IMG/VR virus record: IMGVR_UViG_3300044608_000451
Span: 1-40,825 of that record
DNA length: 40,825 nucleotides
DNA from: a virus
Strand: one strand, 5' to 3'
In this document: one piece after another, positions 1 to 40,825 of the stretch
How the letters are laid out: every line of letters starts with the position of its first letter
Numbering within the stretch: position 1 is the first letter of the stretch
Notes under the pieces: model-generated
Seen by the model: only the letters and a program-made list of their open reading frames with translations
What the model was told of the DNA's origin: nothing
The model's database searches: none
Program-made: the position numbers and the translations under genes

Positions 1-535
1 GATTTGGATAAAACTTTTGCATATAAGCAATCTTTGTATCAGGATCAAGAGGATTCTTTTTCTTATCCTGACTTCTTGAAGGAAAGATTAGATATTGTCC
101 ATCTTTATCTTGAGATGCTGCTTGTGCCGCAACGTCCATTAATTGCTGGTGTCCAATTGTTGGTGGGTTAAAACGACCAAAAGCGACCGTAAGAGTTCCT
201 TTTGTTTTGGGAACTGGAAGATATCGTGCAGGTGGTTGTTCTTGTGCTGCTGCTTGTTGCTCTGGTGCAGGTGCTTGCTGCTGAACAGGTTGCTGTTGAA
301 GTTCTGGGTCATTATACCCAGGTGATGCAATTGTTTTTTCTTTTTCAGTTTGTACTGGATCTTTACCACCAACTTTTTGACGCTTATTATAAAACTTAAG
401 TTGCCCGCCTTCAGTTTTTGCTACAAACTCTCCTTGCTTATCGTACCAACCACCATGCCCATCTCCAACAAGTCCAAGACGCTGTGCTTGCTGAGATGCG
501 GTTGCTTCTGTTATGAATTGGAAAAAACTTTTCAT
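1..535 (-). CDS. Nucleotidyltransferase with capsid-targeting N-terminus (3' end cut by window)
   Basis: Only the first 178 codons are present. Residues 1-11 (MKSFFQFITEA) resemble the T4 capsid targeting sequence of internal head proteins (MKTYQEFI...EA), and I-T-E|A fits the gp21 protease cleavage rule [LI]-x-E. Residues 12-60 are a glycine-rich small domain, residues 70-108 a flexible Gln/Pro/Ala linker, and from 113 a Rossmann-type nucleotidyltransferase begins with the HIGH-like signature GRFNPPTIGH (120-129), as in cytidylyl- and NMN-adenylyltransferases. I infer a head-packaged enzyme injected with the DNA; the substrate is unknown. Two ATGs lie in tandem (538 and 535); I chose the second because the targeting motif starts there. 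No good ribosome binding site is visible. Confidence 0.8.
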   Translation of the reverse strand, partial: MKSFFQFITEATASQQAQRLGLVGDGHGGWYDKQGEFVAKTEGGQLKFYNKRQKVGGKDPVQTEKEKTIASPGYNDPELQQQPVQQQAPAPEQQAAAQEQPPARYLPVPKTKGTLTVAFGRFNPPTIGHQQLMDVAAQAASQDKDGQYLIFPSRSQDKKKNPLDPDTKIAYMQKFYPN

Positions 536-582
536 CATCTATTAGAATATGTATTCATTTACTCTTATATAATGTATTTATT

Positions 583-1506
583 CTACACAAATCTTGCAAC
601 GGTCCTTCCCCCAAGAGGATTAATCGTAATTCTTGCCCCTTTTATACCATGATCACTTCTATCACCTTTATACACTGCTAAAAATATTGGTTCATAAGGA
701 CCAGTAATTCTATCACCATTATTCATTTTATGACCAGAAGACGTGAGTTCATAATATGTCCCTCTCTTTAAAACATTCAAAGTTCCTTGCATTGTTACAT
801 CTACATTATTTTCACCTGCAGGACCACTATAATTTTGACCATATACTGCTAATTTTTTTAATGTATCATCCTGTATTCTTCTACCTACTGTAGTTGCTGG
901 AGGCATACCATCAGGAAACATATTCATCAGAGTGTTTATAAATGCTTGAGTTTCTGGATGTCCATAAATTGTAGGTTCAACTCTTTTAGATGTTCCTGCC
1001 CATTGTTGAAATCCCCTTGGACCAGATCCAGCTTTATGAGATACGTGCCCAACATATCCACCCTGACCTACAAAATGAAAATCACATTTTGGTGTTCCTG
1101 GTGTACTTTCACAAAGACCAACTTGATATGTTATTTTTCCCACTTTTAATGGAACAAAATCTGTACCAAGTTGATCCATTATTTTTGTCAGTTGCTTATT
1201 AATACTAATAACTTCGGCGTCTTCTTTTGCCGTTGTTGCTTGAGTTCTTCCAGAAAATTCAGAATCCTTATAAAGTTCTGTGAGTCTTATTTCCTTTCCA
1301 GAATCAGTCAAAAGAACTATTGATTGACCCTTTTTAAATTTGTTAAAATTAGAAATACTTGTTAATTCTTTTAACAAATTTTTATTTAATTTTACAGATG
1401 CACCGTTACCATCGTTTACTTTAAATTCTTTTGCGTTACGAATTCTAGATACAAAGATATTAAAATTATTTCTTTTTGCAAGTTCGGATACTGATAACGT
1501 AGCCAT
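583..1506 (-). CDS. Unrecognised 307-aa phage protein
   Basis: I do not recognise a family. The protein is soluble, with no signal peptide or membrane segment. The N-terminal 100 residues contain a short basic, mixed-charge region. The central part has a conserved-looking patch near residues 145-175 (FHFVGQGG, VGHVSHKAG, FQQWAGTS), and the C-terminus is beta-rich with several glycine turns and the ending ITINPLGGRTVARFV. It starts 20 bases after tRNA-Leu. The start context is A-rich without a Shine-Dalgarno sequence and is nearly identical to that of the gp3-like gene at 22105. It could be an accessory virion or nucleic-acid-modifying protein; neither is supported by a motif I can name. Confidence 0.75.
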   Translation of the reverse strand: MATLSVSELAKRNNFNIFVSRIRNAKEFKVNDGNGASVKLNKNLLKELTSISNFNKFKKGQSIVLLTDSGKEIRLTELYKDSEFSGRTQATTAKEDAEVISINKQLTKIMDQLGTDFVPLKVGKITYQVGLCESTPGTPKCDFHFVGQGGYVGHVSHKAGSGPRGFQQWAGTSKRVEPTIYGHPETQAFINTLMNMFPDGMPPATTVGRRIQDDTLKKLAVYGQNYSGPAGENNVDVTMQGTLNVLKRGTYYELTSSGHKMNNGDRITGPYEPIFLAVYKGDRSDHGIKGARITINPLGGRTVARFV

Positions 1507-1525
1507 TTTTATTTTTATTTAGAAG

Positions 1526-1607
1526 TGCCCAAAAGAGGACTTGAACCTCCACTCCTTACGGAACAAGTGCCTAAAACTTGCGTGGCTACCAATTACACCA
1601 TTTGGGC
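1526..1607 (-). tRNA. trnL(UAG): tRNA-Leu (anticodon UAG)
   Basis: The 82-nt minus-strand sequence folds as a class II tRNA. The acceptor stem GCCCAAA pairs fully with TTTGGGC and the discriminator is A. The anticodon stem CAAGT/ACTTG closes the loop TTTAGGC, giving anticodon UAG, which reads CUA and other CUN leucine codons. A long variable arm (TTCCGTAAGGAGT) and T-loop TTCAAGT support Leu. The 3' CCA is not encoded. The first 15 nt overlap the 3' end of the HNH endonuclease gene. Confidence 0.93.
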
Positions 1608-2054
1608 TAATGAATTTCTTCCACAAAAAGTTTCAGTTTGTGAATGACAATTTGGACAAAGCAATCTTAAATTTGAAACTTCATTATTATAACATAATCC
1701 ATCAATATGGTCAACTTGCATTCTTAAATATTTTCCATTCCAAACAGATGCAATTCCACACTCAAAACAATAATCTCCATTTTTTTCAACTAACAATCTA
1801 TGTAAGATTGATCTTCTACATTTATTACCTCTAGATAAAACATATTCCTCCAAACTATTCCATTTATTTTGTCCACCAAATTTAGATAATTTTTTAGTAT
1901 TATTTGGTTTGTATTCAGGTATCCATTTTTTATATCTAGAGCGTAATGTATCCGGTTTACAATTTAATTCTAAACATAATTCAGTTGGAGTTTTTTTGCC
2001 ATTTAATAAGGATTTAATTATATAATCTTTTTTTAAATCTATATCTTTTCTCAT
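1593..2054 (-). CDS. HNH homing endonuclease-like protein
   Basis: This 153-aa protein has an N-terminal helix-turn-helix-like region (about residues 8-45, TPTELCLELNCKPDTLRSRY) for DNA binding. A C-terminal HNH nuclease follows: zinc ligands C96xxC99 and C133xxC136, the catalytic DH pair at 115-116 (VDHIDG), N128 and H137. The gene sits between two tRNA genes and its last codons run into tRNA-Leu. A TATAAATA element lies 22 bases upstream of the start. The domain order is typical of free-standing phage homing endonucleases. It probably cleaves relatives lacking the insertion near the tRNA, but the target is inferred, not shown. Confidence 0.88.
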   Translation of the reverse strand: MRKDIDLKKDYIIKSLLNGKKTPTELCLELNCKPDTLRSRYKKWIPEYKPNNTKKLSKFGGQNKWNSLEEYVLSRGNKCRRSILHRLLVEKNGDYCFECGIASVWNGKYLRMQVDHIDGLCYNNEVSNLRLLCPNCHSQTETFCGRNSLAQMV

Positions 2055-2075
2055 AATTAGTAAACGTGCTAGTAT

Positions 2076-2083
2076 TATTTATA
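2076..2083 (-). promoter_or_regulatory. T4-type late promoter element before HNH gene
   Basis: Minus strand reads TATAAATA followed by ATA, an exact match to the T4 late promoter -10 sequence used by gp55 sigma. It lies between tRNA-Ala and the HNH start, with a predicted leader of roughly 15-20 nt. The same TATAAATAATA sequence precedes the GIY-YIG gene at 21116. Confidence 0.55.
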
Positions 2084-2100
2084 TTAGCGTCTACCTATAA

Positions 2101-2172
2101 TGGAGTGTAAGGAAATCGAATCCTTATTGCTGGAATGCAAATCCAGAGTAATAACCGTTATACGAACACCCC
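2101..2172 (-). tRNA. trnA(UGC): tRNA-Ala (anticodon UGC)
   Basis: The 72-nt minus-strand sequence folds as a tRNA. The acceptor GGGGTGT pairs with ACACTCC, including the G3:U70 pair that is the identity element of alanine tRNAs; the discriminator is A. The anticodon stem CTGGA/TCCAG closes the loop TTTGCAT, giving UGC, with a four-base variable loop and T-arm AAGGA-TTCGATT-TCCTT. The D-arm is weak (one T-T mismatch). CCA is not encoded. It lies 15 bases after the metallopeptidase gene. Confidence 0.92.
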
Positions 2173-2187
2173 AATAAAACCATTATA

Positions 2188-2595
2188 TCACCGAAGTGGC
2201 ATAAGGTCAAATAGTTCTGGATGAAGTTGCCCATACTTACGCATCAATTCACCTGCTTTTGCATTTGCTTGATTTTCAGTTGGACTCCCAGCATGAGAAC
2301 TCTTACGGTCTAAACCTTTCTCCATATGCTGCTTATAATGAACATATTCATGAGCAAGAGTTCTCAAAATATCCATAGGATGACGATTGATAATACTTAA
2401 GTGAATAGCATTATCTCTCGATATTTCCCCAAACGCTGCAATTCTTTTTGCAAAGTCAGCATCATCTATGAGAATGACTGGAATATCATAAGTAAGACGC
2501 AACTCTCTTTTTAAGAAGATAGTAAATCTTTTGAGAATTGCGTCAAACTGAATTTGAGTAACTGGTCTTCCTTTTCTTTTTCCAAGAAGAGACAT
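2188..2595 (-). CDS. Small zinc metallopeptidase-like protein (HExxH)
   Basis: The protein is 135 aa and cytoplasmic. The zincin signature LAHEYVHYKQH gives H82, E83 and H86, and a downstream helix with E107 (PTENQAN) could supply the third zinc ligand, as in SprT/ImmA-like and M-family minimal metallopeptidases. Residues 40-70 (PVILIDD...AIHLSIINRHP) form the upstream strands usual in these folds. It ends the gp43-uvsX-gp41-mazG transcription unit, 17 bases after the 61-aa gene. The substrate is unknown; similar short genes are common in T4-like cyanophages. No Shine-Dalgarno sequence is evident before the ATG. Confidence 0.8.
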   Translation of the reverse strand: MSLLGKRKGRPVTQIQFDAILKRFTIFLKRELRLTYDIPVILIDDADFAKRIAAFGEISRDNAIHLSIINRHPMDILRTLAHEYVHYKQHMEKGLDRKSSHAGSPTENQANAKAGELMRKYGQLHPELFDLMPLR

Positions 2596-2612
2596 ATTTT
2601 TTAAAATATTTA

Positions 2613-2798
2613 TTAGGCACCAAGAACAGCACCAATACCATCATCGATATCTTGAATTACTGTACGAATACTAGAAATACGAGGAGGAACAATTACATCA
2701 TCATAAGTATATCCTTTTTGCGCCTCAAACAGAACTTGACGGACTGCAGCGGCGGATCGAGCATCCATTTTAATTGTTACTTTTTTATCTTTAGTCAT
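2613..2798 (-). CDS. Conserved-type small protein, unknown function (61 aa)
   Basis: The start codon overlaps the mazG stop as ATGA, so translation is probably coupled. The protein has a basic N-terminus, a short helix (residues 12-30, ARSAAAVRQVLFEAQKGY) and an acidic end (IQDIDDGIGAVLGA). No catalytic motif is visible. Tight operon placement after mazG supports a real gene. I do not recognise a function. Confidence 0.75.
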   Translation of the reverse strand: MTKDKKVTIKMDARSAAAVRQVLFEAQKGYTYDDVIVPPRISSIRTVIQDIDDGIGAVLGA

Positions 2799-3208
2799 CG
2801 GTCATCAGGTGCTCTATTTTCCGAAAAGTATGAATCAAACGCACCCTCAGGATAACGCTTGAGAAGTTTTTGAACATTACGAGCAACAACATCATCGAGT
2901 GTAGTATCCAGTGCCATACAAGCCTGGGCAACATACCACATAATATCACCCAGTTCAATAATCAGGTGCTCACGATTATCCTCATTATAAGGTTTACCTT
3001 GAAACACCATCTTCTTAACAATCTCCATAAACTCACCACCTTCTGCATTAATACCAACAGCAGAAGTCAGAAGACGCTCAATATTTGCACCTTTCTCATC
3101 CAGTTCAACCAGGCGATCAGAAAGGGCAAGAAAGTCTTTAGATGCGTCAGAAGTTACGGCATCTACAAACTCAGCGTACTTATCAAAATTAACGTGTTTA
3201 GTTTCCAT
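2795..3208 (-). CDS. mazG: MazG-like nucleotide pyrophosphohydrolase
   Basis: This 137-aa protein is of the all-alpha NTP pyrophosphohydrolase family. The metal-binding motif is visible as EGGEFME (E56, E59, E62) and ELGDIMWYV (E85, D88). MazG enzymes hydrolyse NTPs or dNTPs to monophosphates; in cyanophages the enzyme has been proposed to influence host nucleotide or alarmone pools. The start overlaps the gp41 stop by one base and the end overlaps the next gene, so it belongs to the replication operon. The length matches other cyanophage MazG proteins. Confidence 0.92.
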   Translation of the reverse strand: METKHVNFDKYAEFVDAVTSDASKDFLALSDRLVELDEKGANIERLLTSAVGINAEGGEFMEIVKKMVFQGKPYNEDNREHLIIELGDIMWYVAQACMALDTTLDDVVARNVQKLLKRYPEGAFDSYFSENRAPDDR

Positions 3209-4587
3209 TAAAATTTAAATCCTTCAAATGACTTTTTGAGTTTCTTGTCTTCGTAATCATTATACTCGTCTTCGTTTCCAGAGTCAAGTATGTCTTTTTG
3301 TGCTGACTGTTCACAATCATACAGTCTCATTTTAGCACGATCAATACCCACAATAAAACGCTTAAAGATTGTTGGGTCATTATAACGATTCTTCAATTGT
3401 TTCACCATAATCTGTCCCAATCCCTCCAACTCTTCAGTGCTAATAAGGGCAAACATAAGATCAGCAGTAGCAGGGAGACCAAAGGACTCACTAGTATCAG
3501 TAAGTTCAACATCAGAATTACCATAACCACTGCGGGTAGTCTGGGTAGCAGAGACAATGGGAACATTGAATTCCACTGCCAAACCGCGAAGTTCCTCTGC
3601 AATTGACTTAATGTATGAATAAGAATTGATAGAACTGTTTGCCTTATGCCTAGAGGAAGCACAAATATTAAGGTAGTCAATGAAAATAATATCAGGTCGA
3701 AATGATTTCTTAAGAGCAAGTTCATTGAGAAGTGCCTTGAAATGTCCTGAGTGTGCAGAAGCGGTAGGATATTCTTTGATTACCAAAGAACCTTGTGTCT
3801 TCTTTGCAATATTATTTACTTTATTTTCAAATGCCGAACGTGGGAGATCAACCAGTTGCTGAATCGGGACATTGAGAAGGTTTGCATCAATTCTTTCTGC
3901 AATTCGTTCTTCCGCCATCTCAAGAGTGATGTAGAGTACGTTCCTACCCTGTAGCAACGCGGCACTAGCAACGTGACACATGAACAACGATTTCCCAACA
4001 CCCGTTCCAGCGAGAGCAATATTGAGAGTCTTGTTAGGTAAACCACCTTTCGTGATTTTGTTGAAATATTCCAAGTCAAACTCGATTTTATCTTCTTTAC
4101 GGTGGTAAAATTCATAACGCTCTCCATAATTTTGAAGATAATCGTGTCCAATATTATTATCAAAAGATACTGCTAGAGCATCTGAAAGAATACTTGGAAT
4201 AGCATCACGATTTTTCTTCCCATCATTACCATCGGCAATATGAATAGACTCCATAAGTGCTAGGTAAATGGCACGATCACGACACCACTTTTCTGTGGTG
4301 TCAAGAATCCATTGCTTATCTACTATAGCATCGTTCAAAGATGCATTGATTTCTCGAATCTCCTTGACTTCAGTTTCATTGAGATCTGTGCGATTTTCTA
4401 CCTCAATGTTGAGTGCTTCAATGGTGATTGCTGAACCATACTTAACAATGAATTGAACAATCTCCTCAAAAATGACCTTCTCCGCCTTTTGCTCAAAATA
4501 ATCTGGTTGTATGAAAGGTATAACTTTTCGTGAGTAATCTTCATTAAATACAAGGTTCCTTAAAATAGTAGTTTCAATTCTTTCCAT
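3208..4587 (-). CDS. 41: Replicative DNA helicase gp41 (DnaB family)
   Basis: 459 aa, close to T4 gp41 (475). The N-terminal helical domain (1-150) is followed by a RecA-like ATPase with Walker A AGTGVGKS (193-200), Walker B DIIFIDYLN, and sensor QTTRSGYG. The hexameric 5'-3' helicase unwinds the fork with gp43 and the clamp. The start overlaps the oxygenase stop (TAATG) and the stop overlaps mazG. The neighbours (polymerase, UvsX) fit a replication operon. The primase gene (61) is not in this window. Confidence 0.95.
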   Translation of the reverse strand: MERIETTILRNLVFNEDYSRKVIPFIQPDYFEQKAEKVIFEEIVQFIVKYGSAITIEALNIEVENRTDLNETEVKEIREINASLNDAIVDKQWILDTTEKWCRDRAIYLALMESIHIADGNDGKKNRDAIPSILSDALAVSFDNNIGHDYLQNYGERYEFYHRKEDKIEFDLEYFNKITKGGLPNKTLNIALAGTGVGKSLFMCHVASAALLQGRNVLYITLEMAEERIAERIDANLLNVPIQQLVDLPRSAFENKVNNIAKKTQGSLVIKEYPTASAHSGHFKALLNELALKKSFRPDIIFIDYLNICASSRHKANSSINSYSYIKSIAEELRGLAVEFNVPIVSATQTTRSGYGNSDVELTDTSESFGLPATADLMFALISTEELEGLGQIMVKQLKNRYNDPTIFKRFIVGIDRAKMRLYDCEQSAQKDILDSGNEDEYNDYEDKKLKKSFEGFKF

Positions 4588-5144
4588 TATTTGTAATGCA
4601 AATAGGCACTCATAATATACTTTGGACCACTGATAGAAGGTTCTCCCTTATGAGGAAACATCCAGAGTGGGGGAAACATAATTAAGGTTCCCTGCTTTGG
4701 TTGAATTTGAACATCCTTAAAGACAGTTTGACCACCACTTTCAACATCATTCAAATACCACATAAACGATAAAAATCTGCGGGCGGTCCCATAGTCTATC
4801 ACATCTACGTGAGTATCAAACTGATCAATACCATTTGGTTCGTATTTTTTAATACGAAATTGTTCTAGAGCGTGTTCTTCAGGAAATACACGCTTATCTA
4901 CAAACTCGTAATACTTATCACGATACTCAAAAATCTTTTTAATGATGTGATTATGAACTTGATTAACTTCTGGTGTTAATTCACGATTTTCTGTGAAATT
5001 AAATTGATTAAAATTAGGTTTCCCCTCATTATCATGACGCTCTTGTTTGTCAGGAACCTGATCAAATAAACTAATTAGAAAGTTGCATATATCAGGTTCA
5101 AGAGCATTTTCGTAAATATGAATAAAATCTCGAAGTTCATCCAT
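4587..5144 (-). CDS. 2-oxoglutarate/Fe(II)-dependent oxygenase (prolyl 4-hydroxylase-like)
   Basis: 185 aa. The facial triad and 2OG anchor can be read directly: H112-x-D114 (FDTHVDV), H165 (WMFPHKGEP) and K175 (GPKYIMSAYLHY) on a double-stranded beta-helix with GGQTVF and GTLIMFPP strands. Enzymes of this family hydroxylate proline or other residues; the substrate here is unknown. The gene is a recurring cyanophage accessory gene, here inserted between uvsX and gp41. I chose the ATG at 5144, which overlaps the end of uvsX by eight bases and has an AAAGGTGA ribosome binding site; an upstream ATG at 5165 is possible. Confidence 0.9.
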   Translation of the reverse strand: MDELRDFIHIYENALEPDICNFLISLFDQVPDKQERHDNEGKPNFNQFNFTENRELTPEVNQVHNHIIKKIFEYRDKYYEFVDKRVFPEEHALEQFRIKKYEPNGIDQFDTHVDVIDYGTARRFLSFMWYLNDVESGGQTVFKDVQIQPKQGTLIMFPPLWMFPHKGEPSISGPKYIMSAYLHYK

Positions 5145-6138
5145 AAGAGAATTCACCTTTAGCAATCACATCCAGTTTTTCCATTACTTCTTCAGTAAAG
5201 TACTCTTTTGGATTTGCTAGAATTTGTTTGGCATAAATTTTCTTACCATCCATTTCATAACGTCCCGCAACATTCTTCCAGAGTCCGCCGAGTTCCCCGA
5301 GTTCCAAAAGACCATAATAGCGATCAAGACCGCGCTCATCATAAAATAGACGGACTTCAACTTGCTGGTTCTCCTTACTTAAACGCGACTTAGCAGTCTT
5401 TGCCTTGATAATATTTCCAACGATTTCTGTTCCATCCTTTTCCTTTTTCTTTGAAAGGTAAATGATACTAGAAGCAGCATACTTAAGACCACTACCACCA
5501 CCCATCTCCTTAGTAGGAACATAAGCACCAATAACATCATAAGTGTGATTGGTTACAATCATAGGGATTTTTGCTTGACCAAGTTTCAAAGTAAGCATAC
5601 GGAATGCACCTTTAATCAGTTGGGATTTGGTCATGTCACGAACTTCTTTATCATTCAAAGCATCATTAATCTCTTTACTTGTAGAAAGCATTCCCAAAGA
5701 GTCTAGAACAAACATACAAGGATTTCGTTCTCCCTCAGGTTTTTTCATATACATATCTACTGCTTTGAGTGCCGTTCCACGAAACTCTTCAACAGTAACA
5801 ACATTGACAACCACAAGACGAGAAGTATCAATTCCACGGGATTCTAAAAGAGATTTAGTGATAGCAGCCTCAGTGTCAAAGTAGAGACAGTAACCATCGG
5901 GATGAGTATCAAGAAAGTTCTTAACCACGGCGAGAGAGAAAAAAGTCTTTCCAGTAGAAGACTCTCCAGCAATAGCAGTAATCTTATTCCCAGATACACC
6001 ACCAAATACACTACCTGAAACCAGTGCATTAAAAATGTATGAACCCGTATCAACATAAGTCTCTGTCTCGTCAATGTCCGATGCTAGTTGTGTGTATTCT
6101 CCACCGATTTCTTTTACAATATCTTTTAAAAAGTCCAT
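5137..6138 (-). CDS. uvsX: UvsX RecA-like recombinase
   Basis: 333 aa, shorter than T4 UvsX (391), mainly in the C-terminal tail. Walker A is GESSTGKT (58-65), Walker B is CMFVLDSLGML, and the NHTYD segment resembles the L2/switch region of phage recombinases. It forms filaments on ssDNA and performs strand exchange for recombination-dependent replication, loaded by UvsY (encoded at 21130) and opposed by UvsW. The start overlaps the gp43 stop by one base (TAATG). Confidence 0.95.
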   Translation of the reverse strand: MDFLKDIVKEIGGEYTQLASDIDETETYVDTGSYIFNALVSGSVFGGVSGNKITAIAGESSTGKTFFSLAVVKNFLDTHPDGYCLYFDTEAAITKSLLESRGIDTSRLVVVNVVTVEEFRGTALKAVDMYMKKPEGERNPCMFVLDSLGMLSTSKEINDALNDKEVRDMTKSQLIKGAFRMLTLKLGQAKIPMIVTNHTYDVIGAYVPTKEMGGGSGLKYAASSIIYLSKKKEKDGTEIVGNIIKAKTAKSRLSKENQQVEVRLFYDERGLDRYYGLLELGELGGLWKNVAGRYEMDGKKIYAKQILANPKEYFTEEVMEKLDVIAKGEFSYG

Positions 6139-8633
6139 TAGTTAAAAAATGATTCTAAGTTTACAGTTTTTTCTACTCTCCAATTAATTGCATCAAGAAT
6201 AACTTTCATCGGTTCCAAAAATGCTTTACTGAATTGTAGGTCATAATCAATGTATTTGTCTAGTCCAAATTCCTTTGGAAATTCTTGAATATAAGAAATT
6301 ACGTTTTCGTGAATTGGATTTGGAAGTTTCAAATAACAAAATTTAATCTTCTCACCATTTTGAATTTTTGCATACTTCTTATCTAACTTCTTTTCTTTAA
6401 TTAGATGATTATAAAGAAGTGCCCCTCTTGCATGAATTGGAGTTCCTTTACTATAAAGAGTTGATGAAGATTTATGTTTATCTACGTCATTAATTGAACG
6501 TGGAAATGAAATTTCTTCTGGAGGAAGTTTATTAAATGCTTTACGGAAATTATCTATAAAAGAAATCATTTCGTCTTCTGTTTTAGTCATCACAATTTTA
6601 AGAGCATCCTTAATCTTTTGACGACAAGGAGCAGGAGTAGAAGATTTGACTGCTTCCAGTCCCATAATCTTTAATTTAGGTTCATCATAACGAACACCTT
6701 CACTATCCCAAACATTAAGAATATATCGTTTCTTGGCAGTCCAGATTCCACGGTCGGCAATATTTTCCCGTTTCATTTGCATCTTTTGGTCGTATGCATT
6801 CACATAGTCCGCCAGTTCTTGGTAAGAACTCTCAATATATTTTTCAAATTCCATCGAACAGACCTTATCAAGGAACCCAACAACTTCCTCAGTAGTTTTT
6901 TCTCTTCCTTTGTATACAGTCTCGACAAAAGGACCCATATTAAGATAGATGGAATCAGTATCTGAAGCAATAACATAGTCAACATCATTTGTTTTAAGAA
7001 TTTTATTTAAATAAGAATTCATTTTACTTTCAATCCAACGAATGGAAACTTGTCCTGACATTGTGATTGCTTCGGCATTTGCTAGTTTATAATACCTAAA
7101 ATATTGATTTCCAATAGCACCATAAGCACTATTAAGAGAAATCTTTTTTGCCATTTGGATATTATTGCATCTTGCAATTTCTTTTTCTAATTCTTTTGTC
7201 TTAGTCTTTTCATATTGCTGTTTCGCAACCAACATCTTTTTCTTAAAGATTACACGGTCGTTATACATTTTCTCCATTAGTTCTGGAAGAAAACCACGAA
7301 CGTCTTTACGATACATTGCACCATTCGGGCATATCGCATAATCTTTATAATCACCAAATTCAACTTTTCGAGTCAATATCCTTTCAACAGTTGCGCTGGG
7401 ATGTCTTTCTTCCAAGAGTGTTTCTGGAGAAATGTTGTATTGCATAATGAGGTGAGGGTAAAGAGAGTTAAGGTCAAAAGATACAACCCAATCATACTTC
7501 CCAGGAATCGGTTCCTTAACATATGCCCCCGCAAATTTATCACTTTTTTCTGAACGGTCTTTAGGAGGAATAACAATATTCCTCTTCTTCAAATAGTTAT
7601 AAATGATTGCGTCCCAAGTTCTTACTTGAAAAAACACATCGTTAAAATTAACCTTAGCATCATATGCCATCGTAAAACATAGTTCGATAAGTTTCATCTT
7701 ATCTTCCAATTGGTCTACAAGTTCCACATCTCGAATATTATAATCAATAAACTTTTGCCAATCTTTTGTGTAAAAATCTTTAAAAGTCTCGAATTCAGAG
7801 TGGTCCAATTTCTTTTGACCTAGTTCCACATTTGCAATATGGTCTAGACGATAAGATTCTTGTGCCTTATAAGTAAACTTTTTATAAAGGTCGAGATAAT
7901 CAATAATTGAAATTCCAGAAACCTCATAAGAGATTTGCTCTCTTCCTTTAATTACAAGTTCTCGTCTACGAATATTTCCCCAAGGAGAAAGACGACGTGC
8001 TTCTTTTTCACCGAGAATTCTATCAATTCTTCCAGCAATATAAGGAATATCATACAACTCACAGTTCCAACCTGTAATTACATCAGGAGTTTCTTTTTCC
8101 CAAAATGCGAGAAAGTGTTGAATTAAATCAATTTCATCTCTACACTCAACGTACACAACATCCTTACGAGTATTCACATAAGGACGAGAAGCAAAACAAA
8201 TAATGTTTTTTGTTGCGTAGTTTTGTAGTGTGATTGCTAAAAGTTCTTCCGCACAATCAAATACATTTGGAAATCCGTTTTCAGATGCAACCTCAATGTC
8301 AATTGTTAAAAGACGAATTTTTTTAATATCAAACTTAATTTCATCTTCTGGATAGGTTTCAGAAATATATTGTGCTTTGTAATTATCATTACCATAAACA
8401 GTAAATCCTTCTACATTCTCATACTTCTTTAAAAATTCCTTACAATCAGAAATCTTTCCAGGTTGAATTGGTTCAACACTCAACCCATCAAGAGTTTTAT
8501 ATTTACTTTGTTTTTTAGAAGTGACATAAAGAGTTGGTTGAAACTCTTCTTCTGTTTGAAAATACCTACCATCTTCATATCCACGAACCAACATTTTATT
8601 AAATTTTTCATAGACGTTGGTATAAAATCTCAT
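6138..8633 (-). CDS. 43: DNA polymerase gp43 (family B)
   Basis: 831 aa in one uninterrupted frame (T4: 898). The 3'-5' exonuclease motifs are TIDIE (D112, E114), TGWNCELYDIPY (about 187-198) and YNIRDVELVD (about 298-307). The polymerase motifs are FDLNSLYPHLI (A, D387), KKISLNSAYGAIGN (B, about 496-509) and ASDTDSIYL (C, D558 and D560). The C-terminus LESFFN looks like the clamp-binding peptide that docks on gp45. Start and stop overlap the flanking genes as ATGA and TAATG. No intein or split is present. Confidence 0.97.
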   Translation of the reverse strand: MRFYTNVYEKFNKMLVRGYEDGRYFQTEEEFQPTLYVTSKKQSKYKTLDGLSVEPIQPGKISDCKEFLKKYENVEGFTVYGNDNYKAQYISETYPEDEIKFDIKKIRLLTIDIEVASENGFPNVFDCAEELLAITLQNYATKNIICFASRPYVNTRKDVVYVECRDEIDLIQHFLAFWEKETPDVITGWNCELYDIPYIAGRIDRILGEKEARRLSPWGNIRRRELVIKGREQISYEVSGISIIDYLDLYKKFTYKAQESYRLDHIANVELGQKKLDHSEFETFKDFYTKDWQKFIDYNIRDVELVDQLEDKMKLIELCFTMAYDAKVNFNDVFFQVRTWDAIIYNYLKKRNIVIPPKDRSEKSDKFAGAYVKEPIPGKYDWVVSFDLNSLYPHLIMQYNISPETLLEERHPSATVERILTRKVEFGDYKDYAICPNGAMYRKDVRGFLPELMEKMYNDRVIFKKKMLVAKQQYEKTKTKELEKEIARCNNIQMAKKISLNSAYGAIGNQYFRYYKLANAEAITMSGQVSIRWIESKMNSYLNKILKTNDVDYVIASDTDSIYLNMGPFVETVYKGREKTTEEVVGFLDKVCSMEFEKYIESSYQELADYVNAYDQKMQMKRENIADRGIWTAKKRYILNVWDSEGVRYDEPKLKIMGLEAVKSSTPAPCRQKIKDALKIVMTKTEDEMISFIDNFRKAFNKLPPEEISFPRSINDVDKHKSSSTLYSKGTPIHARGALLYNHLIKEKKLDKKYAKIQNGEKIKFCYLKLPNPIHENVISYIQEFPKEFGLDKYIDYDLQFSKAFLEPMKVILDAINWRVEKTVNLESFFN

Positions 8634-8857
8634 TTTACAAGTTCAGTGTATTCATCAAGTAATTTTCCATTTGGTTCAACAAGAGTTAAAATCTTGTCAG
8701 AACTCATCATAATCTCTTCATCATTTGTAATTCCTTTCAACCAAGGAGAAAGATTTCCATCATCAGAAATCAAATATGGTTTTACTAGTTTACAATTTGG
8801 TTCTCCAAAATCAACCAATACTTCTTCAATTTCAGTTATTAAATTCAACTGATTCAT
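8630..8857 (-). CDS. Sm-like small protein, paralogue C
   Basis: About 75 aa from the ATG at 8857; an upstream ATG at 8902 would add 15 acidic residues lying mostly within the preceding gene. It shows the same pattern as the proteins at 8832 and 18585: a short strand region, then P-Y-L-I, a S-P-W-L motif, and a terminal I-L-T-L-V-E-P-N-xx-L-xx-Y segment. I infer a compact SH3/Sm-type beta barrel; function unknown. It lacks the first strand with the GE(E/D) turn in full form, so it is the shortest copy. The stop overlaps the gp43 start as ATGA, so it is translationally coupled to the polymerase. Confidence 0.7.
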   Translation of the reverse strand: MNQLNLITEIEEVLVDFGEPNCKLVKPYLISDDGNLSPWLKGITNDEEIMMSSDKILTLVEPNGKLLDEYTELVK

Positions 8858-9206
8858 TAATACTAGAACCTGAATCGTTCTTTGTACTTCTTCCTCTTCC
8901 ATTCATTCTCTCCTCATAAGATTTTTTTAAAGTTGCTGCTGGTTCTACAATTGTAACCACCCAGTCTGGATTGATTGCAATATCAGTATCATCAGACAAA
9001 GGCATCCAAGGATATACTGAAATATTGTATGCTCTATTTTCTGTTTGTTCTGATTCTTCCATCAAAACTTGTGGTTGAGTCAGTTTAACAACGTAGGGAT
9101 TAGAAAAGATAAAAGAAACAATCCTATTTGTTTCTTCTGAAATTGCTTCTCTAATATCTGCAATTACATCTTCACCAGATTTTAATAATGCGAGTTTTAC
9201 TGCCAT
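8832..9206 (-). CDS. Sm-like small protein, paralogue B
   Basis: 124 aa from the ATG at 9206. The first 90 residues carry the pattern VKLALLKSGEDVIADI, then I-F-S-N-P-Y, V-Y-P-W-M-P and W-V-V-T-I-V-E-P-xxx-L-xxx-Y, shared with the proteins at 8630 and 18585. This alternating strand pattern suggests a small beta barrel such as Sm/Lsm; this is inference. A charged Ser/Asn-rich tail of about 30 residues follows. It is the first gene of the gp43 operon, directly behind the promoter at 9228-9256. A GTG at 9215 is an alternative start; the ATG fits the motif position better. Confidence 0.75.
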   Translation of the reverse strand: MAVKLALLKSGEDVIADIREAISEETNRIVSFIFSNPYVVKLTQPQVLMEESEQTENRAYNISVYPWMPLSDDTDIAINPDWVVTIVEPAATLKKSYEERMNGRGRSTKNDSGSSINESVEFNN

Positions 9207-9227
9207 TTTAGTCACATACCTATTGTA

Positions 9228-9256
9228 ATTTTACCAAAAAAATGGGGGAGCGTCAA
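9228..9256 (-). promoter_or_regulatory. Sigma70-type promoter for the gp43 operon, built into a terminator
   Basis: Minus strand: TTGACG (9256-9251), 17-base spacer, TAAAAT (9233-9228). The predicted start is near 9221, about 15 nt before the ATG at 9206. The -35 box lies inside the terminator hairpin and includes its only unpaired bulge bases. It matches host-type early or middle promoters; it is not experimentally shown. Confidence 0.5.
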
Positions 9257-9279
9257 CTGGATTTTGCCAGTTGCTCCCC
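9236..9279 (-). terminator. Rho-independent terminator after hsp20/62-aa unit
   Basis: On the minus strand, GGGGAGC (9279-9273) pairs with GCTCCCC (9251-9245) and AACTGG with CCAGTT in an inner stem, the loop is CAAAAT, a three-base bulge sits on the 3' side, and a run of seven T follows (9242-9236). It ends the transcription unit containing hsp20 and the 62-aa gene before the polymerase operon starts. Confidence 0.8.
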
Positions 9280-9303
9280 TGCGGCGACGATATTCAATTA
9301 TAT

Positions 9304-9492
9304 TTAGTCCCCACCAGAGTCACCACTTGCTCCACCAGAACCAGTATCAGTTCCTTTAGAACACACTCTTTTCTTTATTCTTTTATAAAAGACTGTATTC
9401 CCATAACATTTTTCTTTTGGGTGATATGGTTGAGTTCCAAAATCACCCTTCACTTCCTGAATTATTTTCATGAACTCTTGATACGATTTCAT
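9304..9492 (-). CDS. Small capsid-targeted protein (62 aa)
   Basis: The N-terminus MKSYQEFMKIIQE closely matches the T4 capsid targeting sequence (MKTYQEFI...), and I-Q-E|V (residues 11-14) is a fitting gp21 cleavage site. The mature part of about 49 aa has a basic centre (KRIKKRVCSK) with two cysteines and a Gly/Ser/Asp-rich acidic tail, as expected for a small internal head protein. The start lies inside the last 50 bases of hsp20 and has an AGAAGG ribosome binding site five bases upstream. Function after injection is unknown. Confidence 0.75.
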   Translation of the reverse strand: MKSYQEFMKIIQEVKGDFGTQPYHPKEKCYGNTVFYKRIKKRVCSKGTDTGSGGASGDSGGD

Positions 9493-9928
9493 ATACCTTC
9501 TTCTTCTGATGCTCTGGAATAACTCTATTTAGTTTAATGGTAAGTAATCCATCAACATAAGATATATCTCCAACAACCACATCATCAGATAAAGTCCAGG
9601 TACGAGTAAATGCTCTCTTTGCTAATCCCTGATGTAGATATTCATCATCAACATCACCAGTTTTCTTTGCTTCTACAAAGAGTTTATTCCATTCTGTAGT
9701 AACTTCAATATCTTCTCGTTTATATCCAGCAAGTGCGATTTCTAATCTAAAATCAACACTACTTTCTTTGACTAGATTGTATGGTGGATAGTTAGTATGC
9801 GTCTCAAACGCAGTATCAAACCTTTTAAACCACTCATCCATTCCAATACTATTTTTTTGAATTTCTAATAGATACTTAGCAGTTTCTGGTACTGAATAAG
9901 TAATTGAACTTGCTCCTGTTCCAAACAT
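9443..9928 (-). CDS. hsp20: Small heat shock protein (Hsp20/alpha-crystallin)
   Basis: 161 aa, resembling bacterial IbpA. A short N-terminal arm precedes NYPPYNLVK; the alpha-crystallin domain follows (about residues 50-140) with FRLEIALAGYKREDI, AFTRTWTLSDDV and the VDGLLTIKLNRVIPE strand-turn. It is an ATP-independent chaperone; hsp20 is a hallmark accessory gene of T4-like cyanophages and may aid capsid assembly or host stress tolerance. I start it at the ATG at 9928 because a perfect AGGAGGT (9934-9940) lies five bases upstream; an extension to 9982 is possible in frame but lacks such a site. Confidence 0.93.
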   Translation of the reverse strand: MFGTGASSITYSVPETAKYLLEIQKNSIGMDEWFKRFDTAFETHTNYPPYNLVKESSVDFRLEIALAGYKREDIEVTTEWNKLFVEAKKTGDVDDEYLHQGLAKRAFTRTWTLSDDVVVGDISYVDGLLTIKLNRVIPEHQKKKVYEIVSRVHENNSGSEG

Positions 9929-9961
9929 AATAGACCTCCTAAAGCGTCTGTAAGTTAATAA

Positions 9962-9978
9962 TGTCCCCGAAGGCAACA
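9962..9978 (-). promoter_or_regulatory. Leader stem-loop upstream of hsp20
   Basis: The minus strand TGTTGCC-TTCG-GGGACA can form a hairpin with a stable CUUCGG-type tetraloop and one bulged G. It lies 20 bases upstream of the AGGAGGT site of hsp20. It may stabilise the mRNA end or act as a leader element; a role in regulation is only inferred. A TATAAT (9989-9984) just upstream lacks a good -35 box. Confidence 0.3.
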
Positions 9979-10001
9979 TCATTATTATATATTCATAACA
10001 T

Positions 10002-10027
10002 AAAAAAAGGGGAGTGATGTTCTCCCC
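10002..10027 (-). terminator. Rho-independent terminator after regA
   Basis: Minus strand: GGGGAG (10027-10022), loop AACATCA, CTCCCC (10014-10009), then seven T (10008-10002). It lies immediately after the regA stop and separates the gp44-gp62-regA unit from hsp20. Confidence 0.85.
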
Positions 10028-10033
10028 ACTTTT

Positions 10034-10477
10034 TTATTCGGTTTCCTCTTCAGTGCGTTTTTTCTTAGCACCAATATTATACTTAGTCTCTAAAACCCAA
10101 TCTCCCTTATCCTTATAAGCAAGAACTTTGATTTGATTTAAAGGGGCAATATCAGTAATCTTTTCTGGTTTGACAATTGTAATCAATCCCCAATCAGCAA
10201 GAAGTTGAATAATACGATTACGACGTTGTACATCATTTACCGTAAGATTTGCGTGTTTGCCATCAAGAGCAAACAATTCCTTAAAGTGTACGAGATAATA
10301 TTTACCTTGCTTGTGAAGAATATGACAAGATTGGTAAATCTTTTTTTCTTTGCGTGATGCGACCCCAATACGAGTGAGTGTTTCACGAACCTTCAAGAAA
10401 TCATCAGGTTCATTCAAAATCACTTCGACCATTTGGTCTGGTGTCCAAATCACAATAGGTTCATTAACAACACTCAT
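10034..10477 (-). CDS. regA: RegA translational repressor
   Basis: 147 aa (T4: 122). The N-terminal and central parts match RegA: a short N-terminal strand region, helix FLKVRETLTRIGVAS, YQSCHILHKQGKYYLVHFKELFALDGK, and DVQRRNRIIQLLADWGLI. RegA binds initiation regions of early phage mRNAs and blocks ribosome entry. The C-terminal 20 residues are a charged extension (KKKRTEEETE). Its place directly after gp62, overlapping by four bases, is the T4 order 45-44-62-regA-43. Confidence 0.95.
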   Translation of the reverse strand: MSVVNEPIVIWTPDQMVEVILNEPDDFLKVRETLTRIGVASRKEKKIYQSCHILHKQGKYYLVHFKELFALDGKHANLTVNDVQRRNRIIQLLADWGLITIVKPEKITDIAPLNQIKVLAYKDKGDWVLETKYNIGAKKKRTEEETE

Positions 10478-10860
10478 TTTGTTCCTCCAGTTTCAAGTTT
10501 TGATTTTATAAAATCGAGTTGTTCTTTTGTTAGAATATTCAAAGTTTGTTTTGCTTTCTCATTACTATAACCATAGTAAGATTTAACTACTTCAAGATCT
10601 TTGATTTTTTCTTGTTTTAACCAAGGAGAGAATCTCTTCTTTTTCCTGATAATATTTATAAAAAAATCATATTGAAGTTTTTTATCCAATGAGGAGAACT
10701 TATTCATCTCATTTGCATACATCAAACAATCAATATGTCCCGATAAACATCTATTAATAATATAAGGAGCATACTCCTTTATGGAGGATGGGTCTTCGTC
10801 CATAATATTTTTTTTAGTTTGATTGATTGAATTCAACCAATCCTTTAATTCAATCTTCAT
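10474..10860 (-). CDS. 62: Clamp loader small subunit gp62
   Basis: 128 aa, shorter than T4 gp62 (187). It is identified by position between gp44 and regA and by its mostly helical sequence with KKRFSPWLKQEK and the C-terminal helix KEQLDFIKSKLE. With gp44 it forms the 4:1 complex that loads gp45 onto primed DNA. I start it at the ATG at 10860 (MKIELKDWLNSI), overlapping the preceding 52-aa gene by 11 bases; upstream ATGs in frame lie inside that gene. A TATAAATA inside the gene (10653-10660) is probably chance. Confidence 0.88.
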   Translation of the reverse strand: MKIELKDWLNSINQTKKNIMDEDPSSIKEYAPYIINRCLSGHIDCLMYANEMNKFSSLDKKLQYDFFINIIRKKKRFSPWLKQEKIKDLEVVKSYYGYSNEKAKQTLNILTKEQLDFIKSKLETGGTK

Positions 10861-11008
10861 TATTATAAGTTGCTGGATGAAAATTACAATATTCATTAAA
10901 CACAATCTTACATTCTTTATGTGTAAGATTGCAATACTGTGCTGCCTTTGGAAGATTCCATTTAGCAGCAAAAAGCATTTCCATTGCTTCTCTAGTTTCT
11001 GGTCTCAT
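10850..11008 (-). CDS. Small conserved-type protein in clamp-loader operon (52 aa)
   Basis: This frame runs from the ATG at 11008 to a TGA at 10850. The sequence starts MRPETREAMEMLFAAKW and contains an HTH-like helical pattern, LPKAAQYCNLTHKECKIVF, which resembles a minimal DNA-binding helix-turn-helix. It fills the space between the PD-(D/E)XK gene and gp62 and overlaps gp62, consistent with translational coupling. The function is unknown. Confidence 0.7.
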   Translation of the reverse strand: MRPETREAMEMLFAAKWNLPKAAQYCNLTHKECKIVFNEYCNFHPATYNNED

Positions 11009-11014
11009 TTAAAA

Positions 11015-11644
11015 CTACACTCCAAGATAATCAACTATAAATTTTTCATAATCTCTTTTTAATTCAGTTAATGATATTCCAGTTTTATCTGGAAGATTTT
11101 CAACAGGAATCATCCAAACTTTATCATCCACAATACTAATAAAGGTCATATAATCTACTATTTGCTTATAATGAATTTTATCTCTATGATTAGTAACAAG
11201 ATGAAAAGTCATTTTATTAGTTTGTGATGTTGATTTTACTTGTACTCTATCCCACAATTTACCATCTTTGGAGACCAAAAAATCAAATCCCCAAATATCT
11301 TCAACTGGTTTAGAAACTTGATATCCCTTAACCATCATTAAATTTTTAAATTTATCTTCACATAGTCTACCAAGACCCTTCCTCAAAGTTGCAATTTTAA
11401 TATCTTCGGAATTAAATAAACAATTTTGAAGAACTTGATTTGTACCAATTAATTCTTGATATTTAATTTTGGCTTGTTTAATTGCTTCTTCTTTATATGA
11501 AGTGTTCAAAGATTTAAGAACTCTTTGTTTCCATCCAGGTTTTTTAAGAATTTTAATATACCAATGCGGTTGCCCATATCTTTTAAAAATACAAGCATCT
11601 GGGTCATCATTAAAACGTTCTTCATCTTGAAATACAATTTTCAT
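11015..11644 (-). CDS. PD-(D/E)XK nuclease-like protein, possible homing endonuclease
   Basis: 209 aa. The N-terminal part (about 27-66, HWYIKILKKPGWKQRVLKSL) resembles the arm DNA-binding region of tyrosine recombinases. The C-terminal half has a restriction-nuclease-like core: E96 (GRLCEDKFKNLM), D121 (WGFDFLV) and Q135-V-K137 (DRVQVKSTS), i.e. D...(E/Q)xK spacing. Such a layout is known for PD-(D/E)XK homing endonucleases. The start overlaps the gp44 stop as ATGA. No matching gene exists in the T4 44-62 operon, so I read it as a mobile insertion. A role in clamp loading is not supported. Confidence 0.7.
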   Translation of the reverse strand: MKIVFQDEERFNDDPDACIFKRYGQPHWYIKILKKPGWKQRVLKSLNTSYKEEAIKQAKIKYQELIGTNQVLQNCLFNSEDIKIATLRKGLGRLCEDKFKNLMMVKGYQVSKPVEDIWGFDFLVSKDGKLWDRVQVKSTSQTNKMTFHLVTNHRDKIHYKQIVDYMTFISIVDDKVWMIPVENLPDKTGISLTELKRDYEKFIVDYLGV

Positions 11645-12591
11645 TTGAAAGAACACTCACACATAATTTCAGTTAATGCTGCTAAGAGGTTAATTTCTTG
11701 GTCAGCCACGAACGCACATTGGTATTGGTACTTAGCAACAATAAGAACGGCAGCAGGGATAGATTGGGGTGAAAGGCAATCATAACAGGCGTCATAAACC
11801 CTGCGAAGAACGACACCAGGGTCGTTATCCAAGTTGGAGACCACCCACTTTCGGACTTCAGAAAAGTTTTTACTTTTGAGATGAGTAATAAGGTCATTTA
11901 CAGCAACATCAGAAAAAGACGCAAGAATACCACTATCTATTTCACCACTAACAGAGTACCTTTGGCACTCATTTAGAACTCTCCTCCAATCAGGAAAGTG
12001 CTTATTGATTAATTCCGCAAGGACTTTTGGATCATATTTAATACTTTCTTCATCCAAGATTTTTTGAAGACGCTTGAAGAAGGATCCTGCCAACTGGGCT
12101 TTTTCTTTTCCTTTGATACTGAACTCAACAACTGCACATCTGGAATGGAGAGGTTCGATGATTTTGTTTTTATAGTTGCAGGTGAAAATGAATCTACAGT
12201 TGTTATAAAACGTCTCAATATTAGCCCGTAGAAGGAGTTGTACGTCGTTTCCTGTGTTATCTGCTTCATCAATAATGATGACTTTATGTTTACCAGTTCC
12301 TTGAAGTGAAACGGTCGAAGCAAAGTTCTTTGCTTGGTTCCGTACCGTGTCCAAAAATCGTCCTTCGTCAGATCCGTTAATGACATAATAATCTACTCCT
12401 AACTCATTACATAATGCCTTTGCTACTGTAGTCTTTCCTACTCCAGGAGGACCAGCAAGAAGCAAATTTGGAATTTCACCCTTATTAAGAAAATCACTAA
12501 ATGTTTTCTTAATATTTTCTGGAAGAATACAATCTTCAATAGTCTTTGGTCGATATTTCTCGACCCAAATAAAATCATCACGCATATTCAT
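11641..12591 (-). CDS. 44: Clamp loader large subunit gp44 (AAA+)
   Basis: 316 aa (T4: 319). Walker A is GPPGVGKT (47-54), Walker B VIIIDEAD, and the clamp-loader SRC motif is present in LHSRCAVVEF. The N-terminal WVEKYRPKTIEDC is the typical RFC opening. It forms the ATPase tetramer of the gp44/gp62 loader. The start overlaps the previous gene by 14 bases; a second ATG six bases downstream is an equally plausible start. Confidence 0.96.
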   Translation of the reverse strand: MNMRDDFIWVEKYRPKTIEDCILPENIKKTFSDFLNKGEIPNLLLAGPPGVGKTTVAKALCNELGVDYYVINGSDEGRFLDTVRNQAKNFASTVSLQGTGKHKVIIIDEADNTGNDVQLLLRANIETFYNNCRFIFTCNYKNKIIEPLHSRCAVVEFSIKGKEKAQLAGSFFKRLQKILDEESIKYDPKVLAELINKHFPDWRRVLNECQRYSVSGEIDSGILASFSDVAVNDLITHLKSKNFSEVRKWVVSNLDNDPGVVLRRVYDACYDCLSPQSIPAAVLIVAKYQYQCAFVADQEINLLAALTEIMCECSFK

Positions 12592-13117
12592 AAATCCAAT
12601 TTGGCATTCTATTAGGAAGTTTTAGGTAATTGTCCTTTACCCAAGGTTTAGATGCAATATATTTTTGATATGCTGTTGGAGTATCAATACTAGCATCAAA
12701 TTTATATTCATCAGGCATAGCACGAGTAAAAGATTTTACATTCTTATAAATTTGAAGACTTTCTTGTGAGTTATAAAGAAAGATAACTTCTGCTTCTTGA
12801 AGACTATCAAAGCAAGAATGCACTTTACCATAACGATGCCGATACTCATTACAGAGAGCATAACCATGCCGAATTAACCAGGCAAGGTTTTCATAACTCT
12901 CTGCTGCCCAAACAGTGCAAGGATGATTTCGGAATGCTCCCTTTTCAGTACTATAAGGGGTTCCATCCTTTTTAGGAATAGTACCCCAATTATGATACCA
13001 CTTGGAGTAGATGACGGAAATCATTTGGCAAGTTTCTAGAGGCATTTTTACAATATGCTTGTCTGGGAGTGACACAGCAGAAAGCACAGGACACTCATCA
13101 GTCACAAAAATATTCAT
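12578..13117 (-). CDS. Pyrimidine dimer DNA glycosylase-like (endonuclease V superfamily) protein
   Basis: 179 aa from MNIFVTDECP. The N-terminal pattern MNIFVTDxxPxxSAxxLPDKHIVKMPLET is widespread in phages and assigned to the Pyr_excise (T4 DenV-like) superfamily, though longer than DenV (138). The central part WAAESYENLAWLIRHGYALCNEYRHRYGKVHSC is helical and conserved in this group. Activity as a dimer glycosylase is not proven for this branch. The ORF can extend to 13165, but the motif clearly starts at 13117, 17 bases after gp45. It sits between clamp and clamp loader, suggesting a replication-coupled role. Confidence 0.75.
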   Translation of the reverse strand: MNIFVTDECPVLSAVSLPDKHIVKMPLETCQMISVIYSKWYHNWGTIPKKDGTPYSTEKGAFRNHPCTVWAAESYENLAWLIRHGYALCNEYRHRYGKVHSCFDSLQEAEVIFLYNSQESLQIYKNVKSFTRAMPDEYKFDASIDTPTAYQKYIASKPWVKDNYLKLPNRMPNWIYEYA

Positions 13118-13133
13118 AATATAAAATAAAAAA

Positions 13134-13799
13134 TCAAGAAAAATTGGAGTCTGGTTCCAAAGCAATATAATAGGTCAAATTATAACGTTCGTTCGTGAAC
13201 TTGGACAGAAGTTTTTCTGACACAACCACGTCATAAGAACCAGGAATAATTTTAATGTTCTCAACCTTAAAGTTGAAAGTAAACTCTTTATCTGTCTCAC
13301 CAACCACAATAGAGTATTCATTAGAAGTATCATTCTTCTTATCACGAACAACCAAACGAATCACACCTGCTTCACCAACAGCAGAAAGGTCTGGAAGTTG
13401 ATAAACTGCTGCTGCTTTAATGAGTTTATCGAGTTGCGAGTGTTCTAGTTGAAAGCAAACATCACTAGAAGGAAGTGAAATTTCTTTTTCTGGTGGTGAT
13501 ACAATCACTTCTGGGTCAGCAAAGAAATACTTCACACGACGTTTTCCTTCACGAATAATTACGTGTGAATCATTTTCAAAATCAAGGTCTGGGTCTTGAT
13601 GTAGTCCCAATCCATTTAGAAATTGATTGAGGTCATAAATCGCAAAATCTTTTGCGAATTCTTCTTTGATTTCTGCTTCAGCAAGAATATTTTTCATCAC
13701 AGAAATAGTGCGAAGTTTAGAACCTTCCTTAACCAAAATAGATTGATTGATTGAAGCAAAGTTTTTTAGAATGGTAATAGTAGACTCAGAAAGTTTCAT
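13134..13799 (-). CDS. 45: Sliding clamp gp45
   Basis: 221 aa from MKLSESTITILKNFASINQSILV (T4: 228). The two-domain PCNA-like pattern is visible: domain I with FAIYDLNQFLNGL, domain II with CFQLEHSQLDKLIKAAAVYQLPDLSAVGE and FNFKVENIKIIPGSYDVVVS. The trimeric clamp tethers gp43 to DNA and, in T4, activates late transcription through gp33/gp55, so it links replication to the late promoters seen in this window. An in-frame ATG at 13820 overlaps the preceding gene and is less likely. Confidence 0.95.
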   Translation of the reverse strand: MKLSESTITILKNFASINQSILVKEGSKLRTISVMKNILAEAEIKEEFAKDFAIYDLNQFLNGLGLHQDPDLDFENDSHVIIREGKRRVKYFFADPEVIVSPPEKEISLPSSDVCFQLEHSQLDKLIKAAAVYQLPDLSAVGEAGVIRLVVRDKKNDTSNEYSIVVGETDKEFTFNFKVENIKIIPGSYDVVVSEKLLSKFTNERYNLTYYIALEPDSNFS

Positions 13800-13816
13800 A
13801 GTTTGAGGTTTTAATT

Positions 13817-14140
13817 TCACTTGTTTTCAACGAGATTTAGATGATTAATCAAAAGAATAGTATAGTGCAAAACTTTAAACAAGTCTGCTCGTGGCGTTCC
13901 TTTGGTATCATAACGGTCAGTATACTTGGTTATGTTACCAGCACAAAATCCTTCACGACGATTGTGTTTAATCTTATCAAGTGTTTGTTCTGTTCCACCA
14001 CCAGTTCTATCAACATAGTGTTGACCATAAGTACCAGCAATATATTCTTCAAGTTGTTTCAGGATTTTATCTTCATTGTATTTCCAAAAACCATTAGCAT
14101 TTGTGTCAGGCATAGTAATAGTAAATTCAGAGTAAGTCAT
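13817..14140 (-). CDS. DUF3310-like small protein
   Basis: About 107 aa. The C-terminal half GFCAGNITKYTDRYDTKGTPRADLFKVLHYTILLI matches the helix pair of DUF3310 phage proteins (GxxxGNxxKYxxRxxxKxxxxxDLxKAxxY); function unknown. The longest ORF starts at 14164, but that ATG coincides with the -10 box TATGAT of a good promoter, so translation probably begins at 14140 (MTYSEFTITMP) or at a GTG at 14149 that has GAGG five bases upstream. It is the first gene of the gp45-gp44-gp62-regA operon. Confidence 0.75.
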   Translation of the reverse strand: MTYSEFTITMPDTNANGFWKYNEDKILKQLEEYIAGTYGQHYVDRTGGGTEQTLDKIKHNRREGFCAGNITKYTDRYDTKGTPRADLFKVLHYTILLINHLNLVENK

Positions 14141-14163
14141 AAAAGGCACATTTACCTCAATCA

Positions 14164-14192
14164 ATCATACCAAAGTTCCAAAGGTTAGTCAA
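14164..14192 (-). promoter_or_regulatory. Sigma70-type promoter for the gp45-gp44-gp62-regA operon
   Basis: Minus strand: TTGACT (14192-14187), 17-base spacer, TATGAT (14169-14164), each box one base from consensus, located in the short gap after the sugar dehydrogenase gene. The predicted start is near 14157. This allows the clamp operon to be transcribed early by unmodified host polymerase. Confidence 0.6.
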
Positions 14193-14197
14193 TCATT

Positions 14198-14986
14198 TTA
14201 AGTAACGGACCAATCCATGATTGTTCGAACTTTTTGATTATAAGACCAAACTGATTTTAGCATATCTGCATCCACCCCATGCGTTTCCATCTGAACTATC
14301 AGAGAATTCAAATCTTTGGGAAAGCAGGTTCCTCCAAATCCACGATCATTATCAATACCAGGAACTTGTGTATGAGATTTTCCAATTCGACTATCAGAGG
14401 TAACACCATCGCAAACAATATTATAGTTCATACCTACTGCTTCACATAGGTCATACATTTTATTGAAGTATGCTACTTTACAAGCAAGAAAACTATTTGC
14501 AAAATATTTAATTGCTTCACTTTCATCGGAACTAGTTATAACACTTGGAATTTCTGGAAATATAGTTTTAAAGAAATTTGCAAACTGATGACAAAGATTT
14601 TTATCTCCACCAACAACATTTCTTTCAGAATTTCTAAAATCTTCAACAGCATTTCTAGCAGTTAAAAATTCTGGATTATGAATTACTTTATATTTTTTAG
14701 AATACTTTTTAGTTGTTCCAATTGGAACCGTCGATTTAATAACAAAGATACCATCAACAACTTTTGGCAAATTTTCAAAAAAACTATTTAAAATTGAAAG
14801 GTCACATTCTCCTGTCGATTTCATTGGAGTCGGTAAACAAACAAAAATAAATGTTTGTTCCAATACTTCATTTAATGTGTTAAATGATTTATTTTTATCA
14901 ACATCAAAAACTTTACAAGTTATCTTATCTCTTAAATTTTGATAAACTGCATTTCCAACAAATCCATTACCCACAATTCCAATCAT
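14198..14986 (-). CDS. Nucleotide-sugar (UDP-glucose-type) dehydrogenase, short form
   Basis: 262 aa. NAD-binding Rossmann motif GNGFVG (6-11); substrate motifs LPTPMK (51-56), STVPIGTT (85-92), HNPEFL (103-108), catalytic-region K160/N164 (EAIKYFANSFLACK) and the nucleophilic cysteine C221 in GFGGTCFPKD. The family oxidises UDP-sugars to uronates. Normal enzymes are about 390-440 aa; this one ends soon after the central domain and lacks most of the C-terminal nucleotide-sugar-binding domain, so it may be truncated or specialised. The start overlaps the gp46 stop as ATGA. It is an auxiliary gene between recombination and clamp genes. Confidence 0.85.
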   Translation of the reverse strand: MIGIVGNGFVGNAVYQNLRDKITCKVFDVDKNKSFNTLNEVLEQTFIFVCLPTPMKSTGECDLSILNSFFENLPKVVDGIFVIKSTVPIGTTKKYSKKYKVIHNPEFLTARNAVEDFRNSERNVVGGDKNLCHQFANFFKTIFPEIPSVITSSDESEAIKYFANSFLACKVAYFNKMYDLCEAVGMNYNIVCDGVTSDSRIGKSHTQVPGIDNDRGFGGTCFPKDLNSLIVQMETHGVDADMLKSVWSYNQKVRTIMDWSVT

Positions 14987-16701
14987 AATACTACCTTACT
15001 AAATCCTTTAATTTTATCAAACTTTATAACTTTGTCAAATTTATCAATCAATTCGTCTGTCTTATGCGAAATTACAAATATATTAGTATCTTTTATAACA
15101 TACTTAATAATTTTTGTAAAATAGTCTGTTCCCATAAAATCCAAAGAACTATCAAACACTTCATCCAAAATAAGAAGATTGGTATTGACTGAATTTTTCA
15201 TTCTTGCAATTTCTCTCCAAGTAAACAAAATTGCAAGATTGATTCTCATTTTTTCTCCCTCACTAAAACTTTCATATGTAAAATCTTCATGAATAGGAGA
15301 TTTAATTTTTTCATTAAATTCTTCATCAAGAGTAAAATTGATATAAAAGTCCATCATTTGCAGATACTTATTAATCTGCTGATTCATAAGAGGAAGATAT
15401 TTTTTAATGATTTTACCTTTAATTCCACCGTCTTTCATCAAAGAATGTGCGAAATCAAAATAAGAAATATCTTCCTTATTCCTTGCTTTCTCCGTTTGGA
15501 TTAAATCCAAAGTTTCTTCCAATCCTATTAATACTTTTCGTTCAACATTTCTATTTTTAATTTTATTGGTAATGTCTTGAATTTCCTGTTCCAAGTCTTT
15601 TGATTGTTTATTAAGTTGGGAAATTTTAACATTGTTGTTAGAAATTTCATTGTTTAACGAACTAATCTCTTTTGAAACGACATTAAATTCACTTTCTCTT
15701 TTTTCCTCCTGTTGAATTGCATCTTTTAGTTCATTATAACCTTGCTGAAGTTCTTTTGCCTTGGATTCAGCTTCACTTACTTTATTTAATCGAAATTCAT
15801 CCTCAATAGTTTGTGTGCAAGTAGGGCATACCGAATTATTAATAAAAAATTTATGCTGCTCTGTAATACTTGATACTTTCTCAGAAATCTTACCCTTTAA
15901 ATTGGAAAGTTGTTTCAGTTTCTTAGATGCGTCCAAAAGGTTCTCTAATTGGGGTTGAAGAGTATTTGATACTTCCTCCAACTTCTGTACGTTCTCTGCT
16001 GTTAATTGGTCAATATAAGTGGCAATAGAAGTGATTTTATCTTTTTTCTTTTCTATATTTTCTTTACCACTTTTTTCAATACTCTCAATAAACTCTTTTT
16101 GCATCTCGACCTTTTCCTCGGTCATCGATTGCTTCAAAGAAAGTTCTTTAATTTTATCATTTGTATTTTTAATTCTATCTTTAATTACTGCATTCATTGC
16201 AGAAAAGATTTTAATATCCAATAAATCTTCCACAACTTCTCTACGATTTGCCGTAGACAACTGCATAAAAGGTACAAACGAAGCACTACCCAAAATTACA
16301 ATCTGAGTAAATGACTTATAGTTCAATTTTAGAATAGCATCTTCTAATTGTTTTTGTTGGTCTGTAGATGCTGCTGCTTGATTTTGCAAAACACCATCAA
16401 TCCAAATCTCAAAAATATTTGGTTTAATTCCTCTTTTAACTTTATATTCTTTTGTTCCAATACTAAAATCAATCTCAACCAAACATTCCTTTTCGTTGGT
16501 TGAATTGATTAATTGAGATTTATTAATTTTACGAAATGCTTTATTAAATAATCCAAAACAAAGAGCATCAAGCATAGTGCTCTTTCCTGAACCATTAGCA
16601 CCGACAATTAAAGTAGTTTGCGTATCTGTAAATTTTATTTCTGTCGGTTGATTTCCAGAAGAAAGAAAATTACGATATGCGATTTGTTTGAATAGTATCA
16701 T
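14983..16701 (-). CDS. 46: Recombination endonuclease subunit gp46 (Rad50/SbcC-like)
   Basis: 572 aa (T4: 560). Walker A GANGSGKST (34-42), Q-loop region near 133-150 (QIVILGSASFVPFMQLS), coiled-coil arms from about 165 to 400 with the zinc hook C292-P-T-C295 at the tip, then ABC signature FSEGEKMRIN and Walker B NLLILDEVFD. It forms the gp46/gp47 complex that resects DNA ends for recombination-dependent replication and host DNA breakdown. Its start overlaps the DUF3110-like gene by 32 bases. Confidence 0.96.
   Translation of the reverse strand: MILFKQIAYRNFLSSGNQPTEIKFTDTQTTLIVGANGSGKSTMLDALCFGLFNKAFRKINKSQLINSTNEKECLVEIDFSIGTKEYKVKRGIKPNIFEIWIDGVLQNQAAASTDQQKQLEDAILKLNYKSFTQIVILGSASFVPFMQLSTANRREVVEDLLDIKIFSAMNAVIKDRIKNTNDKIKELSLKQSMTEEKVEMQKEFIESIEKSGKENIEKKKDKITSIATYIDQLTAENVQKLEEVSNTLQPQLENLLDASKKLKQLSNLKGKISEKVSSITEQHKFFINNSVCPTCTQTIEDEFRLNKVSEAESKAKELQQGYNELKDAIQQEEKRESEFNVVSKEISSLNNEISNNNVKISQLNKQSKDLEQEIQDITNKIKNRNVERKVLIGLEETLDLIQTEKARNKEDISYFDFAHSLMKDGGIKGKIIKKYLPLMNQQINKYLQMMDFYINFTLDEEFNEKIKSPIHEDFTYESFSEGEKMRINLAILFTWREIARMKNSVNTNLLILDEVFDSSLDFMGTDYFTKIIKYVIKDTNIFVISHKTDELIDKFDKVIKFDKIKGFSKVVL
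15011..15038 (-). promoter_or_regulatory. Possible sigma70-type promoter inside the 3' end of gp46
   Basis: Minus strand: TTGACA (15038-15033), 16-base spacer, TAAAAT (15016-15011). The predicted start (about 15004) is 18 nt upstream of the sugar dehydrogenase ATG. The sequence also encodes gp46 residues, so the match may be chance in AT-rich DNA. Confidence 0.3.
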
Positions 16702-16957
16702 AATCTCTTGGTGGTATCACAAATTCATTTGAGGTAATTATAACATAATTATATCCATACATCTCACAAGTTTTTATTGACATTTCATCATCAACTTCCA
16801 CTATCGTCATTTCTGGATAATCTTCCGCCAGAAGAAGACCAGCATATCTTTCCGCATCGTCTTCTTCTTCAAAAAAATACAATATTTTTTCACCATTCTC
16901 ATCGGCTACTGCGTATGCTCCTTCTTCTTCTTTTTCTGCGATAGTGAGTAAAAACAT
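16670..16957 (-). CDS. DUF3110-like small protein
   Basis: 95 aa. The segment EKILYFFEEEDDAERYAGLLLAEDYPEM matches the DUF3110 pattern (visible as VLxFExExDAxRYAxxLExxxxP) known from cyanobacteria and plants, and the C-terminus CEMYGYNYVIIT...VIPP is typical of the cyanophage version between gp47 and gp46. It starts with a TAATG overlap to gp47 and ends inside gp46. The function is unknown; a cyanobacterial domain fixed in a recombination operon supports a cyanobacterial host. Confidence 0.8.
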   Translation of the reverse strand: MFLLTIAEKEEEGAYAVADENGEKILYFFEEEDDAERYAGLLLAEDYPEMTIVEVDDEMSIKTCEMYGYNYVIITSNEFVIPPRDYDTIQTNRIS

Positions 16958-18000
16958 TATTCTACTTCCAATGCTTCTTTATAAAATTCCCGTAAGAGTT
17001 TTTTAATCGTATTTTTGTCTAATTCAAACTCAGACTCTTCCACATATTTATCCAAAATACTTAACGTATCCTCTGTTGGAATTTCATCACAATTTACATC
17101 TTCATCATAGACATCAATATTCTCAATAATTTTAAGTTCTAATGGATTTACTTTAACTATTGAATCTACAAACTTATCAAACATCTTATAATCATCTCTT
17201 TGACGAACAACAATTTTAACCATTTTATCGGTCAAATGTGATGCGTCAAAATCCTTTGGATTATTATTTTCGTAATAAATTCTCTCAAACATCGTATGAG
17301 GATTTTGATAATAATCTAGTTTATAATCATCTGTATCAAAAATATGAAATCCTCTTTTATCATTTACATCATTCCAAAACATTTGGTATGGATTTCCAAG
17401 ATAAAAGATTTTGCCATCATCACTACGAGTATGATAATGTCCAGAATAAACTCTATCAAACTTTTGAAATACTTTTTTATCTAGTCCTTCTGTATGAACG
17501 TGTCCTGGATAAACTGTAAATCCATTCAGTTCAAGATGACCGAAAACTACTTTTGCTTCTGTTTCTCCAAGAAGTTCAAAAGTTTCTTTTTCATTATCAG
17601 TACATATCCAAGGAAGAAGAACTGTTTTCATTCCTTCAATGATATATTCTGTTGGTTTTGAAACTCGAACCACATTAAAATATTGTTGAAGAAGTGTATC
17701 TATTGAATTAATTTCATTACTATTTTTATAATAAGCATCATGATTTCCTACAATATTATAAACAGTAATTCCTAAATCTTGAAATCTATCATAAACATTT
17801 TCTTTTGCCCAATCGAGAGCCCAATAATCCACACCCTTACGACTATCAAAAGCATCACCCAAATGAATGACTGTTTTGATTTTGTTTTTCTTTAATGTAG
17901 GAAAAAAGATTTCATCATAAAATTTAGCAAAATATTCGTGAAATGGTTTATTTGCCTTTCTAAAATTATAATGAGTATCTGTAATTAATCCAATTTTCAT
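16957..18000 (-). CDS. 47: Recombination endonuclease subunit gp47 (Mre11/SbcD-like)
   Basis: 347 aa (T4: 339). Calcineurin-like metallophosphoesterase motifs: D8-x-H10 (ITDTHYN), GD at 48-49 (HLGDAFDSRK), GNHD at 85-88, then GHLELNG and GHYHTRSDD. It is the nuclease partner of gp46. The start overlaps gp55 as ATGA. Confidence 0.96.
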   Translation of the reverse strand: MKIGLITDTHYNFRKANKPFHEYFAKFYDEIFFPTLKKNKIKTVIHLGDAFDSRKGVDYWALDWAKENVYDRFQDLGITVYNIVGNHDAYYKNSNEINSIDTLLQQYFNVVRVSKPTEYIIEGMKTVLLPWICTDNEKETFELLGETEAKVVFGHLELNGFTVYPGHVHTEGLDKKVFQKFDRVYSGHYHTRSDDGKIFYLGNPYQMFWNDVNDKRGFHIFDTDDYKLDYYQNPHTMFERIYYENNNPKDFDASHLTDKMVKIVVRQRDDYKMFDKFVDSIVKVNPLELKIIENIDVYDEDVNCDEIPTEDTLSILDKYVEESEFELDKNTIKKLLREFYKEALEVE

Positions 18001-18482
18001 TGATATAGTTTAATTTGAATATTTTCTTTAATCGTATTGTAATCAGAAGAACTAAATGCATCACCATCTACAGAAAAAACTTGGTCGAATCCACTCTTTT
18101 CAAGAATTTTTTCTTTGATTTCCATCTGTCTTTTTTCTTTTTGAATACGACGTAAGAATGCATAATAGACAATCTGTGTAAAATACGCAAATGGATTAGT
18201 ACGTTCTACATCAAAGTTATTAATATACTGAACGCAATTTTCAACCCCATCAGAAATCATATCTTCACGAAACATATAGTTCACAAAGTTTGGACGATAT
18301 GATAAATGTGTAGCAATTTTCAAAAAACAGTCACCAAGATAATTGGGAATAATCGGATTTGGTAATCCCTTTTCCTTTGCTTGATTGACTTTAATTTTAT
18401 AATTTATCAAAGCATCGTGAAAATCTTTATTATTTACATAATGTGGATTTTTCTTTACTTTATTCATTTTTGAATTTAACAT
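17997..18482 (-). CDS. 55: Late transcription sigma factor gp55
   Basis: 161 aa (T4: 185). Sigma region 2-like sequence is visible: FREDMISDGVENCVQYINNFDVERTNPFAYFTQIVYYAFLRRIQKEKRQ. gp55 directs host RNA polymerase to late promoters with TATAAATA; exact matches occur before several structural genes here. The ATG at 18482 is used, but the only purine-rich stretch (AAGGAAAA) lies before the predicted transcription start, so the ATG at 18467 (MNKVKKNPHY) is also possible. Confidence 0.92.
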   Translation of the reverse strand: MLNSKMNKVKKNPHYVNNKDFHDALINYKIKVNQAKEKGLPNPIIPNYLGDCFLKIATHLSYRPNFVNYMFREDMISDGVENCVQYINNFDVERTNPFAYFTQIVYYAFLRRIQKEKRQMEIKEKILEKSGFDQVFSVDGDAFSSSDYNTIKENIQIKLYQ

Positions 18483-18500
18483 AACTGATTACTTTTCCTT

Positions 18501-18530
18501 ATTATAACACATAATAGCAATAGTTGACAA
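18501..18530 (-). promoter_or_regulatory. Sigma70-type promoter for gp55
   Basis: Minus strand: TTGTCA (18530-18525), 18-base spacer, TATAAT (18506-18501), with a predicted start near 18494, just ahead of gp55. Its -35 box overlaps the -35 box of the opposite-strand promoter at 18524-18552, so the two are divergent and overlapping. Confidence 0.5.
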
Positions 18531-18552
18531 CTATAAAGAATGTGTCTATAAT
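18524..18552 (+). promoter_or_regulatory. Perfect consensus sigma70 promoter, antisense orientation
   Basis: Plus strand: TTGACA (18524-18529), exactly 17 bases, TATAAT (18547-18552). Both hexamers are perfect. The predicted start near 18559 would send transcription rightward, antisense to the 129-aa gene and uvsW. No plus-strand gene follows; a small hairpin (AAGATA...TATCTT, about 18570-18586) lies just downstream. Confidence 0.55.
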
Positions 18553-18584
18553 CACTCTGTTAGGGTTGAAGATAAGTTATATCT

Positions 18585-18974
18585 TTAAATAGATTTGTAG
18601 AGTTTCTCTAAAGATATTCTGGCATCAGCAATTGAGGATAAGTAACCCATTTTAGAAGTCAGTTCACTTTTATTGGATTTTTTATTCTTCTCTCTAACAA
18701 ACTTTTGATGCATTTTAATTAAATCTTCATCCGTTATTTCAGTCATCGTTATAACTTTTTCCATATCCATCACAAACATACTGTCATCAGCAAACTTTAT
18801 CCAAGGACTTACTTTGATAGTTGATATTCCAAGTTGACGAATAGTTATGGATTCCATAGTAATAGGATTATCTAAAATTAACACAATCCTATCGTCTTCA
18901 TCACAAGGACAAACTTTTGAAAGTATTTCCTCACCTGATACTAATTTAATGATAGCATAAAAATCTTCTTCCAT
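18585..18974 (-). CDS. Sm-like small protein, paralogue A
   Basis: 129 aa. The pattern AIIKLVSGEEILSKV, then L-D-N-P, V-S-P-W-I-K-F and K-V-I-T-M-T-E-I-xxx-L-xxx-H matches the proteins at 8832 and 8630, suggesting the same small beta-barrel fold (inferred Sm/SH3-like). A basic Lys/Ser/Asn linker (REKNKKSNKSE) and a C-terminal helix follow. It starts directly after the uvsW stop with no gap and ends the uvsY-uvsW unit. Function unknown; RNA or nucleic-acid binding is possible but unproven. Confidence 0.78.
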   Translation of the reverse strand: MEEDFYAIIKLVSGEEILSKVCPCDEDDRIVLILDNPITMESITIRQLGISTIKVSPWIKFADDSMFVMDMEKVITMTEITDEDLIKMHQKFVREKNKKSNKSELTSKMGYLSSIADARISLEKLYKSI

Positions 18975-20471
18975 TTATTTCTTAAAGTCTAGTTGTATAA
19001 TTTCATAATTAAACTTTTCTTCATTATAAATCTTAATTCTTTCAATTAAATGATTTAAAGTGTAATTCTTTTTTGATTTGTAAGTAATATCGTCTGCAAT
19101 ATCATAAAGAATTGCTTTATTCTTATTTTCTCCTTTACGAAGAATTCTACCTATAGATTGTAAATTTCTTACTCTTGATTTACTTGGACTAGCAAAGACA
19201 ATATTATGAAGATTTTTAATATTAATGCCAGTACTAAATGTTCCATAAGATGCAACAATAATCGCATCGTTTTCTTTTTCGGTAATTTCCCTTACCTTTT
19301 CTCTTTCTTCAGCATCCACACCACCGTAGACAAAAAATATTTTTCTATCTTTTGCTGCTGAACTATTTATCATCTCATATAAAGGTTGTCCGTGAGTTTC
19401 AACACGACTATAAAGAATTAAAGTATTTCCTTTTAAATCTAAAGATAAGTTTTTAATAAACTTATTTCTTTTATCGTGAGAGATTAAATATTGTATTTCA
19501 TCTTCATATTCATTAAATTGATGTTCGTTATGTTTCAATAACAGAACTTTAATTTGTAGTTTTGACAAATAACCTTTTTCAATCAGTTCTTTTGTCTGTG
19601 TAACCTTGTATGAGGGACCGAATAAACCTTCTAGAACCCACTTGTGAGTCTGCGAACCATCCAAAGTACCTGTGAACCCAAAACGATACTTTGCGTTATC
19701 CATTTTCGTCATAATACCAACCAAAGACTTAGACTTAAATTGGTGTGCCTCATCTCCAATCACTACATCAAATTTCTCAAAGAAAGACCTAGGAAGATTA
19801 TAAATTGATTGCCAGGTTGTAATCACTACATTTTTATTTGTAGTCTTTTCTTTACCAGAGTAAATCTTATGACAATACTCTTCGGCATTCCACCCATAAT
19901 CATCAAAGTCTTTATACATTTGTTCTACTAATGAAGTAGTAGGAACAATCAGTAAAATATTATGTTCTTTTTCTACAAAATATCTAACAATTGAGTAAAT
20001 CATCAAAGACTTACCAGAAGCAGTTGGAGAAATTAAAAGTTTACGATTATACCTTAAAGCATCATACACAGCAGTTATTTGATAATCTCTTGGTTCGTGT
20101 CTTGATATACTTTTCATATAATCAGAGACACCTTCCATAGAAATCATCTCATTCTCCTCAAATGGAGAACCATAAAACTTATTGTCTTTAAACTCTACTG
20201 TATATTCACAGTTTTTAGCCCAAGCAACTAGTTTATCCAAAAGACCAACATAGATTGTATTGTCCCTCGTATCAAATAAATGAATTTCTCCATTCCAATA
20301 TTTACTGCGATATTGGGGCATAAAACGGGCATTTGGAACTTCAAATTTAAAATAATCTCTCAATTCGCATCTTATGTATTCTTCACTACAAATAACTTCT
20401 AAATAAATTTCATTTTTCTTTTTGATGATTATATGACTGCTAGAGATATTTTGACCCTTTATATGTTCCAT
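18975..20471 (-). CDS. uvsW: UvsW helicase
   Basis: 498 aa (T4: 503). A short N-terminal double-stranded-DNA-engaging domain (about 1-120) precedes superfamily 2 helicase motifs: HEPRDYQ (Q-motif-like), Walker A SPTASGKS (148-155), GDEAHQF (D240-H243), GFTGTLDG (motif III), and in the second lobe ATGINIKNLHNIVFASPSKS and QSIGRILRKG (motif VI). It unwinds D-loops, R-loops and branched forks and drives the switch from origin to recombination-dependent replication with UvsX/UvsY. Its first 32 bases are overlapped by the GIY-YIG gene. Confidence 0.96.
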   Translation of the reverse strand: MEHIKGQNISSSHIIIKKKNEIYLEVICSEEYIRCELRDYFKFEVPNARFMPQYRSKYWNGEIHLFDTRDNTIYVGLLDKLVAWAKNCEYTVEFKDNKFYGSPFEENEMISMEGVSDYMKSISRHEPRDYQITAVYDALRYNRKLLISPTASGKSLMIYSIVRYFVEKEHNILLIVPTTSLVEQMYKDFDDYGWNAEEYCHKIYSGKEKTTNKNVVITTWQSIYNLPRSFFEKFDVVIGDEAHQFKSKSLVGIMTKMDNAKYRFGFTGTLDGSQTHKWVLEGLFGPSYKVTQTKELIEKGYLSKLQIKVLLLKHNEHQFNEYEDEIQYLISHDKRNKFIKNLSLDLKGNTLILYSRVETHGQPLYEMINSSAAKDRKIFFVYGGVDAEEREKVREITEKENDAIIVASYGTFSTGINIKNLHNIVFASPSKSRVRNLQSIGRILRKGENKNKAILYDIADDITYKSKKNYTLNHLIERIKIYNEEKFNYEIIQLDFKK

Positions 20472-21090
20472 TATAATTATAATTCAATAATTTTTTATTA
20501 GAAAATGAACGACCTTCTTTAATATATCTTATTGCAGTATTTCGTCCTATACTGTATTTATCTACTGCCCATCTGGCAGCTTCATTTATACTTTTAAATT
20601 TTATTCCTTCAACTTCAATTTGAATTTTTTGACTATTAGATTCTAATTTTTTATTTGATATTTGTATTTTTTTCTCTTTGGTTTGATTTTTCCATCCATC
20701 TTTTACTTTTCTACTTCTCCATTTTTTATGCTCTTCACTTTCTTTTTTTCCTAACATAGATAAGGCACATTTCATTTTTGTTTCCTTTGTGTGCTTATAT
20801 CCCAAAGTCCCTTCACCACCAAAAGTCGCATTATATTCTGGATTCAATTCTTTAATTAATCTTGGTTCTTCCACATTTAATAAAAATATTTCTTCACCTT
20901 CCAATATAATTTCAAAAGAAAAATTTTCTTCACCATATTTTCTTATTGCTTTAATAATTGGTTGATTATTTTTTTTCTTTGAACGAGCAGTTGACAAATG
21001 CTGATTAAATCTACATTTTGGATTTTTTTGACTTGTGAATCCTATATAAAATTTTTGATTTAAAGTATTTGTTATTTTGTATATAACAGA
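20440..21090 (-). CDS. GIY-YIG homing endonuclease (Seg-like)
   Basis: 216 aa from MSVIYKITN. N-terminal GIY-YIG nuclease: the first motif VIYKITN and FYIGFTS (12-20 region), a following arginine in CRFNQH, and the catalytic glutamate near VEEPRLIKELNPEYN. Then a NUMOD3-like DNA-binding motif GYKHTKETKMKCALSMLGKKESEEHKK (in two adjacent pieces), a lysine-rich linker and a C-terminal helix-turn-helix (SINEAARWAV...GRNTAIRYIKEGRSF, NUMOD1-like). It lies between uvsY and uvsW, is absent in that position in T4, and overlaps the uvsW start. An upstream ATG at 21108 would add six residues. A late-promoter element lies 26 bases ahead. Confidence 0.9.
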   Translation of the reverse strand, partial: SVIYKITNTLNQKFYIGFTSQKNPKCRFNQHLSTARSKKKNNQPIIKAIRKYGEENFSFEIILEGEEIFLLNVEEPRLIKELNPEYNATFGGEGTLGYKHTKETKMKCALSMLGKKESEEHKKWRSRKVKDGWKNQTKEKKIQISNKKLESNSQKIQIEVEGIKFKSINEAARWAVDKYSIGRNTAIRYIKEGRSFSNKKLLNYNYNGTYKGSKYL

Positions 21091-21115
21091 CATAAAACAT
21101 ATTTCCATCCCATAT

Positions 21116-21123
21116 TATTTATA
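21116..21123 (-). promoter_or_regulatory. T4-type late promoter element before GIY-YIG gene
   Basis: Minus strand TATAAATAATA in the 39-base gap between uvsY and the GIY-YIG start. Exact match to the TATAAATA late consensus. It could also serve uvsW late in infection. Confidence 0.5.
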
Positions 21124-21129
21124 ATAATA

Positions 21130-21558
21130 TTAGCCATATCCTGCCGTAAATCTCATATATTCAATAGCATTTTTTATTTGGTAAGTTCTATTTAAGATTG
21201 TCTTTAATATACTTTCCAAATAACTAAGCATTGTTTGGTAGTAATCTATTTTGGATGCTGACTTAATTAAGTCTTCATCAGCATCCATATACTTATCTAT
21301 ATCTGGTTTTAAGACCTTATGGTCGAATGGATTTTCTTTATATACATCTGGTTCTGCTTTACCAGAGTAATACATCCATTTTTCTTTTTTTAAAATCTTA
21401 TATTTATTTTCTTCTAGTTTTCGAAGAAGAAGAATGTTATTGTAAATTTTATAATATTTTGCATGAAGAGCAGGTATTTTAATAGACTCATCGTGTAAAT
21501 TGTCTTGGTCTATAATCGAATCTTGCTCCCATAATGATTGAATTTCATCAAGGTTCAT
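21130..21558 (-). CDS. uvsY: UvsY recombination mediator
   Basis: 142 aa (T4: 137). The architecture agrees with UvsY: N-terminal helix NLDEIQSLWEQD, central basic segment NKYKILKKEKWMYYSGKAEPD (cf. the T4 YYSGR motif), then ADEDLIKSASKIDYYQTMLSYLESILKTI and a C-terminal helix ending MRFTAGYG. UvsY loads UvsX onto gp32-covered ssDNA. It starts four bases after the gp3-like gene. Confidence 0.92.
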   Translation of the reverse strand: MNLDEIQSLWEQDSIIDQDNLHDESIKIPALHAKYYKIYNNILLLRKLEENKYKILKKEKWMYYSGKAEPDVYKENPFDHKVLKPDIDKYMDADEDLIKSASKIDYYQTMLSYLESILKTILNRTYQIKNAIEYMRFTAGYG

Positions 21559-21562
21559 AATT

Positions 21563-22105
21563 TCAATAAGTTGTTATATCATATAAAGTATACTTGAAAT
21601 TTACTTGAGCCGTAACATATTGGACTTCAGTGTTAGTGGCATCAAAATTAATTGTAGAAAGTGATGTTGGAAATAAACCTTTAAAACTAACTGTTGCTAC
21701 TGGATTATAATTGCTGTTGTAAATGATTAAACTTCCATCAGATTGACCCGCAGATGCGTCTTGAACTCCTGGATTGTATGGGTCTTGATTGAGAAATTCT
21801 TGATATTCAGCAACACTTTCTGGATATCCAAGACCTCTTATCCAGTTATGAACTTGAAGATAATTTTCTAAATTTTCATCAACAAAAAATTTTAAATTAA
21901 AATCATCATAGGTAATTTTGTCACCAGGAATTGGAATATCCTTCAAGTAAGTTGGTTGAACTGCTACCCCAAGATTAATTCCAGGTATTTCTGCTGAATT
22001 GGAAAAGAAATCAATTTTTGGATATTTTGATAGAACAAACTTAAATCCTAATGGAGATAAGTAATTTTTGTTTCCAATTTGATTTGATAACGAGGGTGAA
22101 GCCAT
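21563..22105 (-). CDS. 3: Tail completion protein, gp3-like / tail-tube paralogue
   Basis: 180 aa. Position right after gp23 and before uvsY is where T4-like cyanophages carry gene 3 (tail tube terminator, T4 gp3 176 aa). The sequence has the tail-tube-type pattern: FKFVLSKYPKI...SAEIPGINLG, YLKDIPIPGDKITYDDFNLKF, HNWIRGLG and GLFPTSLSTINFD...TAQVNFKYTLYDI, which aligns by motif with gp19 at 30400. I cannot decide between true gp3 and a second tube-like protein. The start has no Shine-Dalgarno sequence; a TATAAATA lies ten bases upstream. Confidence 0.7.
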   Translation of the reverse strand: MASPSLSNQIGNKNYLSPLGFKFVLSKYPKIDFFSNSAEIPGINLGVAVQPTYLKDIPIPGDKITYDDFNLKFFVDENLENYLQVHNWIRGLGYPESVAEYQEFLNQDPYNPGVQDASAGQSDGSLIIYNSNYNPVATVSFKGLFPTSLSTINFDATNTEVQYVTAQVNFKYTLYDITTY

Positions 22106-22114
22106 TTTTATTTT

Positions 22115-22122
22115 TATTTATA
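22115..22122 (-). promoter_or_regulatory. T4-type late promoter before gp3-like gene
   Basis: Minus strand CTATAAATA between the gp23 terminator and the gp3-like ATG at 22105. With T4 spacing the transcript would start only about five bases before the ATG, i.e. nearly leaderless. Confidence 0.6.
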
Positions 22123-22127
22123 GGCAT

Positions 22128-22151
22128 AAAAAAAGGGTCCTTTCGGACCCT
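22128..22151 (-). terminator. Rho-independent terminator after gp23
   Basis: Minus strand: AGGGTCC (22151-22145), GAAA loop, GGACCCT (22140-22134), followed by a T run (22133-22128). A perfect seven-pair stem with a GNRA-type loop ends the capsid transcript. Confidence 0.92.
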
Positions 22152-22171
22152 CGAAAAATGTGAAAAGAAAC

Positions 22172-23602
22172 TCACATAAGATTTTGGACTTGTACTCTTC
22201 TGTAGTAACGGTTTGAGTTGGTCTGAATACGACCAAGGTTGGTCTCAACACCAGACGACTTACCTTCTGCAAATGGGTTGGCAACAAGACCATAACGGGT
22301 CTTGAATCCAATTTTTGGTTGGAAGGTGTTCTCACCAACGGCACGAACCATTTGGAGAGGAACATAAGGACAATAGAAGAGACCTGCATCATAAGGGGAA
22401 GAACCCTTATAACCGACAACGTAGTATTGACCACCAGTTGCACCAGTTGCTGGGTTGCCAGCACCACCCGAATATGGGTCGATGTAAACTTTATACTTAC
22501 CGTTGAGAACACCAGCAAAAGTATTGCCAGTATCATCTACGTTAAGGTTTGCATTGAGTGCAGGAGTGTAGTCAAGGAGACCAGCCATTGAAAGTGCAGA
22601 AGCAACATCCGAAGAACACATGATGATGTTGCCCTTTCCACGACGAGTTCTTTGTGCGATTGCGTTAGCATCACGCTCGATTTGGAAGATAAGACCCTTG
22701 AACTTCTCAACCGACCAACGACCGTTGGAGTCGATGTCGAGGTCAAAAGTACCAGCAGTAGCAGTGTTGAACTGAGCACCAGATTCAGCAGTCTTGTAGA
22801 TAGTACGAATAACTTCACGGTTGATTTCAGCAAGAATCTCTGTTGAGAGAATGTTTGCTAATTCCGCTTCAGCATTCAGACCGTGGATTGCCTTGAGGTC
22901 TTGTGCGAGTTCCAGTGAGTATTCAGCCTTGAGTGCTCTTGACTTTGCAGTAACGGTGACTTTCTCGATTGAGAATGCCATTTCGTTAAAGCTTTCTTGA
23001 CCTGATGCACCAAGTATTTCTGCATCAGCAGTGGACATACCACCACCAACGTTATAACTTTGCTGTGAAGTACCAGCAGCATTTAAAAGACCAGGGTTGC
23101 TACCAGTTTGTGAAGCAGTAGTACCGAAACCTACGTTTGCTTCAACACCAGGATTGACAGCATACTGGGATTGGTTGCCCTTTCTGCCAGAGAACTGTGA
23201 ATCAACTTCATCAAAGAATGCTTCAGCATTAGTTTGACTGGTATAACGTGAACGCATTGCGAAGATGAGTCCTGTAGGACCGTTCATTGGTTGAACACCT
23301 GCGAGGTCATATGCGACCAAGTTAGGCATTGAACGACGGATGAGTGAAATCAGAACAGGGTCGAAACCTGCTACTGGACCACCTGCTACTGCACCACCAG
23401 AGAAACCAGCAGTGTTACTGGTTGAACCAGTTGTGGAACCTTCACCGAGGAAATCTCTTTCCTCACGAAGGAATTTTTCTTGATTCTCCAGGAGAACTGC
23501 GGTTACCATTCTACGATGCGAATCTTTGATCGAATCGAGTCCCTGATAGTCAAGGAGTGGTGCCCACTTCTCCTGCAGATGTTCTGCGTTGAACATTTGC
23601 AT
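22172..23602 (-). CDS. 23: Major capsid protein gp23
   Basis: 476 aa (T4: 521). HK97-fold major head protein of T4-like phages, recognised by FNAEHLQEKWAPLLDY, the conserved PNLVAYDLAGVQPMNGPTG region (in parts), VTAKSRALKAEYSLELAQDLKAIHG and QRTRRGKGNIIMCSSDVASAL. The expected gp21 cleavage site is FLGE|G after E54, removing a short N-terminal propeptide. The start at 23602 has GAGGT about eight bases upstream. A strong terminator follows. No gp24 vertex-protein gene follows, as in cyanophages. Confidence 0.97.
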   Translation of the reverse strand: MQMFNAEHLQEKWAPLLDYQGLDSIKDSHRRMVTAVLLENQEKFLREERDFLGEGSTTGSTSNTAGFSGGAVAGGPVAGFDPVLISLIRRSMPNLVAYDLAGVQPMNGPTGLIFAMRSRYTSQTNAEAFFDEVDSQFSGRKGNQSQYAVNPGVEANVGFGTTASQTGSNPGLLNAAGTSQQSYNVGGGMSTADAEILGASGQESFNEMAFSIEKVTVTAKSRALKAEYSLELAQDLKAIHGLNAEAELANILSTEILAEINREVIRTIYKTAESGAQFNTATAGTFDLDIDSNGRWSVEKFKGLIFQIERDANAIAQRTRRGKGNIIMCSSDVASALSMAGLLDYTPALNANLNVDDTGNTFAGVLNGKYKVYIDPYSGGAGNPATGATGGQYYVVGYKGSSPYDAGLFYCPYVPLQMVRAVGENTFQPKIGFKTRYGLVANPFAEGKSSGVETNLGRIQTNSNRYYRRVQVQNLM

Positions 23603-23652
23603 TTGTTTTACCTCTTTAAAAAAGTTTTAGTTTGATTGTTATAATTTAAAAA

Positions 23653-24876
23653 TCACTTTTTAGCAACTCTTTGGAGTGTATCGAGATATCTTGACATCGA
23701 ACCAGATACTGGTTGCGAATAATCAGTTTCTTCTACGATATAATCCGAGTTGTCTCTTTGAGTACCAGCGTTTCTGGGGAAATATGATTCCCTTAACGTT
23801 ACCAGCTTCTCACGATAGTCTGACTCACTATCAAACTCAACATTTTCAGCAAGAGAAGCGAGTTTATCCTTCTGAGAAAGTGCAAGACCTTCAGAGACTT
23901 CGGCAAAAATTACTTCAGTAACCGACTCAGCTAATCTTCTATTCAGAGCAACATTCTTTTCGATTTGCTCGTTGAGTTTATTCTCCATTTCATCAAGTTT
24001 TTCTACCATACTCTCAAGTACATCATATCTATCTTCAGGGATTGTTACATAATGATCTTCAAAAAGACTCTTCATTCCAGCAAGGAATGATTCGGTCATT
24101 TCAGTTTTAAGTCCTTGCTCTACTTCGAGAGCATTTTCTTGTAACCATTCTTCTGATACATACTCAAGATATGCATCAAGACGATCAGTTAATTCTTCTC
24201 TAATTGTTTCTACTTCTTCAGCAAGTTTTTGCTCATACTGATGAACAATTGCTTCTTCAATTTGCTCTGTTCTTGCATTTAAAGCAGCTTCAAAAACTGT
24301 TTTAGCTTTTACCTTGAAATCTTCGGAGAGTTCTTCACCAGAAAGAAGTGCATTTACGTCCTCTTCGATTTCTTCTTCGATTTGGGCAAATGCCTCTTTC
24401 ATTGCTTTTTCTTTTTTGTCCTCTTCATCATCTTCTTCACTATCTTCATCTTCACCTTCTTCATCTTCATCTTCACCTTCTTCATCTTCACCTTTGGAAG
24501 ACTTTTTCTTTGCTTCAGAAACTACTTCATCTTCATCATACTCAGCCTCATCATCGATGAGTTCTTCATCCTCATCTTCTTCGACTGATTCTTTGGCAAG
24601 AGACTTCATAGCATCTGCTGCTTTTGCACCTTTGTTTACAACATTCTTAACTTGCTTAAGAGTTGCACCAGGAGTTGAAAGTTTTGCAGAATCATCATCT
24701 GGTTTGTAGTTCTCTGGAGTTGGTCCTCCAAGATCTTCCCAACTACCAGTTTGACCATCAGGAATACCTGTGGTTAACTTGTGCATTGGTTCTGCTGCTT
24801 TTGCACCAGCATTTACAGCAGTTTTAGATTGTTTAGTGCCTGTTTCCATTTCTTGTAAATTTTTACCACGGGACAT
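23653..24876 (-). CDS. 22: Prohead scaffold protein gp22
   Basis: 407 aa, longer than T4 gp22 (269). Residues 1-100 are a Gly/Ala/Lys-rich region with two similar segments (TAVNAGAKAAEPMHKL and NVVNKGAKAADAMKSL). Residues 105-160 are extremely acidic with a tandem GEDEDEE-type repeat. The gp22 core then follows as long helices (ALLSGEELSEDFKVKAKTVFEAALNAR, IVHQYEQKLAEEVETI) to the end. It forms the assembly core inside the prohead and is degraded by gp21. It is expressed from the late promoter at 24914, with GGAGAG before the ATG. Confidence 0.94.
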   Translation of the reverse strand: MSRGKNLQEMETGTKQSKTAVNAGAKAAEPMHKLTTGIPDGQTGSWEDLGGPTPENYKPDDDSAKLSTPGATLKQVKNVVNKGAKAADAMKSLAKESVEEDEDEELIDDEAEYDEDEVVSEAKKKSSKGEDEEGEDEDEEGEDEDSEEDDEEDKKEKAMKEAFAQIEEEIEEDVNALLSGEELSEDFKVKAKTVFEAALNARTEQIEEAIVHQYEQKLAEEVETIREELTDRLDAYLEYVSEEWLQENALEVEQGLKTEMTESFLAGMKSLFEDHYVTIPEDRYDVLESMVEKLDEMENKLNEQIEKNVALNRRLAESVTEVIFAEVSEGLALSQKDKLASLAENVEFDSESDYREKLVTLRESYFPRNAGTQRDNSDYIVEETDYSQPVSGSMSRYLDTLQRVAKK

Positions 24877-24913
24877 TTGATCTCTCCGATTAACCTATTG
24901 TTTAATCTGTATT

Positions 24914-24921
24914 TATTTATA
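24914..24921 (-). promoter_or_regulatory. T4-type late promoter before gp22
   Basis: Minus strand TATAAATA in the 47-base gap between gp21 and gp22; predicted leader about 30 nt including the GGAGAG ribosome binding site. Gives scaffold and capsid extra late transcription relative to gp21. Confidence 0.7.
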
Positions 24922-24923
24922 AT

Positions 24924-25574
24924 TTAAAGATTTGATAAAAAGTTTTGGAACAGGTCAACTTTCTGTTCGTCCAAACGTTTTTGATCTACTAGTGTGTTTA
25001 TTTTTCTCTTTGCTGCTTCTGCATCTCTTTCACGGAGAATTCCACCTTCCCAACACCACTCTTTTCCTTCCATAATTCCGTTCACAAAAGCATCAGGAGC
25101 AGAAGGGTCGGCAACAATATCAGCAGCAGTCGCAAGCATAAAATCTTCACCAACAACTGAATAACCCTCGTTAGTTGGAATTAATGAACCAACACCACGA
25201 GAAGAAACTCCCAGCATCACACCTTCACCTAGAAGAGATTCCGCAATTTTTCCCATAGGAGTGGAAAGAATTTTTGCTCTTCCTTTAAAATTATCTCCAA
25301 CTCTCTCTAAACAAACAATTTTATGAGAAACTCTGTCTAGATTTAAAGTTGGTCCATCTGGATGACCGAGTTCTCCAAGAGCACGACCTTTTTGAATGAA
25401 GTTTTCGTTATATCTTTTAACTTCTCTTTCGAGAGTTCTCATTTCATAAAGACGTTTGTTTCTATTTGGTTTATTTGCTTGAAGAAAAATACCTTCAATA
25501 AAAAGAGATTTGACTCCATTTTTTTCTTCGGTAATAACTTTTACCTTTTCGATTTCTTCTGTGATGAGTTTCAT
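24924..25574 (-). CDS. 21: Prohead core protease gp21
   Basis: 216 aa from MKLITEEIEK (T4: 212). Serine protease of the herpesvirus-like/U9 type: catalytic H71 in GELGHPDGP, S125 in LGVSSRGVGS, and an acidic residue in ATAADIVADPSAPD (D153 or D156). It cleaves gp23, core proteins and internal proteins after [LI]-x-E during head maturation. The start at 25574 is four bases after the preceding gene and has AGGTGG upstream; the ORF could extend to 25640 but only by overlapping it. Confidence 0.95.
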   Translation of the reverse strand: MKLITEEIEKVKVITEEKNGVKSLFIEGIFLQANKPNRNKRLYEMRTLEREVKRYNENFIQKGRALGELGHPDGPTLNLDRVSHKIVCLERVGDNFKGRAKILSTPMGKIAESLLGEGVMLGVSSRGVGSLIPTNEGYSVVGEDFMLATAADIVADPSAPDAFVNGIMEGKEWCWEGGILRERDAEAAKRKINTLVDQKRLDEQKVDLFQNFLSNL

Positions 25575-25578
25575 TGAA

Positions 25579-26133
25579 TTAACCACCTGCGATTTGAATT
25601 TCTGTGATGTGGAGTTTTCCACTTGCTCCATAAGCAGCAACTTTTGTTACTCTTCTCAAAACACCAGTGGAAGTAGTGATTGGAGCACCTTGACTTGAAG
25701 TATTCCAAGTAAGAGTAATCACTCGATTGAATCCACCTGTTCCTGCATCATTTGTTGCGTCTACTGATGCAACTGTTGCTGCTGTTGTATTAATACCTGC
25801 TGGAACAATTCCAGTAAGTTCAACAATATCACCAGCAGAAAAATTCGAAAAAGTACCTTCTAGTAAAGTCACGACAGTTGTAGTGCCAGTAGTTACACCA
25901 ACAATAGTTTGAGTAATTGCTGTTTCTTTTAAAATAAGTTCAGTTCCTGCTTTAACAAAAATACTAGCACTTGTAGTAGTACTAATCGTTGGAGTTGGAG
26001 CAACCTCAACATAAGCATCTTGTTCTGGAACAATTCTCAAAAAACCAGACCTCAAAGCAATTGGATTACTGGTTACTGCTGCACCAGTCATCGTCAATGG
26101 TGTAATTTTTTGTACTATCTTATATACCGACAT
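25579..26133 (-). CDS. Putative structural protein, beta-rich (184 aa)
   Basis: Threonine- and valine-rich sequence with repeated strand-turn patterns (TTTSASIFVKAGTEL, VVTLLEGTFSNFSAGDIVEL, TTAATVASVDATNDAG) and no hydrophobic membrane segment. It lies in a three-gene cassette between the gp67-like gene and gp21, where T4 has none of these genes. Composition resembles phage head-decoration or fibre proteins; the exact role is unknown. No good ribosome binding site is seen at its start. Confidence 0.7.
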   Translation of the reverse strand: MSVYKIVQKITPLTMTGAAVTSNPIALRSGFLRIVPEQDAYVEVAPTPTISTTTSASIFVKAGTELILKETAITQTIVGVTTGTTTVVTLLEGTFSNFSAGDIVELTGIVPAGINTTAATVASVDATNDAGTGGFNRVITLTWNTSSQGAPITTSTGVLRRVTKVAAYGASGKLHITEIQIAGG

Positions 26134-26168
26134 TGTAATAATTGGGACAATATTAGTTATTTAGTATT

Positions 26169-27497
26169 TTATCTTTGCTCAATCCAAGTCATCGAACCAT
26201 AAGCAACTGCACCAGTAACACCAGTATCCAAAACTGCAACTGCAAGAGTAAGAGTATCACTAATGGTTCCTATACCACTTCTACCAATTTGATATTGAGT
26301 ATCCTTATCCAAACGAACACCCGTACCACTATTTCCTCCAATAATAAATCCACTATCCAAATCAATACCTGCTGTTCCAATTCCAGTAGTAGTTCTATTG
26401 TATTGTGTAAAAGCATTTTCATCAGGCATATCAACCCAAGTTCCGCCAGTCAAGTTAGCATTTCTGATAAGTTTATATGCTAAACTAATAACTGTTGCAT
26501 TTTGACTTGGACTTGCTTGATATAAACTTGCTGCCTGGAAGAATGTTGGAAGAACTACACCCGTAAGTGCAGTTGGTTTCAGACGAATTGAAAGAAGTGG
26601 ATAATAAGTTTGTGCTACTGGTAGAATTTTACCAGTGACTGCAGTTCCGACATTCTGTGCAATACCAGACTTATCGGTAAATCCCTCAGAAACTAAAGAA
26701 TTAGAACCCTGATACAAATAATGAGGACCAGTAGAAACACCTGTAGTGTTCTTAAGTTCTAAACGAATTGGAAGAAAAGGAGTTTTACACCAAGGGTAAG
26801 GAAGTCTGTTTCCAGTATTGATTGTATGAATATTATGTACTTTTCCATTTATCTCAAAGTGAAATTTAATCTGCCCTGCACCATACCACTCATACTCCAT
26901 AACAATCATTTGCTGTGCAGATGGAGAAGCAACAATACCACTTGGTCCATTACCATCTAATTTATCCCCATTCCATTCTGAACGAGTATATCTTTCTGTA
27001 ATAATGCCACTAGCACCATCACTATTGATTATAACACAAGCATAATCACCACCATCATCCTCAAAATAAAAACCATCTTGCCCATCAAATAAACCAAATC
27101 TTCTACGGACACCAGATTTTGGTGGTTCTAATCTGACGGCAAAAGCAAGTTCTGCTGGTCTTCCTGGAATATATCTCATCACATTCTTGGTTTGACGAAT
27201 GACTTCTGAACCTGCAGAAGAGGTCACGGACATTCCAATACCACTTATAGTGTAATCCCAGTATGCTGTTGCACCAACACTAACTCTAGTATCCCATACA
27301 TCAGTCTCAATTCCATACTGAAATGTATTGAAGAAAATAGTTTCTGGAGTAGATACTTTAAGTCGTCCTTTACCTGTTACTTCTATATTTTGAAGATATG
27401 TGGGAAGAGGATTAATATCTGTGACTGTTACAATACCAGTAGAACCAAATGTTCCAAATCCTATAGATGCTGGTTGTGGAAGGGGATTATAAGACAT
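26169..27497 (-). CDS. Putative structural protein, lectin-like beta-sandwich (442 aa)
   Basis: The N-terminal segment (PLPTYLQNIEVTGKGRLKVS) and the central part RRFGLFDGQDGFYFEDDGGDYACVII (two pieces), YRSEW-type and MEYEWYGAGQIKFHFEINGKVH resemble jelly-roll/concanavalin-like surface proteins seen in marine phage structural regions. The C-terminus is rich in Gly/Thr turns. It starts with a TAATG overlap to the 332-aa gene. It probably forms part of the virion surface; receptor or decoration roles are inference only. Confidence 0.72.
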   Translation of the reverse strand: MSYNPLPQPASIGFGTFGSTGIVTVTDINPLPTYLQNIEVTGKGRLKVSTPETIFFNTFQYGIETDVWDTRVSVGATAYWDYTISGIGMSVTSSAGSEVIRQTKNVMRYIPGRPAELAFAVRLEPPKSGVRRRFGLFDGQDGFYFEDDGGDYACVIINSDGASGIITERYTRSEWNGDKLDGNGPSGIVASPSAQQMIVMEYEWYGAGQIKFHFEINGKVHNIHTINTGNRLPYPWCKTPFLPIRLELKNTTGVSTGPHYLYQGSNSLVSEGFTDKSGIAQNVGTAVTGKILPVAQTYYPLLSIRLKPTALTGVVLPTFFQAASLYQASPSQNATVISLAYKLIRNANLTGGTWVDMPDENAFTQYNRTTTGIGTAGIDLDSGFIIGGNSGTGVRLDKDTQYQIGRSGIGTISDTLTLAVAVLDTGVTGAVAYGSMTWIEQR

Positions 27498-28495
27498 TAT
27501 ACTAAGAACCAGTTAGAACCGTTGTAAAAATAAGTAAAACTTTGATGATTGATTTTCATCACAACTGAAGTATCGTTTTCGACACTTACTCCAGCACCTA
27601 CCGTGACTGTGATATTATATGTAGATATTTTATTACCTTCATCTTTTACAGTAATCTTTTTACCAATAATAGGAGATATTGGTAATAGAATTGTTACGGG
27701 AACATCAGCACTCACACCAATATAATCATCAGTATTACTTGCTGCATAATAAGTGGTGATTCCAGTAACAGAAACTATTGTTGTATTTTCTGAATCACTT
27801 GGGTCAGTGAATTCTGCTCTATTTGTTGCAGAGTTCCACTGTAAATATTTTCTATTATAGGCACTTGAATTGGTTGCAATACCTACAATATCATCAAGGT
27901 ATCTTAATTGAGTTTCCCCACCTCCACCTAATGTAGAAAGTTGTTGTTGAATACGAGAAAGAAAAAGTTTATAATGTTTCTGTAAATCATCAAGTGTTGC
28001 AAAGTTTTGATTGATTGGAGTTAATGGGTCATTTTGTTGCTTAACATCACTTGGTTCTGCAAGAAGACCTAAAGACTTTTCAATCAGTTCTTCTTTTGGA
28101 CCCTCAAGTTCTTCCTTATATTCTTTCAAAACCTCAAGAACTTCATCCAAAGAATTTTCAATTACTTCTTCAATTACTTGTTCTTGTTTTTTTGGTGTCT
28201 CTGAATATAACCAATTCTCAAATGCCTTAACTGTTTTTTGTTCTTGTATTTTTTTCTTTTTCTTTGGAGTAATCTCCTCTTTTAGTGGAGATAAAAAAAG
28301 TTCATCAAAAGAATTTCCAACAAGGGTTTCTTTCTTTTCTTTAATAACTTTTTTTCCAGTACTTATCGTTGAAAAGAAATCATCAACAGCATCTCCTACT
28401 GCTTCATCCAATTCTTTTTTTCTTTTTTGTTTTCCTACACTTATTGCAGTAAAAAAATCAGATAAGTCCTTGGAATCTACTCCAAAGTCATCCAC
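27497..28495 (-). CDS. Putative structural protein with N-terminal repeats (332 aa)
   Basis: GTG start at 28495 (GTG GAT GAC), with GAGG from the end of the preceding gene as ribosome binding site; the only nearby ATG is out of frame. Residues 7-85 hold three imperfect repeats with the core DxFFxxIS-GKK followed by Lys/Glu-rich helices (DLSDFFTAISVGKQKRKK, VDDFFSTISTGKKVIKEK, FDELFLSPLKEEITPKKK). A coiled region near 150-190 and a glycine linker (GGGG) lead to a C-terminal beta domain (VTILLPISPIIGKKITVKDEG...FYNGSNWFLV) typical of phage fibre-like proteins. Confidence 0.72.
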   Translation of the reverse strand: MDDFGVDSKDLSDFFTAISVGKQKRKKELDEAVGDAVDDFFSTISTGKKVIKEKKETLVGNSFDELFLSPLKEEITPKKKKKIQEQKTVKAFENWLYSETPKKQEQVIEEVIENSLDEVLEVLKEYKEELEGPKEELIEKSLGLLAEPSDVKQQNDPLTPINQNFATLDDLQKHYKLFLSRIQQQLSTLGGGGETQLRYLDDIVGIATNSSAYNRKYLQWNSATNRAEFTDPSDSENTTIVSVTGITTYYAASNTDDYIGVSADVPVTILLPISPIIGKKITVKDEGNKISTYNITVTVGAGVSVENDTSVVMKINHQSFTYFYNGSNWFLV

Positions 28496-28498
28496 TTA

Positions 28499-28669
28499 TC
28501 AATCCTCGTATTCTTGATTGTCCTCAATTTCACCAAAAAGACTTGCAGCAACTTCTGGTCTTACTACATTAATTTTTTCTGCTGATTTTGCAAAAAGAAT
28601 TTCTTTAATTTTATCACTGACTTCCGCAGGAGATTCGTCAGCCAAAATCATATCCATTAAATCGTCCAT
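28499..28669 (-). CDS. Prohead core protein, gp67-like (56 aa)
   Basis: This short frame runs from the ATG at 28669 to a TGA at 28499. The sequence (MDDLMDMILADESPAEVSDKI..., ending acidic EIEDNQEYED) is a helical, acidic small protein. Its position directly after the portal gene is that of T4 gene 67, a prohead core component. The identification rests on position, size and acidity. A TATAAATA late-promoter element lies 25 bases upstream, and the next gene follows at once. Confidence 0.7.
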   Translation of the reverse strand: MDDLMDMILADESPAEVSDKIKEILFAKSAEKINVVRPEVAASLFGEIEDNQEYED

Positions 28670-28694
28670 AGTTATAATAGTTTTTAACTAAAAA

Positions 28695-28702
28695 TATTTA
28701 TA
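28695..28702 (-). promoter_or_regulatory. T4-type late promoter overlapping the gp20 stop codon
   Basis: Minus strand TATAAATA; its internal TAA (28700-28698) is the stop codon of gp20. It points at the gp67-like gene. Confidence 0.6.
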
Positions 28703-30368
28703 ATTCCCCAGCAGACCCTAAATCAACACCTGCTTGTGTGTTAGTCAATCCTGGTTCTTGAGACATAGCTCCAAGTGCATTTTGGTTTTGGTCTTGTGGA
28801 CCACCCATACCCATTGGATTCATCATCATTGCTGGGTCTGGAATAATTCCATCTTTAATTTCTTTCTTCATTTGTGCGTTGATTTCTTTTATCTCAGAAT
28901 CAGTTTGTCCGAGAATTTCTCTTCTTACATATTCTGCTGAAAAATAACGACCAAGATATGGGTCCATTGCAGCAACAACACCCAACTTATCATTCATCAA
29001 TTCATTTTTCTTTAAATCAGAAAAATGATTATCATAAACATAATCAAATTGAATATGGTCGGATAATACCTCCCAATCTTCCAGTGTTACAATATTTTTA
29101 AGAATTAATTGAGTTTTGAGTAAATCAATAAAAATTTGAGAAAATCTTTTTCTCAATCTACCAACAAAACGAGTAAATTTAAGTTCATCTCTTAAAATTT
29201 CTGATGAACGTCCAAGATTAAATCCACCTTCTGCTGCAAGTCTTGTTGGTGGAACACCTAAAGAATCATAAAGTTTCTTTTGGAAATATTCAATATCAGC
29301 AAGTTCTCCAAGATTTTGCCCACCAGGTAGGGTTGTAATTTCTGTTCCTCTACCACCTTCTCTTCTTGGCAACCAAAAATCCTCAAGCATTGCCATATAT
29401 TTACGATCATCACGAATTTCACCAGTATTTGCATCATAAACAAGTTTGTTTCTGTAACGATTCATCACATCTCTAAGATATTGCTCTGCTTTAATCTTAG
29501 GTAAATTGCCCACATCAATATAGAAAATTCTTCTTTCTGGAGCACGAGACAATCTATAAATTACAAGACTGTCTTCAATCATTCTTAATTGATTGAGTGC
29601 CTTGATTGCTTTGTGGAGAAATGAAAGAACTGTTTGCTTATTTCTATCTACAAGACCAGAAGTAACATATACAATCGCATCCTTTGCAATTTTTACGTTG
29701 TTTACATCTGATACTCGATATGTAGCATTTTGTGATGACCCAACATTTGGGTCATACATATAAAATTCTTCTACTTCTTGATTACTAAAATCAACTTGGT
29801 TTTTTCCATTTACAATATTTCTATATTGAGCACCAAAAGCATCTTTATTGTCCTTTTTTAATTTTCTTACATATTTAATTTTCAATGCATCAATGTATCT
29901 TACTTCTTTAATCCCATCAGAGGGGTTGTTAAAATCAATTACTTTATGGTAATAAATTCTTCCATCAATATACCAATTTCTAAAAATCTCATGGCACTTC
30001 TTATCGAAGTCCATAATTTCCTTAATGTACTTAAATTCTTCTCGGATGATATCTTTTAATTTATCAGAAGCAGGAAGATTTGAAAGATCTATTTCTACAG
30101 GAGAATCATTTAAGTCTGATACAATTGCTTCATTTACAACATCCTCAATAGCACTATCGCATTCTGGATGCAAAGACATCTCACGATATCTTCGAATTAA
30201 ATCTGCTTCAGTTTTATAAACACCTTCAATATCTACATATTGACCGTAGAAACCACTCGAAATATAAAAGTCTGATTTGTCTTCATCATTACGAGGAATG
30301 GGAGAAACAATCTTTGTAGACTGCTTCTCCCTACTATCTTCAAATTTAAAACCAAACAATTTTGCCAT
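28698..30368 (-). CDS. 20: Portal vertex protein gp20
   Basis: 556 aa (T4: 524). T4-type portal, recognised by YRIRY-like tracts, the conserved LSFLHKAIKALNQLRMIEDSLVIYRLSRAPERRIFYIDVGNLP block (in parts), NKLVYDANTGEIRDDR, MLEDFWLPRREGGRGTEITTLPGGQNLGE and YDSLGVPPTRL. This is the region used as the g20 marker in marine cyanomyovirus surveys. The dodecameric portal is the DNA channel and starts prohead assembly. AAGGA precedes the start. Confidence 0.97.
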   Translation of the reverse strand: MAKLFGFKFEDSREKQSTKIVSPIPRNDEDKSDFYISSGFYGQYVDIEGVYKTEADLIRRYREMSLHPECDSAIEDVVNEAIVSDLNDSPVEIDLSNLPASDKLKDIIREEFKYIKEIMDFDKKCHEIFRNWYIDGRIYYHKVIDFNNPSDGIKEVRYIDALKIKYVRKLKKDNKDAFGAQYRNIVNGKNQVDFSNQEVEEFYMYDPNVGSSQNATYRVSDVNNVKIAKDAIVYVTSGLVDRNKQTVLSFLHKAIKALNQLRMIEDSLVIYRLSRAPERRIFYIDVGNLPKIKAEQYLRDVMNRYRNKLVYDANTGEIRDDRKYMAMLEDFWLPRREGGRGTEITTLPGGQNLGELADIEYFQKKLYDSLGVPPTRLAAEGGFNLGRSSEILRDELKFTRFVGRLRKRFSQIFIDLLKTQLILKNIVTLEDWEVLSDHIQFDYVYDNHFSDLKKNELMNDKLGVVAAMDPYLGRYFSAEYVRREILGQTDSEIKEINAQMKKEIKDGIIPDPAMMMNPMGMGGPQDQNQNALGAMSQEPGLTNTQAGVDLGSAGEL

Positions 30369-30393
30369 AGTAACGTTGTTGTCCTTATTCTAC

Positions 30394-30401
30394 TATTTAT
30401 C
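30394..30401 (-). promoter_or_regulatory. Possible late promoter variant at the gp19 stop codon
   Basis: Minus strand GATAAATA, one base from TATAAATA; its first two bases belong to the TGA stop of gp19. It lies 26 bases before the gp20 start. Confidence 0.35.
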
Positions 30402-31083
30402 AGTAGTCTGTAGTGACTGAATTTGCGTCAAATCTTTCTTGAGTTCCAGAACCAAGTAAGCTATTTCCATTAGTATCAAGAGCATCCCACCATTGAACTT
30501 GAAGATCTACTGTAAATTCTTCAATAGTATCTGCCTGATCGTATGAAAGGTCAATTGCACTAATAGCAGTTGGGAATGTACCATAAAATGAATAAGTCTT
30601 GAGAATATTCATCTTATCATTAGATGACATATTGACATCAACTCCAGCTTTGCCGAGTTGATAAACCTTCATATCCTTCTGATAATTAACAGGATTTAGT
30701 TCTCCTGAATTATCTTCGTGCTTATTCATATAGTTCATCCATCTCTCAAAAGCATTTCTAACTTTAAAGTCAACATCATTAATAACTGTAATCGTCCAAG
30801 GATCAAATGTTCTATCACCTGCAATTTTCAAGTTTCTTCCTCTAAAAGGAATATCAATTACGTTGATTGTTGAAGCAGGCAATTGAGCTGCTTTAATTAA
30901 AAATCTAGTTTTTTCTGATAGTGCATTTGCATCATCACCATTACCAGAAAAAGCAGCAGTTGGAAAATTAATCTCACATTCAAAGAGGTTAGGTCTTGCT
31001 CCACCTCCAGAAATTCTATTCTTGAAGTCATTTAGAGTTCTTACACTTGGTGAAATGCCACCACCAGTTACGTTATTTGCCAT
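30400..31083 (-). CDS. 19: Tail tube protein gp19
   Basis: 227 aa, longer than T4 gp19 (163). Conserved tube-protein blocks: LFECEINFP, IKAAQLPASTINVIDIPFRGRNLKIAGDR, FDPWTITVINDVDFKVRNAFERWMN, FYGTFPTAISAIDLSYDQADTIEEFTVDLQVQWW (each seen in shorter pieces). It polymerises into the inner tail tube inside the gp18 sheath. GAGGTA (31096-31091) precedes the start, 18 bases after gp18. Confidence 0.93.
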   Translation of the reverse strand: MANNVTGGGISPSVRTLNDFKNRISGGGARPNLFECEINFPTAAFSGNGDDANALSEKTRFLIKAAQLPASTINVIDIPFRGRNLKIAGDRTFDPWTITVINDVDFKVRNAFERWMNYMNKHEDNSGELNPVNYQKDMKVYQLGKAGVDVNMSSNDKMNILKTYSFYGTFPTAISAIDLSYDQADTIEEFTVDLQVQWWDALDTNGNSLLGSGTQERFDANSVTTDY

Positions 31084-31101
31084 TGTTTTTTACCTCGTTA
31101 A

Positions 31102-33495
31102 TTAAACAGTACCGATAATTTCTTCAAAGCTGACTCCTGTGCGAGTAGCAACAAAAGTCAATCCAATAAAGTTGATTGATCTTGCAGGTTTGATATAAAT
31201 ATCAGCCTTGAATTGATTTGAATCAATAATATCTGGAGTGTTGTTTGACTCATCACAGACAACAACAAAATCAGTGATACCTCTTTTTGACTTCACATCA
31301 CGGAGATAAGGATCAACGATATTAATAAAGTTTGCTCTAGTGATTGTATCATTAAACTCAAAGAGTTGTGCTCTTGCTGCTCTTTCAATCGTTGCTTCGA
31401 GTGTAAGGAATAAACGACGAACGTTAATTCTATCAAATGCCGAGGTGTAGGAAAGGGCAGTCTTATCACCAAAGAGAATAATACCAGCACCAGGAGAGAA
31501 GATAATTGGATTAATTCTCTTTGGATAAAGGAGGTCTCTTTGTGCTTGTGATGGATTGTATGCAAGTTTAACTGCATTATTAAGTGCTCCTCTGTTTGCA
31601 CCAGCAGGTGAGAACCAAGGATACTGATTAATTGATGTTCTAGCCATCAATCCTGCAATGTCAGCATTGCAAGCAATGTATCTAAATTGATTGTTAAATC
31701 TATCAAAAACGTACTTATATCCAGTATCAAACACTGCATATGACGATGAAGATAATGGGTCAAAGAAATTAACAATATTGTTAGTTTGAGTGTCAGAGTT
31801 TGCTACATCAACAACACCTGCTCTGTGAGGTGAAATAGTAGCAACACAGTCCTTACGATTATCTGCAATTGCGATTAATTCATTTGCTTTTGCTTGTGAT
31901 TCATAAATTGAAGCACCACCAGAAGGACCACCAATTATAAAGTTAATTTGGTATTCTGCTGGATTTGTGAAGTTTCTATATCCACTAATTACATCTGCTA
32001 AAGAAACTGAATAACCACCAACATTTCCAGTTCCAGAGTAATCTGTACCACCAGTTAAATTGTAAGTAGTTGCACCAATTACATTAAATGTATTTCCTTG
32101 TGCAGTTAGTCCCCAAGTAGTGTTAGATGCTGATGAAACTCCCGATACTGTTGCGAATTTTGAAGGACCACCAACTGGGGCAAATCCAGGGAAAATATAT
32201 TGTGAATTTGCAGCAATAATATCTTTATAGTAATTTGGTTCTGATGGTGAAATTTTTCCATCGGATGCTTTAGAAAGATTTGTATATTTTTCTACAATAT
32301 TTCCAGCAGTACCAGTTACTTCTCCAGTATCATCAACAACAACAACGTGAATTTCATCGTTTGCTCCATTTCTTTGTGAAGCATACTCAGAAGTTTTTGG
32401 TCTTGGTGCAATATTTTTCCAGTAAACAGTGGAATTTGTTAACCCCAAAGTTTGTTGATTGTACCAATCTGAAGGAGCTTGAATTGTTTCACCATTAGCA
32501 GCAATATTAAGAACTACAAATTCTACTGTTCCTGTTCCATTTGCTGCTGTACTTAATCCGAGTGCAGTTTGTGAAACACCATTGATTGTAGTTCCAATTC
32601 CTACAGTATAAGTGGTTCCTTCAGCAAGAGAGGACCCAGTAATTGGAACAATAAATTGCCCTGCAGTAATTGCAGTTGGAAGATTTGTTGATGCATCTAT
32701 TGGATTAATTACTGTTGAACCAGCAGAAACTACACCATAGAATCTTGCAACCGATGCTTCTTCAATTTTAATAAAATTGCCAGAATTATCTGTAATTTTG
32801 ATATTTCCAGCACCAAATGCATTTACACTTCCTTCAGAGTAAGAAGTTGCAGTAAATACGGTAGAACCAGCACCAGAAGATTTTGCAGTAACTTTTACAT
32901 CAATTGAACTTTCATTAACTTTAGTAATAATACCCTTAAGAACTCCTGTTTCTGTTGTTACTGTTCCAATACCAGCAACCGATTGAGAAAAAGCAGCAGT
33001 AACTGCATATCCAACATTCAACCCATAAGTTCCAATTGCAATTCTTTGATCTGCTGCTGCATCAATTACACAAACCTTTAAATTATTGGCCCAAGAACCT
33101 GGGTTTCTTGAAGACCAATACCAACTAGTATCAGTGGAATGACTGTTATTGTAATCTTCTGATGAATTAATTTTTAATGTAACTGATGTAGAAGAAACTC
33201 CAGCATTTGAATTATTTAAGTTTGTTGCATCACACCTTACAACTCTTAGAACACCACCGTAAGAAAGATATGAAGAAGCACCTAACCAATATTCATATTG
33301 TGCGTCTGATGAAATTGGTTTTCCAAATGTGTTGAGTAAATCATTCTCTGTTTCAATTAAAATAGGAACATTAACTGGACCTTTTTGGAAAGGACCAGCA
33401 ATAGCTCCAACTTGATTATTTGATGCGGTAATTCCACCAACAGTTAAGTCAACTTCTCTTGTCTTGACGCCTGGTGATACTAAATTTAACGCCAT
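31102..33495 (-). CDS. 18: Tail sheath protein gp18
   Basis: 797 aa (T4: 659). The N-terminus ALNLVSPGVKTREVDLT and AGPFQKGPVNVPILIETENDLLNTFG are typical of contractile sheath proteins. The C-terminal domain has WFSPAGANRGAL, YPKRINPIIFSPGAGIILFGDKTAL, FDRINVRRLFLTLEATIERAARAQLFEFND and VVCDESNNTP, the conserved sheath core. The enlarged middle (about 130-450) consists of Thr/Gly/Val-rich beta domains probably exposed on the tail surface. It is expressed from the late promoter at 33534 with a GAGGGG ribosome binding site. Confidence 0.96.
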   Translation of the reverse strand: MALNLVSPGVKTREVDLTVGGITASNNQVGAIAGPFQKGPVNVPILIETENDLLNTFGKPISSDAQYEYWLGASSYLSYGGVLRVVRCDATNLNNSNAGVSSTSVTLKINSSEDYNNSHSTDTSWYWSSRNPGSWANNLKVCVIDAAADQRIAIGTYGLNVGYAVTAAFSQSVAGIGTVTTETGVLKGIITKVNESSIDVKVTAKSSGAGSTVFTATSYSEGSVNAFGAGNIKITDNSGNFIKIEEASVARFYGVVSAGSTVINPIDASTNLPTAITAGQFIVPITGSSLAEGTTYTVGIGTTINGVSQTALGLSTAANGTGTVEFVVLNIAANGETIQAPSDWYNQQTLGLTNSTVYWKNIAPRPKTSEYASQRNGANDEIHVVVVDDTGEVTGTAGNIVEKYTNLSKASDGKISPSEPNYYKDIIAANSQYIFPGFAPVGGPSKFATVSGVSSASNTTWGLTAQGNTFNVIGATTYNLTGGTDYSGTGNVGGYSVSLADVISGYRNFTNPAEYQINFIIGGPSGGASIYESQAKANELIAIADNRKDCVATISPHRAGVVDVANSDTQTNNIVNFFDPLSSSSYAVFDTGYKYVFDRFNNQFRYIACNADIAGLMARTSINQYPWFSPAGANRGALNNAVKLAYNPSQAQRDLLYPKRINPIIFSPGAGIILFGDKTALSYTSAFDRINVRRLFLTLEATIERAARAQLFEFNDTITRANFINIVDPYLRDVKSKRGITDFVVVCDESNNTPDIIDSNQFKADIYIKPARSINFIGLTFVATRTGVSFEEIIGTV

Positions 33496-33533
33496 CTTTT
33501 TCCCCTCGTGAAGAAGTTCATTTTGTCTAGAAG

Positions 33534-33541
33534 TATTTATA
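33534..33541 (-). promoter_or_regulatory. T4-type late promoter before gp18
   Basis: Minus strand TATAAATA 38 bases before the gp18 ATG, in the gap after the small zinc-ribbon gene; leader about 30 nt. Confidence 0.7.
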
Positions 33542-33580
33542 AATTGCTATTCTTCAAATGGGGAAACAATGCACGAACAT

Positions 33581-33814
33581 TTACCAATCTGGATATTGAT
33601 AATCTATGGCTTTTTGGGAATGTTTTTTTCTACTATTAATAATTCTATTCACAGTACACTCTTTGCATTCATATGAATAAGCAGACGGAAATCCTTTTCT
33701 ATTTTTTCTAGTTAAATAAAAATCATTTAATAAATCTTTTTTTATTTTGCAAGTTCTACATTTTCTTTCTTTAAATAACAAATTATCCAATTCAAGTTCT
33801 TCTTCAAAACTCAT
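33581..33814 (-). CDS. Small zinc-ribbon protein, possible endonuclease remnant
   Basis: 77 aa from the ATG overlapping the gp17 stop (TAATG). Two cysteine pairs, CRTC and CKEC, about 30 residues apart flank DFYLTRKNRKGFPSAYSYE, the N-terminal zinc module often attached to phage HNH or endonuclease VII-like nucleases. No HNH or other catalytic core follows, so it is either a stand-alone zinc protein or the remains of a mobile nuclease between gp17 and gp18. The ORF could start at 33829 inside gp17. Confidence 0.7.
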   Translation of the reverse strand: MSFEEELELDNLLFKERKCRTCKIKKDLLNDFYLTRKNRKGFPSAYSYECKECTVNRIINSRKKHSQKAIDYQYPDW

Positions 33815-35463
33815 TATTGATATTCCCACATATAAGATCTATCTCCATACTCATCCAAATGCCATCTATCACCATCATTATCAACAAATGATGTTTCCTC
33901 ACTTAATCCATCAGACATAAATCCAAATGGAGCCATATCTTGTTCGATTTGGTCTTTTTGATCTTCGTATATTCTTTTGCGGACATCGTTATCCGTCATT
34001 TCTTTGAAATAATCCTGAACGACCAACCAAGCAAAAATTACAAGGCACATTGCAAGGTCATCATTGCAACCCTCTTCTGCTTCAAAGGATTGACTTTTTT
34101 GAATAAAAGTAGTCAATTCACTAATAATGTCATAATCTTTGATGACTAGTTTGTCATCTTCTATGATTGTTTTTAAATTAGAACATCCAACTTTTTTAAC
34201 TGTTTTGGACATTTTAATTCCAAGTTGAGTTTTCTTTCCAGAAAATCCCTGTCCGACCATTTGACCTGCTCTTCCTCTCATCGAACACATCAAAATGTTA
34301 TCGTATTCTAAATCAAAATGAAGTATACTTGATACTTGCTCTCCAATATCATTCACTTCAGCAAGAACAAATGCTTTGTTGTATGCTTTTGCGACTTCGT
34401 GAATAATATTTGGAAAAAGCATAGGCTTGATTTCGTTGTTTCGATATTTTGCAACTACCTTATATGGGAATTGACTAATATCAAATACAATAAATGCCGA
34501 GTAGTCATTACTCATTCCACGAGACACGTCAACAGTCATTAAATATGTGTGCTTTTCTATTGGGTCTTCATAAACATCCATCCCTTTACTTCTCGTGAGT
34601 GGATCATCATAAACCATCATTCTAAGTTTTGATGGAGTAATCAAAGTATCAACAGACCCCAAGAATTCACACTCAAACTCTTGCGTAAATTGTCTTTCAG
34701 ATGTATTTGCAATTGTTTGTCGTTTCCACTCTGCATCTCTACCAGGAACTGCAGACCAATGAACTTCCAATGGAACATAACCATTCTTTCCTCTTTCAGC
34801 ATCATGCCAAAGTTTATAAAACATATTCATCCCATTGGGAGTTGAGATGATAATAACCTTTGTGCTTTGTCCTGAAGAAATAGTAGGATATACAGAAGAG
34901 AAAAACTGCTCTGCAATATGATTTGGAATAAACGCAAATTCGTCCAAGAAAATAATATTAAAAGAGTTCCCTCGAACAGCAGATGATGATGTAGATGCTG
35001 CTACGATTTTAGACCCATTTTCAAGTTCTAATGAACCTTTGTTCCAAGACCCAACACCTTGTTGTAACCATTTTGGTAAATTTTCATAAGACAGTTGCAA
35101 TCTACCTAAAAGTTCTCTTGCTGTTTCTGCTTTGTTTGCTAGAATTGCGATTCTTATATTATCATTAAAAAGAGCATAATGAAGCAGATAGGATACAACG
35201 GTAGTTGATTTTCCTGTTTGTCTAGGTAGTTTTGCGATATTGAATCTATTCTCATGAAAATTTGTAATCAATTCTTCTTGAAAATCATACATATCAAACG
35301 GAACTAATCCATGATCCAAAGAAACAATTTTTACATAATTTTTTGCAAAATGGATTGGGTCACTTTTGCATTTTAAGTATTCTTGAATTTGGTCTGTAGT
35401 AAATTCAATTTGGACGTTTTCCGCTTTTAAGTTCGGATTGCCCTTATAATGTTTATCAATCAT
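33814..35463 (-). CDS. 17: Terminase large subunit gp17
   Basis: 549 aa (T4: 610). ATPase domain with Walker A PRQTGKST (80-87) and Walker B IIFLDEFAF (D175, E176), coupling motif ISTPNG (208-212 region). The C-terminal RNase H-like nuclease has D313 in TVDVSRG, D near VLAEVNDIGE and D in EGCNDDLAM. It packages DNA through gp20 and cuts concatemers. The start overlaps the 58-aa gene as ATGA. Confidence 0.97.
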   Translation of the reverse strand: MIDKHYKGNPNLKAENVQIEFTTDQIQEYLKCKSDPIHFAKNYVKIVSLDHGLVPFDMYDFQEELITNFHENRFNIAKLPRQTGKSTTVVSYLLHYALFNDNIRIAILANKAETARELLGRLQLSYENLPKWLQQGVGSWNKGSLELENGSKIVAASTSSSAVRGNSFNIIFLDEFAFIPNHIAEQFFSSVYPTISSGQSTKVIIISTPNGMNMFYKLWHDAERGKNGYVPLEVHWSAVPGRDAEWKRQTIANTSERQFTQEFECEFLGSVDTLITPSKLRMMVYDDPLTRSKGMDVYEDPIEKHTYLMTVDVSRGMSNDYSAFIVFDISQFPYKVVAKYRNNEIKPMLFPNIIHEVAKAYNKAFVLAEVNDIGEQVSSILHFDLEYDNILMCSMRGRAGQMVGQGFSGKKTQLGIKMSKTVKKVGCSNLKTIIEDDKLVIKDYDIISELTTFIQKSQSFEAEEGCNDDLAMCLVIFAWLVVQDYFKEMTDNDVRKRIYEDQKDQIEQDMAPFGFMSDGLSEETSFVDNDGDRWHLDEYGDRSYMWEYQ

Positions 35464-35636
35464 AAATTAATAGCCATATTTGCAACTGTTTCTTGTTGTT
35501 TAAAATAAAGTTTTACATAGCATTTTGCTATATTTTTTAGCAGTTCTACATTATCACAACTATCAAGTTCTCTGGAGATTCTTTCATATTCAAAAATTTT
35601 AGAAAGATTTTCCAGTTCAATGTCGTCTGGATTCAT
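35460..35636 (-). CDS. Small protein between gp16 and gp17 regions (58 aa)
   Basis: Helical and acidic: MNPDDIELENLSKIFEYERISRELDS then VELLKNIAKCYVKLYFKQQETV. The start at 35636 has AGGAG six bases upstream, inside the 3' end of the 363-aa gene; a longer frame from 35708 would overlap that gene further. It ends in an ATGA overlap with gp17. A similar short gene precedes gp17 in cyanophages; a terminase accessory role is only suggested by position. Confidence 0.75.
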   Translation of the reverse strand: MNPDDIELENLSKIFEYERISRELDSCDNVELLKNIAKCYVKLYFKQQETVANMAINL

Positions 35637-36708
35637 TTTCATCTCCTGTAAATAATAATGGTTTTGTTGGGTCTTTTGTTGATGGATTGAATGATAATAC
35701 AATCGCACCAGGATATATCTTTCTTACTTCATAAGTGACCTGATCTTTTGGTGGTCTAGCAAATTGTGGGAAAAACATTTGAACTGAAAGGTATTTGCCT
35801 CTCCAATTTAACAGAATACTATAAGTAGACCCACGAGATTGTATCCTTGTATACCCCTCATCTACGTTATCTTTTTTTGTTTTATTTCCCCAATTTGCTG
35901 CACCAACTTTACGGCATTTGACTAATGCTCCAGATGCATAAGCACTAGGCCAAATTTTATATCTAGATTTTACTTTTTCTTTACAAGCATCTTCATTTAC
36001 AAATTCTTCAGTCTTAACATTTTTTGCTTGTCCTGACCTATCTGGATTTGGATCTTCTTTTCTTTTTCTTCTTGCTGCTGCATCTTCTTCCTCATCGGAC
36101 ATATTTGCAGCCATTTTTGATGAACCGCATTTTGGTTTTGTGGTTTGCCCTGGTTGTTTCGCACAAGGAGCACCTGCAAACTTACCTCCTATTTGACGCC
36201 ATCCTGGTACTTTTTTTCCTGTTTTTGGATTTGTTCCACTTGATTTTGTAAACCAATCATGAAGAGACGAATCACCAGATTTTGTTTCTTCACTAACACC
36301 TTTCATTTTTTCTGGTTTAATTAAATCAATAATTTCCAAAAATGTATTTCCGTTTGCGTCTTCAATCGTAACTGTTTCTTTTACGTCTTTAAACTTCTTA
36401 TGTTCTTTTTTTGCACTTGCTTCCATTTTCTTGAGACGAGTATAATAATCTGGAATTTCGTCGAGATGTTGAAGAGCAATGTCAGTTGCTAGTGTTTTAT
36501 TTTTTGTATGTTCATGTTCGATTGGAACACCCATTTTAAGTTGATTTTCAATGAAAGACACATCCAAACGATGCTTTGTCGCAATTGCTTCGACTGTTTT
36601 GTGTGATTTTACTTTAGGACACTTTGAACTTCCGTGAGAGGGACAATCCATTCCCTTTGGAGTTCCATTGCAATGTGATTCTAAAATAAATTCCTGAAAA
36701 GTTTTCAT
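35617..36708 (-). CDS. Multidomain capsid-targeted protein (DUF5661/DUF5872-like modules)
   Basis: 363 aa. The N-terminus MKTFQEFILES nearly equals the T4 capsid targeting sequence (MKTYQEFI.E), and I-L-E|S is a fitting gp21 site. A Cys-rich stretch follows (HCNGTPKGMDCPSHGSSKC), then helices VEAIATKHRLDVSFIENQLKMG...EHTKN...PDYYTRLKKME (DUF5661-like, about 39-96). The middle holds SLHDWFTKSS...GGKFAGAPCAKQPGQTTKPKCGSSK (DUF5872-like), then ACKEKVKSRYKIWPSAYASGALVKCRK, and a C-terminal basic/aromatic domain. Likely an internal head protein delivered with the DNA; activity unknown. Confidence 0.8.
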   Translation of the reverse strand: MKTFQEFILESHCNGTPKGMDCPSHGSSKCPKVKSHKTVEAIATKHRLDVSFIENQLKMGVPIEHEHTKNKTLATDIALQHLDEIPDYYTRLKKMEASAKKEHKKFKDVKETVTIEDANGNTFLEIIDLIKPEKMKGVSEETKSGDSSLHDWFTKSSGTNPKTGKKVPGWRQIGGKFAGAPCAKQPGQTTKPKCGSSKMAANMSDEEEDAAARRKRKEDPNPDRSGQAKNVKTEEFVNEDACKEKVKSRYKIWPSAYASGALVKCRKVGAANWGNKTKKDNVDEGYTRIQSRGSTYSILLNWRGKYLSVQMFFPQFARPPKDQVTYEVRKIYPGAIVLSFNPSTKDPTKPLLFTGDENESRRH

Positions 36709-36722
36709 TAGAAATTTTTTAA

Positions 36723-37145
36723 CTATTTAGAATCCATTAGACCTTGCTTCAATAATTTTTGAAGATCTGCTGTTGAACCAATAAAGACAGAGTTATTAAC
36801 AGTAGAAGGACCTTTTATATCTTCTTCCTTAAGTTTCTTCATTTTGTGTTGCAAATCAATCAATTTATCTGTCACATCACCAACACTTTTAATTAATTGT
36901 CCTGCAACTTCATATGCTCTTGGACTATCACTTTGTTGTGCTAAATCCATAATATTATCAATTGCTTCTTGTCCTTTTTCAATTAATGAGTATAGATTTC
37001 CTCTTGTATATTCGTAATCCTTATCACTCTCTTCACCAAAAGTTGGTCTTGCTACTGCTTCCTTTGATTTTTTTACAATCTCTTTTGATATAGAAGATGC
37101 TTCTATTTCTAATGCTTCGTCTATATTTTCGAATTTGCTTTTCAT
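36723..37145 (-). CDS. 16: Terminase small subunit gp16
   Basis: 140 aa (T4: 164). Mostly helical: RGNLYSLIEKGQEAIDNIMDLAQQSDSPRAYEVAGQLIKSVGDVTDKLIDLQHKMKKL (seen in shorter pieces) is the conserved ring-forming central region. It regulates gp17 and recognises DNA for packaging. The start overlaps gp15 as ATGA. The stop TAG is part of TCTAAATA, a near-match to the late promoter, ahead of the 363-aa gene. Confidence 0.93.
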   Translation of the reverse strand: MKSKFENIDEALEIEASSISKEIVKKSKEAVARPTFGEESDKDYEYTRGNLYSLIEKGQEAIDNIMDLAQQSDSPRAYEVAGQLIKSVGDVTDKLIDLQHKMKKLKEEDIKGPSTVNNSVFIGSTADLQKLLKQGLMDSK

Positions 37146-38200
37146 AATGATACATCAATCCCCTTTGTTGTACTATAAATCTTACCATCACCAAAATCAA
37201 AACGAGATTCACTAAATCCAAAATCATCATCCATTTCAACTAATTCATTATCTTCAACTGTAATCGCATCAATTGAATCCCCTTCATTGTGAGATTCAAT
37301 TGATGTACCATCTTGCCCTCTTAATACAGTAAGAATATTATCAGAAATATTTTTAATATACATTTCTTCATTACCAATCATAATATAGGAACCCTCAACT
37401 AATGAGACAGCACTGGAAACATTAAATACAGTTACTTTATCATCAATGTTTTGAGAAAGTGTTGTTGTGTTGTCGTTATTATAATCTTTAATTGCTCTTG
37501 GAGTAGCAGTATATCTTAATTGTCTTGACGCATTCTTAGTATCTGTATTTGTATAATAATCAACTTGAACTTTTTTGATTAATCCATCTGTACTATCAGC
37601 AATTGGACCAAATAGATATGTTTTTGCCGTAAAGTTTAATGTGTATACTAAAGCTCTCCTTTCTGTATAATTTCCTTCATAATTATCTTCCATATTAATT
37701 CCCTCAAGAGTTATTGGAATATCTTTCTTCTCACCTATTGATGAAATCAAATTAATTGTTAATGTGAAATTTGGTTGAAATGCTGGAAGAATTTGTTCTA
37801 CAATTTGCAACATATCATCATTCAACTTAGTCATAATGCTAAGTTGAAATCCAATGTTATAGGGAACTGGCATAAAAACTTTAATTTGTTCTGTTCTGTC
37901 AGTAGTTTTTATTGCCTTAAATGTTTGCATAGCAGAAACTTTTCTGCTACTATCATATTTTAAACTCGTCATCTCAAAAGACATTCGAGGAAGAGTCATC
38001 GCAACTCTTTTTCTCAAATCTGGTTTTTGTTCTACTCTTGCTAAAAACTTTTGAGTTGGACCATAAGCAATAGGAACTTTCATAAAACTATAATCAGTAC
38101 CATCCTTCTCTTCATGCTTAATATACACTTCATTAAAAAGTGTACCAAAAGCAATAATGGTTTTTCTGATTATTTCATTGTAACTATAAGTTCCTAGCAT
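37142..38200 (-). CDS. 15: Tail terminator/sheath-stabilising protein gp15
   Basis: 352 aa, longer than T4 gp15 (272). Typical N-terminus MLGTYSYNEIIRKTIIAFGTLFNEV, and conserved FMKVPIAYGPTQKFLAR, VAMTLPRMSFEMTSLKYDSSRK and MPVPYNIGFQLSIMTKLNDDMLQI. It caps the tail and joins it to the neck. The C-terminal extra part (about 230-330) is a beta-rich insertion (NIDDKVTVFNVSSAVSLVEG...). Confidence 0.94.
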   Translation of the reverse strand: MLGTYSYNEIIRKTIIAFGTLFNEVYIKHEEKDGTDYSFMKVPIAYGPTQKFLARVEQKPDLRKRVAMTLPRMSFEMTSLKYDSSRKVSAMQTFKAIKTTDRTEQIKVFMPVPYNIGFQLSIMTKLNDDMLQIVEQILPAFQPNFTLTINLISSIGEKKDIPITLEGINMEDNYEGNYTERRALVYTLNFTAKTYLFGPIADSTDGLIKKVQVDYYTNTDTKNASRQLRYTATPRAIKDYNNDNTTTLSQNIDDKVTVFNVSSAVSLVEGSYIMIGNEEMYIKNISDNILTVLRGQDGTSIESHNEGDSIDAITVEDNELVEMDDDFGFSESRFDFGDGKIYSTTKGIDVSL

Positions 38201-38222
38201 AACAATATAATTTATTAATTAT

Positions 38223-39602
38223 TTAGTAACCACCAAAAGGATTCTTTTGCGAAAAGTCAAGAATACCATCTGCTTCATCTTCAATTTCGATATTTTCTGC
38301 ATAAGGGTCATATTCATCAAATGTATTAATTGAATATACTTTATGTGTTGCTGCTGCACCAACTATCAATTCACCATTAGCAAAGTTCCCACCAACTATA
38401 GAAACTTTAAGAATTCTTGTATCCGCATCCCAATCTTTCACATATCCAGTAGTTCCAGTAGAAACACCTCTGATTATTTCATTGAACTCAAAATTACCAG
38501 TAGAAATTCCAATTGGACTTGTAAGTGTAATTGTTGGAGTAACAGTATAACCAGCACCAGCATTCGTATATCGAATTGCTGTTACGATTCCAGTGACTGT
38601 TAAGACTGCTTCTGCTGTTGCATTTACTCCACCAGAAGGAGCAGTGGATATAGAAACAACAGGAGGAGATGAATACTGACTACCACCAGAAGTAATAGTT
38701 ACAATTCCCAAAGTTCCAGAAGCAAGCACAGCAGTTGCAATTGCACCAGAACCAGATTGTCCCACAATTGTAACTGATGGCACTTGTGTATAACCAACAC
38801 CAGGGTTAACTATGAGAATTTTATCAATCGAATCTCCTGTTCTTCCTGTTTTACTAGTCATAATGGCAACAGCGGTTGCATCAATTCCACCTACTGGTGC
38901 TTTCGAGATTTGAATTATTGGAGTAGATAGATAACCAGTTCCATCATTAATTAAATCAATATATTGAACTGACCTGTTTAGTGTAGAAGCAATCGAAATA
39001 GTTGCAGTTGCTCTAGTTGCAGTATCTCCAACCATAGTAATGGTTTGAATATAACCAAAATCCTGAACAGACCTATCAACTTCGTCGATACTAGTATCGA
39101 TAAGTTCATCTTCATATCTAAAGATTTCGCATCTTAATTCATAAACATAAAGATTGTTTAACTGATAAAATGGAACTTTTCCTTCAACATACTTGATTTC
39201 AAAAAGACCATTATCAATTGGAAGATAAATTAAATCTCCTTCTTGTGGTCTTGTTGCAACTTTAATGTCTTGGTCATCTAATAAAAATGGAGATATAAAA
39301 TCTTCATATCTTTCTTTTGAAATAATAAGAGTTAGTTCATCACTCGTTTTTACACCAAATTTTGATAAAATATCTCCTTGTCCTCCAAATCCATTAAAAT
39401 TTGAAATATATGCTTCAATTCTAAAACTATCATCAAATTTTGATACTAAAACTTCTTTGATAATCGTTTTTTCATTAATCAACTGTCTGGGCATATATAC
39501 AACATCTTGCCCATACATTTTCAATTGTTCATTGATTAAATCTTGAACAAGTCTTTGTTCACTTGAAGAACCTTGTAAAAAATAGGGATTTAGTGGAGAC
39601 AT
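38223..39602 (-). CDS. 14: Neck protein gp14 with tandem repeat insertion
   Basis: 459 aa, much longer than T4 gp14 (256). Residues 1-190 are the neck domain (NPYFLQGSSSEQRLVQDLINEQLKMYGQDVVYMPR in parts). Residues 215-365 consist of about four tandem repeats with the core G-x-GY-xxx-P-x-(V/I)-x-I-xxxPxGG-xx-ATA, a beta-solenoid-like pattern. The C-terminus DGILDFSQKNPFGGY is typical of the cyanophage protein. It works with gp13 to seal the head after packaging. The start overlaps gp13 (TAATG). Confidence 0.9.
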   Translation of the reverse strand: MSPLNPYFLQGSSSEQRLVQDLINEQLKMYGQDVVYMPRQLINEKTIIKEVLVSKFDDSFRIEAYISNFNGFGGQGDILSKFGVKTSDELTLIISKERYEDFISPFLLDDQDIKVATRPQEGDLIYLPIDNGLFEIKYVEGKVPFYQLNNLYVYELRCEIFRYEDELIDTSIDEVDRSVQDFGYIQTITMVGDTATRATATISIASTLNRSVQYIDLINDGTGYLSTPIIQISKAPVGGIDATAVAIMTSKTGRTGDSIDKILIVNPGVGYTQVPSVTIVGQSGSGAIATAVLASGTLGIVTITSGGSQYSSPPVVSISTAPSGGVNATAEAVLTVTGIVTAIRYTNAGAGYTVTPTITLTSPIGISTGNFEFNEIIRGVSTGTTGYVKDWDADTRILKVSIVGGNFANGELIVGAAATHKVYSINTFDEYDPYAENIEIEDEADGILDFSQKNPFGGY

Positions 39603-40417
39603 TATCCTATCATATCCATTGGAGGTAATTCGTAATCTGTCTTGAGTTCTCTTTCAAGTTCTTCAATTTCTCTAATCGCATCATTTAATATTCTTTCACC
39701 ATTCATCGTAATTCCACCAGGAAGTTGAACACCATTAAATTTGATTAAATTTTGTCCCCACTGCCTTTTAATGATTGCTGTTAAATATCTTTTCAACCAC
39801 CAGTCGTTATATATTGCTGAAAAGTCTGATGGGTCTACAATTCGAATACAATCAACAATAATGTAACTATTTTCATTTACCATTGCCCAATCAATATCCA
39901 GATATAATCTATGTTGTTTTTTATTAAATCTCAATTGAACATCTGGAGTTATAATTCTACTAATATCTTCCAAATGTGTCTTTACCATTGCATAATTTAA
40001 TAAATCAAGAGCACCATAGTAATATAAGTCATTTAAAAATATTTGATACTTAATATTAAACAAACCAGATGATATAGTATTTGCATCTGATTTGAATACG
40101 TTATTTACTCCAATAATTGTATCTGGAAGTTGAATAAAATTATTTGTTTCTTCATATACAACTGTTGTAATTCCAACTGGAGAATTTGCAGTTGAACTTG
40201 TGATACCTGTTCTTACTGTAGTTTTCTCATCTGGAAGAAGTTTGTGCTTTAAATATACTCTTGCCGCACCATCATAATGCCTTTCGTTAAAATATTGAAT
40301 AGCATCATCCACCAAATCATCAATTTGGTCATCATCGACATTGATTTCCAAAACAGGATATCCAAGTTTTCTTAAACAGTAATCAATTAATCCCTGACGA
40401 GTTGATGGTTGAGCCAT
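39602..40417 (-). CDS. 13: Neck protein gp13
   Basis: 271 aa (T4: 309). The conserved N-terminus TRQGLIDYCLRKLGYPVLEINVDDDQIDDLVDDAIQYFNERHYDGA (in pieces) identifies it, with a central LNDLYYYGALDLLNYAMVKTHLE and IVDCIRIVDPSDFSAIYND...LKRYLTAIIKRQWGQNL. It forms the head-completion ring at the portal. The start follows the 75-aa gene by 27 bases. Confidence 0.95.
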   Translation of the reverse strand: MAQPSTRQGLIDYCLRKLGYPVLEINVDDDQIDDLVDDAIQYFNERHYDGAARVYLKHKLLPDEKTTVRTGITSSTANSPVGITTVVYEETNNFIQLPDTIIGVNNVFKSDANTISSGLFNIKYQIFLNDLYYYGALDLLNYAMVKTHLEDISRIITPDVQLRFNKKQHRLYLDIDWAMVNENSYIIVDCIRIVDPSDFSAIYNDWWLKRYLTAIIKRQWGQNLIKFNGVQLPGGITMNGERILNDAIREIEELERELKTDYELPPMDMIG

Positions 40418-40438
40418 TATTTAATTGAAAACTCTAAT

Positions 40439-40446
40439 TATTTATC
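40439..40446 (-). promoter_or_regulatory. Possible late promoter variant at the stop codon before gp13
   Basis: Minus strand GATAAATA, one base from TATAAATA; GA belongs to the TGA stop of the 75-aa gene. It lies 22 bases before the gp13 ATG. Confidence 0.35.
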
Positions 40447-40672
40447 AATATGTACCGCCATCAATAAATGGATATGGGTTCCATTGTTCTGTTGATGAAT
40501 TATAGACAAGTACAGAGTTATTTGGTATTTCCGAAGAATCGTTAACATCATCCAAATCGGAAAGTTTCATTTTTAAATTTGCAACAGCAGAAACTACTCT
40601 GTTTGCGTTATCCGCACCAAGTCTTACTTTTATTAAATTGTCTGAATTGGTTCTTACTCTAATGTCTGACAT
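40445..40672 (-). CDS. Small putative structural protein (75 aa)
   Basis: Sequence MSDIRVRTNSDNLIKVRLG...KLSDLDDVNDSS...NNSVLVYNSSTEQWNPYPF. The 'LSDLDDV...NSVLVYN...QW' pattern is a recurrent module of cyanophage baseplate and fibre proteins, where it links beta domains. It starts six bases after the preceding gene. Probably a minor virion protein; exact role unknown. Confidence 0.75.
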   Translation of the reverse strand: MSDIRVRTNSDNLIKVRLGADNANRVVSAVANLKMKLSDLDDVNDSSEIPNNSVLVYNSSTEQWNPYPFIDGGTY

Positions 40673-40678
40673 AGTTTT

Positions 40679-40825
40679 TTATGCAGTGGTAATTCCAGCA
40701 GTAACTAATGCACTTCCTTCAACAACTCTTGTTTTTGCTGTTCCACTATCTAATAATACATCATAACAATATCTTCCTGGTTTTAAAGATGATGTAATAG
40801 TTGAACCTAAAGAAATTTTAACTCT
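40679..40825 (-). CDS. C-terminus of a putative virion structural protein (5' part outside window)
   Basis: The last 48 codons up to TAA at 40679 are open to the window edge. The sequence ITSSLKPGRYCYDVLLDSG, then TRVVEGSALVTAGIT, is a beta-sandwich end typical of cyanophage structural proteins near gp13. Start and full identity are not visible. Confidence 0.65.
   Translation of the reverse strand, partial: RVKISLGSTITSSLKPGRYCYDVLLDSGTAKTRVVEGSALVTAGITTA

Follow-up and report, generated by a model that had tools for sequence, protein, structure and literature searches.

The window, by which we mean the whole 40.8-kb virus record (40,825 nucleotides), carries tRNAs and T4-type genes that lie almost all on the minus strand, and its closest annotated relatives are T4-like cyanophages. 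An Rfam search of the window at gathering score returned two tRNAs and no other RNA family. The annotated relatives have a common gene order, uvsW, Sm_like, gp55, gp47. In the window, the gp55-like late sigma factor gene (17997–18482, minus strand) is separated by a 102-bp gap (18483–18584) from the Sm_like gene (18585–18974, minus strand; 129 aa, PF16243), which cyanophage records call "methylamine utilization", and the uvsW helicase gene (18975–20471, minus strand) lies beyond it. A second small core protein that resembles Sm_like by eye is common to five cyanophage genomes, in addition to the Sm_like gene adjoining gp55 (P-SSM2 148061–148402 and 124371–124784).

The gap holds a pair of predicted promoters facing away from each other. 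On the minus strand, the gp55 promoter consists of TTGTCA (18530–18525) and, 18 nt on, TATAAT (18506–18501), which is preceded by TGT and so forms the extended −10 TGtTATAAT (18501–18509). On the plus strand, TTGACA (18524–18529) and TATAAT (18547–18552) are separated by 17 nt, and the spacing rule places the transcription start at the G 7 nt after the −10 (18559). The two −35 hexamers overlap by 5 bp inside a dyad, AGTTGACAACT (18522–18532), which yields a −35 hexamer on both strands. About 65 bp separate the two predicted starts (18494 and 18559). These hexamers, their spacing and the shared −35 are as the original prediction described them. It had also called the plus-strand promoter antisense to uvsW: the promoter does face Sm_like and uvsW, but it lies outside uvsW, which begins 415 nt past the predicted plus-strand start, and Sm_like is the first gene opposed. 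A coding product is an unsuitable explanation for the plus-strand promoter, as no plus-strand ORF of at least 40 aa starts within 18560–19200.

Translation of gp55 probably does not begin at the listed start (18482). The Shine-Dalgarno sequence of that start overlaps the predicted start site of gp55's own promoter, the ATG at 18482 is absent in some relatives (L082-type), and the ATG at 18467, the probable start, is conserved.

Conservation of the backward-facing promoter

An exact consensus match is by itself weak evidence. Shuffled windows contain the full 12/12 consensus 0.14 times on average, with at least one in 14/100 shuffles, and the 75 promoter-like sites of the window are about as many as chance predicts (76.2). 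We therefore give most weight to conservation, which is what exceeds chance and makes the site a real, selected element. The search for relatives used the gp55 and Sm_like proteins and took no account of the motif. This gave 114 relatives with both genes, 80 distinct gaps and 48 clusters below 85% identity. Plus-strand TTGACA-16..18-TANAAT, and thus a sigma-70-type arrangement of TTGACA and a TATAAT-like hexamer 16–18 nt apart, is present in 80/80 distinct relatives and 48/48 clusters, where shuffles lead one to expect 0.06 and 0.04, respectively. The spacer is 17 nt in 35 clusters and 18 nt in 13, both of them lengths that sigma-70 accepts. The loss of the hexamers in relatives, which was to have counted against the original prediction, was thus looked for and did not occur.

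The two strands are not conserved in the same way. The hexamer on the gp55 strand is TTGTCA in 46/48 clusters (96%) and TTGACA in 0/48, and the gp55 −10 is TG-extended in 44/48. Selection on the gp55 promoter alone would favour A at position 4, or at least permit it; since no A is seen there, it is for the plus direction that the perfect hexamer is kept. The −35 is shared in 39/48 lineages. In seven lineages (L018, L008, L024, L042, L058, L066 and L119) the best gp55-sense −10 lies 8 or 26–38 nt away and is uncoupled from TTGTCA, yet the plus-strand TTGACA and its 17/18-nt spacing persist. In S-PM2, P-HM1 and ACG-2014d, a separate gp55-direction TTGACA is visible beside the plus-strand one. 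There are departures: S-B68 is without the element, ACG-2014f has a degenerate form, and P-HM1 and P-RSM3 have a divergent box. A strong-looking, backward-facing promoter is kept upstream of gp55 in nearly all of the T4-like cyanophages checked. Separately, at two loci (L139 and L191) an open coding frame (...EYNDSVGVDK...) contains the full promoter-like unit, so that coding and promoter constraints coincide.

The start-site box and its dialects

What is conserved is longer than the two hexamers. In the plus sense the unit reads TTGACAA-N-GTANAATAACTCTGTNRGGGTTSA, laid out as TTGACAA, 13–14 nt and then GTANAATAACTCTGTNRGGGTTSAWRR. Its hexamer columns do not vary, apart from the third base of the −10, where the letters are random (A14 C15 G12 T7 over the 48 clusters). 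The "perfect consensus" of the original prediction consequently needs rewording: TTGACA stands, and the conserved remainder is TANAAT plus a start-site box. One free base among otherwise invariant ones is odd for a plain sigma-70 −10 and suggests that something besides sigma reads the element.

The box, AACTCTGTNRGGGTT, occupies roughly −6 to +9 relative to the predicted start, and in the window it is CACTCTGTTAGGGTTGA (18553–18569, plus strand). Its arms form an imperfect dyad and co-vary: over 50 distinct boxes, 4.14 of 5 positions are paired, and an arm-swap control gave 3.86 ± 0.06, with 0/5000 as high. The dyad encloses the predicted start, for which reason we prefer a DNA-level operator to an RNA hairpin. 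A hairpin in gp55-sense RNA was considered and rejected: the dyad has fewer exceptions when read as plus-strand pairs (wobbles) than as gp55-strand pairs, and the element is also present at sites that have no gp55-sense gene context.

The letters of the box vary between phages but agree among unlinked copies within one phage, i.e., each phage has its own "dialect", and that of the window also matches its same-genome copies. Examples are AACACTG in Syn9 and G009, AACCATG three times in S-RIM2, AACAATGTCAGATRT twice in ACG-2014d, ACCTTTG twice in S-SKS1, CACTCTG twice in G003 and ACTCTGTGGAGTTT four times in G002. Copies within a genome agree at 0.870 when scored only on columns that the search pattern left free, as against 0.497 ± 0.041 after permutation (0/20,000 as high). 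Adjacent spacers agree no better than chance within genomes, so the copies are not recent duplicates. One genome, G008, departs from this in having two dialects. S-PM2 (AACTCTG) and S-SKS1 (ACCTTTG) are both recorded on host WH7803 and differ in dialect. Since copies agree within a genome and dialects differ on the same host, the most economical interpretation is a factor encoded by the phage, which would have co-evolved with its sites. Inspection by eye of 40 small core proteins gave no clear DNA-binding candidate for this regulator.

Other copies of the unit

A profile of the unit run over five complete genomes gives one or two strong matches in each (at least 30 bits), and the gp55 site is always among them. 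The next best match scores 17.4 bits, and shuffled genomes have none of at least 30 bits. Searches that used only the box, in the form proper to each genome, gave no further sites above the level of shuffled sequence. With the variable box positions left open, the pattern finds 1–4 sites in most of 26 records.

Sites away from gp55 have a different setting. Among the 101 unique ones, 77 have a sense ORF start 10–110 nt downstream, most of them at 10–60 nt, and for random positions in the same loci the figure is 45%. At the gp55 locus, the unit points at the end of an opposing gene in 226/238 sites, and 9% have a sense ORF downstream. The other copies thus mostly precede sense genes, and the unit is a promoter class whose gp55 copy faces backward, not a curiosity specific to gp55. 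Among the genes that follow the other copies are those for SegE-type GIY-YIG proteins and a ResIII/DEAD helicase (both by Pfam), one whose product looks cpeT-like by eye, and several unknowns.

Some observations stand beside this. A GIY-YIG (SegE-like) homing-type endonuclease ORF (20440–21108, minus strand) is inserted upstream of uvsW in the window and overlaps the uvsW start, and SegE-type genes in other phages are among those behind the same promoter class as the plus-strand promoter next to gp55. In L202, L213 and L179, another backward-facing copy opposes both of its flanking genes and adjoins a very large one (2181–2189 aa in L202 and L179). A host origin for the element was rejected: pattern matches on genome contigs are mainly unrelated Clostridia sites, and the box occurs in only 3/118, on MAG contigs. 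About 40 sites in Ruminococcus/Clostridia (L332–L449, e.g., L333, L335 and L346) read TTGACA-N-TATAATAACTCTGT, then TAYGTCTGTAAGTATGC...AACRGAGTTATTTTTT. These perhaps give a very short predicted transcript with a terminator-like hairpin and belong to an unrelated small RNA family.

Interpretation and comparison with known systems

The sequence, its conservation, its directionality, the regulon and the agreement of dialects within genomes are observed, and on them we base a proposal about transcription, the sign and timing of regulation, and the regulator. Our preferred reading, held with moderate confidence, is that the unit is a regulated sigma-70-type promoter belonging to a small regulon of the phage, and that it stands back-to-back with gp55 so that competition for polymerase delays gp55 and uvsW. 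The plus-strand promoter would fire with host sigma-70, and a regulator encoded by the phage would probably recognise the operator-like box at its start. Elsewhere, most copies would serve to transcribe phage genes in sense. At gp55, where the back-to-back promoters usually share a −35, RNA polymerase engaged in one direction would shut out the other. As long as the backward promoter was active, gp55 initiation would be held down, and polymerase would run antisense through Sm_like and uvsW, which would perhaps add to the delay. Action of the regulator on the box would then tip the balance to gp55. In E. coli bidirectional promoters, activating one direction can repress the other via RNA polymerase competition, but basal activity is usually too low for competition (PMC12825309), so promoter strength matters. 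The perfect −35 would fit a strong site.

More tentatively, the regulator may be an undescribed, fast-diverging phage protein with 1–4 operator-promoters per genome, and the site retained across the family, backward at gp55, may act as a NOT gate that is absent from T4. If this were true, the timing of gp55 would be the complement of the regulon's early activity.

Other explanations need to be weighed against competition between the promoters. The antisense RNA could itself be the product, lowering expression of Sm_like and uvsW in cis, with the shared −35 incidental. It would explain why 226/238 sites at the locus face the end of an opposing gene and why TTGACA is kept where the gp55 promoter has moved, and cyanophages offer a precedent in CfrI, over psbA in S-PM2 (PMC5931967). 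We nevertheless consider it unlikely. The original prediction had anticipated an RNA of 100–500 nt from near 18559, and a search for a plus-strand terminator downstream of the promoter found none in the window, Syn9, S-PM2 or P-SSM2, leaving no intrinsic terminator to bound such an RNA, and a discrete small RNA therefore lacks support. Furthermore, no sequence conservation past about +15 marks a functional RNA, and the same element precedes unrelated genes elsewhere.

Doubtful to a greater degree is the idea that the block is mainly a binding site from which a phage regulator acts on the gp55 promoter at about −65, its sigma-70 look being a by-product. The random third −10 base within a conserved flanking box, the dialects that agree within genomes and the co-varying dyad arms would all suit such a site. 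However, the 17/18-nt spacing between block and TTGACA is kept at sites that lack a gp55-direction promoter and are followed by a sense gene, and where gp55 no longer has its −35 there, plus-strand TTGACA still does not vary.

We regard replication priming as improbable. Here the promoter's transcript would form an R-loop, as at T4 oriF/ori(uvsY), and UvsW, encoded next door, would unwind it. T4 origins do combine a promoter with an A+T-rich unwinding element and have R-loops that UvsW unwinds (PMC3016281), and the cyanophage element, a neighbour of uvsW, has GGGTT directly past its start, followed by A+T-rich DNA. Against this, the copies away from gp55 precede ordinary genes, and no GC skew switch occurs at the sites, although GC skew is uninformative on an origin here. 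Chance is the least probable explanation by far: an AT-rich window, in which the dyad TTGACAA necessarily makes hexamers on both strands, could produce the match (as 14% of shuffled windows do, with promoter-like sites in the window at chance number), but not its invariance over 48 diverged clusters with spacing and box conserved, nor profile matches of at least 30 bits at only 1–2 places per genome and at none in shuffled genomes.

Cyanophages are not known to have T4's MotA/AsiA middle switch. How they time gp55, the gate to the late genes, is the question on which the element bears. A near-universal backward promoter with a shared box provides a defined cis element, a regulon and a route to the missing regulator. 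Competition of RNA polymerase between promoters placed back-to-back, a subject of recent work in E. coli, would thereby apply at a conserved decision point of a virus as well.

The transcriptomes of Syn9 and P-TIM40 by Doron et al. 2016 reportedly contain a novel early-gene regulatory element and host-like middle promoters. The parallel with the present unit lies in the reported sigma-70-like promoters and in a conserved regulatory element in T4-like cyanophages. The unit occurs only twice in Syn9, so it cannot be their general early-gene element, and its two sites may overlap with those data. No description of the element was found in the literature searched.

In T4-like cyanophages, the closest parallel to an antisense-oriented unit is CfrI of S-PM2 (Millard et al. 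2010, as cited in PMC5931967). CfrI is an expressed RNA at psbA, whereas the present element is known from its sequence, opposes Sm_like and uvsW, and is family-wide. In T4 itself, middle promoters and oriF/oriG (MotA, R-loop origins; PMC3016281) share with the unit the plan of a promoter class read with a phage factor, here putative, and the UvsW context. Unlike a MotA promoter, however, the unit has a full TTGACA at −35 in 48/48 clusters and no MotA box at −30, and its extra box lies over the start site. It also differs from a T4-type late promoter, which has TATAAATA at −10 and no −35, in combining TANAATNACTCTG with TTGACA.

The bidirectional (pseudo-symmetric) bacterial promoters of Warman/Grainger engage RNA polymerase in either orientation, and binding in one excludes the other (PMC12825309, PMC10268837). 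The gp55 locus would be like them in using one DNA segment in two orientations with mutual exclusion. Promoters of that type have reciprocally overlapping, near-symmetric −10/start sites with starts 7–25 bp apart, mostly 18 (PMC10268837). The site beside gp55 differs in that it shares a −35, has predicted starts about 65 bp apart, and consists of a conserved unit that carries its own start-site box.
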